A DNA stretch of 41,438 bases from a virus: IMG/VR virus record IMGVR_UViG_3300017967_005160, positions 1 to 41,438 of that record. The stretch is one strand, 5' to 3'. The stretch's first letter is position 1, and every line of letters starts with the position of its first letter. This document shows positions 1-41,438 of the stretch, piece after piece. The notes under the pieces were generated by a model that had not been told where the DNA came from, searched no databases, and saw only the letters and a program-made list of their open reading frames with translations. Both the position numbers and the translations under genes were made by a program.

Positions 1-521
1 CTGATAATTGTCTCCTCTAGCGATAAATCATAGCTAACATATGCGCCAGCGAGCAAACGCTCTCCCTTGATTAGGGTGAGGTCTGAGAACTCTTCCTGTA
101 TTGTTGATTCATCGATCTTGGGCGAGCATGGGACTGTACTGTCGTAGCTTGAAAGTGACGGGCCGTCCATTAGTGACTCACGAACAATCATTGTCAGGTT
201 GTCTCGTTGGTCGGTGACAACATCTGCACCGCTTGCTCTGACCCATACGTATGTTCTCATTTCATAACTCACTCGGTAAACCGGGTCCGCAGAGTAAGTG
301 TAGTCAGACCTTTCCATTCCTGTTGTCGACATGACCAGAGTGATTATGGTTGGCCACTTGTCTAGCGCAAATGGCTCGTATGAAAGGTAACGAACAGGGT
401 CAGGCAGCTGTGTGCTGCTGAGATTCCATGCGTTCCTGTAGCCCAATATCCTGCTGGGCATGTCGTTTGCTAGATAGTTCGACACGTAGCTCTTGGCTAG
501 TCTTGCGCCTGACATTTGCAT
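1..521 (-). CDS. Tail terminator-like head-tail joining protein (3' end cut by window edge)
   Basis: Open frame that runs off the left edge, about 173 codons visible. It starts MQMSGARLAKSYVSNYL. The ATG at 521 overlaps the TAA of the upstream gene (TAATG), with an AAGGAGA ribosome site 9 bases before it; a second in-frame ATG lies at 515. I do not recognise the sequence itself. It directly follows a Phage_tail_S-type tail completion gene and a gp6-like connector, the place where HK97-like phages keep the tail terminator or tail-to-head joining protein. The visible text is mixed alpha/beta with many aromatic residues and no membrane segment. The role is inferred from gene order only. Confidence 0.6.
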   Translation of the reverse strand, partial: MQMSGARLAKSYVSNYLANDMPSRILGYRNAWNLSSTQLPDPVRYLSYEPFALDKWPTIITLVMSTTGMERSDYTYSADPVYRVSYEMRTYVWVRASGADVVTDQRDNLTMIVRESLMDGPSLSSYDSTVPCSPKIDESTIQEEFSDLTLIKGERLLAGAYVSYDLSLEETII

Positions 522-1024
522 TAGAAACTTCTCCTTCTGAACGCCCCAGTGGCTCTATTTACGCCTCTGCCTTCTACAATGTACGTTGCCATTCTGTCCG
601 CTAGGCGAGACTGAAGAACCTCTGGGTTTACGATGGGTGGGCGCTCAGGCATATTGCGTGTCCCAGTTTGATGGAACCTTGCATATGGAATGCTTGTACC
701 AAAGCGTGCCTTAGTTCTTCTGATCTCTCTGACCGCTCCACGAGCGTTGTCGAAAGTCAAGCTTCGCTGTAATTCTCCAGTGCGGACAAGTATACCGTTG
801 GCGCCATAATTCTCAAGCTTCCATGCGGCATACTCAGGGTCTAGAGGTGCCCACACCTGACCACTAACAGCGCCCCTGCTTTGGAAGTTTAACCTGTGGG
901 CAAGCTGAAGCTCCTTGAACGCCCATCGAAATACAGGCTTGAAATTTGTCATACGGCGAGCCATACCCGACAAACGGCGTTTTGGTTTATCTGCATCTAC
1001 ATTAATTGTTATGCGTAAGGGCAT
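521..1024 (-). CDS. Tail completion protein, phage virion morphogenesis family (Phage_tail_S type)
   Basis: 167 aa. The centre carries the family pattern: WAPLDPEYAAWK (about 58-69), then ILVRTGELQRSL (about 78-89), then GTSIPYARFHQTGTRNMPER (about 109-128). This arrangement (W-x-PL, RTG-x-L-x-x-SL, IPYA-x-x-HQ-x-G) is typical of P2 gpS / Mu gpG-like proteins that complete the tail or neck so that it can join the head. N-terminus is basic. It starts one base after the stop of the connector gene and its stop overlaps the next start (TAATG), so the three joining genes are translated together. An SD-like GTGAGGGTG precedes the ATG. Family call is strong; the exact position in the virion is inferred. 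Confidence 0.8.
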   Translation of the reverse strand: MPLRITINVDADKPKRRLSGMARRMTNFKPVFRWAFKELQLAHRLNFQSRGAVSGQVWAPLDPEYAAWKLENYGANGILVRTGELQRSLTFDNARGAVREIRRTKARFGTSIPYARFHQTGTRNMPERPPIVNPEVLQSRLADRMATYIVEGRGVNRATGAFRRRSF

Positions 1025-1025
1025 A

Positions 1026-1667
1026 TCACGACACCCTCACTCTGCGGTGTCGGCGCACGCTTGCAAGCTCTCTGTCGGTAAATCCGGTCTCTAGTGGAGC
1101 AATGTTGCGAGTGGTTAAGTCTTTGAGACCAACTGTATCATCGTACATGTTCTGCATTTCTCTGGCTGCGGCACGCAGGATAAGTAGTTTGAAGACCTTG
1201 ATGTTTTCTCCATCAAGTCCAGCAGTGTACGTTATGTCAATTTGATCGTTGGCGTAGGCGTTGTACATGTCTACTCCATACGTTCTGGGAATGTAGTCTC
1301 GCTCTACATTCTGCACAATTGGGGTGGCATTTGGGGTAGAAGCCGTTACAGTCAGTGACGAAATAGAGACTACCGGACTGTGCTGAAGATACAGCGTAAA
1401 CGTGGGAACGTAAATGACACCCGGACTTGATACATTTGTAACGCTATCTGTAGCGTAGTTGTAATAGTAGTTAGTGTCGGAATATCCCCTGCCGACCTCT
1501 GGAACTCTGTACGTTTCTGTGTATGTTCCTTGGGTTACGGGCCTGTTGAGGTATGCTTCAAGCTCTGACTGAAGGCCGTCAATTATGATTTGAGCAGCAT
1601 CTTCCTGCTTGTTGGAAAACGATATATCCATGTACGTTTCGACTTCAGAAACAGTAACAATAGCCAT
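1026..1667 (-). CDS. Head-tail connector (gp6-like adaptor)
   Basis: 213 aa. The N-terminus, MAIVTVSEVETYMDISFSN, followed by a helix with QIIIDGLQSELEAYLNRPV (about 26-44), is the usual opening of gp6/gp15-type connector proteins that form the ring below the portal. The middle is Tyr-rich beta sequence (GYSDTNYYYNYA) and the C-terminal third is helical (FKLLILRAAAREMQNMYDD). The start is supported by TAAGGAAATACT before the ATG. Downstream is the tail completion gene, upstream the small Arg-rich gene. Primary sequence similarity in this family is low, so the call rests on the N-terminal pattern plus gene order. Confidence 0.65.
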   Translation of the reverse strand: MAIVTVSEVETYMDISFSNKQEDAAQIIIDGLQSELEAYLNRPVTQGTYTETYRVPEVGRGYSDTNYYYNYATDSVTNVSSPGVIYVPTFTLYLQHSPVVSISSLTVTASTPNATPIVQNVERDYIPRTYGVDMYNAYANDQIDITYTAGLDGENIKVFKLLILRAAAREMQNMYDDTVGLKDLTTRNIAPLETGFTDRELASVRRHRRVRVS

Positions 1668-1703
1668 AGTATTTCCTTACAAGAGATGCTGAATTAGTGA
1701 TTA

Positions 1704-1850
1704 TTAACGACGGTTACGGCGACGACGCAAGCGGTTCACAGCTCGGCCAACAGCCCTGCCAGCCCTTCTGGCTGCACGGGAAACCCTGTTGCCACCCTCG
1801 TCCTCGTCTGCTGGACGTTCTCTGTCTTCAATGTCAACTGGTACTACCAT
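1704..1850 (-). CDS. Very small Arg-rich protein (48 aa)
   Basis: A short gene fitting the gap between two larger ones: ATG at 1850, AGGAGA ribosome site 4 bases upstream, TAA at 1704-1706. The product has two halves: an acidic start (MVVPVDIEDRERPADEDEGG) and a very basic tail with 14 Arg in its last 27 residues, ending NRLRRRRNRR. No hydrophobic segment. It sits immediately upstream of the head-tail connector in the structural unit, so it is probably made late. A nucleic-acid-binding or internal capsid protein would fit the charge pattern, but the family is not recognised. Reading frame, ribosome site and position support a real gene. Confidence 0.6.
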   Translation of the reverse strand: MVVPVDIEDRERPADEDEGGNRVSRAARRAGRAVGRAVNRLRRRRNRR

Positions 1851-1919
1851 TTCGTCTCCTGTTTGCGAATAGTGTTCTTATATAGAATACCGCATTTTGA
1901 GGTTTGTTGGGGATTACTA

Positions 1920-2396
1920 TCAGGCTTCTCTGAGCGGCGTCAAGAACTGATTATTCATCCACATTAGTGCAATTGCCGAATACCCGATAATATCAATAAA
2001 GGTATCCTGAACTGACTCGTTGTTTGCTCGCTGGCCTGAACTGATGAGATTCTCAAGACGTGCGATCTTGTCGTGCATCCGGATTATGATCCCGGTGAGG
2101 CCGAATCTTGCAATGTTCTCAGGACCGTAGTCCCTCTGCTTCTTGATCAGAATTGTGGTAACCTCGTTGGAGCTCAATTTCACCATATTTACGGATGCTG
2201 ACATTGCTGCCATCTTCAGCCAGTATTCCTGATCGGTCATTTCTTGGCCCGAGATAAAGAACTTGGATATGATCTCGTCCATAAGGTTTCTCATCATCTC
2301 CAATGAGGACAAATCTGAATTTACGTTATACGAGAAGATTCTGTCAACTTGATCTGCGGCGTAATCTTCCCAGTATAGTGCTGGCATCAGCTTCAT
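1920..2396 (-). CDS. DUF1599-like nucleotide modification associated protein (NMAD1)
   Basis: 158 aa from the ATG at 2396, chosen because it overlaps the upstream stop as ATGA; the longer frame would overlap the neighbour by 70 bases. The diagnostic part is KKQRDYGPENIARFG (about 106-120) followed by IIRMHDKIARLENLI and, near the end, VQDTFIDIIGYSAIALMWM. This all-helical pattern matches DUF1599 (nucleotide modification associated domain 1), a MazG/dUTPase-related group common in phages with altered nucleotide pools. I infer a role in nucleotide metabolism or hydrolysis of a (modified) NTP. It lies between a membrane protein gene and the structural genes, away from the replication genes. Family call good, substrate unknown. 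Confidence 0.7.
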   Translation of the reverse strand: MKLMPALYWEDYAADQVDRIFSYNVNSDLSSLEMMRNLMDEIISKFFISGQEMTDQEYWLKMAAMSASVNMVKLSSNEVTTILIKKQRDYGPENIARFGLTGIIIRMHDKIARLENLISSGQRANNESVQDTFIDIIGYSAIALMWMNNQFLTPLREA

Positions 2397-2707
2397 CGGT
2401 TTGACCTGCTCATCATGGTGGCGCCAATTGCACCGAATATCGCCGCTCTCAGGATTGACCATCCCCAGATAACAAGTGAGATTAGGTATGCATCTCGGTA
2501 TCCAATTCCGGGGGAAATTGCATCAAACTCAGGCCAAGCATTAACGGCTATCATGTTGCCAAGCATAAGCATAAGGGCAGTTAAGCCGTTGAACAGCGCC
2601 AGCGTGAATACGGCGTTTATAACTGAAATTGAATTTTGTGTCTTGCTAGATGTCTGTGGATTTGTCATTTTGTTAATAAGATTTTCCCATTCTGTGTTTT
2701 TTGACAT
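2393..2707 (-). CDS. Small two-helix membrane protein
   Basis: 104 aa. After a polar start (about 28 residues) there are two hydrophobic stretches: INAVFTLALFNGLTALMLML (about 30-49, continuing into GNMIAVNAW) and YLISLVIWGWSILRAAIFGA (about 74-93). The tail (MMSRSNR) is basic and probably cytoplasmic. No enzyme motif. Its ATG overlaps the upstream stop (TAATG) and its TGA overlaps the next start (ATGA), so it is coupled on both sides between an HTH protein and a nucleotide-metabolism gene. Function unknown; it is not next to the other holin-like proteins at the right end of the window. Confidence 0.6.
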   Translation of the reverse strand: MSKNTEWENLINKMTNPQTSSKTQNSISVINAVFTLALFNGLTALMLMLGNMIAVNAWPEFDAISPGIGYRDAYLISLVIWGWSILRAAIFGAIGATMMSRSNR

Positions 2708-3087
2708 TACGATAGATCCTTTAGTATTTGATGAATTCTTTGCCTACTTACTCCGTACTCTTTTGCTATAAGAGATAAAGATTTACCACTTTGCCTGTCT
2801 TGGAGAATTTGAGCATTTCTTTCAGATAGTCGATCTCTGGACTTTGGTCCGGGCCTAACCGGACCCCAGCTCCATGTCGGAACTTGCTCTAGAAGTAACA
2901 CCCGATCTGATAGCAACTTATTTTCTCTATACCGTGTCCGCATGTAGCTTACCCAACTTCCCAAGTTTACCTCTGACCCATCGTCAAGAAACTCAACATG
3001 GTTTGTTGGAACCAATGCATCCCCGTACCTTTTTTGGTACTGTTTCAGCAGGGCGTAGTGGGTATTCCATCTTGCCTCGTGCTTCAT
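2707..3087 (-). CDS. Stand-alone helicase-associated (HA) domain with C-terminal HTH
   Basis: 126 aa in two parts. Residues about 6-75 follow the helicase-associated repeat (HA): W-x3-Y-x2-L-x2-Y-x2-R-x-G, then VPTNHVEF, then LGSWVSYMRTRYREN, ending LEQVPTWSWG. In large helicases this repeat binds nucleic acid. Residues about 88-126 form a helix-turn-helix, AKEYGVSRQRIHQILKDLS, like sigma region 4 / resolvase C-terminal HTH. Together they suggest a small DNA-binding protein, possibly a regulator. It has its own promoter (TTGACG, 17 bases, TAGAAT) only 6 bases before the ATG and no Shine-Dalgarno, so the mRNA is probably leaderless. It heads a unit including the next two genes. Confidence 0.7.
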   Translation of the reverse strand: MKHEARWNTHYALLKQYQKRYGDALVPTNHVEFLDDGSEVNLGSWVSYMRTRYRENKLLSDRVLLLEQVPTWSWGPVRPGPKSRDRLSERNAQILQDRQSGKSLSLIAKEYGVSRQRIHQILKDLS

Positions 3088-3093
3088 TCTACT

Positions 3094-3122
3094 ATTCTAG
3101 TCGGGCGTAGAATTCCCGTCAA
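3094..3122 (-). promoter_or_regulatory. Sigma70-like promoter giving a leaderless mRNA (HA-HTH gene)
   Basis: Minus strand: -35 TTGACG (3117-3122), 17-base spacer, -10 TAGAAT (3094-3099), then 6 bases and the ATG at 3087. A start site 6-7 bases after the -10 would fall on the ATG itself, and no ribosome site is present. It occupies the 42-base gap after the 3130-3492 gene. Confidence 0.7.
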
Positions 3123-3129
3123 GCCGATC

Positions 3130-3492
3130 TTATAATATTTGCGAATGCTCTATCTCGGCTGACATAGATCGAAGTTTGTCAACCACTTCAGTCTCGCTTA
3201 CGCTTCTTGACCATTCGACTATATCTTGCTGTACCTCAAGCTCAATAGCGTCCCAGCACAATATAAATCTAGGTACATATGGACCGGGCACGGCTTCAAG
3301 AAGATCTTGGAAATCGTCAGAAGCATCACTCTGCTTTGCGCCGCAGAGCATGGCTAGAGCGAAGGCTAGAGAGACCTTACCATCTGGCTCTTTGGGAAAT
3401 ACAGATGAAATTCCAGCTACTTTTACAAAGTCAGCCAAGTGCCTTAGATCAACGAATACTTTCCTATGATGGAGTTCGCTTAGGCTCGGCAT
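3130..3492 (-). CDS. Hypothetical protein, 120 aa
   Basis: Unrecognised soluble protein. The N-terminus (MPSLSELHHRKVFVDLRHL) is followed by an alpha-helical middle with LAFALAMLCGAK, one PGPYVPRFILCWDAIELE stretch and an acidic helical C-terminus. No clear motif and no membrane anchor. It lies downstream of the strong terminator that closes the ribonucleotide reductase unit, so it needs its own promoter; a TATACT box 5 bases before the ATG is the only candidate and would make a leaderless mRNA. The next gene also has its own promoter. Confidence 0.5.
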   Translation of the reverse strand: MPSLSELHHRKVFVDLRHLADFVKVAGISSVFPKEPDGKVSLAFALAMLCGAKQSDASDDFQDLLEAVPGPYVPRFILCWDAIELEVQQDIVEWSRSVSETEVVDKLRSMSAEIEHSQIL

Positions 3493-3497
3493 ATCTT

Positions 3498-3503
3498 AGT
3501 ATA
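3498..3503 (-). promoter_or_regulatory. Possible -10 box (TATACT) before the 3130-3492 gene
   Basis: TATACT on the minus strand, 5 bases from the ATG at 3492. No convincing -35 is visible because that position overlaps the terminator hairpin. It has the same -10/ATG geometry as the better promoters in this window. Confidence 0.35.
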
Positions 3504-3524
3504 CAAGGATTCTGTAAAAATTGA

Positions 3525-3551
3525 GTGGGGCCCGGCACTCCCGGACCCCAC
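3525..3551 (-). terminator. Rho-independent terminator of the ribonucleotide reductase unit
   Basis: 11-bp stem (3525-3535 with 3541-3551, one G-T pair), 5-base loop, followed on the minus strand by TCAATTTTTA. It lies 140 bases beyond the reductase stop, after a region with several smaller hairpins. Confidence 0.8.
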
Positions 3552-3560
3552 CCAGATACC

Positions 3561-3665
3561 TGATTGTTTTATCAGCCACCGGCCCTTTGGCCGATACCTA
3601 CAATCTTCCTCCTTCGGGGTTAGTCCTGCCGGTACAAGTAATACCTTAACCCCTAAGTTTGCGAC
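3561..3665 (-). other. Structured 3' untranslated region of the reductase transcript
   Basis: Between the reductase stop (3693) and its terminator there is no gene, but several inverted repeats: 3616-3622 with 3647-3653 (7 bp), enclosing 3631-3634 with 3642-3645; 3580-3584 with 3589-3593 (5 bp, 4-base loop); and 3561-3564 with 3571-3574. This is more pairing than expected for a plain 3' tail. It does not match a tRNA, and I see no cobalamin riboswitch pattern here. Could be a small RNA released from the mRNA end, or only a stabilising tail. Confidence 0.35.
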
Positions 3666-3692
3666 GCAGCGAAACTTGTTGTGCTATAATGC

Positions 3693-5648
3693 TTACCTGA
3701 TTGGGCAGGCCCCAGTCACGCACTCAGCATCGAAATCGTCGTCGCTCATGAGGGTTGAGCCACTCAGACGCTCTCCCAGACGCTGGGTCTTTGAGAGCAT
3801 GTCCTCGTACTCTTCCTCTGATATCTCACCCATTGGGGCCTGATCGAAGCCGTGCTCGCTGTGTAGCAGGAAGCTTACTGACTTCATCTCTGCCCAATGC
3901 TCGGCAAGGTACGCCTTGATATCCTCAAGCTCTTCCATACGGTAGTAGACAGTAACCGAAATGGAGTTGTCTGCCCATACCTTCTGGAGCTTGCGAACGA
4001 GGTCCATCTGCTCAATGGCAGACATATCCTCAGCAAGAATGGTACCCTCTGGGAATGCACATGGGAACTCAACAACCACGGTCCTGTGATCTTCTGAACC
4101 GTCGAAGTTGCGGAGCGGCTCCACGTGATAGCCCTTGCCCTTGCAGTAATCAACAAGAACATCGTGAGCGGACATTCTCATCCGCTTTACGAAGTACTGG
4201 CTGAAACCGGGGTGAACGCCGGGCGTTACGCCGGGGAGCAGGCTGAGCGTGCCCGAGGGCTTGATCGTCGTGAGACGAACTGACTCTGGCCAGTTGTGCT
4301 TCTCAGACCACTCGGCGTCAAGCTTGCGAAGCTCTACGTAAGCCTCGTCAAGCCAATCAACCTTGTCCATTGCCTGCGCAACTCCGGTAACACCAAGACC
4401 CAGCCTCATGTTTGCTGAAGTAATCTTGTCAGATGTTGGGTCTAGGTATGAGAGGGCTGCTACAGCCTTCTGAACCTTGTAGAGAAGCTGAACAACGTCG
4501 ATCAGCTCTTCCTTAGACTCAATCATCGGCAGATATACCTCAGAAAGGTTGCAGGACTCTCGGTGCGCCAAGGGAATCTCAGCGCACGGATTTACTCCAA
4601 CGATTGTTGGGTCTGGGCGATGCTCGCCGGTGCGACCAAACTCACGGGATGCCTCAAGGTTGAAGAAACCGTATGGCTCTCCGTTGCCTTTGTACCCCTC
4701 CCACACCATTTCTGGCATGTTCTTCATCTGCTCGGCGTTGACAAATACCGTATTGTTCGACATGGCACGCTCAATTGGGATGTTGCCCAAGTCCCAGCGC
4801 TTAGCCATGAGGTAGCCCTCGTCATCGATGGAACCGACCGCAATCTCGGCGCTTCTGCGAACATTACCAGCAACCACAATGGAGCCAATGATGTTCATGC
4901 AGTCAAGAACCTCAACTGAAGTCATCTCGCGACCAACGGCACCGTCAAGAACCTTACAGATCTTTTCGACACCCTCAATGAGAATCTCTGGGCCGGAGGC
5001 AGTACCACCAAATGTCTTGATTGGGGTCCCAGCCTTCCGGACCAGATGCGTGGCGTAGCGCATGACGTTTGACTTATTGTCATCGCCAAGGTAGCACTCA
5101 AAAACTCGTCTGATGAGTTCACCCCAGCCCTCGCGCTTGTCTGGGACTATGTAGTCTGAGTCGTCTGCGTCGATGTGCTCAACCCAAGCTGGTCGGACTA
5201 CGCCAAGACGCTCTGGCTTGTCACATGAGAAGCCAACGCCGCCACCAAGCATGAGTCGCTCAACGGCCCAAGAGAAATCTGATGGCTGATTAATGTCAAC
5301 AAACCAGCAGTTTACGAGGCTGTCGCCGCCAAGACGCTTGTTGTTAGGAGTGCCTAACTGCCACAACATTCGACCAGCGACATTGCCCTTGAGGTTGAAG
5401 ATGTAATCATATAGACGGTGGGCCTCTTCTTCGGAAAGATCGGCACCAATGTCCTGAGCGCCATTGACGACCCGCTGGACCGTCTCGTGCCACTCCTCGG
5501 TTCGGATTACATTGTCGTTGTCATCGAAAAATGGACGAGCGTAAGTGCGCTTGTACGTAACGTACCCTAGGCCGTTGAAGCCCCACGGGGGCATCTTATC
5601 TGCGTATGAGGCAGCCGTCTCGTCACTGATTCGTGGCATGTTTTCCAT
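3693..5648 (-). CDS. nrdJ: Adenosylcobalamin-dependent ribonucleoside-triphosphate reductase (class II)
   Basis: 651 aa. Makes deoxynucleotides for phage DNA synthesis using vitamin B12 instead of an iron protein. The catalytic residues can be placed: C114 (NCWF) and C366 (ESCNL) as the redox pair, NPCAEI at 353-358 with the radical C355 and N353/E357, and a C-terminal CVTGACPIR with the C643/C648 pair that re-reduces the active site. The C-x4-C tail and the order of Cys match the monomeric Lactobacillus-type enzyme, though this protein is somewhat shorter (that one is about 740 aa). No start/stop overlap with neighbours; AAGGAGA precedes the ATG at 5648. It has its own promoter and terminator, so it is regulated apart from the capsid genes. 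Confident. Confidence 0.95.
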   Translation of the reverse strand: MENMPRISDETAASYADKMPPWGFNGLGYVTYKRTYARPFFDDNDNVIRTEEWHETVQRVVNGAQDIGADLSEEEAHRLYDYIFNLKGNVAGRMLWQLGTPNNKRLGGDSLVNCWFVDINQPSDFSWAVERLMLGGGVGFSCDKPERLGVVRPAWVEHIDADDSDYIVPDKREGWGELIRRVFECYLGDDNKSNVMRYATHLVRKAGTPIKTFGGTASGPEILIEGVEKICKVLDGAVGREMTSVEVLDCMNIIGSIVVAGNVRRSAEIAVGSIDDEGYLMAKRWDLGNIPIERAMSNNTVFVNAEQMKNMPEMVWEGYKGNGEPYGFFNLEASREFGRTGEHRPDPTIVGVNPCAEIPLAHRESCNLSEVYLPMIESKEELIDVVQLLYKVQKAVAALSYLDPTSDKITSANMRLGLGVTGVAQAMDKVDWLDEAYVELRKLDAEWSEKHNWPESVRLTTIKPSGTLSLLPGVTPGVHPGFSQYFVKRMRMSAHDVLVDYCKGKGYHVEPLRNFDGSEDHRTVVVEFPCAFPEGTILAEDMSAIEQMDLVRKLQKVWADNSISVTVYYRMEELEDIKAYLAEHWAEMKSVSFLLHSEHGFDQAPMGEISEEEYEDMLSKTQRLGERLSGSTLMSDDDFDAECVTGACPIR

Positions 5649-5780
5649 TTGCTTTCTTCTCCTTGCGTCTAAGCGGCGAAGCGTGTCCGCTGGTTTATTG
5701 GGGATTTACGTATTCTATGGAAGACCACAACTATAAAGTTGTTAAGTCTTCTTGAGATCACAATTATTTCGTGTGACTTG

Positions 5781-5809
5781 AGTATACCTGAGTACACTCC
5801 GGAAATCAA
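5781..5809 (-). promoter_or_regulatory. Promoter of the ribonucleotide reductase gene
   Basis: Minus strand TTGATT (5804-5809), exactly 17 bases, TATACT (5781-5786). The -35 overlaps the last codons of the upstream 5806-6537 gene. The leader to the ATG is about 125 bases and contains a small ACAAC/GTTGT hairpin (about 5728-5743); a short regulatory leader is possible. No cobalamin riboswitch was recognised in this leader. Confidence 0.7.
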
Positions 5810-6537
5810 CTCGTGATTTCAGAAAGCCTGTAAGCTTCGTCGTGGTTGCCAGAAAAGACTAGAAAAAATCCTGCCGCTGGTACCTTTAGTCTGACGTATG
5901 AAATCCCTTTGCTGCTAACTGTCGTAGTGAGTAGTTTAGTCTGCCCGAGTATATCTAGCAAGTCCATGAAGGCGATATCCGGTGTGAAACGTGGCTCAGA
6001 GTGAGATACGTATGCATGGAGTTCATCTGTTCGTCGCTCCGTCGTGCCTGTAGCCAATATGCCACGCACGACGGCCACAGCATAGTCTTCCCAGTGACCA
6101 TACAGCGAAAGAGATGGTAGCGTCTCATTGTTGATATAGTTGGCGTCGTTCATATTGCTGAGGGTTATGCTTGAGCTCAGCGTAAGATCGTAGTCATCAT
6201 ATAACAACGCCAGTGCTGGAGAGTGAGAACCAAGCTCAACCTGTTCGACAGTTTGCTGATCGCTGACGACGGTTAGCAGGAACATTTCGCTCCCCACGGC
6301 TAGGACGCGCTCTGCTTCCTCGAAAGTGTAATCAAAGTCGGAGTTGTTTAATATTGACTGTAGGGCAAGTATGAGATCAAGATCAATGCTTGATATGTTT
6401 CCACCGCAGCTTGTCAAGTATCGAATTAGGTAAAGTAGGCCCTGCGATGTCTTCTCTTCAATGTCTATCAACAGAGAGAAATCTTCTACGTCTATGGTTG
6501 AAACTATGGAATTGAACTGCTTCTCCAGATTGTCCAT
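5806..6537 (-). CDS. Hypothetical protein, 243 aa
   Basis: Unrecognised. The N-terminal third is helical and acidic (MDNLEKQFNSIVSTIDVEDF), the middle contains LALLYDDYDLTLSSSITLSN and LPSLSLYGHWEDYAVAVVRG, and the C-terminus is beta-like with LKVPAAGFFLVFSGNHDEAY. No membrane segment or enzyme motif. It stands between the capsid terminator and the reductase promoter, with a TATGAT -10-like box 5 bases before its ATG, so it appears to be a single-gene unit. The layout (helical N-terminus plus winged-helix-like C-terminus) could suit a DNA-binding protein, but this is speculation. Confidence 0.5.
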   Translation of the reverse strand: MDNLEKQFNSIVSTIDVEDFSLLIDIEEKTSQGLLYLIRYLTSCGGNISSIDLDLILALQSILNNSDFDYTFEEAERVLAVGSEMFLLTVVSDQQTVEQVELGSHSPALALLYDDYDLTLSSSITLSNMNDANYINNETLPSLSLYGHWEDYAVAVVRGILATGTTERRTDELHAYVSHSEPRFTPDIAFMDLLDILGQTKLLTTTVSSKGISYVRLKVPAAGFFLVFSGNHDEAYRLSEITS

Positions 6538-6542
6538 ACTTT

Positions 6543-6548
6543 ATCATA
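6543..6548 (-). promoter_or_regulatory. Possible -10 box (TATGAT) before the 5806-6537 gene
   Basis: TATGAT on the minus strand, 5 bases before the ATG at 6537. The -35 position falls in the capsid terminator and shows no consensus. Kept because the spacing matches the other leaderless starts. Confidence 0.3.
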
Positions 6549-6561
6549 GCGTAAAACGGTA

Positions 6562-6589
6562 AGTGCCCCCGGCCTTAGCCGGGGGCACT
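6562..6589 (-). terminator. Strong terminator after the major capsid gene
   Basis: Perfect 12-bp GC-rich stem (6562-6573 with 6578-6589) and a 4-base loop. On the minus strand it is followed by TACCGTTTTAC, so the T tract is short. It lies 37 bases after the capsid stop and would end the long head-gene transcript or protect its 3' end. Confidence 0.75.
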
Positions 6590-6626
6590 CGCCTAGTTGT
6601 CGTCTAGTTCAGACGACGCTGCTCTA

Positions 6627-7934
6627 TCAGGAAGGAGCGGCGTCGAAGGTGACCTTGACGAATGACTCAGGCCGCTTGACGGCGAGAGCGAGACGCTCTT
6701 CGGCCAGAACAACGATGGCGTTGCGGACGAAGAAGTCTGAATGCTGCTCTGAGACGCGGATCGAAGCTGACTCGCGGTCATAGAGCTGGGCACCGGTACC
6801 GAACGCACCGATGAGGGCGGTACCCTCAGCGATGGCGGGGGTGTCGATGACGGGGATCCGCCAGACGCGGGCGTCAGCGCCTGAAGCTACCGACATCGCA
6901 AGGAGGTATGTACCCTGCGAGTTCTTGGTGAGCTCAATGTCTTCCCAGTCTGATGGGTGGACAATGATGCCGGTTGGCTCGTAGTAGGCGAGGTACGCAA
7001 GCGTAGCAGCGCGGCGAAGGGCGTCAGCCTTTGTGTCGGCAACAGGTGATGTTGAACCTGATGACCATGAGTAGGTCTGGATGCCTGAGGTGTTGAGGAT
7101 ACCGTTGAGGTCCTCACCAGTGCCAGTACCTGAAAGGATCTGAGCGTCCTCCTGAAGGCGGAGGCCGTAAAGAAGCTCGTTGTCGATGATCGAACGGAGC
7201 TGTGGCTCGTCAGCGAGGACGTTCCGGTGGGCGGCTTCCCAGTGCGCAATGGTGCGGACGGGGGCCTGCTCACCAACGAAGGTCATCGTTGACTGTGGCT
7301 TGGCGCCGAACTGACCACCTGAGTACTCTGGGACTACTGAAGCGTTGTTGCCGCTCCAGCCGCCGCCTGAGACGAAGCCGGTCTGACGGAAGTACTCAAT
7401 GACAGCAGCAGTGGTGGTGCGAGCTGGGAACAGGTCGCGAACACGGCTACGACGCTGAGCGAGTGGGACAATGCCGTCACGCTCAATCCGACCGAACTCA
7501 CCGGGGGTGCCGGTGGGGAGGCCTGAGTATACGTCCTTCTGCTCAAGTGACTTCGTGACGAATGGCGATTGCATTGTTGCGCCCGCACGGCCACCCTGAA
7601 GTGACTTGAACTCAGCTGAGTTGAGGAAAGCCTCACCGATTGAACCGGCCCGAGCAACTTCGCGCTCAACACCAGCAGCAACCTCGGCGGCGACTGACTT
7701 GTACTCGGCCTCTGAGGACCATGCTGAAATGTCACGGAGTGACTTCATGTCGTCAATGAGCCCCTTGAGCTCCTTGATCTCGGTCATGTTGGCTTGGAAA
7801 GCAGCCTTCTGACCATCTTCGGCAACGAGAGTGCTGCCATCCATCTTAATCGAATCAGCGATCTCCTGCTGCTCGGCCATCTTGGCCTTTAGAGCACCTT
7901 GGAGCTCGTTAAGTCGACCCTCATCAAAGCTCAT
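6627..7934 (-). CDS. Major capsid protein, HK97 fold
   Basis: 435 aa. The first 100 or so residues are a charged coiled-coil delta region (ELQGALKAKMAEQQEIADSI) like the internal scaffold of HK97-type capsid proteins, which the protease upstream would remove. The rest has the family signs: RDLFPARTTTAAVIEYFRQT, then LRSIIDNELLYGLRLQEDAQ (spine helix), GTGTGEDLNGILNTSGIQTY, IIVHPSDWEDIELTKNSQGT and a C-terminal P-domain end with FFVRNAIVVLAEERLALAV. AAGGAGA stands before the ATG. The gene is visibly richer in G+C at third positions than its neighbours, as expected for the most strongly translated gene. Closed by the terminator at 6562-6589. Confidence 0.93.
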   Translation of the reverse strand: MSFDEGRLNELQGALKAKMAEQQEIADSIKMDGSTLVAEDGQKAAFQANMTEIKELKGLIDDMKSLRDISAWSSEAEYKSVAAEVAAGVEREVARAGSIGEAFLNSAEFKSLQGGRAGATMQSPFVTKSLEQKDVYSGLPTGTPGEFGRIERDGIVPLAQRRSRVRDLFPARTTTAAVIEYFRQTGFVSGGGWSGNNASVVPEYSGGQFGAKPQSTMTFVGEQAPVRTIAHWEAAHRNVLADEPQLRSIIDNELLYGLRLQEDAQILSGTGTGEDLNGILNTSGIQTYSWSSGSTSPVADTKADALRRAATLAYLAYYEPTGIIVHPSDWEDIELTKNSQGTYLLAMSVASGADARVWRIPVIDTPAIAEGTALIGAFGTGAQLYDRESASIRVSEQHSDFFVRNAIVVLAEERLALAVKRPESFVKVTFDAAPS

Positions 7935-8108
7935 GTTTTGCTTCTCCTTAAGTTGTTGAACATATGCTGTAATGACAGGCGACTTAAAATTGGGATCGCC
8001 ACCAGTCGATATCTATACTAACAACAATGTAAAGCAAATGACATGAACTACAGGGTATTATTTCATTAAACTCAGAAATTTTTACACCTGTGTATATACC
8101 GAGTAATA

Positions 8109-8357
8109 CTACCCAGTTATTTCGTGCTTAGCCAGAATGCACCGTTTTAGAACTGCGATTGCGTTAGAGAAGCATCCGCTATATGGATCGTAAGATGCCG
8201 CTAAGACAATGTAGTCTTCGTCTTCACTTACAACGTACCCAGAACTATTGATTAACCGAGCTGGTATATCTACTCCAGTCTCTGTCCAATCGTCCTCCAT
8301 TGAGAAAGAGTCTATCCACACCACTTGCGCAATTGGCGGCACGCTTTCCACAATCAC
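8109..8357 (-). CDS. Small hypothetical head-region protein, 82 aa
   Basis: Starts with GTG at 8357 that overlaps the upstream TGA (GTGA), so translation is coupled. Acidic, compact: VVWIDSFSMEDDWTETGVDI, then SSGYVVSEDEDYIVLAASYD, then FSNAIAVLKRCILAKHEI. The arrangement looks like a small beta-barrel followed by a helix. Not recognised. It is the last gene before the capsid leader; a cluster of small inverted repeats but no clear terminator lies in 7935-8108. Confidence 0.55.
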   Translation of the reverse strand: MIVESVPPIAQVVWIDSFSMEDDWTETGVDIPARLINSSGYVVSEDEDYIVLAASYDPYSGCFSNAIAVLKRCILAKHEITG

Positions 8358-9640
8358 CCCTTCTTCTTTGAGCTTCGCTTGTGGCCTGAAGGGAGTAAAT
8401 CGTTGTCGGTTGTATACTTGGGATTCTTTGGCGTGCCAGAAGAAACCAAGTGTAGGAAAGCGTTCACTCTACCCATTGCCCACTGCTGTCTGCCCATCTT
8501 GGGGCGATGTGTCTGTGAGAACGCACCAGCGCCACGGCGCCACACCGCTTTAAGGGTGGGAGTCGAAACCATGAGATTTGGCTTATTTCTCTTCTTCATG
8601 CGCTTATTGTGCTTCTTGACTTTATCGGCAAGTGAGGCCTCAATAGCTGGGCTTAGCTTTATCTTGTTTTTTGAGCCAGAGGCAGATCCGGGCTTATTTG
8701 TGGAAGATCCGCTAATTCTCTCTGATGGCTTAGCAGGGGTCTTGGGACCAAGGTCTTTCTTTACTTCGATTTCTACAAACGCTTCCTTCTTTGCGCCCTC
8801 TACTCTCTCTACGATATCTTTGGCCCAAGTATATCCGGCGTCACCGCCCCACAGGGCATGAGCAATTCTCCCGTTGCTTGGGTAGCCAGCCTCGCCCTTT
8901 CTAAAGCCCGACGCCTTTGAGTCGCTCTGGTGGCGATCAAAGAAAGCTTTCATTCGCTTGACGGTCTTGTACGGTAGCTGCCTTCCATTGACAATATCTC
9001 TAGCACGGGCTATTCCCACAGCGGTTCCGCCACGGCCAAACTCCTTGCGCCAGTCTAGTCCACGCTTGGCATCAGCAATCATGCCCTTCGTGGGCGTAAA
9101 GCTATCTGAAGCATTAGCGGACTTTGCTGAAACCAGACCACCGCCGTCAATAGTCTCAATGCCACGAACACCACGCTCTCTAAGCTTCTCCCAGTCCTTG
9201 TCCTTAGCGAACCGCTTTCTGTTAGACTCTGATCGTCTTAGTGCTTGAGAACCACCAACATTGGCATGGGCCTTTGCGGCGTTGTACTCTTCCGGTGTGT
9301 TGCACGGCGCCCAGACGCCCTGACGTACCATGTGTGCCCCATTGCAACCAAGCCGCTTTCCCTGCGTCTCTGCTTCTTTTCTGCTGTTGAAGCTGTCCTT
9401 TGGCTTATCGGACTTATACTCAAGCCCCTTGACCTTGCGCTTCTTCTCTTCTTGGCGCTTCTTCCACTCTCTAAATGCTGGATTTCCCATTCTGATTAGA
9501 CGGCGTAAATCATCATCTGACTCGCACGGCCCCCATCCGTTCTCTTTCTTGTGGGCACCAGAACAACCGAGAATACGAGAAAGCTGCTTAGCCATCTTCT
9601 CCGTCGGTACAGTTTGTTCAGCTAGTGGATCCTTGGCCAT
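8354..9640 (-). CDS. Multi-domain basic head-associated protein with two Cys/His tags
   Basis: 428 aa, very basic. Residues about 20-45 and 93-120 are two copies of one motif: LGCSGAH...GWGPC (C26, H30, C39) and LGCNGAH...GVWAPC (C99, H103, C113). Around 185-275 is a block (GMIADAKRGLDWRKEFGRGG, then RMKAFFDRHQSD, then IAHALWGGDAGYTWA) that I know from other phage head proteins, including fusions to prohead proteases. The C-terminus (RRGAGAFSQTHRPKMGRQQW, then YTTDNDLLPSGH) resembles DUF5824-type phage sequences. Linkers are Lys/Ser-rich. AAAGGAATAGAT precedes the ATG. It lies between the giant head protein and the capsid gene. Probably an internal or minor head protein; no enzyme activity can be shown. 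Confidence 0.65.
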   Translation of the reverse strand: MAKDPLAEQTVPTEKMAKQLSRILGCSGAHKKENGWGPCESDDDLRRLIRMGNPAFREWKKRQEEKKRKVKGLEYKSDKPKDSFNSRKEAETQGKRLGCNGAHMVRQGVWAPCNTPEEYNAAKAHANVGGSQALRRSESNRKRFAKDKDWEKLRERGVRGIETIDGGGLVSAKSANASDSFTPTKGMIADAKRGLDWRKEFGRGGTAVGIARARDIVNGRQLPYKTVKRMKAFFDRHQSDSKASGFRKGEAGYPSNGRIAHALWGGDAGYTWAKDIVERVEGAKKEAFVEIEVKKDLGPKTPAKPSERISGSSTNKPGSASGSKNKIKLSPAIEASLADKVKKHNKRMKKRNKPNLMVSTPTLKAVWRRGAGAFSQTHRPKMGRQQWAMGRVNAFLHLVSSGTPKNPKYTTDNDLLPSGHKRSSKKKG

Positions 9641-9650
9641 ATCTATTCCT

Positions 9651-10280
9651 TTACGAATCGGTCAACTCTATTAGTTTATCAATTGTGGAGGGGTCTCCAG
9701 ATTCTTCAAAGCCCTTTAGTATGGAAAAAGCAGAGAATAAAAACTGATCGTCAAACGTATCAACAGCATAGTCGCCACTGCTGGTTAGTGACTTGCCCCA
9801 AAGCTTAGCAATCGAATGCATAAGTGCGTCAAGTTTTTCTCTGTTCATGGGGAATGTCAAAATAAACGTGACCACATCTTCTTTGGACATTGAGGAGAAC
9901 TGGGTCTGCCTGAGCCTCTGCTTGGTGTTGTAGGTGTCAACAGCGTCCACAAAGTCCTTGTATTTCTTCTCGTCCACCTTGTGCTGCTTGTGGTTTTGTC
10001 CAAATACCGCAGCAATGGTGGTAATGGGCATAGACTCAAGCTCTGCCTGCGTTGGGGAGTATCCAGCCTGCATACGCAGCACCTCTTTGTCGATAGGATC
10101 TCTCGTCTTCTTTATTTCTGTTGGGGACGCTGAAGGCCTCTGAATAATAGATGACATATTTCTTCTGGCTAGGTACATGAGGAACGTGGCATCGGCTTCG
10201 TTCGGCTTTAGGTACGTAAAGACAGCAGGCCTTCCCGGCTCTGACTTTATTGCCACTCTGTCGTTGTAGATGTAATACAT
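9651..10280 (-). CDS. Hypothetical head-region protein, 209 aa
   Basis: Start taken at ATG 10280 (MYYIYNDRVAIKSEPG), with AAAGGA 6-7 bases before it and the upstream stop just ahead at 10291; the longer frame would overlap that gene. An N-terminal beta part with PAVFTYLKPNEADATFLMYL is followed by a long helical region (SPTQAELESMPITTIAAVFG, and FVDAVDTYNTKQRLRQTQF) and an acidic C-terminus. No known motif. Sits between the giant head protein and the Cys/His-tagged protein, so a virion or assembly role is likely. Confidence 0.55.
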   Translation of the reverse strand: MYYIYNDRVAIKSEPGRPAVFTYLKPNEADATFLMYLARRNMSSIIQRPSASPTEIKKTRDPIDKEVLRMQAGYSPTQAELESMPITTIAAVFGQNHKQHKVDEKKYKDFVDAVDTYNTKQRLRQTQFSSMSKEDVVTFILTFPMNREKLDALMHSIAKLWGKSLTSSGDYAVDTFDDQFLFSAFSILKGFEESGDPSTIDKLIELTDS

Positions 10281-10290
10281 TGTCTTTCCT

Positions 10291-13200
10291 TTACCTAAGT
10301 TTCGTATTTGACGAGTAGTCAACAGCCTTTAACAGGAGATCTTTCAGTTTAGTCGCTGAATCATCGTCTATCTCTGAAAGTCTATCAAGCATCTCTAGAG
10401 ATTCCAACATTCTTCTAGCAGCAGCCTGTTCTGGAAACTTTCCGGTAGCCTCCAACTCCTCTGCCATGTCTTGTATGGTTTCTCTGACATCATCTCTGTT
10501 GTTATTTCTGAGAGTGTTTATCAATCTGTCAAGACCAGCTGAAATTTCTTCAGGGGTAGACTTTTTGAACACTGTTCCGTATGGGTTAGCAAACCGAGCA
10601 TCTCCGTGATTTGCAAACTTGTAGGCAAATGTTGTTATTAGTTCATCATCTGTCATGTTTGCGATGACTGTTTCTTCGGGGAGGGGAACTCCCAGATTTA
10701 TCGATCTTGAAATTTCTGGCTGGCTGAATGCGAGACCGTGGTCAATTGGATAAACGTCTTGACCTATAAGCATAATGTTTCCGGGGTTTCTGTCTGGATT
10801 TGCAGAAATGACATCTAGTCCCAACATTTGAATTACAGTAAAGGCACTGGTTGTGTCTCTCATCTGCTTCATATTGTCGGCGTATGGAACTGTATTGCTC
10901 ATTCCTTCGGCATCTGAGTAGAAACTTTGTGCAAATTGAATTAGCACAGCCGGTGTTTCATTGTCGCTTGACGTTGATCTGTTGGGCTGGATGAGTCTAA
11001 GCGCAGGCGCATCAAATCCAAAAACTTCACCAAGCTGATATCCAGCAACCTCTGAGTGAACTTCACCTACTCCCATTGCGTTATCGTAATAGGCCTTTAT
11101 GCCGTATCTGTGGCCGGTAAGCTTGTCTTCAAGAACAATTACTTCATTTGAGCTTGCGTTTCCGGGGAGAAGCTTGGGGGTAAAGCGAGACTCATCGCCA
11201 CGACCGATGTCATCCATTATTGCTGCGCCAATGTGTTCATCTGGTATCTCGGACAGTGGTGCACCTTGACGCATGAGGCGAACTGAATCATCTAGCGATA
11301 GATTTGATGTATTCTCTACTCTTACAAAGCTTTCACCATTTGGTGTAAGCGCTGAACGTATTTCTGCAACTGGGTTCATCGATCCGTCTGGTGCCCTATC
11401 TACCTTGAGAAGTTTGTCTGTTGGGTTTGATGAAAGTCTCATTCCTGACGGATCATAGTGAGCAACCGGTGCCGTGGCATAACTTAGGCGAACGTCCACG
11501 GGCAGGTATTGCTCTGCTCCGCTGCCCTTTGCTGTGAGCACATCAAATGCTTCCTGACCAACCTCGTCTATTATTTGCTGACGGCGCTCTGGGGTTACCT
11601 CGTAAGGAGATATGTTGAGTCTACCGCTTGAGTCAGAGTCTATGCGGTCACCCATAAAGTACCCAAAGGCCACGGAATTCTTTTCCCCATTGGGACCATC
11701 AAGAGCGAGCATGAAATCTCCGTGTCCGGGCATCATTTCTGCTGACTCTCCATTAAGGCTTGGCTGTACCATCCTTTCCAACCTAGCGTGGCGAACATCG
11801 TCTTTGATTAGCGCCTTCGCTATGATGCTTTCAGGACTTCCGTCATCTCTGTCGTATGCCTGAACCAGCTTGGCCATTTTGTCGTTCAGTTGAACGAGCG
11901 TATCGGGATCATAAGTTGGATCCTGCCGGAATCCACGACGACCCCACACTGAGTGACCGTCAATTCCCGGATAGACTTCAACAACAGCGCTCTTGGATGA
12001 CGCTGCGTAGAAGGTAAAGGCATGTGAGTTGAGCTGATCAGCAATATCGTATCCCTGAATACCGACAGCATTTCCATCCTTTGAGAATGTGGAGAAAGCA
12101 CGCATAGCGTCTTCTAGATTGGCCTCGTCTACGGTAGCCAGTAAATCTGCTTCTGTTATCTTTGGATTGGACAAGAATAGGAACTGGTTCTCTACGCTCT
12201 TTACGTTTCCAGTCTTTGCATCAAACTTGATTAGTCTCCTGTATGTCCGCGAGTCATCTGGATTGACATCTCTTACGGCAAGTAGAGTCTCTGTTCCGTC
12301 TGGGTTCTTCTTCAGCAGAGTGACTCTGAAGTCACCATTAGCCCTTACCGACTTTGCACCGCCAACTTTGTCTATTCTTATATCAGTGAGTATTGGTGTA
12401 ACACGAAGAGTGTAATCGTCGGAAGTGGCAACGTCAAAGTCGTGCCCGTGAGACAAAGCCAATTGAGTCCACTCTTTGAGATCGGCGTCAGACATATCTC
12501 CGACGGGTCCGTCGGTCTCCCACGGTCTTTCACCGTTGGGGTATCTTGAAGATATTACTCTCTCTGCCTTCTCCTTCTGTCGTCTGCGTAATGTCTTTAG
12601 AGCGCTCCTCCAGCTATAAGCTTCGACAGGCAGCTCGGACGGGACATCAGGGTCAACAACGAGGTCTCTAATTATTTGAGACGCTCTGCTTTCTTGCCTT
12701 TGTGTGAATGTTTGTTGGCTGATGTTTCCGGAGTCGGGTATTTCTCCAGATGCTATTCTTCTAGCATTGAAGAACACTTCGTTTCTGTAACTTTCTTTAA
12801 CTCTAGAAAGTCGATCATTTATAAAGTCTGCTGATAAATCATCTCCTCTAGCGGCCTCTACAATTGCATGAAGTTCAAAGTAAGCGGCGAATAGGTTTCT
12901 CTCTTCTATTTCATCTGGCTCTGGATTGTCACCAAAGAAAGTTATTAGATCAGAGAAGTACGCTTCGACTTCGCTGTGTGTCGATGTGGGGTTGCCTGCG
13001 GAATTTCCAACTATGTCTGTTATGTCGGCTAATAATCCGTCTCTTTGGAATTCTACAGAAGACAAAAGAGCTTGCATACCGTCGGGAGTGTCAGTAAATT
13101 CTGATACCTCTGACAACACTGAAACTTCTGGAGCGCCCTCTATCTCTCTAACGCTTAGCGACGGGTCAGTCTCCTCTGCTGGGCGAGAACGTGTTAGGGT

Positions 13201-15600
13201 TCGGACACCTAGAACTTCACCAAGGCGTTGTACACCGGAATAGATGGCATAGTTGATATCGTCTGATATGTTTTTCTCATCTTCGGTTCGTGGTGGATTT
13301 ATCGATATGCGAGCAGCTTCTGCTGTGGCGGCATCAGAAAGCGTGTCATATATGGAACGCAACTCTTCTGCAGATGCTTTCTCTAGAATGTCTGGATCTG
13401 ATAGATAAATTCCTAGATCTGTTAGATATGCCGCAAGCCCATCTCCATCAAGAAGAGATCTTTCTTCCGGACCCAATTCTCGTCCTAGAACAATCTCGTC
13501 AATTGTTGGCATTTCTCCGGCGACAGAAACTGGAGATACGTCGTCAACAAACTCTCGTGTCCATCTGCTGTACTTACCTACCAAAGAAGTTAGACCAACG
13601 ACGGTGCTCTTCTTCTCTTCATCCAGTCCGGGATTGTTTTGTATGCGCTTAGCATTTGGTGACTTGCTGGTCCTTACGTTTTGTATTGCGTCAAAAATCT
13701 TTGAGAACGCAGTGATGACCTGCTCGTCAATTCGACCACCGCAATCAGTGCCTGCTTGATCAGTGAACATGCCACCGTTTCTCGTTCCCGGTGGGCATCT
13801 GAATCTGTTTACGTCGGGATCAAAAAACGATGCACCAAAAGACCTTCTGGAAGCCTTTGTGTCGAATCCTGCAGAATTAGATAGCGAAGTAAATCTGTCT
13901 ACTTTTCGCTGTATGGAGTCGTGGTATCTGCTTTGGTTTTTCTTACTCCGACTCGCGTCGGTAAAGAAAAAAGGGTTTAAAGATTTTGAACCTCCACTCT
14001 CGCCTTCTACCCTTTCGAAGATTGGGTCATTTGGCGCTCGTCGTGGAGCGGAACGTGAAAGGAATGTCTCATAAACCCAGACGGGTACGGAGATTACCTG
14101 ATCGCCAGCCTGTACCTTAATGAGTTGGTTCCTTGAATCTTCTACGGGCTTGAAAGAGCCAGACTCAACTGTACCAAACTCAACCTTGAATCTACCATCG
14201 CTTCTGTCGGCAAACTCTCGTATCAGTGCCGTTGGATCCTCGGCATTAGAAACTGAGTCCACAGCTTCTCTTGTCTGAATCTTAAGCTGCTCTCTTTCCT
14301 CGGGTGACATTTCTCCGCCCTCTCGCACGACCCTAATGGCACCAGCTTCCGGTACGTTGAACACAACATCCCTGAGTCCAGTGGAGAATATTGGCAACTC
14401 ATTCCTGCCAATCATCCCAGATGGTGCCGTCACAACGTAAGTACCATCTGCCATGTCATCAAACTCGTCAAGGCGAGAGAAGGCTGATAAGGTTACCGCA
14501 GGCTCTAGAATAACACCGTCACGACGAACGAGCCTGTCTGGGAACTCGTCTCCCTCTTGCAGTCGCTCTAGAATGTAGTCAGTCGACTTCTTCACTAGGG
14601 TTGGGCTTGTCTTTTTTGGTGCGACTGGAATTTGAGCAGCACGGATAATATCGGCTGCGTTTCTGTTCTTTCTCAAATCACCAATGCTCCGAACCAAGTC
14701 GGCGCTTCGTGAAAGTCGTGCGAGTGATCTCATGGCCGCTGGGGCGAGAGATCCCGGACCTATGTTAGGTATGCGGAGAAGCTGGGCACCGCAAGTTGAG
14801 AACTCGGAGTTTGTGAATGTTCCACCCTTTTCGAAACCGGGAGGGCAGCGGAACTTGTTTCTTGCCCCACGCCCACCTGTGACAAGACGGCGAGCAACGC
14901 CTGTCCCGGGCCGACTTGGGACGCCGGGCGTTAGCGCTTCCCAAGTTGCTGAGCGGACAGGGCTACGGAAGTCAGAGAAGTCACCGGGCAGGGCAATTGA
15001 ACCAGCGGCTTGAAGCGCCTGACCGGCCCGTGATGAGCTACCAAATATGCCGACGCGCTTGACTTCTACGTCAAGGTCAATTTCCTTTACTTCACCCGGG
15101 AAGTTTATTTCCTGAGAGTACTTGGCAAACAGCGCAGCCTTGAAATCAACAGCATTTTGTCGGTTGTTTATTGGCTGTGTGAGTATGCCGTTAGAATCTC
15201 TGGATTCTCTGATCGCTAATCTTAGAGCAGATACGTTAACTCCGTTTGGAGATGGATTGAAGGACTTTGCCTTTCTGGCGGCTCGCCTCACTGATCTGGT
15301 CACACGACGAGATCTACGCTTCCCTGAAGAGGCACCCCTCTTTTTCTTTCCTTCATTTGGCCACTTGCCGGTAAGCTCGTGGTGAAGCCAAGCGCAAATT
15401 CTCTGTGGTCTACCACCGAACCGTGGCTTGTCCATGAGGATGACGACACACCGACGGAAACCACCGGGCTTCTTCATTATGGGTCGCCAATACTTGAGAA
15501 GATCCTCTAGATTACCTCGCCGTGGGCCACGGCCACGGGTAAGCGCTGTAAGCTGATCGGCATTGGGCCCTACTTCTGGAGCCTTGACCTCAACTTCCAT
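10291..15600 (-). CDS. Giant head protein (1769 aa) with C-terminal PI3/4-kinase-like domain
   Basis: Largest gene in the window. Residues about 24-83 are a phage module (RGNLEDLLKYWRP, FRRCVVILMDK, ICAWLHHELTGKWP) often seen at the start of actinophage head proteins. An Arg-rich stretch follows (91-112). Two copies of a Cys tag occur at 250-271 and 600-621 (FRCPPG, then GG-x-FT, then CG). About 950-1450 holds long low-identity regions including VWGRRGFRQDPTYDPD. The C-terminus has a kinase-like fold: GIKAYY with K1502, HSEVAGYQLGEVFG with E1517, DRNPGNIML at 1603-1611 and IDHG with D1620. That order matches the ATP-binding Lys, helix-C Glu, catalytic Asp/Asn and metal Asp of PI3/4-kinase/HipA-like kinases. 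It lies among head genes, so it is probably packaged and could be injected. Target unknown. Confidence 0.75.
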   Translation of the reverse strand: MEVEVKAPEVGPNADQLTALTRGRGPRRGNLEDLLKYWRPIMKKPGGFRRCVVILMDKPRFGGRPQRICAWLHHELTGKWPNEGKKKRGASSGKRRSRRVTRSVRRAARKAKSFNPSPNGVNVSALRLAIRESRDSNGILTQPINNRQNAVDFKAALFAKYSQEINFPGEVKEIDLDVEVKRVGIFGSSSRAGQALQAAGSIALPGDFSDFRSPVRSATWEALTPGVPSRPGTGVARRLVTGGRGARNKFRCPPGFEKGGTFTNSEFSTCGAQLLRIPNIGPGSLAPAAMRSLARLSRSADLVRSIGDLRKNRNAADIIRAAQIPVAPKKTSPTLVKKSTDYILERLQEGDEFPDRLVRRDGVILEPAVTLSAFSRLDEFDDMADGTYVVTAPSGMIGRNELPIFSTGLRDVVFNVPEAGAIRVVREGGEMSPEEREQLKIQTREAVDSVSNAEDPTALIREFADRSDGRFKVEFGTVESGSFKPVEDSRNQLIKVQAGDQVISVPVWVYETFLSRSAPRRAPNDPIFERVEGESGGSKSLNPFFFTDASRSKKNQSRYHDSIQRKVDRFTSLSNSAGFDTKASRRSFGASFFDPDVNRFRCPPGTRNGGMFTDQAGTDCGGRIDEQVITAFSKIFDAIQNVRTSKSPNAKRIQNNPGLDEEKKSTVVGLTSLVGKYSRWTREFVDDVSPVSVAGEMPTIDEIVLGRELGPEERSLLDGDGLAAYLTDLGIYLSDPDILEKASAEELRSIYDTLSDAATAEAARISINPPRTEDEKNISDDINYAIYSGVQRLGEVLGVRTLTRSRPAEETDPSLSVREIEGAPEVSVLSEVSEFTDTPDGMQALLSSVEFQRDGLLADITDIVGNSAGNPTSTHSEVEAYFSDLITFFGDNPEPDEIEERNLFAAYFELHAIVEAARGDDLSADFINDRLSRVKESYRNEVFFNARRIASGEIPDSGNISQQTFTQRQESRASQIIRDLVVDPDVPSELPVEAYSWRSALKTLRRRQKEKAERVISSRYPNGERPWETDGPVGDMSDADLKEWTQLALSHGHDFDVATSDDYTLRVTPILTDIRIDKVGGAKSVRANGDFRVTLLKKNPDGTETLLAVRDVNPDDSRTYRRLIKFDAKTGNVKSVENQFLFLSNPKITEADLLATVDEANLEDAMRAFSTFSKDGNAVGIQGYDIADQLNSHAFTFYAASSKSAVVEVYPGIDGHSVWGRRGFRQDPTYDPDTLVQLNDKMAKLVQAYDRDDGSPESIIAKALIKDDVRHARLERMVQPSLNGESAEMMPGHGDFMLALDGPNGEKNSVAFGYFMGDRIDSDSSGRLNISPYEVTPERRQQIIDEVGQEAFDVLTAKGSGAEQYLPVDVRLSYATAPVAHYDPSGMRLSSNPTDKLLKVDRAPDGSMNPVAEIRSALTPNGESFVRVENTSNLSLDDSVRLMRQGAPLSEIPDEHIGAAIMDDIGRGDESRFTPKLLPGNASSNEVIVLEDKLTGHRYGIKAYYDNAMGVGEVHSEVAGYQLGEVFGFDAPALRLIQPNRSTSSDNETPAVLIQFAQSFYSDAEGMSNTVPYADNMKQMRDTTSAFTVIQMLGLDVISANPDRNPGNIMLIGQDVYPIDHGLAFSQPEISRSINLGVPLPEETVIANMTDDELITTFAYKFANHGDARFANPYGTVFKKSTPEEISAGLDRLINTLRNNNRDDVRETIQDMAEELEATGKFPEQAAARRMLESLEMLDRLSEIDDDSATKLKDLLLKAVDYSSNTKLR

Positions 15601-15604
15601 GACC

Positions 15605-15763
15605 TCATTCCTCTCCGTCTAATAGGTATTCTATTTCGTAATCTTCGTACAACCCAGAGAAAGCATCCTCTAAGACATTAATTTCAGTCAAGTTAGAGAG
15701 CTCTAGTGATCCTAGAGCTTCTCTAGCTTGCTGTAGTCTTAGTTCTGGTAGAAGTGGATGCAT
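15605..15763 (-). CDS. Small acidic protein, 52 aa
   Basis: Start chosen at ATG 15763 (MHPLLPELRLQQAREALGSL); a TTG at 15799 would overlap the upstream gene by 26 bases. The product is helical and acidic, ending LYEDYEIEYLLDGEE. It fills the gap between the scaffold-like gene and the giant head gene with only a few bases on each side. No family recognised; the helical, acidic nature would allow a small assembly partner. Confidence 0.5.
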   Translation of the reverse strand: MHPLLPELRLQQAREALGSLELSNLTEINVLEDAFSGLYEDYEIEYLLDGEE

Positions 15764-15773
15764 CTCTGGCTTC

Positions 15774-17510
15774 TCAGAGAAGACCCTCTTCTTCGGCAAT
15801 CTGCTTCAGTTCGTCCATTGCGGCGCTGAAGTCAAGATCGTCGGTTGCCTTGTCGCTGTCTGAAGACGCTGACTTTTCGGTCTCCATGTCCTCATCGGTC
15901 TCGGCAGGCTTCTCCTCAGCGTTGTCAGACATCCAGTTCTCTGGAATCATGTCCTCCATGCCGAGCTCCTTGGCCCGCTTCATGATGTGAGCCTTGGCCT
16001 TCTCCTTGTCCTTGGCGCGACCAAAGGCCTGAATGGCGTTCTGGAGGTCGTTCTTGTCGGCAATTGGGTATGAACCGTCTGGGAGGGCTTCGCCGCTCTC
16101 TGCCATGTCCTCACGCTGTTCGCGAGAGTACATGCGCTTCATCTCCAACTCTGCCTCAAGAGCCTTGATCTCGTCTTCCTCGGACATTTCGTCGTCGGTC
16201 TCTAGGTCGTACTGGTCGTAGCCGTATACCTTGCCGTCAATGCCGACGTAGACATCGTAGCTGTGATTATCGTCGCCGTCGATTTCTACTGAGTAGGCAT
16301 CCTTGCCCTCAAAGACATCGACCATTACGCTAGCCACCTTACCGGGGATTACCTCAAGAGCCGCTACTTCAGCGTCCTTCTGTGAGACGATATCGATTGG
16401 CTGGGCCTCGGAAACCTCGTCGTCGTTCAGGCGAAGCCATCCTAGCTCCTTGCCCTCAGATGACAAGAATACCTCAATTGCCGCACCATCTTCGCGAACC
16501 AAGTCAACAACGAACATCTCGTCGGCGCTTGAGTAACCTGAGCCAAGAATTGACTTAGCTGAATAGGCGCTCTTTACTTGGGCCTCTACGTCAGACAATC
16601 CGGGAAGATCGCCCTCAGGGGCACAGCCGCCACGGCAGAACGCACAGGGCTGAGCAACCGACTTGCGCTGGAAGCCACAAAGGAACTCGTCCTCGCTCTT
16701 CTTCTTGACCTCCTGATCGCGCTCAAGGGGAGTGGCTCGGCGCCAATGCATACCGTAGCCCTTCTTTGTCTTCTCATCGTAGACATCTACCATCTGGTAG
16801 CCCTTCTTCTGGTCGTCTTCAAGCTCTTGGTAAGCTTCGTCATCCATCATGTCGCCAGCATCCATCTCTTCCTTGAAGCGAGTGGCAGTAAGGAATACTG
16901 ATGGATTCTTTGAGCCATTAGCTCCCTTTTCCTCAGCATCCATCATGTCACGAAGTCGGTAGCGGAAAGCCATGCCACCCTTCTCGTCAGCGTTGAGTAC
17001 GTTTACTGGCATGTAGCGCTTCTGCTCTTCGGAATCAAGGCCATCAAACTGCTCTTCGGTGATGAGCTCACCAGAGTCCTCGCCTTCTTTGAAGCGGATG
17101 TCGGAAAGGAACACTGAGGGGGCTGTGCGCTTTGCAGCGTCACGCATCATCTTGAAGATGGCATCTGCCTTCTTCATGACTTCCTCGTCCTCTTCCTCGT
17201 CTTCTTCGTCTTCTTCCTCGTCATCGGCCTCGGCCTCGGCCATTGGCTTGCCGCCATTCATTGCCTTCTCCTCTGCCTTCTCCTCTGACTTCTCTTCTAC
17301 AGCCTCATCAGAAGCTTCATCAGCAGTCTCCTCAGCAGGTACCTCATCAGCGGCCTCCTCTTCGGTGGCGGCTTCCTCTACTTCGGCATCTGCTTCCTCT
17401 GACTTGACCTCGGCATCGTCATCTGACTTTGCCTCTACGGTGTCTGCAGCTTCAAGCAGAGAAGCCAGCTCTTCAAGCCTTGCAAGCTCTTCGTTGAGTT
17501 CGTTTTCCAT
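15774..17510 (-). CDS. Acidic multi-domain head protein, scaffold candidate
   Basis: 578 aa, strongly acidic. Residues 1-115 are low-complexity Glu/Ala/Asp with a poly-acidic run near 98-110. Two repeats follow at 131-172 and 203-244, each opening PSVFL-x3-RFKE. A Cys cluster, C278, C289, C292 and C296 (PCAFCRGGCAPEG), could bind a metal. Two PepSY-like halves come next (about 305-360 and 375-435), then a motif at 461-527 (MYSREQREDMAESGEALPDG, then YPI, then IPENWM) found at the ends of many phage protease or scaffold proteins. It sits between the prohead protease and the other head genes, where a scaffold is usual. The ATG has TAGGAGTAATAAA before it. No catalytic motif seen; role inferred from order and charge. 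Confidence 0.65.
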   Translation of the reverse strand: MENELNEELARLEELASLLEAADTVEAKSDDDAEVKSEEADAEVEEAATEEEAADEVPAEETADEASDEAVEEKSEEKAEEKAMNGGKPMAEAEADDEEEDEEDEEEDEEVMKKADAIFKMMRDAAKRTAPSVFLSDIRFKEGEDSGELITEEQFDGLDSEEQKRYMPVNVLNADEKGGMAFRYRLRDMMDAEEKGANGSKNPSVFLTATRFKEEMDAGDMMDDEAYQELEDDQKKGYQMVDVYDEKTKKGYGMHWRRATPLERDQEVKKKSEDEFLCGFQRKSVAQPCAFCRGGCAPEGDLPGLSDVEAQVKSAYSAKSILGSGYSSADEMFVVDLVREDGAAIEVFLSSEGKELGWLRLNDDEVSEAQPIDIVSQKDAEVAALEVIPGKVASVMVDVFEGKDAYSVEIDGDDNHSYDVYVGIDGKVYGYDQYDLETDDEMSEEDEIKALEAELEMKRMYSREQREDMAESGEALPDGSYPIADKNDLQNAIQAFGRAKDKEKAKAHIMKRAKELGMEDMIPENWMSDNAEEKPAETDEDMETEKSASSDSDKATDDLDFSAAMDELKQIAEEEGLL

Positions 17511-17535
17511 TTTATTACTCCTATGGTTCTCAGCT

Positions 17536-19212
17536 TTAGTTTACAGTGTCACCGGACTCGGTGTCAATTTCAGCCTCACGCCGTGTGGCGAAAGACAACT
17601 CGGACTCAATTGAAGACAAAGCTTCTGCAGTCTTCTTCATGAGATCTGTCTCATCTTCGTCAGCGGCGAAGTGTAGATCTACTCCGTCTTCTGACTTGAA
17701 TGCGAACATGGGTAGTGTGGCAACGGCCTTTGTAATGTCAAATGATGCGTCATCGTCGCACTTTACTTCTAGAACAAATCCGCTGGTGCTCTTCTTGCGC
17801 TGGACCATTTCGCCCATTGCTTCCACCATTGGCTTTTCCCGCTGCTCTGTCAAGAACTCCTCAAGTGCGCTAATGAGGGCAAGAGTCTGTGAACGGAGCT
17901 TGCCAGCGCCAGTAATGGGGATCATGTTGTTGTATGCCATCAACAGGGTGGTCATTGGGTCGTTGAGATGATCATCGTCCTTGTCCCGATCCTTGCGGTA
18001 CTCGTAACCGTGCCCCTTCTCTTGGGAACCGCCACAACCACATGAAGCGTCCTTCGCTTCCTCTACATCTGCGCCAGCAAGGTAGTTGTTGTGTGAGTTG
18101 ATGTTGGCGTTGCCATCAAACTTCTTGAGAGCAGCCATGTACTCGTCGTGATCTGAGCATGGCATGTACCCACCACCGTGTGAGTGGTAGCCTGTGCAGC
18201 CAAGAGCCTTTGACCAAGACAGTGCGGCATCTGGCGTTGGGAAAGTCATTCCCTCTTCAGCCTCGCGTACGCCTGTTGGCTCTTCAGCGTCTTCCTTTAC
18301 ATCCATATCTGCGGGTGGAGGAGTCTGCTCCTCGTCATCCTGAGGCTTATTCTCTGGCATCTCTTCTCCTTGTTGGGGGGCTGGGGTCTCCTCTCCTGAC
18401 CCTTCTTCTACGTAAGTACGCACTGCGCGAACCTTCTTTGGCTTCCCGATGACGAACTCACCGTCTTCAACGGAAACTTGGGCTCTCCAAGTCATGTTAT
18501 CGGAAGTTTGAAATACTACGTTCTCGGAAGTAACATCAACAATGTTGACAGGCTTTCCAAGCGCTGTAGAAATTGAGCGACCAAGTGTGGCCATGGCTGG
18601 TGTAGATGGGTTCTTGTTGTCCATCTCGTCTTCGTCATCCTGCCACTGCCAGCCCTTGGAGCTTCTGGCGTCTGAATCGTCCTTGACGCTGATCGTTCCT
18701 GTTAGCTGATTTGCGCCGTGTAGGACTGGAGAAACTTCGTACAACTCAACTTCACGAAGAAGGTTTGCCTGTCTGCCGGGGTCGTAATCAGCATTTATCG
18801 TCTTGTAGCCAATTGACCACTCTTGGTCCATGCCATAAAAAGCTACGTTGGCAAAAGCCTCACGGCCTCTTTCGGTGTTCAGATTGAACTGAACCTTTGC
18901 GAAAAGACCACCAATTCCAGCCCGCTTCATCTTCTCGGGCAAGCGTGAGTCGGTCTTTGGTACTTCATAGATCTCCAAAACCTTACCTATTGGCTGGTTC
19001 CAGTCGTGGCCCCATACGACGCGAGGCTTGCGGCGCTTTAGTGAAGATGTGAAAGCGCCCGGTAGAACAATGTCTCCAACGCTGTCTTTGTTGCCAATTC
19101 CTGAAACGAAGCACTCAACTATTCCCTGAACCTTGTCTACGCCAATCTGTCCAGAAATAGCCTTGAACGCAACATCGTTTAGTTGTGATGATTCAATAGT
19201 CGGTGTTGGCAT
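17536..19212 (-). CDS. HK97-type prohead protease with long C-terminal extension
   Basis: 558 aa. Residues 15-175 are the S78 prohead protease: NKDSVGDIVLPGAF (41-54), VVWGHDWNQPIG with the catalytic His H69, EWSIGYKT with the Ser nucleophile S133, and LYEVSPVLHGANQ (157-169). It matures the capsid by cutting the delta domain and other internal proteins. The usual protein is about 200 aa; here 380 further residues are added, acidic and Pro-rich (about 265-320), then a Cys/His tag (C338, H342, C351) matching the two tags in the 8354-9640 protein, then SCGCGG and a helical end. GGAGTAAC precedes the ATG. Portal, MuF and protease are in the standard order. Protease call is firm; the extension is not understood. 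Confidence 0.9.
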   Translation of the reverse strand: MPTPTIESSQLNDVAFKAISGQIGVDKVQGIVECFVSGIGNKDSVGDIVLPGAFTSSLKRRKPRVVWGHDWNQPIGKVLEIYEVPKTDSRLPEKMKRAGIGGLFAKVQFNLNTERGREAFANVAFYGMDQEWSIGYKTINADYDPGRQANLLREVELYEVSPVLHGANQLTGTISVKDDSDARSSKGWQWQDDEDEMDNKNPSTPAMATLGRSISTALGKPVNIVDVTSENVVFQTSDNMTWRAQVSVEDGEFVIGKPKKVRAVRTYVEEGSGEETPAPQQGEEMPENKPQDDEEQTPPPADMDVKEDAEEPTGVREAEEGMTFPTPDAALSWSKALGCTGYHSHGGGYMPCSDHDEYMAALKKFDGNANINSHNNYLAGADVEEAKDASCGCGGSQEKGHGYEYRKDRDKDDDHLNDPMTTLLMAYNNMIPITGAGKLRSQTLALISALEEFLTEQREKPMVEAMGEMVQRKKSTSGFVLEVKCDDDASFDITKAVATLPMFAFKSEDGVDLHFAADEDETDLMKKTAEALSSIESELSFATRREAEIDTESGDTVN

Positions 19213-19276
19213 GTTACTCCTATCGTATGTGCCTTCTATGATATGTTAGCGCCGGTGAATCATTATCGCTTCTACA

Positions 19277-19307
19277 GTTTATATAAAGAGTACTTGTTTA
19301 TATAAAG
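19277..19307. repeat. Two copies of a TTTATATAAA palindrome
   Basis: GTTTATATAAAG at 19277-19288 and again at 19296-19307, in the 95-base gap between the MuF and protease genes. A third copy (GTTTTATATAAAG) is inside the MuF gene at 19486-19498. The core is a perfect 10-base palindrome. It may be a binding site or an AT-rich processing site; no good -35 element accompanies it. Confidence 0.5.
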
Positions 19308-20090
19308 TTACTTGCTGAAGCTTAAATAACACCTGCAGTTTATTGTCAATCCGGGTGGTGAAAGTGGGTCTCGTGGGAATCTTAGTGGGATTCCGTCCGT
19401 TATGAACGGGGAATTGACGGGGACAGTTGTGCCGTCAAGGTCTCTGTGAGACTCACGAACCTTAGCGTCTCCCATTGTTCTCCACGTTTTATATAAAGTC
19501 TTATTGGTTCTTAACTGCTTTACCCGCGCAGAATCAAACAATCCGGTGTTGTATGCACCTACGACGGCTGTCTCTGAAATCAACTTGCTGCGCTTTTCTT
19601 TGAGATTCTTGAAAACGCTTCTAACTAGAGACGCAATTAGTGCGATACGCAGGGCATTGAACGAATCATCACCAATATCTGGGGAAACATCCATAGATAT
19701 GTCTACTGCGGAGATTATTTCTTTTTGGGTTGTTTGATTGAACTTATTTACTGCTTCTATTTGATAGCTGAGAGCAGCATTCATTTGATCTTGTGTTACT
19801 TCTTCACCGGTTCCGGCATCAAGGTTTCTAACTATTGCTGCTTTATATATTTTCTGCATCTCCTCAACCAAGGGCTGTGATGCAACACTTAGGGCAGCGA
19901 GTGGAACAATTGAAGCAGCATTTCCTGCTCCTATGTTGATCAGAGCAGAGTTGCCATCCTCGTTTAGGGCTGACATGACGATTTGTTCTTGGTCGTCAAT
20001 GACTCTTTCTAGAGTTTTTTCTAGACTTTCCTCTAATCTGGAGAAATCAGAGGCTACTTTTGTTTCCCAAGAGTCGTTAGAGTCATTCAG
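19308..20090 (-). CDS. MuF-type minor head protein (start uncertain)
   Basis: The C-terminus is a clear Phage_Mu_F domain: YKTWRTMGDAKVRESHRDLD, then PFITDGIPLRFPRD, then INCRCYLSF. This family sits near the portal and may be ejected with the DNA. The first ATG in frame is at 19976 (222 aa), but it has no ribosome site, and the frame stays open and protein-like upstream (SRLEESLEKTLERVIDDQEQ) until a stop at 20109-20111. Between that stop and 19976 there is no ATG, GTG or TTG. Possible explanations are a CTG at 20090, an ATT at 20093, or a -1 frameshift from the portal gene at a CCCTTTA heptamer (20093-20099). I give the CTG as the left limit of what can be translated. Confidence 0.8.
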   Translation of the reverse strand: MNDSNDSWETKVASDFSRLEESLEKTLERVIDDQEQIVMSALNEDGNSALINIGAGNAASIVPLAALSVASQPLVEEMQKIYKAAIVRNLDAGTGEEVTQDQMNAALSYQIEAVNKFNQTTQKEIISAVDISMDVSPDIGDDSFNALRIALIASLVRSVFKNLKEKRSKLISETAVVGAYNTGLFDSARVKQLRTNKTLYKTWRTMGDAKVRESHRDLDGTTVPVNSPFITDGIPLRFPRDPLSPPGLTINCRCYLSFSK

Positions 20091-21541
20091 AATAAAGGGA
20101 GACTCTTCTCACCCTCGGCTTCCTCGGTTGAAAGTTCACTTGGTACCTCTGAAGCTGGCTTTTCTATGTCTTCCACGCCAGAAACAGAGCCTGCGGGGGC
20201 AAACTGCCCACTTTCAGGATCAAACTCGGCTATTTGCTGCTGGGAAGCCTGTGCGCCTTGTGTTTCTAGCGGTGTTCCACTTTGAACCAATCCAGATCCA
20301 GTATCCATGGGCTTCTCGGTATTGGCGATAGGCGTAAGGGCTGGGTTGGCAAGGATTACGTCAGCAAGCTCTGAAACAACCTTCTTTCTTCCTGTAAGGT
20401 CTCGGTACTCATTGGCGCTGATAAGGCCCTGCTGATACTCCTGAAGATAGAATCTCTCGTTCTCCTGCTTGCTTAAGATGAGAACTGGCACATTTGAGGT
20501 GTCGAAATCAAGGTAGTAATATGGGTCAATGGCGTCAAATGATCTAGCAATTAGGTCCAAGTGCGGAGACATGGTTTCCATCCAGAACACCTTGCCCTCT
20601 TCACCGGCATTTGAGAATGTTCTGTTTGCTGAGTTGCCGATAATTGACTCAGGTACGCCGAAGGCTGCAAGGATTTCCTCCTTGGTCAGCGTCCTCATCT
20701 GGATGTATGCGGCATCCCTTGGGCTTGCTGCAGTGTCAACGAAATCAGCTCCATCGTCTGATGAAATGACACCAACGGCCCCAGCACGACCAATATTGCC
20801 ACGGAAACGAGATCTAAGTTCATCCTTGTCCTCTTCGCTAATTTCGCTTCTCAACACTAGAAGACCACCGGGTCTTCCGTCGTTGATTAGGAAGTTTCTG
20901 TTATATACTTTGGCTAAATTTTCTACCTCAATAGCAACACCAGCAGCCTCCATTGGTGTCATTGAAAGGTATGGATCAAGCGGGTGTGGTCTTCTTATCC
21001 AGATTACGTTTTCTGGCTTGATGATGCGTTTGGGTACGTTGTGCATCGCTACTTCGTAGCCGCTAACAAACTTATCAACCGATGGGATTGGTGAGGTGTA
21101 TTGCGGTGGAAGTAGGTGAAGGGCGATTGGGGTACCATCTCGCGATCTTACGACTTCAACAAACACGCCTCGGCTGCTCATCATTAGCTGTGCTGAGAGT
21201 CGATACCTGAAGGCGAACGAGTTCTCTCCCATGTTTGCCGTGTTGTTGAAAATCTTCAGGATTTCGGCATCTCTTACGATTTCACCGAATGGGTTGTTAT
21301 CTTTGCGAAATATTGCAGGAAGGCGTGCTTGGTTTGATGAGATTACGTCGATACATCTAAACACCCAAGTTACCTTAGCTACACCATCTCTGTAAGCCTT
21401 TTGGATATCCCAAGCGTCGTGGTATCCGCCGTCTACAGACAGTGACGGGTTGTAGGCAACTGGAGCACCTACTGAAATTTTGGCCTTCTTTTCTTGGACG
21501 CCCGAGTTCTCTAAAGACTTACTCTGTGTGTTCCAAGCCAT
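20087..21541 (-). CDS. Portal protein, HK97 family
   Basis: 484 aa, normal family length. Recognisable parts include WVFRCIDVISSNQARLPAIF (about 59-78), LHLLPPQYTSPIP, NVIWIRRPHPLDPYLSMTPM, the NDGRPGGLLVL block, and the C-terminal region MRTLTKEEILAAFGVPESII that is typical of Phage_portal (PF04860). Portals form the 12-mer DNA channel and dock the terminase. The last 90 residues are Gln/Ser/Glu-rich. The start overlaps the upstream stop (TAATG). The terminase lies just beyond on the opposite strand. The stop is unusual in sitting one codon after a slippery heptamer leading into the MuF frame. Confidence 0.93.
   Translation of the reverse strand: MAWNTQSKSLENSGVQEKKAKISVGAPVAYNPSLSVDGGYHDAWDIQKAYRDGVAKVTWVFRCIDVISSNQARLPAIFRKDNNPFGEIVRDAEILKIFNNTANMGENSFAFRYRLSAQLMMSSRGVFVEVVRSRDGTPIALHLLPPQYTSPIPSVDKFVSGYEVAMHNVPKRIIKPENVIWIRRPHPLDPYLSMTPMEAAGVAIEVENLAKVYNRNFLINDGRPGGLLVLRSEISEEDKDELRSRFRGNIGRAGAVGVISSDDGADFVDTAASPRDAAYIQMRTLTKEEILAAFGVPESIIGNSANRTFSNAGEEGKVFWMETMSPHLDLIARSFDAIDPYYYLDFDTSNVPVLILSKQENERFYLQEYQQGLISANEYRDLTGRKKVVSELADVILANPALTPIANTEKPMDTGSGLVQSGTPLETQGAQASQQQIAEFDPESGQFAPAGSVSGVEDIEKPASEVPSELSTEEAEGEKSLPLF
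20093..20099 (-). promoter_or_regulatory. Candidate -1 frameshift slippery site at the portal/MuF junction
   Basis: The heptamer CCCTTTA is read in the portal frame as C CCT TTA, the classic X XXY YYZ form; a -1 slip gives CCC TTT and enters the MuF frame. The portal stop TGA follows one codon later (20087-20089). An SD-like GAGGGTGAG ends 8 bases upstream, the arrangement used in dnaX to stimulate slippage. No strong downstream hairpin is apparent. Confidence 0.45.
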
Positions 21542-21711
21542 TATTCAGCTCCAAGCAGATAGCCGTAAATTCCACAAGCTAGGCCAGCGCTTGCCAATCC
21601 GACACCTAGATTAACTATACTAATACCAAGGCCCAATAGAATTATACAGGATACCATAAAGAAATGAGCGATAGATGCCCTAGTGAATAGGCGCTGTAGC
21701 ATTTTCTTCAT
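21541..21711 (-). CDS. Very small membrane protein, 56 aa
   Basis: ATG at 21711, TAA at 21541-21543 overlapping the portal start as TAATG. After a basic start (MKKMLQRLFTRASIAHF) the rest is hydrophobic: FMVSCIILLGLGISIVNLGV and GLASAGLACGIYGYLL, giving two transmembrane segments. No Shine-Dalgarno, but a TTGTCT-17-TAAAGT promoter ends 6 bases before the ATG, so the transcript would start at the ATG. It is the first gene of the head unit and back-to-back with terminase. Function unknown; coupling suggests its translation helps set that of the portal. Confidence 0.6.
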   Translation of the reverse strand: MKKMLQRLFTRASIAHFFMVSCIILLGLGISIVNLGVGLASAGLACGIYGYLLGAE

Positions 21712-21717
21712 CTTAAT

Positions 21718-21746
21718 ACTTTACCGACAAACGGCCTAGGAGACAA
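21718..21746 (-). promoter_or_regulatory. Promoter of the head-gene unit (leaderless)
   Basis: Minus strand TTGTCT (21741-21746), 17-base spacer, TAAAGT (21718-21723), 6 bases, ATG at 21711. The -35 overlaps, on the other strand, the AGGAGA ribosome site of terminase, so the two divergent genes share this 41-base gap. Confidence 0.6.
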
Positions 21747-21752
21747 GTAAGT

Positions 21753-23069
21753 ATGCCCAACGTAGAGCAGGACTGGGAGAAGATCAATGAATGGTTGCAG
21801 CCCAAGAGGTCAGATTATTGGGCCGAAGAGCCGTCACTAACTCAGAAAGTGTTTCTTAAGAGCAACGCCAAGGAAGTTCTTTTTGGAGGGGCCGCTGGCG
21901 GTGGTAAGTCATCTGCGCTTCTAATGGCAGCATTGCAGTTTGTTGATGTTCCCAACTATAGTGCTATTCTCTTCCGTCGCACTTACGCTGACCTTGCCCT
22001 TCCCGGAGCGCTCATGGACCGCTTTATTACGTGGATGTCTAACTACGAAGATGTACACTGGAACGCCAATCAGTACACGGCCACGTTCCCTAGTGGAGCA
22101 AGAATTACATTCGGATACCTGAATAACGTAAACGACTATCTTAGGTACAAGGGTTCGGAGTTCCAGTTTATCGGAATGGATGAGGTTACCGAAATCAGGG
22201 AAGCAGACTATAGGTACATGTTCTCCCGTTTGAGGCGTCCGAGCACTGGGCCGCTGTCTAAGGTGCCCCTCCGAATGAGGGCAGCTACGAACCCCGCACC
22301 CAACTGGGTTAGGCAAAGGTTCTTGGTAGAGGGCAAGGAAACTGGTCGCATCTTCGTCCCATCTAAACTTACCGACAACCCCGGTATCGATCCTGACTCG
22401 TATCGTTCAGTTCTGGCCGAGCTTGATCCGGTTGAAAGGAAGAGGCTTGAGTTTGGTGACTGGTGGTCAACGACGCTAGGATCAATGTTTGATAGAACTA
22501 ACTTTGAAGTTATAGACCCTTCTGAAATTCCAGATATGGGGCCAGAGACAACAATGGTTAGATTCTGGGACTTGGCTGGAACTGAGCCAAGCCCATCATA
22601 CCCCGACCCGGACTGGACTGTAGGCTGTCTCGGCATGTTTGATCGTGGTGTGTTCTATGTTCTTGATGTTCGTAGAATTAGGGCAAAGGGGGACAAGGTT
22701 GAGAAGTTTATTCGGGATACAGCAGAAGAAGACGGCCTTGAGGTTGCCATAATGATGGAGCAAGAGCCCGGATCTGCTGGAAAGAATCTTATAGACCAAT
22801 ACGCAAGATATGTTCTTCCGGGATACGAGTTCTACGGGCAGAGAGCAACTGGTGACAAGATCACAAGAGCCAAGCCATTCTCTGCTGCGGTAGCAAACGG
22901 AAATGTTCGTCTTGTTCGTGGGAGCTGGAACACTGACTTTATTGATGAATTGTCAGCATTCCCAGAAGCGCCGATTCATGATGACCAAGTTGATGCTACT
23001 GTTCATGCGTTCAACATATGCGCGGGTCTAGGAATGGTTAACAAAAAGAAGATAGAGATTATTGTCTAA
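21753..23069 (+). CDS. terL: Terminase large subunit
   Basis: 438 aa. Packaging motor plus nuclease. Walker A GGAAGGGKSS at 45-54, Walker B QFIGMDE at 137-143, the coupling region around NPAPNWVRQRF (179-189), and the RNase H-like nuclease with WDLAGTE (D272), MEQEPGSAGK (E335) and HDDQVDAT (D410). AGGAGA stands 9 bases before the ATG. It is the only plus-strand gene between 1 and 37127, opposite to portal and capsid, and no small terminase subunit is recognisable nearby. No plus-strand promoter is obvious in the 41-base gap upstream. Its stop overlaps the stop of the convergent next gene. Confidence 0.95.
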   Translation: MPNVEQDWEKINEWLQPKRSDYWAEEPSLTQKVFLKSNAKEVLFGGAAGGGKSSALLMAALQFVDVPNYSAILFRRTYADLALPGALMDRFITWMSNYEDVHWNANQYTATFPSGARITFGYLNNVNDYLRYKGSEFQFIGMDEVTEIREADYRYMFSRLRRPSTGPLSKVPLRMRAATNPAPNWVRQRFLVEGKETGRIFVPSKLTDNPGIDPDSYRSVLAELDPVERKRLEFGDWWSTTLGSMFDRTNFEVIDPSEIPDMGPETTMVRFWDLAGTEPSPSYPDPDWTVGCLGMFDRGVFYVLDVRRIRAKGDKVEKFIRDTAEEDGLEVAIMMEQEPGSAGKNLIDQYARYVLPGYEFYGQRATGDKITRAKPFSAAVANGNVRLVRGSWNTDFIDELSAFPEAPIHDDQVDATVHAFNICAGLGMVNKKKIEIIV

Positions 23070-23281
23070 AAAAGGGTTCCGGTCATTGGTGGACCGCCTT
23101 TGCCGGACTTTGCTCGGTCAATGCAAGCCGAGTGCGCCCAAGCCTCTGGGTCCGAGGCCATTGCGATTGAGTTGCTGCCGCCTTGGAATCTAACTTGCGC
23201 CCAGCCTGTTATCTTCTTATACAGCCCAACTTCTCCGGGGGTCAATAACTCGCCGCAGAAATCACACGGTTCTTTCTTCAT
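23066..23281 (-). CDS. Small Cys/His (zinc-finger-like) protein, 71 aa
   Basis: Start at ATG 23281 is supported by AAAGGTG six bases before it. The product opens MKKEPCDFCGELLTPGEVGL and later has WAHSACIDRA, so a C-x2-C pair and an H-x3-C pair could bind one zinc. The middle, YKKITGWAQVRFQGGSNSIA, looks like a small beta-sheet. Such single-zinc mini-proteins are common in actinophages but unassigned. It is the last gene of the ParB/MazG unit and its stop codon overlaps the terminase stop. Confidence 0.6.
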   Translation of the reverse strand: MKKEPCDFCGELLTPGEVGLYKKITGWAQVRFQGGSNSIAMASDPEAWAHSACIDRAKSGKGGPPMTGTLF

Positions 23282-24266
23282 GTTCGTCACCTTTCATTGA
23301 TGCCAATATATTGTAAGCCATTAACTTCTTTCTGTTTATGAAGTTATCTAGCTCTAGCATCTGCTGAAGTGAGTCTGCTCGGTCTACCTGTCTGCCGTGG
23401 TCAAAGTATTCGCTAATTGCTGAATACAGAGACAGGGCAGTATGTCCATGTATTCCTAGGTTGTGTGGAGAGCGGTAGGAGTTAATGACATAGGAAACCA
23501 CCTCTGTTCGGTGTTTCATCTTTCTAGTAGTGTCTGCTTCACTAACGGGCCATACGGTATCAAGAGCTTTTTCTACCCCGCCGTCAGTTGATGGCATTTT
23601 GATAGAGTTCAGCAAACTTAGAGATTTGTGAAATTCGTTAGTCCACTCTTTGCGCATCGATATTGCGCTACTTGCTTCCTGTAGGCCGTTCTCAGCATTT
23701 GGTGTATGTCGCTTCTTTGTTGAATTTTGATGATCCTGAGAAGTTACTCTAAAAACTGAAGAATTTGAATTTCTAACGTCTACACAATAATAGGTAATTG
23801 GGCTGCTACCATCGTGCGAAGTTAGTACAACTAGGTAATGCGAGAAAGCATCATTGTTGAACGTGGTTGTGCCGCAGCTAAGTATAACGAAAAACTTCCT
23901 CCCGAAGTCAAATACCCCGGCGGAGTGCAAGTTGAAAGAACCCTCTAGATCAGCGATTGCCTTAGATTTTTCTACAATTAAGGAATTAGGTATGACTTCA
24001 TACCTACCCTTAACTACTTCCCAGTTTAGTAAATCTCCGGTACTTGGGTTAAACCTGCCTGTTACGAATCTGTCTTTGACTGTTGTAAACTTTGATGTAA
24101 TTAAATTTTCAACTTGAACAGGGCTTAGTATTACTTCGTAGTCTCCACCTGAGGCGGAAAGTATTTCAGTAGTCTTCCAGTCGCTTGATACTGGAGTGGC
24201 TATGCCAGACCAGTGCCCAACATTATTACCGGTTGTCCCCTGATCCAGATATGACATTTCGCTCAT
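23262..24266 (-). CDS. DUF932 phage/plasmid-like protein
   Basis: 334 aa. Layout matches the DUF932 / TIGR03299 group: a start with a W-containing segment, DYEVILSPVQV, then GRYEVIPNSLIVEKSKAIAD, FDFGRKFFVILSCG, LVVLTSHDGSSPITYYCVDV, and a C-terminal helix pair with SLYSAISEYFDHGRQ. Biochemical role is unknown in the family; phage and plasmid copies lie near recombination and replication genes. AAAGGA is 6 bases before ATG 24266, so the start is good although it lies inside the end of the MazG gene (41-base overlap). Confidence 0.7.
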   Translation of the reverse strand: MSEMSYLDQGTTGNNVGHWSGIATPVSSDWKTTEILSASGGDYEVILSPVQVENLITSKFTTVKDRFVTGRFNPSTGDLLNWEVVKGRYEVIPNSLIVEKSKAIADLEGSFNLHSAGVFDFGRKFFVILSCGTTTFNNDAFSHYLVVLTSHDGSSPITYYCVDVRNSNSSVFRVTSQDHQNSTKKRHTPNAENGLQEASSAISMRKEWTNEFHKSLSLLNSIKMPSTDGGVEKALDTVWPVSEADTTRKMKHRTEVVSYVINSYRSPHNLGIHGHTALSLYSAISEYFDHGRQVDRADSLQQMLELDNFINRKKLMAYNILASMKGDEHEERTV

Positions 24267-24546
24267 AGCGATCCTTTAACTTGTTGTAGTTGATTTCTGC
24301 TATGTCGTTTAGGTTGTAGTCAATCTCCCAAGCGACGTTGGCAACGTACCATAGAACATCACCAAGCTCCTTGGCTACTGCGGCCCTGAACTCATCTTCA
24401 TCGGCGCCATCACGAATCATCTTCTTCAGCTTGTCGGCTACCTCGCCAGCCTCGCTGCATAGACCTAGTGCGGTGTAAGCCAAACCAAGCTCCTCTGGGT
24501 ACTTGGCCGTAGTTCTTGCCATAACCTGATATGCGTTGAAATCCAT
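24226..24546 (-). CDS. MazG-like nucleotide pyrophosphohydrolase
   Basis: 106 aa, single MazG domain. The metal-binding pattern E-x2-E ... E-x2-D is complete: E32/E35 in CSEAGEVADKLKK and E60/D63 in KELGDVLWYVAN. Such enzymes hydrolyse NTPs or dNTPs to the monophosphate; phage copies are thought to remove unusual nucleotides or lower alarmone levels. AAGGAG stands 9 bases before the ATG. Its 3' end overlaps the DUF932 start. The neighbouring ParB and PAPS-reductase-like genes suggest a role in a nucleotide or DNA modification pathway, which is inference. Confidence 0.85.
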   Translation of the reverse strand: MDFNAYQVMARTTAKYPEELGLAYTALGLCSEAGEVADKLKKMIRDGADEDEFRAAVAKELGDVLWYVANVAWEIDYNLNDIAEINYNKLKDRYERNVISGSGDNR

Positions 24547-24547
24547 G

Positions 24548-25072
24548 TTATACTTGCTCCTTGTGTCCAGTTGGTCTTTCTATTTGCATGTCTTCTGACT
24601 TGTTGGATTCGATTGGAACCCAAGCTGGCGAATAAGTGTGCTGCTTGATCTTTCTCATCTTTATTAGCGTCCCGTCCGCCAGAACGTCAAACTCTTCTTT
24701 GGTCATCTTGAGTCTCTTCCGAAGTTTGTCATAGTCATACTTGCCTGATCCGAGGATCCTCTTGATGATTCTTGACATGTACTTCGCAACCACGATACCA
24801 CGATAACGGTTTAAGTCTATGTGTAGAATCATTGCTTCAACCTTATCGATATCCAGTCGAACCACAGGCACGCTCCGCATACCTAGCCCGGATGCTATCT
24901 CAACCCTATGTACGCCGTCAATTATGGTTCCGTCGGCTTGAATAACCACAGGGCTAAGTATGCCGTAGGTCTTTATAGACTCTTCCAGCTGCTTTCTGTC
25001 AGGCTCAACTATGTAGCAGGCATTGCCCCAGTCGGGCAAGCGCAATGATCGTATGTTCTCTTGTTCACTCAT
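24548..25072 (-). CDS. ParB-like nuclease-fold protein (short form)
   Basis: 174 aa. The N-terminal part is a ParB/sulfiredoxin-fold domain: PDRKQLEESIKTYGILSPVV (about 24-43), then GTIIDGVHRVEIASGLG with the conserved DG-x-HR, then SVPVVRLDIDKVEAMILHID. The second half is helical with many Lys (KYDYDKLRKRLKMTKEEFDV). It follows 11 bases after the PAPS-reductase-like gene. In IbrA/IbrB and related phage pairs a ParB-like protein accompanies exactly such a PP-loop enzyme; this one is the closer IbrB candidate. The domain is not a chromosome-partition ParB, since the usual HTH part is missing. Confidence 0.75.
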   Translation of the reverse strand: MSEQENIRSLRLPDWGNACYIVEPDRKQLEESIKTYGILSPVVIQADGTIIDGVHRVEIASGLGMRSVPVVRLDIDKVEAMILHIDLNRYRGIVVAKYMSRIIKRILGSGKYDYDKLRKRLKMTKEEFDVLADGTLIKMRKIKQHTYSPAWVPIESNKSEDMQIERPTGHKEQV

Positions 25073-25083
25073 GTAATTTGATG

Positions 25084-26256
25084 CTATCTCATATCGTCTA
25101 GAAGGTCAAGGGAGTTGGCGTCTTCAATGACTTGATCTTCCTGCTCCAGTATTGACATTCGCTTTGTGTGCGCTCTGGTCTTAGGCCCGACTGGTGACGG
25201 TGATCCCATGAATGAGTTTAGGATGAGTGTTCTAACCAAGTGATCTACGGGGTACCCGTATGGGTCGTTGTTGTGCTTCTTTCTGAAATCGTGGCTGTAC
25301 GACATTGCTCTTCTCTTGAATCCCGGAGTTAGCATGTTGTCTTCTATGCAGCGGCGAACCCCATCCCATCCTTCTGATGCGTAGTAGTCCACGAACTCCT
25401 CAACGTCGAACTCTGACCACAATCTCCGCTGTGCGTCAATGTGAGGAAAAACTCTTACGAGAGCATCGTAAAACTCAGGCTCTGTTCTGACGACATCCAT
25501 TAGCCTTCGTGCCGCTATTGAGTGTAGGGGAATTCCGACTCTTTGATTTGCGCCGCTCATGGCTGCGAAGTCATAATACTCGCAATACGAAGCCCCATGC
25601 TCCTCTGTGATGAACTTGAGTACATCGTCGCTAGTCCAGTCATAGATGACTTTTGCAAATCGCAAAGGTATCGCCTTCGAAAGACCAAACGGTCTATTGA
25701 TGTAGTTTTCGTGGAGTTTCTGAACAACAGTTCTGTACCTGATCATCGACTCGTTGGCTCGCACGCCAGTGACGAACGCAGTGGTTCCACGCTTGCCCTG
25801 CATTGTGTACTCGTCAATCTTTCTTGGTATAGCCTTGTATGGATCAAGACCGAAGCTCTCAGCAGTTATTGCGTTGGGTGGGATTGGGCGAAACAATCTT
25901 CCTTGCTCCTGCCGCAGCTTGGACCAGAGGAGTATGTACTCTCGCTGCCCCAAAACCCATAGCTCCTGACCCTGAGGTAAGCAATACCACTCCATGTCTA
26001 CCCAATCATAGTTGCTGACTTCTTCAACATACTCAGCAAGCGACGGGGACAGCATCTCCTCGTCTCTGAAGATGGCCTTTACTGGCCCAAGTCCACGCTC
26101 TTCGTGGATTTCTTTAGCGAGGTAAAGACATGCGGTTGAGTCTTTGCCGCCAGAGAACTGAACACATACGGTATCAAACGTATCGTAAATGTGCCGCATC
26201 CTTTCACGGGCAGCATCAACCACGTTGATGTCCAGAAACATCCGCCTTCTAGCCAT
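25084..26256 (-). CDS. PAPS-reductase-like PP-loop protein (IbrA-like)
   Basis: 390 aa. The N-terminus holds the PP-loop SGGKDST (35-41) that binds the ATP or PAPS phosphates, followed by a second acidic strand (VKAIFRDEEMLS). GTTAFVTGVRANESMIRYR fits the PAPS-reductase/DUF3440 fold. The C-terminal ECGxxC thiol motif of real assimilatory PAPS reductases is not seen, so sulfate reduction is unlikely. Instead it resembles IbrA and DndC-type relatives that act on nucleic acids. A GAGGTC ribosome site lies inside the end of the preceding gene. It is flanked on both sides by ParB-like genes, a pairing known for IbrAB but here doubled. Confidence 0.8.
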   Translation of the reverse strand: MARRRMFLDINVVDAARERMRHIYDTFDTVCVQFSGGKDSTACLYLAKEIHEERGLGPVKAIFRDEEMLSPSLAEYVEEVSNYDWVDMEWYCLPQGQELWVLGQREYILLWSKLRQEQGRLFRPIPPNAITAESFGLDPYKAIPRKIDEYTMQGKRGTTAFVTGVRANESMIRYRTVVQKLHENYINRPFGLSKAIPLRFAKVIYDWTSDDVLKFITEEHGASYCEYYDFAAMSGANQRVGIPLHSIAARRLMDVVRTEPEFYDALVRVFPHIDAQRRLWSEFDVEEFVDYYASEGWDGVRRCIEDNMLTPGFKRRAMSYSHDFRKKHNNDPYGYPVDHLVRTLILNSFMGSPSPVGPKTRAHTKRMSILEQEDQVIEDANSLDLLDDMR

Positions 26257-26257
26257 T

Positions 26258-27049
26258 TCAGACCTCAGTCATGTGGATTGATATGAAGTCAAGAAGTCTT
26301 TCTGAGGTTGTTTCACCCGTATACTTCTCATTCATCTTCAACCAGCGAAGGAAGGAGTACCACTTGGACTGCTGCTCTGCGGTTTCAAAGGAAAGAGTGA
26401 ATTGAATGGAGGCATTGTTTGAGCCTGACATTGATGTAGCTGTGCTTCCCTGAGTAACTATTGAACTTGTAGGGGTGTCTGTGGAAACAACAGCATTGCC
26501 ACTATCGTTTAGGTTGGTTGTCTTCTGCTCACTGGTCGGGGGCAGCTCCTCAACAACGGTTGGCTGTGTGATTATTTCTGGTGCAGTCCATCCAGTAGTG
26601 TGTGAAAACTCAGTGCTAGATGATATGACGGAGTTCTCTATAGACGCAATAGCGAAGTCGTCCCACCCGAGAGCATCAAGAAGCTCTGACCCATCAGCAA
26701 CTGACGATAGCATTTCGTAGAGAAGCTCGTTATCTGTCGATCCCAACTCAGAAACCTTGTTGTCCGCAAGAGCGAATGTGAGTGCTTCGCTTTCATCTAG
26801 GCTTACTACTGAGACAGCAATCTCGTCCCAGCCAAGCTCCTTAGCTGCCATTAGCTGGTGGTTGCCTGCAATTACAGTATATGTTCCGTCTCCTTCGGAA
26901 ACCGCAACGATAGGCTTTAGTTGCCCAAACCTCTGATACGACTCCTTGATTGCTGAAACATTTCCACGACGTGGGTTGTTCGACAATGGCTTTAGGAGAT
27001 CTATATCAACCGCTAGAGAAGAGATTGCGTCATCGATGTTATTGCTCAT
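26258..27049 (-). CDS. ParB-like protein with C-terminal extension
   Basis: 263 aa. Residues 15-115 are a ParB N-terminal (ParBc) domain: LKPLSNNPRRGNVSAIKESY, FGQLKPIVAV, VIAGNHQLMAAKELGW (59-74; the usual GxHR is NHQ), and ALADNKVSELG. This resembles the ParB parts of phage methyltransferases and IbrB-type proteins. A Ser/Thr-rich linker (about 150-220) leads to a C-terminal domain FTLSFETAEQQSKWYSFLRW, which looks like a small helical or protein-binding module. TAATG overlap with the coiled-coil gene upstream. Function is likely DNA-related; whether it cuts, nicks or binds cannot be told. Confidence 0.75.
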   Translation of the reverse strand: MSNNIDDAISSLAVDIDLLKPLSNNPRRGNVSAIKESYQRFGQLKPIVAVSEGDGTYTVIAGNHQLMAAKELGWDEIAVSVVSLDESEALTFALADNKVSELGSTDNELLYEMLSSVADGSELLDALGWDDFAIASIENSVISSSTEFSHTTGWTAPEIITQPTVVEELPPTSEQKTTNLNDSGNAVVSTDTPTSSIVTQGSTATSMSGSNNASIQFTLSFETAEQQSKWYSFLRWLKMNEKYTGETTSERLLDFISIHMTEV

Positions 27050-27399
27050 TAGAATTTAACCTGTGATCTTACGTTTGCTGCTAGGGTTCGTAGTGCGTCG
27101 CAACTAGTTCTTAGTGAATGAAGCTTTTCTCGCTTTGCCTTAACAAGTGCCTCTGCCACAACTGACTCATAGTACAAGTCGCTGGTTTTGTACCCCGCCC
27201 AGCTCTCTCTGTGCTTTATCGAACCCTCGGCTGCTAAGTATTCCTTGAACCACTTTGTCTTGTATTCCGCTTCCTTCTTGGCGTGATCCTTTGACAGCTG
27301 CTCAAATGCCTCTGTCTCGCCCTCTAGCTCGTGAGTTATGCGAATGATTTCATCTTCAATATCTACTGAGCTGAGGGGCTTGCTTCTGCCGTTTACCAT
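27049..27399 (-). CDS. Coiled-coil hypothetical protein, 116 aa
   Basis: Mostly helical: IEDEIIRITHELEGETEAFE, then a KEAEYKTKWFKEYLAAEGS stretch, then VVAEALVKAKREKLHSLRTS and LRTLAANVRSQVKF. Similar small coiled-coil proteins occur next to recombination or ParB-like genes of actinophages, but I cannot assign a function. It heads the ParB/PAPS unit. A TTGATC-17-TAATAT promoter ends 6 bases before the ATG and there is no ribosome site, so the mRNA is likely leaderless. Confidence 0.6.
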   Translation of the reverse strand: MVNGRSKPLSSVDIEDEIIRITHELEGETEAFEQLSKDHAKKEAEYKTKWFKEYLAAEGSIKHRESWAGYKTSDLYYESVVAEALVKAKREKLHSLRTSCDALRTLAANVRSQVKF

Positions 27400-27405
27400 A
27401 CTTGT

Positions 27406-27434
27406 ATATTACCAGCATCGGTGATTGTGATCAA
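27406..27434 (-). promoter_or_regulatory. Promoter of the ParB/PAPS unit (leaderless)
   Basis: Minus strand TTGATC (27429-27434), 17-base spacer, TAATAT (27406-27411), 6 bases, ATG at 27399. Fills the gap after the RuvC-like gene. Confidence 0.65.
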
Positions 27435-27441
27435 GTCTGGA

Positions 27442-27966
27442 TTATGCAAACTCAAGTTGTGACCAATCGACCCTGCTTAGAGCGTCTAGGTTGGCTGAAG
27501 GCCACTCGTACTCTGAAACATTAAACTTTGCTAGCAGCATTTCTCTCAGTATCCAAGCATCACATTCGTCGTCTGCCCCAGAACCGTTCCATATTATTCC
27601 AGTCTTTGCAGAAACTTGAGATATAACTTCAGACTTTCCCGCATTGCCTCTACCCGTAGCAAATTTCGCCCGATTGGTTGGTGGTATTTCTACCCAAGGT
27701 ATTTTGCTCTTGAACAACATCATTCTGATAATTCCACCAAGCTCCCCCTGAGCATGAGCATGACTTGTCTGCTTAGCAAATGCGTAGCCTTCGATTGCGA
27801 CGACAGGACTCTCAATGTCTGAAAGTATTTCCACTATCTGATCATGAATCAGTAGAAGTCTCCCCATTCCCTTTGACTTTGTGGTTATGGTTCCCGTCTC
27901 TCGGTGTGTTGCCCACCCGGTGGATGTGAGGCTTAGGTCTAATCCTACAGCCGACTCAGCTTTCAT
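27442..27966 (-). CDS. RuvC-like Holliday junction resolvase
   Basis: 174 aa from ATG 27966; the longer frame would run far into the upstream glycosyltransferase gene. The RNase H fold of RuvC is visible: AVGLDLSLTSTGWA (first catalytic Asp), VVAIEGYAFAKQT (Glu), ELGGIIRMMLFKSKIPWVEI, TNRAKFATGRGNAGKSEVIS, and ADDECDAWILREM with the C-terminal acidic pair. It would cut branched DNA before packaging. It overlaps the preceding gene by 11 bases. Being at the end of a unit that starts with Rad52- and Cas4-like genes, it belongs to the recombination set although a sugar cluster lies between. Confidence 0.85.
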   Translation of the reverse strand: MKAESAVGLDLSLTSTGWATHRETGTITTKSKGMGRLLLIHDQIVEILSDIESPVVAIEGYAFAKQTSHAHAQGELGGIIRMMLFKSKIPWVEIPPTNRAKFATGRGNAGKSEVISQVSAKTGIIWNGSGADDECDAWILREMLLAKFNVSEYEWPSANLDALSRVDWSQLEFA

Positions 27967-28753
27967 CGTATACTCTGTTGCTAATGTTCCTAGTCTCAAC
28001 CGGAGCAAGTGGCTTGGTATAAGCAGGTAGATCTTTCCTGACCCACGTTTGTCCCCAAGGTTCACCAAATGAGCCGTCTTCATTTATGCGGCTAAGGCGT
28101 TCTGCTACAGACTGGAATGATGGATCATCACTTAAATTCAAGAATGAGTTATGATGCCAAACCAAATCGTAGTATGCTGGAGCGTTTACTAAAAGCATAC
28201 CAGCAGTATTCCAGTGCTCTTCTATTCGTGGGCTATCGTTTATGACCTTGCCAGTTAGGCAGTACTGCGGAACGTCTATGCCAACCAAGGGATGGTCTAC
28301 CTCAAGCATTTTTTCTATATGCTGCTCTCCTAGTGCTATGTCGGAATCAACGTAGAGAACCGCTTCGTAATTTACGTAGCCCTCTTGTGGCGTTTCTTCG
28401 CCCCAATGATTTTCTGACATCTTCCTGAGCCGCTGAGCAAACTCTCTAATGAGGTTTCTTCCTGTCTCTATTCTTATCCACCTGTTTTTAGATGTAACAA
28501 CTTCTTCGTTGTCGTTTATCATGTAGGTCCAATATGTACCGCCGACTTCATTGAGCGCTTCGATTACCTCAGCAAACGGATCTAAACCGCGAGCATCAAC
28601 CTCAAGTGCAGCAAAAAAGTCTGCGTTGGGGAACTGCTCTTTGATGGCATGTCTCCTGCGAAGCCAATCCATGTCTTCGTTTCTCTCACACTTCCACGCA
28701 ACAAGCGGAGTGCCTATTACCATTGGTGTATTGTAATTTACTTCTCTAAACAT
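27956..28753 (-). CDS. Glycosyltransferase-like protein (GT-A type)
   Basis: 265 aa. A DxD-type motif sits in VLYVDSDIALGEQHIEKMLE, and nearby VGIDVPQYCLTG and EHWNTAGMLLVNAPAYYDLV fit a GT-A fold in which the Asp pair binds a metal and the sugar nucleotide. The N-terminus (MVIGTPLVAWKCERNEDMDW) resembles phage GT2-like proteins that read a list of residues to modify. CGGAG precedes the ATG. It overlaps the phosphodiesterase gene by 16 bases. Acceptor unknown: virion protein, DNA base or an external glycan. Confidence 0.6.
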   Translation of the reverse strand: MFREVNYNTPMVIGTPLVAWKCERNEDMDWLRRRHAIKEQFPNADFFAALEVDARGLDPFAEVIEALNEVGGTYWTYMINDNEEVVTSKNRWIRIETGRNLIREFAQRLRKMSENHWGEETPQEGYVNYEAVLYVDSDIALGEQHIEKMLEVDHPLVGIDVPQYCLTGKVINDSPRIEEHWNTAGMLLVNAPAYYDLVWHHNSFLNLSDDPSFQSVAERLSRINEDGSFGEPWGQTWVRKDLPAYTKPLAPVETRNISNRVYDES

Positions 28754-29187
28754 TTGAACTCCGATACTTTATCTGAACAAACTCCCACAAATCCACTCAT
28801 ATCCATTTCGCGGGCATTCTCAGGCATAACGCAGATCGTTATGTCAGCGACTGCTTGTTTTCCGGGATAAGCCCACACGAAACCTCGGTGTGTGAATGTG
28901 TAATCATCGGTGTCGTGAAAGAAGCAGTTTAGTGATGCGGATATTGCGTAGTCAAGTGCGTCGGAATTCTTGCAGTGTACCCATAGGCTTGATGACCTAT
29001 CAGTTAGGTAATCTGAATCTATCTCATACTGCGGATAGTCATGACCCAAGTACAGCTTGCCGAAGACGCGCCACAAATCCACCTCAACGTCGTAGCCATC
29101 GTAGATGGCTTCGTTGATGTAGTCTGGAGAATTCTCTCTGTCTTTATTTTTTCCGTTCGTGTTTCCACGATGAGCTATAAGTATCAT
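28738..29187 (-). CDS. GDPD/PI-PLC-like phosphodiesterase, short form
   Basis: 149 aa. The opening IAHRGNTNGKNKDRENSPDY carries the HRG of glycerophosphodiester phosphodiesterases, then GYDVEVDLWRVFGKLYLGHD contains the E-x-D and G-H-D metal residues; WVHCKNSDALDYA, FFHDTDDYTFTHRGFVWAYP and VMPENA complete the barrel. It is shorter than cellular GDPDs (about 250 aa). In phage and surface-glycan clusters this group is found beside glycosyltransferases, probably trimming or joining phosphodiester-linked sugars. ATGA overlap with the FkbM gene. Confidence 0.7.
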   Translation of the reverse strand: MILIAHRGNTNGKNKDRENSPDYINEAIYDGYDVEVDLWRVFGKLYLGHDYPQYEIDSDYLTDRSSSLWVHCKNSDALDYAISASLNCFFHDTDDYTFTHRGFVWAYPGKQAVADITICVMPENAREMDMSGFVGVCSDKVSEFKCLEK

Positions 29188-29777
29188 AGTCTCTTGAAGT
29201 GTATGTCTGCTTCTTTGTTCACGTTGTCAGGTATGACCGTGCACTTGAATCCGTTGGACTCAAGCCATATTTCTATATCGTTTACGTTGTTGTTCGTTCC
29301 TTGGTATAAGTCGACTGTGTAAGAGCCTTCACATTTGCCAGATTTCACTCGGCTTATGAAGTAACCGAGACTCTTAAGTACATTGAAATCGTTTCCCTGA
29401 GCGTCTATCCACAGGTAGTCAATGCTGTCAATTTCGTTCTGTTGGATGAATGTATCAAGTCGAATGGTTTCAACTTCACACCTGTCGGTAAAGTGAAAGT
29501 CTGGGCGTCCATTCCACTTGGAGTGTATGTCTTCAGAGAACTCGTACAGGGAGGAGCACCCCCAGTCACCTGTTCCCGCTATGTTGAACTCTGCCACTCC
29601 ATCGTGCTCGTCTACAGCTTTCTCTATTATGTGTACGTTGCTATTAGATTTGAACCTCTCACGAAGATGGTCAGCAAGAGAAGGCGTAGGCTCAAAGGCG
29701 TACACTACTGATCCGTCTGCAGCCAAAGACTGAGTATCTCCCCCCCAGTTGGCACCGACTTCAATTTTGGTTTTCAC
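29184..29777 (-). CDS. FkbM-family methyltransferase
   Basis: 197 aa with start GTG 29777, which overlaps the upstream TGA (GTGA) and has AGAGGAG six bases before it. The SAM-binding start IEVGANWGGDTQSLA and VYAFEPTPSLADHLRERF are typical of Methyltransf_21. Further on, IRLDTFIQQNEIDSIDYLWI and DAQGNDFNVLKSLG match the family's second half. FkbM enzymes O-methylate sugars or small metabolites; here it stands inside a sugar cluster, so a methylated glycan is likely. Confidence 0.8.
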   Translation of the reverse strand: MKTKIEVGANWGGDTQSLAADGSVVYAFEPTPSLADHLRERFKSNSNVHIIEKAVDEHDGVAEFNIAGTGDWGCSSLYEFSEDIHSKWNGRPDFHFTDRCEVETIRLDTFIQQNEIDSIDYLWIDAQGNDFNVLKSLGYFISRVKSGKCEGSYTVDLYQGTNNNVNDIEIWLESNGFKCTVIPDNVNKEADIHFKRL

Positions 29778-31141
29778 TGGTGCTCCTCTAGGTATGTGTT
29801 CAGATCTTCTGGAGTACCAATGCCCCACATTCTTTCCACAAGTGATGTCTTTATCTTCTTGCCGTCCAATATTGCCTCGTTGAAAACAGGGCATACGTAA
29901 AATTCGTTGTTCGTCCTTATGTCTTTGGAGATCATTGATTCTGCGTACTTTACGTAATCGCTACCCTTCTTCCAGAAGTAAATACCTACTGTTGCTAAAT
30001 CTGATATTGGATTCTTCTCGGCAACCTCTGATACAAAACCATCCTCATCAAGTTTGGCAAAAGACCACTTGGGGTGTGTTGAATTAAAGCATAGTATCCC
30101 CGCATCTATGTCACTTGCGGTGAAAACATACAGGGTTTCATTTGAATTCCAATCAACGATTTGGTCTGAGTTTGCTATTAGCAGTGGAGCGTCGTTGTCT
30201 ATTATCTCCTTGGCTAGGAGCGTAGTGCAAGCAGCACCTTCGGTCATTCCCTCTGTGACTACAATGTCGCAGCCCGGAGCAACGAGATTCAATAACTGTT
30301 GCAGGTTGTACTTTTCGTAGTGCTCTTTCTGAACAATAAAGATGTAGTGAGCGTCTATGTTTAGATTCTCAACGACCTTCTGGATCATTGGCTTTCCCTG
30401 CACCTCAATTAGTGGCTTAGGGAAAGTGTATCCGGCGCTAGCAAACCTAGAACCAGCACCAGCCATCGGTATCAAAACATTCATCTCATTGCTTCGCCAA
30501 GGCACGCCTTTCTCCTTCTCGCTTGTTTGTTTGTTTATATCTATCATTACGTTAGCATAGCTCAAATCATCAGAGTTTTTTATGGCATGAAGTTGTGCTC
30601 CGGAGTTTATTGCACCCATTCTTCCGATATGTGAATCTTCGATGATCATAGTCTCATCCGGCAATACATTGAAAGCAGTCATGCACTTCCAGTACATTTC
30701 GGGGTACGGCTTTGCTAGCGTAACGTCTTCATTGCTGACAATGTAATCAACGAGATGCAAAACTCCTATTGAATGAAGGGCTACTTGAACGCTTCTTCGT
30801 ATGCTGTTGCTCGCTACAGCAATCTTGATGTCTCTAGACCGGAGCTCCTCCATGATCTTGACAGCAACAGAATTTTCACCAAAGTAAGAAAGCAGCTTCA
30901 GCGTCTCTTCTTGCTTTCTCTTCCATATCTCACCGTGTAATGATTCTGGTAAACCCTTAGACTTGGAAAGCATGGAAAGCTTCTTTGATGTGCTGAGTCC
31001 ATCATATGTTGACAGGTGCTCTTTCCTGTTTATTACATATTGCTCACCGACGCTCTCTAGGGCGTTGTTTAGTGAGTAGAAGTGGAGGTCTCTTGAATCT
31101 ATAAGTACGCCGTCAAGATCGAATATAACTAACTTTATCAT
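29774..31141 (-). CDS. HAD phosphatase / nucleotidyltransferase fusion
   Basis: 455 aa from ATG 31141 (ATGA overlap with the upstream gene). Residues 1-205 are a HAD hydrolase of the phosphoglucomutase type: VIFDLDGVLIDS (D8, D10), VASNS (S111), KPYPEMY (K144) and IIEDSHIG (E168, D169). Residues 220-455 are a sugar-1-phosphate nucleotidyltransferase: MNVLIPMAGAGSRF, PKPLIEVQGKPMI, and LLIANSDQIVDW with the metal Asp, ending MWGIGTPEDLNTYLEEHQ. One protein could dephosphorylate or isomerise a sugar phosphate and activate a sugar to its NDP form. It feeds the glycosyltransferases on both sides. Domain calls are strong; the sugar is unknown. Confidence 0.85.
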   Translation of the reverse strand: MIKLVIFDLDGVLIDSRDLHFYSLNNALESVGEQYVINRKEHLSTYDGLSTSKKLSMLSKSKGLPESLHGEIWKRKQEETLKLLSYFGENSVAVKIMEELRSRDIKIAVASNSIRRSVQVALHSIGVLHLVDYIVSNEDVTLAKPYPEMYWKCMTAFNVLPDETMIIEDSHIGRMGAINSGAQLHAIKNSDDLSYANVMIDINKQTSEKEKGVPWRSNEMNVLIPMAGAGSRFASAGYTFPKPLIEVQGKPMIQKVVENLNIDAHYIFIVQKEHYEKYNLQQLLNLVAPGCDIVVTEGMTEGAACTTLLAKEIIDNDAPLLIANSDQIVDWNSNETLYVFTASDIDAGILCFNSTHPKWSFAKLDEDGFVSEVAEKNPISDLATVGIYFWKKGSDYVKYAESMISKDIRTNNEFYVCPVFNEAILDGKKIKTSLVERMWGIGTPEDLNTYLEEHQ

Positions 31142-31785
31142 TCTTGTGGTCCTGCGTGTCTGTGCCACTTGTTATGGCGGACTATGCTGAGCTTGTTGCA
31201 CTTCATTACGTACTTGTCTCTGACCCTATAGGACCACTCAACGTCTTCTTCCTCATTCCACACAAGATCTTCGTTTAGTGGTTCTTCTAGCATTACGTGC
31301 TTCTTGACTATAAAGAATCCTCCAGAGATGTACATGAACCTTGTCTGCGTCCAGTCATCATAGTCTAAAGCCCAAGCCCTTCCATGACCGGGCTTATCCC
31401 AAAGTGACCAGTCCATTGGGTTTCGTCTTCCGGTAATCAGGAATTGTGGGCATGAGCAAATTTCCCAGTCTGTGTCGAAATTCTTGAAACCCCAATACCA
31501 ATCCTTGTCGAAGATGTGATAGTCGTGCATTAGTACGATATTCTCGTACTTGGCTTCATTTGCGAGAATGTTTTTCTTCTTGGTGATCCAACGTGGCTTT
31601 ACTGTCTCATCAAAGGGTATGTGTCTAATGTCGTCAGCGATAAGCCTTGACGTATCACCGTCTCCAATGAATAGGATTTCGTAATTTGGTATATTCTGCT
31701 TGCGTATCGAATTGACTATTTCGGTCAATCTTCCGGCATCTGAGTAATCAGTTGTTATGCCGAATGTCCAGTTGTCATTACTCAT
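31138..31785 (-). CDS. GT2-like glycosyltransferase
   Basis: 215 aa from ATG 31785, just after AGGTGA; a GTG 6 bases upstream is also possible. The beginning GITTDYSDAGRLTEIVNSIR and YEILFIGDGDTSRL is the Rossmann start of GT-A enzymes, VLMHDYHIFDKDWY replaces the classic DxD, and WNEEEDVEWSYRVRDKYVMK carries the ED motif before the acceptor helix. Slightly short for the family. It overlaps the HNH gene by 8 bases and the HAD fusion by ATGA. Confidence 0.7.
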   Translation of the reverse strand: MSNDNWTFGITTDYSDAGRLTEIVNSIRKQNIPNYEILFIGDGDTSRLIADDIRHIPFDETVKPRWITKKKNILANEAKYENIVLMHDYHIFDKDWYWGFKNFDTDWEICSCPQFLITGRRNPMDWSLWDKPGHGRAWALDYDDWTQTRFMYISGGFFIVKKHVMLEEPLNEDLVWNEEEDVEWSYRVRDKYVMKCNKLSIVRHNKWHRHAGPQE

Positions 31786-32284
31786 CGTCACCTACCCAGA
31801 ATGGCTCTGTAAATTTACCATTGATGAAGTTTATTCTAATACGCTTCGCTTCTACTAATCCAGCCGGTGTGTTTAACCAACGTGGTAGGTGTAGGCCTAC
31901 CATTTCTGCTTCTAGTGGATTCTCGGTTATCCTCCTGTGGCAAGGCCTGCACACTGCAAGTAAGTTGCTCTTGTCTAGAATGTCGCCACCCTGCGATCTG
32001 TTGACAATTTCGTGTACATCTTGTGTTCTTCTGACATGGCACACTCCCAGCTTTGGCGTGGAGGACGTGCTCTTTGGGTCTGGTAGGCGCATGTAACCGT
32101 CGTATACGTGATACACCACACAAGCAGAGCACTTCTGTGATTGAAGCATTTCCTCAACAATCTTACGACGCTCTACATACTTGTCCTTCATCTTCTTTGA
32201 TCGCTTGTTCAGCGGAGTCTTTGACTTCAGCTTACTTTCACCACGCTTCAGCGGTGTCCTCTTCAGTGGCTTTCCACGCTTCAT
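31778..32284 (-). CDS. HNH endonuclease
   Basis: 168 aa. The N-terminal 45 residues are Lys/Arg-rich (MKRGKPLKRTPLKRGESKLK), suited to DNA binding. Then KCSACVVYHVYDG gives a C-x2-C knuckle, and DVHEIVNRSQGG, SNLLAVCRPCHRRITENP is the HNH core with a second C-x2-C. Phage HNH proteins may be free-standing homing nucleases or help DNA packaging; being inside a sugar cluster, far from the terminase, the homing type is more likely. ATGA overlaps with both neighbours keep it within the unit. Confidence 0.8.
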   Translation of the reverse strand: MKRGKPLKRTPLKRGESKLKSKTPLNKRSKKMKDKYVERRKIVEEMLQSQKCSACVVYHVYDGYMRLPDPKSTSSTPKLGVCHVRRTQDVHEIVNRSQGGDILDKSNLLAVCRPCHRRITENPLEAEMVGLHLPRWLNTPAGLVEAKRIRINFINGKFTEPFWVGDDE

Positions 32285-33414
32285 GGGATGAAGCTTTCTA
32301 TAGCAGCGAGCAGATTCTTAGCGCCAACTGTTACATCAAGTTGCTTTACTAACTCGTAATTCTCATCAGCAATCTCTTGACGAACTTTGGCATCAAGTAG
32401 GTTTTTTATCTTTTTGGGAAAGTCTCCATCCCGACGTGCAAGTATACCAATCCCATACTCCTCATGTAAGCGCCGATACTCGGCGGAGGAAGATGCTATA
32501 AATGGAACACCGGCAGCGGCATACTCAATTCCCTTGATCCAAGACTTTGCGTCATTGAAAGGTATTGACGTTAGGGGAACTAAGCCTATATCAAAGTTTA
32601 CGCCTTTTCCTAGCTCGGTGGGAGGGAGGAACGGTGTGGTAGTCACCATCCCTGCTTCAACCTTTATCTCATCCCAGAACTTAGGAACTCCGACTATATT
32701 GATATGTCCGGTATGATGCCAAGTGGCCATTTTGGATATTTGTGAAGACAGGCCTCTCAGTATGTGTAAATCACCGCTTCGGTGAGACGTTGATCCCATC
32801 CAACCGACAACAGGTGTTCCTGAATCGTGCCGGATGTGGTCTCTTTTTTTGAAGGTTGACATCTGAACGTAGTTCTGATGCATCACACAATTCTTGTTCC
32901 ACTTCGTCATCTTCTCAGTGAGGAATGGTGTGGATGTTATAACTCCAGTAGAGTTCTTAATCATTTCTTTGTAATGTTCAATGTTTTCGTTGGGATTGTT
33001 TTTGGGGTCGGACAATCTATGCGCTGCATTCAGCGGGCTGAGTCCCCAATACCAATCATCGACATCGTTGATGATTATTTGACCGTTTTTGATGGCTTCC
33101 TTCATGTCACGCAATGCATCCTTGTGCATGTATCGCTGCATTACGACAACATCGCAATCAAAGTGATCACCGTTATCCCACGTGTGTACCCCAAAAAGCT
33201 TGCGCTTATTATCGAAGGCCAAAATGCCCAAAGCGCAATCCACACCTAGCTTCTTGAGCTCTGGCACATACTGACCAATTCTTATGTGGCCAGATCCGCC
33301 CATAACCAACTTATTGTTGGTGTCGCGAAGTGATCTAGACCAGTCATTACTAGCAAAGCCTATCTTCAGTCGTTTGCTTCGCGGAACGACCATTTCCCAT
33401 TTATCGCTTCCCAT
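32281..33414 (-). CDS. GT4-like glycosyltransferase
   Basis: 377 aa. A GT-B fold is suggested by the N-terminal KIGFASNDWSRSLRDTNNKL and GSGHIRIGQYVPELKKLGVD, then VVVMQRYMHKDAL, VVGWMGSTSHRSGD at the second Rossmann domain, and IEYAAAGVPFIASSSAEYRR with the family's E-x-x-A-x-G-x-P. The start at 33414 lies 49 bases inside the preceding gene; a second ATG at 33393 is possible, and neither has a clear ribosome site. Part of the sugar cluster. Donor and acceptor not known. Confidence 0.75.
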   Translation of the reverse strand: MGSDKWEMVVPRSKRLKIGFASNDWSRSLRDTNNKLVMGGSGHIRIGQYVPELKKLGVDCALGILAFDNKRKLFGVHTWDNGDHFDCDVVVMQRYMHKDALRDMKEAIKNGQIIINDVDDWYWGLSPLNAAHRLSDPKNNPNENIEHYKEMIKNSTGVITSTPFLTEKMTKWNKNCVMHQNYVQMSTFKKRDHIRHDSGTPVVGWMGSTSHRSGDLHILRGLSSQISKMATWHHTGHINIVGVPKFWDEIKVEAGMVTTTPFLPPTELGKGVNFDIGLVPLTSIPFNDAKSWIKGIEYAAAGVPFIASSSAEYRRLHEEYGIGILARRDGDFPKKIKNLLDAKVRQEIADENYELVKQLDVTVGAKNLLAAIESFIP

Positions 33415-33836
33415 AACTGCCTGTCTGTTTTGTCGTACGAATTATTTTCTTTCTTCAACCGCATATGCTCAACTATAGCATCCTTCAAGAATGAAGACAA
33501 CTTCATATCCTTGGACACTGCGCCGACAGATATTAGCCTATCCGCCTCAGCCAACCGCTTCTCTGCGTGGTACCTGAATCTTTCTGCTTTATCTATCTTT
33601 GCTGATATGCTTTCTGCTGGATCAGTGACAAAATCTTCGTTGTAGATGTTTCTCAGGTGATCGGCTTCGGCAGTCAGTTCTTTGATTTGATCGTTTACGT
33701 TGTTTATTATGGCAATGAGAGATTCTCTCCACTGCTCTCTGTGCTCCTGACTTCTTAGCAAATCGTGGGTCACTGAGTCGCTTTTCCCCTTGATGTCTTC
33801 CGACACCATCAGCGCAAACTCCTTTGGCGGTATCAT
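33366..33836 (-). CDS. Coiled-coil hypothetical protein, 156 aa
   Basis: Start ATG 33836 overlaps the upstream stop (TGATG). Nearly all helix: MIPPKEFALMVSEDIKGKSD, IAIINNVNDQIKELTAEADH, then KIDKAERFRYHAEKRLAEAD and a Lys-rich end. No motif. It sits between the Cas4-like nuclease and the glycosyltransferases, so it may be a partner of the recombination proteins. Confidence 0.55.
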   Translation of the reverse strand: MIPPKEFALMVSEDIKGKSDSVTHDLLRSQEHREQWRESLIAIINNVNDQIKELTAEADHLRNIYNEDFVTDPAESISAKIDKAERFRYHAEKRLAEADRLISVGAVSKDMKLSSFLKDAIVEHMRLKKENNSYDKTDRQLWEAINGKWSFREAND

Positions 33837-34627
33837 CACTTCTTCCAAGCAGGGCATATCGACTGGAAGCTACACCAGTTGCACAGGGGGCCAGTTCTGC
33901 ACTCAAACTCTCCAGTTGAGCAGCTCTCTATTACCTCATCCCATGTATTGCGGATAGTTTTTCTTACGGAGTCTCTCAACTCTTCTGTTGCTTCGTACCT
34001 GACTACGCTGGGTCCTTTGAGGTACAGTAGCTCGCCTACCGCTGCCTTCTTTCCGGTTATAGCCTCAAGAAGATCGACGTAGATCATTATCTGCATCTTC
34101 TTCTCCCACTCGTATTGTGGGCGAGGCTTCTTTCCTGTCTTGTAGTCAGATACAATTATGTTGCCGTCTTCATTCTCGTACCATCTGTCGATGATTCCAA
34201 AAATAGGAACACCCATAATTTCGCCTTCAACCTTATCTTCAAGACCGCCGGGCTTTAGGGTTCGTGGGTCTTCAAGCTGGAAATAGTTCTCAACGCACCA
34301 CCACACCTTCCAGCGAAACTCGTTAACGTCAGACTTCTCTTCAAGCTGCTCGTACTCGGCCATCCACTTCTCATGCCAGAGATTCTTGGCAATGCTTCGG
34401 GCGTTGTCCATTGTGCGCTCATCTGGGTCGAAGTCGAATAGTAACTCCAGAACCTCGTGCACAAATGAACCGACAACTTGAGCTTCGGTGGAAGGCTCCT
34501 TTATCTTGTCAAGCTTTGAAAACTTGAATCGCATCGGACACTGATTGAACGTGCCAATGGACGAAGGAGACATGTACTTCGGTAGCCCATAGGGTATGTT
34601 GCCTATGGGCAGTTGGTCTTGCATCAC
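33836..34627 (-). CDS. Cas4/RecB-like PD-(D/E)XK exonuclease with Fe-S cysteines
   Basis: 263 aa. The nuclease residues are in order: GSFVHEVLELLF (His), GIIDRWYENEDG (Asp), VSDYKTGKK (D-x-K) and QIMIYVDLLEAI (helix with Gln/Tyr). A Fe-S-type set is formed by C30 (FNQCPMRF) with the C-terminal CRTGPLCNWCSFQSIC. This is the Cas4 / AddB-like phage exonuclease that makes single-strand ends for the annealing protein. It can start at GTG 34627 (GTGA) or ATG 34624 (TGATG) next to the Rad52-like gene. Together they form the usual phage annealing-recombination pair. Confidence 0.85.
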   Translation of the reverse strand: MMQDQLPIGNIPYGLPKYMSPSSIGTFNQCPMRFKFSKLDKIKEPSTEAQVVGSFVHEVLELLFDFDPDERTMDNARSIAKNLWHEKWMAEYEQLEEKSDVNEFRWKVWWCVENYFQLEDPRTLKPGGLEDKVEGEIMGVPIFGIIDRWYENEDGNIIVSDYKTGKKPRPQYEWEKKMQIMIYVDLLEAITGKKAAVGELLYLKGPSVVRYEATEELRDSVRKTIRNTWDEVIESCSTGEFECRTGPLCNWCSFQSICPAWKK

Positions 34628-35265
34628 TGCCCTTCTTCGCTGCGGATATTCTTCACAAAGTTGAGAATATCTGACAGCATGGTATTAGTGATATTGTTGG
34701 CAACGAAGTCCTTACCTGCCCCAATGTCTTCCCAATACTTCTTGGCCATGATCCTGTGATCTTCCGACAGCCCATTAAGGAGATTCCGGAGCTTGTCGAA
34801 ATGATCGTTGGAAATTGGATTATTGGCAGCATCAGCAGTCTCTTCAAGAGCAATCGACTCTTCAGTTCTCGCCAGATAAAGGCCAACGCCCAAATGTTGA
34901 GCGGCTTTCTTCAGGGCGTCAGAAACAGCACCCTTCATCTCGTCACCGAGATCAACAATGTCGCCGTTCTTGGTGCGCTTGATCTTCTGACCTCCAATAC
35001 CGTGCTTGACGACGGTGAGAGCGGGGGCGTCGTTTGTTGGTACGAAGGTAGCCGAAAGCTCAACATGAGCTACGATGAAGTCGGGGTCAAGGGCATCACG
35101 CTCGCAGCATATGATCTTGTATGACCACATGTCGACACCCAAGACCTTGTTTAGCCGAGTGATAATTTCACTTACTGGGATATAGGTGAGAGTTGCCCCA
35201 CCCTTTTTTAGCTGACGCTCAACTTCCCTTGGGAATGGCTCCGACAGATCGTTAAATACACTCAT
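34624..35265 (-). CDS. Rad52/Rad22-type single-strand annealing protein
   Basis: 213 aa. The N-terminal 135 residues fit the Rad52_Rad22 fold: FPREVERQLKKGGATLTYIP, VSEIITRLNKVLGVDMWSYK, FIVAHVELSATFV, then GDEMKGAVSDALKKAAQHLG, the best-conserved helix, and LYLARTEESIALE. The C-terminal 75 residues are helical. AAGGAG stands before ATG 35265, which overlaps the preceding stop. It anneals complementary single strands during replication or repair and works with the Cas4-like exonuclease downstream. Confidence 0.85.
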   Translation of the reverse strand: MSVFNDLSEPFPREVERQLKKGGATLTYIPVSEIITRLNKVLGVDMWSYKIICCERDALDPDFIVAHVELSATFVPTNDAPALTVVKHGIGGQKIKRTKNGDIVDLGDEMKGAVSDALKKAAQHLGVGLYLARTEESIALEETADAANNPISNDHFDKLRNLLNGLSEDHRIMAKKYWEDIGAGKDFVANNITNTMLSDILNFVKNIRSEEGQ

Positions 35266-35759
35266 GATGTTCTCCTTATTACTAGGTTTGTCTTTCCTTC
35301 TGAAACTTCACAGTACTCGTCTGGATCTATGTGTAGATCCTTGAGGTTGGTTGCTCGCCAGTATGACACTGCGCCGTACTTCATCATTTCCAGCATCATC
35401 TCTACTGGCGACTTAGTAACCTCGCCAGTGTCTAGGTCGATGGATGACTGATAGATTCTCTGAGCTACTGCCGTGCTCATAGCTTCATGATCCCACGACT
35501 TTCGGCTTGAGCCCTTCTTGATCTCAATTGTTCCGTTCTTTATTTGCGCTGGCTCTTTTAGGTACCTGACTTTGCCGACAACTTTATCTTGATAGAAGGA
35601 CATCAAGTCGGACACTACAGACTTCAGCTCGTGTATGTCACCGGCGATTTCAAACATCTCGTCATTTGAATCTTCTTCGATGATATCGACGTTGTTGAGT
35701 AAGTCGCTGCAGGAGCTTATCGCCTGCTCAACCGCAGCTCTGAATTCTTCCTTGTTCAT
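35262..35759 (-). CDS. Recombination-unit hypothetical protein, 165 aa
   Basis: First gene of the large recombination/sugar unit. N-terminus helical (MNKEEFRAAVEQAISSCSDL), then LKSVVSDLMSFYQDKVVGKV, a middle with SSRKSWDHEAMSTAVAQRIY, and a C-terminus with LHIDPDEYCEVSEGKTNLVI. Similar proteins stand before Rad52- or RecT-like genes in actinophages, but I cannot name a domain. CGGAG precedes the ATG, and a near-consensus promoter (TTGACA-17-TAGACT) is 32 bases upstream. Confidence 0.55.
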   Translation of the reverse strand: MNKEEFRAAVEQAISSCSDLLNNVDIIEEDSNDEMFEIAGDIHELKSVVSDLMSFYQDKVVGKVRYLKEPAQIKNGTIEIKKGSSRKSWDHEAMSTAVAQRIYQSSIDLDTGEVTKSPVEMMLEMMKYGAVSYWRATNLKDLHIDPDEYCEVSEGKTNLVIRRTS

Positions 35760-35790
35760 TTTTCTCCGTTAGTAGGTAGTAGATACGACT

Positions 35791-35819
35791 AGTCTACCTG
35801 CTTCACGGAGTCGTGTCAA
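35791..35819 (-). promoter_or_regulatory. Promoter of the recombination/sugar unit
   Basis: Minus strand TTGACA (35814-35819), 17 bases, TAGACT (35791-35796). A perfect 8-base palindrome GACTAGTC (35787-35794) overlaps the -10 and could be an operator. The -35 overlaps the stop of the upstream 35816-36208 gene. Confidence 0.7.
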
Positions 35820-36208
35820 TTTTCTTCCAGTATGCGTTGCAGTGCGTCGTCCAGAGAAGACTCAGACGGCGTACTTGTAACTATCACTTCGGCTAGAACT
35901 TGGGAAAGCATATCGCTAAAGTACTGAGTGCTTATTTGGTGGGCACGAATGCTGGCTTCTTCTTCGCTATCACAGTCTCGTATACCCCTGACAACAAGAT
36001 CAGAGATTGTTTCTTTCACGTAACCTTCCAGATACCCGGTGGTTACCCCAATAAGCATTTTTTCGTCATGCCATGACAGGCATGTGTAATCTTTAGTTGT
36101 TGCATTGTCTGGTACCTGAATGAAGGTTATCTCAACATCACCACGTGCAAGTACGGCGAGTATGTCTTGATTGTCATCATCGAAGTCTGTATATTCGTAA
36201 CTAGCCAT
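35816..36208 (-). CDS. Hypothetical protein, 130 aa
   Basis: Acidic and unrecognised: MASYEYTDFDDDNQDILAVL, VEITFIQVPDNATTKDYTCL, then a helical C-terminal half (EEEASIRAHQISTQYFSDML). The beta-rich first half followed by helices has no known motif. It overlaps the whiB gene by 8 bases and shares its transcript, so the two are probably expressed together from the promoter at 36455-36483. Confidence 0.5.
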   Translation of the reverse strand: MASYEYTDFDDDNQDILAVLARGDVEITFIQVPDNATTKDYTCLSWHDEKMLIGVTTGYLEGYVKETISDLVVRGIRDCDSEEEASIRAHQISTQYFSDMLSQVLAEVIVTSTPSESSLDDALQRILEEN

Positions 36209-36428
36209 TCTGTACCCTTGTAAGTTCAGGTCCGGTCATTCCTCCCCAAACACCTATAGTTATTCCTTCGCTTATAGCCATTTGTCTACAGTCTTCTGTA
36301 TTATTACACATATTTTTGCATATGTTTGCGGCTTTACGTCGATCCGAAGGTTTGGTAGAGAAGAATATCTCAGTGTTTCCTTGACAGGGAGCAACCTTGA
36401 ACCATGAAGGACAATTAATTTGTAACAT
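36201..36428 (-). CDS. WhiB-family Fe-S regulator
   Basis: 75 aa. Cys residues at 15 (APCQG), 37, 41 and 47 (ICKNMCNNTEDC), then the GVWGG turn at 59-63 and a short basic tail. WhiB proteins bind a 4Fe-4S cluster and steer the host sigma factor; they are found only in Actinobacteria and their phages, which is the best host evidence in the window. The usual spacing is C-x2-C-x5-C, here C-x3-C-x5-C, confirmed in the nucleotides. An extra Cys is present at 6. AGAGGT precedes the ATG. Divergent promoters lie just upstream, so it may control both directions. Confidence 0.9.
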   Translation of the reverse strand: MLQINCPSWFKVAPCQGNTEIFFSTKPSDRRKAANICKNMCNNTEDCRQMAISEGITIGVWGGMTGPELTRVQNG

Positions 36429-36454
36429 TGTTTACCTCTATCATCGTGCTGCGT

Positions 36455-36483
36455 ATTTTACACAATCACTGTCAAGCGGACAA
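36455..36483 (-). promoter_or_regulatory. Promoter of whiB
   Basis: Minus strand TTGTCC (36478-36483), 17 bases, TAAAAT (36455-36460), then a leader of about 20 bases containing the AGAGGT ribosome site. It runs back to back with the plus-strand promoter at 36497. Confidence 0.55.
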
Positions 36484-36501
36484 ACGAACATTGAGCTTGA
36501 C
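36471..36501. repeat. Dyad between the divergent promoters (operator candidate)
   Basis: GTCAAGC (36471-36477) and its inverted copy GCTTGAC (36495-36501), 17 bases apart, centred between the two -35 boxes. Each arm reads GCTTGAC on one strand and the plus-strand arm contributes to the -35. A dimeric regulator bound here could affect whiB and the rightward transcript together. Confidence 0.5.
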
Positions 36502-36526
36502 CCAACCTCCCGAGCCGATGTACACT
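36497..36526 (+). promoter_or_regulatory. Rightward promoter upstream of the leader ORF
   Basis: TTGACC (36497-36502), 18-base spacer, TACACT (36521-36526). The predicted start near 36533 is followed by the palindrome CTAGTGACTAG (36536-36546) and an AAAAGGAGAA ribosome site. Confidence 0.5.
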
Positions 36527-36976
36527 ACGGACAAACTAGTGACTAGACCAAAAAGGAGAAGATGGTCAACAGCAACCGGGAAATCCCGATGACATAATGT
36601 TCTACTGAAGAGTCGGTGGGTTAGGCGCGTTACGTACTGGAATTTACTGACAATGAGGGCACGCCCCAACAAAGAGGAACGATATGGATCACACGATACG
36701 TCGGATCACGCGCTTGAGCGAGCGCCCGACCTCTGCACGATGAGCATCAAGCCTTGAGGAAAGGGTTCGTATCTAGCAAACGCCCATGCGGATACGGCAC
36801 ACGGGTTACCAGAGCCAAATCTGGGGAGCGTCGGCAGTTCTGAAAAAATAGGAGCTGTTTGGGACTCATGATGTAGATGGGTATTGATTTTACTTACGGG
36901 TTCGTCCTAGGCATTGGTGATGGGTGCGCTTACATCCACACGAATGGGTGGTGGACTATGCTCAAAATTATGAGGG
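36527..36976 (+). other. Non-coding leader region with a mini-ORF and hairpins
   Basis: No ordinary gene in about 450 bases. A mini-ORF at 36562-36597 (MVNSNREIPMT, 11 aa) has a perfect ribosome site, so it may be a leader peptide. A second short frame starts after AGAGGA at 36684 (19 aa). Between 36700 and 36824 are several hairpins: 36700-36704 with 36726-36730 enclosing 36710-36714 with 36721-36725; 36752-36755 with 36761-36764; 36768-36773 with 36791-36796; 36809-36813 with 36820-36824. This could be a structured small RNA or an attenuator. No tRNA, tmRNA or RNase P pattern was recognised. A 48-codon frame at 36877-37023 has no ribosome site and ends in the tRNA. Confidence 0.35.
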
Positions 36977-37005
36977 TTGTAAAAGTTTTGGAAGCACGGT
37001 ATAGT
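36977..37005 (+). promoter_or_regulatory. Promoter of the tRNA gene
   Basis: TTGTAA (36977-36982), 17 bases, TATAGT (37000-37005), ending 8 bases before the 5' end of tRNA-Arg. Confidence 0.65.
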
Positions 37006-37013
37006 GTGATTGC

Positions 37014-37086
37014 GCCCTTGTAGCTCAGAGGATAGAGCATCGGACTTCTAATCCGCAGGTCGCAGGTTCGAATCCTGCCGGGGGCA
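37014..37086 (+). tRNA. tRNA-Arg (anticodon TCT)
   Basis: Full cloverleaf of 73 bases. Acceptor stem GCCCTTG with CGGGGGC (two G-T pairs), D stem GCTC/GAGC, anticodon loop CTTCTAA with TCT at 37047-37049, T arm GCAGG-TTCGAAT-CCTGC, discriminator A at 37086. No CCA is encoded. One anticodon-stem pair (first T against C) is a mismatch. It reads AGA/AGG, which phage genes here use often (for example in the third codon of recA) and which are rare in many GC-rich Actinobacteria. Confidence 0.92.
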
Positions 37087-37093
37087 CTGAGAC

Positions 37094-37121
37094 TTGACTA
37101 AGCCGCCGATGCTGATAGAAT
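37094..37121 (+). promoter_or_regulatory. Promoter of the DNA methyltransferase (leaderless)
   Basis: TTGACT (37094-37099), 16-base spacer, TAGAAT (37116-37121), 6 bases, ATG at 37128. No ribosome site. It starts 8 bases after the tRNA gene. Confidence 0.7.
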
Positions 37122-37127
37122 TGTGGC

Positions 37128-37853
37128 ATGGCAATACCGTTCAAGCTACTCAACATGAGAGCAACAGAAGTAGGAATATACGCGAGGGAGTATGCTGTCC
37201 CAAAGGCTGAGTTAATCTTCACTGATCCCCCATTCGGAACAGGGAAGGTACAGTCAAACGGAAGCGCATACTACATGGACGCACTTGAGCACGACGACGT
37301 TCTCAAAGATCTAGGATACGCAGCCGACAACTTCATGGCTGACGATGGAACTATGGTGATAGTTTGCGACTATAGACTCGCTTACTACGTTGTTCCGCAT
37401 CTTCTAAACAATCACGATTTAAACTTACGTGGTGAAATAATTTGGGAGTTTGGTTTAGGTAGACCAAGAACCGACTGGTGGCCAAACAGGCACAATCACC
37501 TTCTTACCTTCACCAAGAAGGGACATCGTGGTAAGTTCAACCCAAGCGCAATGCCTAGGGAGCGCAGGCTCGCCCCGAAGAAGGGATATCCCGACGATAA
37601 GCCAGCTGGTTCGGTGTGGAACTACACAATGAGCAACACGGATCCGGAAAGAGTTGAGTATCCAAATCAGAAGTCAACTAAGCTAATAGATCCATTTATA
37701 CTTGCACACACAGAAGAAGGCGATACGGTCATTGATATTTTTTGTGGGAGCGGATCAACGGGAGTAAGTGCACTCAAGCACGGAAGAAAGTTTGTTGGAC
37801 TTGACATTAACCCCGTAGCAATAGAGGCGACACTAGACAGACTTACTTCTTAG
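37128..37853 (+). CDS. DNA methyltransferase, beta-class (N6-A or N4-C)
   Basis: 241 aa. The catalytic motif is FTDPPFGTGK (D-P-P-F) near residue 32, ahead of the SAM-binding motif VIDIFCGSGSTGVSAL and FVGLDINPVA near the C-terminus. That order (IV before I) defines the beta class of N6-adenine/N4-cytosine methylases. In between, IIWEFGLGRPRTDWWPNRHN and TFTKKGHRGKFNP form the target-binding region; SVWNYTMSNTD and PNQKSTKLIDPFI fit motif X. No restriction enzyme is adjacent, so it is an orphan enzyme, most likely protecting phage DNA. The specificity cannot be read. Overlaps the convergent gene by 11 bases. Confidence 0.88.
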   Translation: MAIPFKLLNMRATEVGIYAREYAVPKAELIFTDPPFGTGKVQSNGSAYYMDALEHDDVLKDLGYAADNFMADDGTMVIVCDYRLAYYVVPHLLNNHDLNLRGEIIWEFGLGRPRTDWWPNRHNHLLTFTKKGHRGKFNPSAMPRERRLAPKKGYPDDKPAGSVWNYTMSNTDPERVEYPNQKSTKLIDPFILAHTEEGDTVIDIFCGSGSTGVSALKHGRKFVGLDINPVAIEATLDRLTS

Positions 37854-38196
37854 TTATGTCGCGAATCTGCATGGAGTCTAGATATATCGTCGCCATGCCA
37901 AATCCAACCTGAACAGAATCTAACGGAACCTTAAAGTATGAAGATATTGCTGCTTGGGTTTTAAGTGAGTCCAGTGGATCATCGCTTTCAATGACGGAAG
38001 TATCGTAAAGTTCAACAACAGTTGAAACATCTTCGTTTATGCAGAGTCGGCAAGAAACTCTATCCGTCTCTATGTTGGGCTTGCGAGGTCTTGTGACCCT
38101 ATGACCGCAGCTGAGTTCCACAACCCAACTGGTGTCGCCATAGTCACCCACCCTAACGGCAGATACTATACTTCGCCTTGGTCCACGCTTGCTCAT
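37843..38196 (-). CDS. Small Cys/His protein, 117 aa
   Basis: Basic N-terminus (MSKRGPRRSIVSAVRVGDYG), then VVELSCGHRV and VSCRLCINEDV: one C-x-H and one C-x2-C that could hold a zinc. The second half (SLKTQAAISSYFKVPLDSVQ) is helical and ends in a beta-like segment. Unknown role. It stands on the opposite strand between the methyltransferase and recA. Its extended -10 (TGTTATAAT) is 6 bases before the ATG, so it too seems leaderless. Confidence 0.55.
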   Translation of the reverse strand: MSKRGPRRSIVSAVRVGDYGDTSWVVELSCGHRVTRPRKPNIETDRVSCRLCINEDVSTVVELYDTSVIESDDPLDSLKTQAAISSYFKVPLDSVQVGFGMATIYLDSMQIRDITKK

Positions 38197-38202
38197 ATTT
38201 CA

Positions 38203-38211
38203 ATTATAACA
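38203..38211 (-). promoter_or_regulatory. Extended -10 promoter of the 37843-38196 gene (leaderless)
   Basis: Minus strand TGTTATAAT: perfect TATAAT (38203-38208) with an upstream TG, then 6 bases and the ATG at 38196. The -35 is poor, which an extended -10 can replace. Confidence 0.6.
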
Positions 38212-38219
38212 TCGCTAGC

Positions 38220-38248
38220 TTGACTGGAGAAAGGACTACCCCTACAAT
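38220..38248 (+). promoter_or_regulatory. Promoter of recA (leaderless)
   Basis: TTGACT (38220-38225), exactly 17 bases, TACAAT (38243-38248), 6 bases, ATG at 38255. No ribosome site. Nearly the same layout as the methyltransferase promoter. No SOS-box-like palindrome was seen. Confidence 0.7.
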
Positions 38249-38254
38249 AGCGCT

Positions 38255-39238
38255 ATGAGCAGAGATAAACTTTTAACAGACGCAATAGCCAGCATTGAGA
38301 AGCAATTCGGCACTGGTTCAATAATGAAGCTTGGAGACAACACGTCGATGGACATCGATGTGGTATCAACTGGATCAATTGCCCTTGATGCAGCACTAGG
38401 TGTTGGCGGTCTTCCACGAGGGCGAGTAACTGAGATATATGGACCAGAGTCTTCCGGTAAGACAACACTGGCGCTTCACGTAATTGCTGAGGCACAAAAG
38501 ATGGGCGGAAACTGCGCTTTCATCGACGCCGAGCACGCACTTGATCCTATCTACGCACGCGCAATTGGATGCGATGTAGATAACCTCCTCGTTAGTCAGC
38601 CAGACACTGGCGAGCAAGCACTAACGATAACCAACAAGCTAATTGAGTCCGGCGCTCTTGACGTTGTGGTTGTAGATTCTGTTGCTGCCCTAACGCCACG
38701 TGCGGAGATTGAGGGCGACATGGGCGATAGTCATGTGGGTCTACACGCTCGGCTAATGTCGCAGGCTATGCGAAAGATAGTCGCCAACCTGAATCACAAT
38801 AAGACGATCCTGATAATGATCAATCAGCTCCGTGAGAAGATTGGTGTAATGTTTGGTTCACCAGAAACGACGACGGGTGGGAAGGCCCTAAAGTTCTACG
38901 CATCTGTGCGTATGGACATTCGCCGCATTGAGACGCTAAAGTCAGATGGAGAGGCATCTGGAAACAGGACCAGAGTCAAGGTTGTGAAGAATAAGGTTGC
39001 ACCACCATTCCGTCAAGCGGAGTTTGAGATAACTTACGGTGAGGGAATCAGCAGGACTGGTGATATCGTTGACATGGCATCAGAGCTTGGGATCATAGAG
39101 AAGAAGGGCGCTTGGTTTGCCTACAATGGTTCAAATATTGCTCAAGGCAGAGTCAATGCAAAACAGTATCTTGATGAGAATGTTGCAATTCGGGAAGAAA
39201 TCGCTAAGATGGTGTACGACAACTTACTTGACAAGTAA
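38255..39238 (+). CDS. recA: RecA recombinase
   Basis: 327 aa, full core. Walker [10 protein letters not shown] at 63-71, the [13 protein letters not shown] strand, [20 protein letters not shown] (Walker B and loop L1), [20 protein letters not shown] (loop L2) and [17 protein letters not shown]. The C-terminal domain is present but the long acidic tail of many cellular RecAs is missing; the end is [11 protein letters not shown]. Host-like complete recA genes are unusual but known in large phages; besides this the phage has a Rad52-type annealing protein, so it carries two strand-exchange routes. Leaderless start at ATG 38255. The next gene follows after 10 bases. Confidence 0.95.
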
Positions 39239-39248
39239 AGGAGGAGTA

Positions 39249-39551
39249 GTGCCAAAAAGAAAAACAGCGGAAGTAAAGTTTCCAGAGAATTGGGACATCA
39301 GCACTGAGTTCAGAGTTGACTCAGAAACCGTCCTTCAGGTTGGCGATGAGTGTCAGATTAAAGGAGACCGTGGAAGTTACAGATTCATAAAGTACGTCAT
39401 CGATACTGAAATCAGCAATCACTCCGGATGGGTGACTGTGTTTGGTGGCGCAGCGAACTACGGATCCTACAGATCAGTGAGACCCGATCAAATCAAAGTC
39501 AAGAAGAAGAAGGGTAAGAGAACGAGAAAGGCTCAGTCCGATTTGGACTGA
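39249..39551 (+). CDS. Small basic protein, 100 aa, ending inside a terminator
   Basis: Starts at GTG 39249 with AAAGGAGGAGTA right before it; an in-frame ATG far upstream lies inside recA and is not used. The protein (first residues VPKRKTAEVKFPENW) has a small beta-barrel look, with VLQVGDECQIKGDRGSYRFI and WVTVFGGAANYGSYRSVRPD, and ends in a Lys-rich tail. An SH3-like nucleic-acid-binding fold is possible. The last codons and the stop lie within the terminator hairpin, so RNA structure and protein end are encoded by the same bases. Transcribed with recA. Confidence 0.65.
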   Translation: MPKRKTAEVKFPENWDISTEFRVDSETVLQVGDECQIKGDRGSYRFIKYVIDTEISNHSGWVTVFGGAANYGSYRSVRPDQIKVKKKKGKRTRKAQSDLD

Positions 39552-39560
39552 GCCTTTCTC
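39524..39560 (+). terminator. Terminator of the recA unit, overlapping the gene end
   Basis: Perfect 16-bp stem (39524-39539 with 39545-39560), 5-base loop. The stop codon TGA (39549-39551) is in the right arm. After the stem comes TCGTAACG, so there is no real T tract. Confidence 0.75.
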
Positions 39561-39652
39561 TCGTAACGCTTATTCGTCCACTTAAGGTGGAGACAAAAAG
39601 GAGCTAAACAACCCCACCAACGAATATAGTTACTATGTATAGATTACTCGCC

Positions 39653-39671
39653 CTTGCTTATGTAAAGCAAG
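39653..39671 (-). terminator. Hairpin after the 39681-39881 gene
   Basis: 7-bp stem (39653-39659 with 39665-39671), 5-base loop, 10 bases beyond the minus-strand stop and between converging units. No T tract follows, so termination is only likely. Confidence 0.35.
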
Positions 39672-39680
39672 TGGTGTTTA

Positions 39681-39881
39681 TCAGACGAGTGATGCTGTCT
39701 TGGGGTCACCAACGCGAGTAGCAGCCCAGCTCTTGACTACAGAAAGCAGAGCGGCGACGCCAGCAGTAGCGGCTGTCTTTGCGGTGCTCATGTCTGCAAC
39801 CACGAATACTGAGAGGAACGCCTGAGCGAAAGTCGCAACTGCACGCTCAAGCATCTGCTTATTCAGGGTAACTTCATTCAT
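39681..39881 (-). CDS. Small membrane protein (holin candidate), 66 aa
   Basis: After MNEVTLNKQMLERAVATFAQ there is a moderately hydrophobic helix (AFLSVFVVADMS), then KTAATAGVAALLSVVKSWAA, probably a second membrane helix, and a short polar end. Small proteins of this shape close to two others of the same kind are often holins or antiholins. AGGAG stands before the ATG. No endolysin is seen in the window, so the call is tentative. Confidence 0.5.
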   Translation of the reverse strand: MNEVTLNKQMLERAVATFAQAFLSVFVVADMSTAKTAATAGVAALLSVVKSWAATRVGDPKTASLV

Positions 39882-39916
39882 ACAATACTCTCCTTGATAG
39901 GGTTGTAAGTTGTTGT

Positions 39917-39931
39917 GGAAGAATTTCTTCC
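39917..39931. repeat. 15-base palindrome upstream of the 39681-39881 gene
   Basis: GGAAGAA-T-TTCTTCC, 7-base arms and a single central base, 36 bases before the ATG at 39881. Could be an operator or an mRNA hairpin in the leader. Confidence 0.45.
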
Positions 39932-39979
39932 GTTCTATATTCTACTAGAGTTTAAGTAGAGACCGTCAGAACTAATTTT

Positions 39980-40246
39980 TTAGTCTGAAGTTTTTGATGC
40001 CTTATTTGAAAGAGCAAAAGCAGCGTCCAACTCCTCTGCGGTGATCTTTCCATCATCCGCGAAGGCGGCAGCAAGCTTCTGAAGTACTTGTGCTGTAGCA
40101 CTAATACCACTCAATAGAGCAGCCTTCCATACTGGAATTCCGCCCACGATTGAAGCACCACCAACAATAGCCATTGCCTGCATTGCAAATACAGCAAAGA
40201 CTCTCATGGATGTGTTGATTACAAGTTTCTTATTTGCTGAAGTCAT
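39980..40246 (-). CDS. Holin-like membrane protein with EF-hand-like C-terminus, 88 aa
   Basis: Two hydrophobic stretches: MRVFAVFAMQAMAIVGGASI (14-33) and WKAALLSGISATAQVLQKLA (40-59), then FADDGKITAEELDAAFALS. The tail resembles an EF-hand calcium loop (G in the centre, Glu at position 12), but the first Asp position is Ala, so it may not bind calcium. A GGGAGGTGAATA ribosome site is excellent. The ATG overlaps the next gene's stop (TAATG). The overall shape matches small phage holins that end in an EF-hand-like segment. Confidence 0.6.
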   Translation of the reverse strand: MTSANKKLVINTSMRVFAVFAMQAMAIVGGASIVGGIPVWKAALLSGISATAQVLQKLAAAFADDGKITAEELDAAFALSNKASKTSD

Positions 40247-40470
40247 TATTCACCTCCCTTGGATGATAAGATCACTGCTAGGTGAACAGCAAGTGCAGCT
40301 ATGGACATCCATAGACCCCACTTCAGTGTTTCACCGCTAAGTGTTATAAGAACCAAGCCAGTTCCAGCTAACGTCCAACTAAGATCTCCCATTTCGGACC
40401 AAAGCTGTTTTATCTTGCTTCCGATTTTTGGAATATGCTTCGCGGGAGTAAACTCCCACTTATCTGACAT
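40246..40470 (-). CDS. Small membrane protein (holin or antiholin candidate), 74 aa
   Basis: Start at ATG 40470 because AAAGGAGAAGAA stands right before it; an upstream ATG (40485) is part of that ribosome site. A polar, Lys-rich N-terminus (MSDKWEFTPAKHIPKIGSKI) is followed by membrane helices LSWTLAGTGLVLITLSGE and GLWMSIAALAVHLAVILSS. Coupled by TAATG to the following holin-like gene. The two probably act together in lysis timing. Confidence 0.55.
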   Translation of the reverse strand: MSDKWEFTPAKHIPKIGSKIKQLWSEMGDLSWTLAGTGLVLITLSGETLKWGLWMSIAALAVHLAVILSSKGGE

Positions 40471-40504
40471 TTCTTCTCCTTTCATTTAAGTTCGACATGA
40501 TAAA

Positions 40505-41438
40505 TTATGACCTACTCCTAGGGGAGGGCAATACGAATGCCGCAGTTGTGGCGACAACAAGAACACGACGAGTCTTGACCGGTACATTTGAATCTGCGGG
40601 AATATACTCGTCAAATCCACCTTCAAAAATATTAATTTCTTCTTCAAAGGTTTCTTTGACTTCATTGTCCTGATCGGACAATGCGATAGATATAGCTTCT
40701 TTAGCTTCATCCGGAATTTGCTCAAAGCTTTCATTAGATATCAAATCCTTAACGTCATCTACTGTAACTTCCTCAGACGCCACGACCGTAAACACACTTC
40801 CAGCCAGTTCGTCATCAGCTATGTATTGAATTACCTCAGAAGCCTTTGCCTTCTTTTCAACAGTGGTGTTAGCTATTTCTGGTGCCCGAGTCGCATTTTC
40901 GGGAATTGGATTAACAGAAATCACAGGCTTTGGACTTTCAAGTACCCTTAACTCAGCCGTAGTAGTTGGCTGGAGGGGGGAACTTGTAGTCGTGGGCAAT
41001 GTCGTCAAAGAAACGGTCGGCGCGATTGAGGTAGTCGTCCCACTCGGTACGGATGTTGTCGAAGTGCTTTCCGGAATCGAAGAAGAGGTGCTCGCGGTCG
41101 GTAAAGTTGTCGTGACAACCGTCGTTGTCGGTGGAGTCGTCGTTGTGGGCGCGAGCGTAGTCGTCGTCGTTGTGGGCGGGAGGGTCGTGGTCGTCGTAGT
41201 TGTCGTAGTAGAGGTCGTCGTTGAGGAAGTTGAGGTTGGGGCGGTCGTAGTGACCGGCGGGGTGATAACTGCGGGCGGAGGCGAGCCTGTGGTGGATCCC
41301 ACAGGAGGGGCAAGCGGCTGAGAGGGTAACGTACTCGTCGTTGTCGTCGTCGTAGACGGTGAAACAGTTGTTGTAGTCGTCTGCGGTGCAGTGGTTGAGG
41401 TCGTTGTGCTCGTAGCCCATGAAGCCTCCTCGTTAAAA
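40505..41438 (-). CDS. Thr/Pro-rich surface protein with C-terminal membrane anchor (5' end outside window)
   Basis: About 310 codons visible; the frame is open to the right edge, and the only start-like codon inside (GTG 41302) has no ribosome site and lies inside the repeats, so the start is probably outside. About the first 165 residues are Thr with Pro, Ser and Val, like mucin-type linkers of Actinobacteria. A globular, acidic part follows (VEKKAKASEVIQYIADDELA, VASEEVTVDDVKDLI), then a hydrophobic helix with VLVVATTAAFVLPSP and a basic end RSRS, typical of a C-terminal anchor. It lies upstream of three holin-like genes. It may display or tether a phage product at the cell surface. Composition, not homology, supports the call. 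Confidence 0.65.
   Translation of the reverse strand, partial: FNEEASWATSTTTSTTAPQTTTTTVSPSTTTTTTSTLPSQPLAPPVGSTTGSPPPAVITPPVTTTAPTSTSSTTTSTTTTTTTTTLPPTTTTTTLAPTTTTPPTTTVVTTTLPTASTSSSIPESTSTTSVPSGTTTSIAPTVSLTTLPTTTSSPLQPTTTAELRVLESPKPVISVNPIPENATRAPEIANTTVEKKAKASEVIQYIADDELAGSVFTVVASEEVTVDDVKDLISNESFEQIPDEAKEAISIALSDQDNEVKETFEEEINIFEGGFDEYIPADSNVPVKTRRVLVVATTAAFVLPSPRSRS

What the first reader, a model, noticed from the sequence alone, without database searches (positions are those of the whole stretch)
10530..11165. PI3/4-kinase-like domain fused to a 1769-aa virion-type protein
The last 290 or so residues carry a complete set of kinase-like residues in order: K1502, E1517, D1603/N1608 and D1620 (motifs GIKAYY, DRNPGNIML, IDHG). 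The rest of the protein has modules found in phage head proteins and lies between the scaffold and capsid genes. The likely meaning is a kinase packaged in the head and delivered into the host with the DNA, or one that modifies capsid proteins during assembly. Toxins fused to MuF-type head proteins are known, but I cannot name a described kinase version with this layout.
Basis: partly seen in the sequence, partly recalled or inferred. Interest (0 to 1): 0.8.

Follow-up and report, generated by a model that had tools for sequence, protein, structure and literature searches.

The report
Kinase carried by phage head protein
A large head-region protein of an uncultured tailed phage ends in a kinase-like enzyme domain; relatives of that domain end many other phage head proteins and bacterial secreted toxin-like proteins, often beside the same small partner gene, which suggests an enzyme the phage delivers into its host, although delivery and activity are untested.

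Summary
ORF 10291-15600(-) encodes 1769 aa and ends in a PI3/4-kinase-like domain (about aa 1465-1740) with K1502, E1517, D1603, N1608 and D1620 intact. A profile built from relatives only scores it at 35.6 bits, against 9.2 for the best of 5000 shuffles. An AlphaFold2 model (pLDDT 66, pTM 0.66) is kinase-like. The gene lies in a head cassette (portal, MuF, S78 protease, giant, capsid), but the giant has no MuF domain; MuF is a separate gene.

The main result lies outside the window. The same domain ends other phage head proteins: Phage_min_cap2 (pMLP1 and five actinobacterial prophages), portal, S78 protease plus 2H phosphoesterase, a giant of Microbacterium phage Pumpernickel, and a head-tail-region protein of halovirus HSTV-2. 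It also ends actinobacterial WXG100 (type VII) toxin-like proteins. An undescribed partner of about 70 aa (GWSNGY motif) adjoins it in phages and bacteria alike; 24 of 32 partner hits in one order lie within about 2.2 kb of such a kinase.

Best reading: a head-borne effector kinase of the MuF-toxin/polyvalent-protein kind, with a kinase type I did not find described. Packaging, activity and target are untested, and the window has no detectable partner gene.

The parts
10291..15600 (-). 1769-aa giant protein of the head cassette carrying the C-terminal kinase
   Evidence: matches phrog_6439 (aa 43-88) and phrog_3162 (aa 1496-1632)
10381..11208 (-). PI3/4-kinase-like domain, aa 1465-1740
   Evidence: profile hit 35.6 bits vs 9.2 best of 5000 shuffles; AF2 pLDDT 65.8, pTM 0.66, kinase order of secondary structure; Foldseek to kinases
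11086..11103 (-). GIKAYY with K1502 (putative beta-3 lysine)
   Evidence: assigned from motif and model; MAFFT places the lysine column 3 residues away
11050..11052 (-). E1517 (helix C glutamate), invariant in the 13-sequence alignment
10771..10794 (-). catalytic loop DRNPGNIM, D1603 and N1608 invariant
10735..10746 (-). metal-binding IDHG motif, D1620 invariant
15337..15474 (-). N-terminal phrog_6439 module (aa 43-88), shared with Pumpernickel gp84 (a head-maturation-protease-like protein)
   Evidence: E=5e-6; blastp E=2e-6
14791..14847 (-). Cys motif CPPG..GGTFT..C, copy 1 (aa 252-270)
13741..13797 (-). Cys motif CPPG..GGMFT..C, copy 2 (aa 602-620)
9651..10322 (-). 223-aa ORF directly downstream; better start ATG at 10280, 10 nt after the giant's stop, behind AGGAAAG; no relative found; takes the place of the partner gene by position only
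15605..15763 (-). putative 52-aa acidic ORF directly upstream of the giant; not related to the SNGY partner
20087..21541 (-). portal protein
   Evidence: Phage_portal E=8e-52
19308..19976 (-). MuF-like head morphogenesis protein (separate gene)
   Evidence: Phage_Mu_F E=1e-12
17536..19212 (-). prohead protease (Peptidase_S78) with extension
   Evidence: E=5e-13; 41% to the protease part of the kinase fusion L095
15774..17510 (-). 578-aa acidic protein (scaffold-like), module shared with Pumpernickel gp84
   Evidence: 55% over 85 aa
8354..9640 (-). 428-aa protein with DUF3721/DUF5824 modules; one module is fused to the kinase in L112
   Evidence: 49.6% over 115 aa to L112
6627..7934 (-). HK97-type major capsid protein
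   Evidence: Phage_capsid E=9e-46

Best explanation
The C-terminal 300 residues are an intact PI3/4-kinase-like phosphotransferase domain used as an effector. The rest of the giant ties it to the assembling head through the N-terminal module it shares with head-maturation proteins. The protein would be packaged in few copies, possibly trimmed by the S78 protease, and released into the host with the DNA, where the kinase phosphorylates a host target to favour infection. Supported by sequence and model: the kinase fold and residues, the place in the head cassette, and repeated attachment of the same domain to other head proteins and to type VII (WXG100) toxin-like proteins. Inferred: packaging, delivery, activity and target. 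In many relatives, temperate ones included, a partner of about 70 aa with a GWSNGY motif accompanies the kinase and probably restrains it as immunity protein or antitoxin. No such partner is detectable in this record.
For: Kinase: profile of relatives without the window 35.6-40.1 bits against at most 9.2 for shuffles; family profile hits PI4K-beta in the PDB at E=3e-4; relatives exceed the Pfam PI3_PI4_kinase cut-off; AF2 model pLDDT 65.8, pTM 0.66, Foldseek to PDB kinases E=3.5e-4 and, among viral proteins, to a 1340-aa mycobacteriophage 'ADP-ribosyltransferase' E=1e-6, a 'Phage portal protein' and two 'PI3K/PI4K catalytic domain' proteins. Head carriers: Phage_min_cap2-kinase in pMLP1 and five prophages; S78 protease-2H-kinase; portal-kinase; Pumpernickel gp82 after the portal gene; HSTV2_16 in the head-tail region; standalone between portal and S78 protease. 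Effector use: C-terminal tip of WXG100_2 proteins. Partner: adjoining in phages and T7SS loci, 24 of 32 partner hits within about 2.2 kb of a kinase hit.
Against: The window's copy is a long branch that does not fall firmly inside the effector clade; it is drawn near the cellular SCO1664 family (80/91). It has no detectable SNGY partner (best E=0.4 over all frames). The Pfam cut-off is not reached. The lysine is assigned from motif and model; the alignment puts it three residues off. No virion proteomics for this phage and no activity data are at hand. Toxin-bearing MuF proteins were reported only from temperate phages (PMC5576092), and I found no integrase among the window genes tested, though the record may be a fragment.
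Confidence: 0.6

Rival explanations
1. Morphogenesis kinase: the domain phosphorylates head proteins (protease, scaffold, capsid) during assembly and has no role in the host.
For: The gene sits among portal, protease, scaffold-like and capsid genes, and many relatives are fused to head proteins or lie between portal and protease.
Against: The same domain and partner end WXG100 (T7SS) proteins that have nothing to do with capsids, and a prophage copy nests with a T7SS copy (95/86). Carriers are unrelated to each other, and most phage head cassettes lack it (tblastn finds it in two phages, three records, of 50,697).
Confidence: 0.17
2. Anti-defence enzyme: delivered with the DNA, it phosphorylates a component or a nucleotide signal of host immunity rather than general host targets.
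For: Relatives share a polypeptide with a 2H phosphoesterase (L095 and, by 41% similarity, L111), a domain proposed to degrade immune nucleotide signals (PMC5512222, PMC9503650); L114 carries an ART-like stretch (not tested) and the closest viral fold match is annotated ADP-ribosyltransferase.
Against: A dedicated small partner and use in T7SS toxin-like proteins fit a generally toxic activity better than a defence-specific one. No window gene gives direct support.
Confidence: 0.15
3. Degenerate or structural kinase-like domain without catalysis; in the window it is a relic, which is why no partner gene is kept.
For: Long branch (2.05 changes per site), no partner; some distant family members have lost the DRN motif.
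Against: All five catalytic positions are intact and E, D, N and D are invariant in the 13-sequence alignment; the reading frame is intact.
Confidence: 0.08

Closest known systems
MuF-type polymorphic toxins of phages (PMC5576092, PMC3482391)
   Same: Effector domain at the C-terminus of a head-cassette protein; in relatives the carrier is a MuF-family (Phage_min_cap2) protein, the domain is shared with T7SS toxin-like proteins and a small candidate immunity gene follows.
   Different: The window's carrier has no MuF domain; the kinase is not in the passages read from these surveys (no occurrence of 'kinase' in PMC5576092; PMC3482391 describes a lantibiotic-synthetase-type toxin kinase); no partner gene in the window.
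Polyvalent proteins of phages and conjugative elements (PMC5512222)
   Same: Very large protein encoded among late virion genes with an enzymatic domain likely to act after entry; relatives carry 2H and probably ART domains.
   Different: The polyvalent protein kinases described are a truncated Ser/Thr/Tyr-kinase group lacking the C-terminal subdomain, from Verrucomicrobia-Chlamydia and Bacteroidetes (pro)phages; here the C-terminal lobe is present and the relation is to PI3/4 kinases. Zeta-toxin kinases fused to MuF are reported there too, but are a different enzyme.
Microbacterium phage Pumpernickel gp82 (with gp81)
   Same: 2235-aa giant after the portal gene ending in the same kinase; gp81 just upstream is an SNGY partner (E=6e-9).
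   Different: Rest of the polypeptide unrelated by sequence; partner present there, not in the window.
Micromonospora phage pMLP1 Phage_min_cap2-kinase protein
   Same: C-terminal DRNPGNIM...IDHG kinase on a head protein followed by a scaffold-like gene.
   Different: 647 aa, genuine MuF-family carrier, partner gene overlaps the kinase's 3' end.
SCO1664 family (TIGR03843), cellular actinobacterial PI3/4-kinase-like proteins
   Same: Same superfamily and catalytic motifs; profile E=4e-6.
   Different: Standalone cellular gene; TIGR03843 cut-off far from reached (16.6 against 172.4 bits).
Phage T4 Alt and phage T7 protein kinase (as cited in PMC5512222)
   Same: Precedents for a head-injected modifying enzyme (Alt) and for phage phosphorylation of host proteins (T7 kinase).
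   Different: Alt is an ADP-ribosyltransferase; the T7 kinase is named there as a precedent for action only. Neither was compared with the window here.

Membership tests
PI3/4-kinase-like superfamily (PF00454) | Catalytic set: lysine, helix-C glutamate, D....N catalytic loop, D of DHG/DFG | tested here: met
PI3/4-kinase-like superfamily (PF00454) | Pfam curated cut-off reached | tested here: not met
   20.4 bits against 27.1; relatives reach it: L012 32.4, pMLP1 29.7, L097 38.8
PI3/4-kinase-like superfamily (PF00454) | Bilobal kinase fold | tested here: met
   AF2 pTM 0.66, Foldseek kinases; moderate confidence
MuF-type polymorphic toxin | MuF or minor-capsid domain in the same polypeptide | tested here: not met
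   no MuF hit in the giant; MuF is a separate gene
MuF-type polymorphic toxin | C-terminal enzymatic domain shared with other toxin delivery families | tested here: met
   the domain family ends WXG100_2 proteins; placement of the window's copy inside that clade is unsure
MuF-type polymorphic toxin | Immunity gene next to the toxin | tested here: not met
   no SNGY partner in the window; met in many relatives
MuF-type polymorphic toxin | Temperate phage | tested here: inconclusive
   no integrase among genes tested; the record may be a fragment
Polyvalent protein | Encoded among late virion genes | tested here: met
Polyvalent protein | Two or more effector domains in one polypeptide | tested here: inconclusive
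   only the kinase is recognised in the window's giant
Polyvalent-protein truncated STY kinases | C-terminal subdomain lost | tested here: not met
   helices follow the IDHG motif in the model
SCO1664 family (TIGR03843) | NCBIfam equivalog cut-off | tested here: not met
   16.6 against 172.4 bits
Virion-delivered effector (Alt-like) | Protein present in particles and injected | not testable with these tools
   needs virion mass spectrometry and translocation assays

The most novel reading that the evidence does not exclude
The window's kinase is a divergent member of an undescribed effector/partner system: a PI3/4-kinase-like effector domain with a GWSNGY partner, exchanged between the head proteins of tailed viruses of bacteria and archaea and the type VII toxin-like proteins of Actinobacteria, so that one kinase is delivered either from a capsid or by secretion.
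Probability: 0.5. Interest if true: 0.78.

Novelty: new variant of a known kind. Interest (0 to 1): 0.62.

Why it matters
Effectors carried in phage heads are known as a theme, but the kinds recognised in the literature read here are mostly nucleases, peptidases, ADP-ribosyltransferases and (p)ppGpp synthetases. A PI3/4-kinase-like family spread over many head carriers, with a recurring small partner and direct relatives at the tip of type VII toxin-like proteins, would add phosphorylation to what is delivered with the genome. Two cultured phages (pMLP1, Pumpernickel) and a cultured halovirus (HSTV-2) carry it, so delivery, toxicity and neutralisation by the partner can be tested now.

Tried and rejected
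MuF identity of the giant: rejected, no hit. HipA-like relation: the Acinetobacter phage qsb1 and L014 proteins are HipA_2, weakly similar, standalone and in the tail region; not the same system. SNGY partner inside the 223-aa ORF or anywhere in the window: not found. Relation of the 223-aa ORF to Pumpernickel gp83: none. A first AF2 model with 5 sequences failed (pLDDT 42.5) and its Foldseek list was not used. phmmer of the domain, of the L114 giant and of the L111 giant against the PDB found nothing useful. A tree could not place the window firmly. The genome search does not draw relatives for a virus record, so no host was assigned. An earlier idea that non-temperate relatives lack the partner was dropped once Pumpernickel gp81 proved to be one. 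Eight partner genes without a kinase nearby gave no kinase hit within the regions read; they are orphans or act with something else.

Full report
Observation. The ORF at 10291-15600 on the minus strand encodes 1769 residues. All residues named in the finding are present at the stated positions. The Pfam PI3_PI4_kinase model gives E=5.4e-4 (20.4 bits, below its curated 27.1) and phrog_3162, a family of unknown function, gives E=2.4e-6. Profiles built only from relatives score the protein at 40.1 and 35.6 bits, where the best of 2000 and 5000 shuffles reach 8.2 and 9.2 bits and the next-best window ORF reaches 3.3 or less. The domain is therefore a true relative of this kinase family.

Surroundings. 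On the same strand, in order: portal (20087-21541), MuF (19308-19976), S78 protease (17536-19212), an acidic 578-aa scaffold-like protein, the giant, a 223-aa ORF, a 428-aa protein and the HK97-type capsid protein. The giant itself has no MuF domain. Its N-terminus (aa 43-88) matches phrog_6439 and Pumpernickel gp84, a head-maturation-protease-like protein. The 223-aa ORF is tightly coupled: its better start, ATG at 10280, lies 10 nt after the giant's stop behind AGGAAAG. No integrase was found among the genes tested, but the record may be incomplete.

Relatives in phages. A near-identical record exists (L002). More distant relatives carry the domain at or near the C-terminus of other head-region proteins: a Phage_min_cap2 protein in Micromonospora phage pMLP1 and in five actinobacterial prophages, four of them with recognised terminase or portal neighbours; Pumpernickel gp82, 2235 aa, after the portal gene; an S78 protease plus 2H phosphoesterase plus kinase protein of 831 aa, with an ORF nearby downstream that resembles the window's capsid protein (38%); a portal-kinase fusion (L108); giants of 1178, 1014 and 1932 aa; a 509-aa protein whose middle module is 50% identical to part of the window's 428-aa neighbour (L112); a standalone gene between portal and S78 protease (L012); and HSTV2_16 of an archaeal tailed virus, between head and tail genes. 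Some members are recorded twice (L106 is L097, L113 is L101). By tblastn with several family members, only pMLP1 and Pumpernickel are found among 50,697 phage records; HSTV-2 was reached through the fold search, so sequence searches undercount.

Relatives in bacteria. In 395 genomes of the class of Micromonospora, strong hits fall in very large ORFs and weak ones (about 1e-9) in short ORFs that look like the cellular SCO1664 family. In the order of G351, 39 of 347 genomes have a strong hit. Several of these proteins have a WXG100_2 N-terminus with the kinase as C-terminal tip, the usual layout of type VII polymorphic toxins. The domain also occurs inside longer bacterial proteins, as in Nocardia.

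Partner gene. Directly overlapping or adjoining the kinase lies an ORF of about 70 aa with a C-terminal GWSNGY-like motif, in phages and in T7SS loci. The four partners submitted have no Pfam assignment. The phage L012 partner and the T7SS L053 partner are similar at z=13 against shuffles; some other cross-lineage pairs are only weakly similar one to one. A profile finds it also beside the kinases of L108 and L111, upstream of the kinase in L112, and as Pumpernickel gp81 upstream of gp82. An independent search with the partner alone gave 32 hits in 346 genomes; by comparing coordinates, 24 lie within about 2.2 kb of a kinase hit. The other eight gave no kinase hit in the regions read. This is not universal: kinases internal to longer proteins and some C-terminal ones showed no partner, and none was found in the window in any frame.

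Structure. A model of aa 1465-1740 with a 13-sequence alignment has mean pLDDT 65.8 and pTM 0.66 and the order of elements of a kinase: two strands, helix with E1517, two strands, helices, catalytic loop, two strands, D1620, then C-lobe helices. Foldseek's best PDB matches are protein kinases (E=3.5e-4, TM about 0.4). The best viral match is a 1340-aa protein annotated ADP-ribosyltransferase of Mycobacterium phage Onyinye (E=1e-6, TM 0.57); others include a portal protein and two proteins annotated PI3K/PI4K catalytic domain. The family profile without the window hits PI4K-beta in the PDB at E=3e-4. The substrate, protein or otherwise, cannot be told.

Interpretation. A domain that recurs on unrelated head proteins and on type VII toxin-like proteins, with a recurring small neighbour, behaves like a polymorphic effector domain. 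The likely scheme is: co-assembly into the head, release with the DNA, phosphorylation of a host target; in relatives the partner protects the producing cell. Fold, context and recurrence rest on the tool results above; packaging, delivery, catalysis, target and the immunity role are inferred. For the window's own copy the inference is weaker, because it is a long branch and has no partner.

Literature. The polyvalent-protein survey describes a different, truncated kinase group and MuF-zeta-toxin fusions (PMC5512222). The MuF toxin survey has no occurrence of 'kinase' in its main text and reports toxin-bearing MuF proteins only from temperate phages (PMC5576092). The polymorphic-toxin survey mentions a lantibiotic-synthetase-type kinase (PMC3482391). 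Searches of the held open-access library found no description of a PI3/4-kinase-like domain on head proteins. That library lacks most subscription papers, and database names such as 'PI3K/PI4K catalytic domain-containing protein' show that single members have already been given such names.

Noticed in passing
L112:4822-7338: Two kinase-like genes in tandem: a 509-aa head-module protein ending in the kinase, then a 328-aa second kinase-like ORF 33% identical to it over 205 aa.
   Followed up: partly
L095:6518-9013(-) and L111:571-6369: A 2H phosphoesterase domain in the same polypeptide as the kinase: by Pfam in L095, by 41% similarity in L111.
   Followed up: partly
L114:3631-6675: A stretch that reads like an ADP-ribosyltransferase upstream of the kinase; judged by eye, not tested.
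   Followed up: no
L116:10647-12119 (HSTV2_16): The archaeal tailed virus HSTV-2 carries the kinase in a 490-aa protein between capsid and tail genes; the N-terminal part looks like a head-tail joining protein by eye.
   Followed up: partly
L117-L124: Eight SNGY partner genes without a detectable kinase nearby in actinobacterial genomes, possibly orphan immunity genes.
   Followed up: partly
L018:4738-8859: An Oribacterium MAG protein of 1373 aa holds two kinase-like motif sets (DRHPGNFM...DND and DRNESNLF...DND).
   Followed up: no
L003:5620-7264 and L014:1466-3125: HipA_2-like kinase gene followed by a conserved gene of about 275 aa; in L003 it lies among phage tail genes; a separate two-gene unit.
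   Followed up: no
window:14791-14847 and 13741-13797: Two copies of a CPPG...GGxFT...C motif in the giant, perhaps metal-binding; function unknown.
   Followed up: no
window:25084-33414: Auxiliary genes: PAPS-reductase-like protein, ParB-like protein, FkbM methyltransferase and glycosyltransferases.
   Followed up: no
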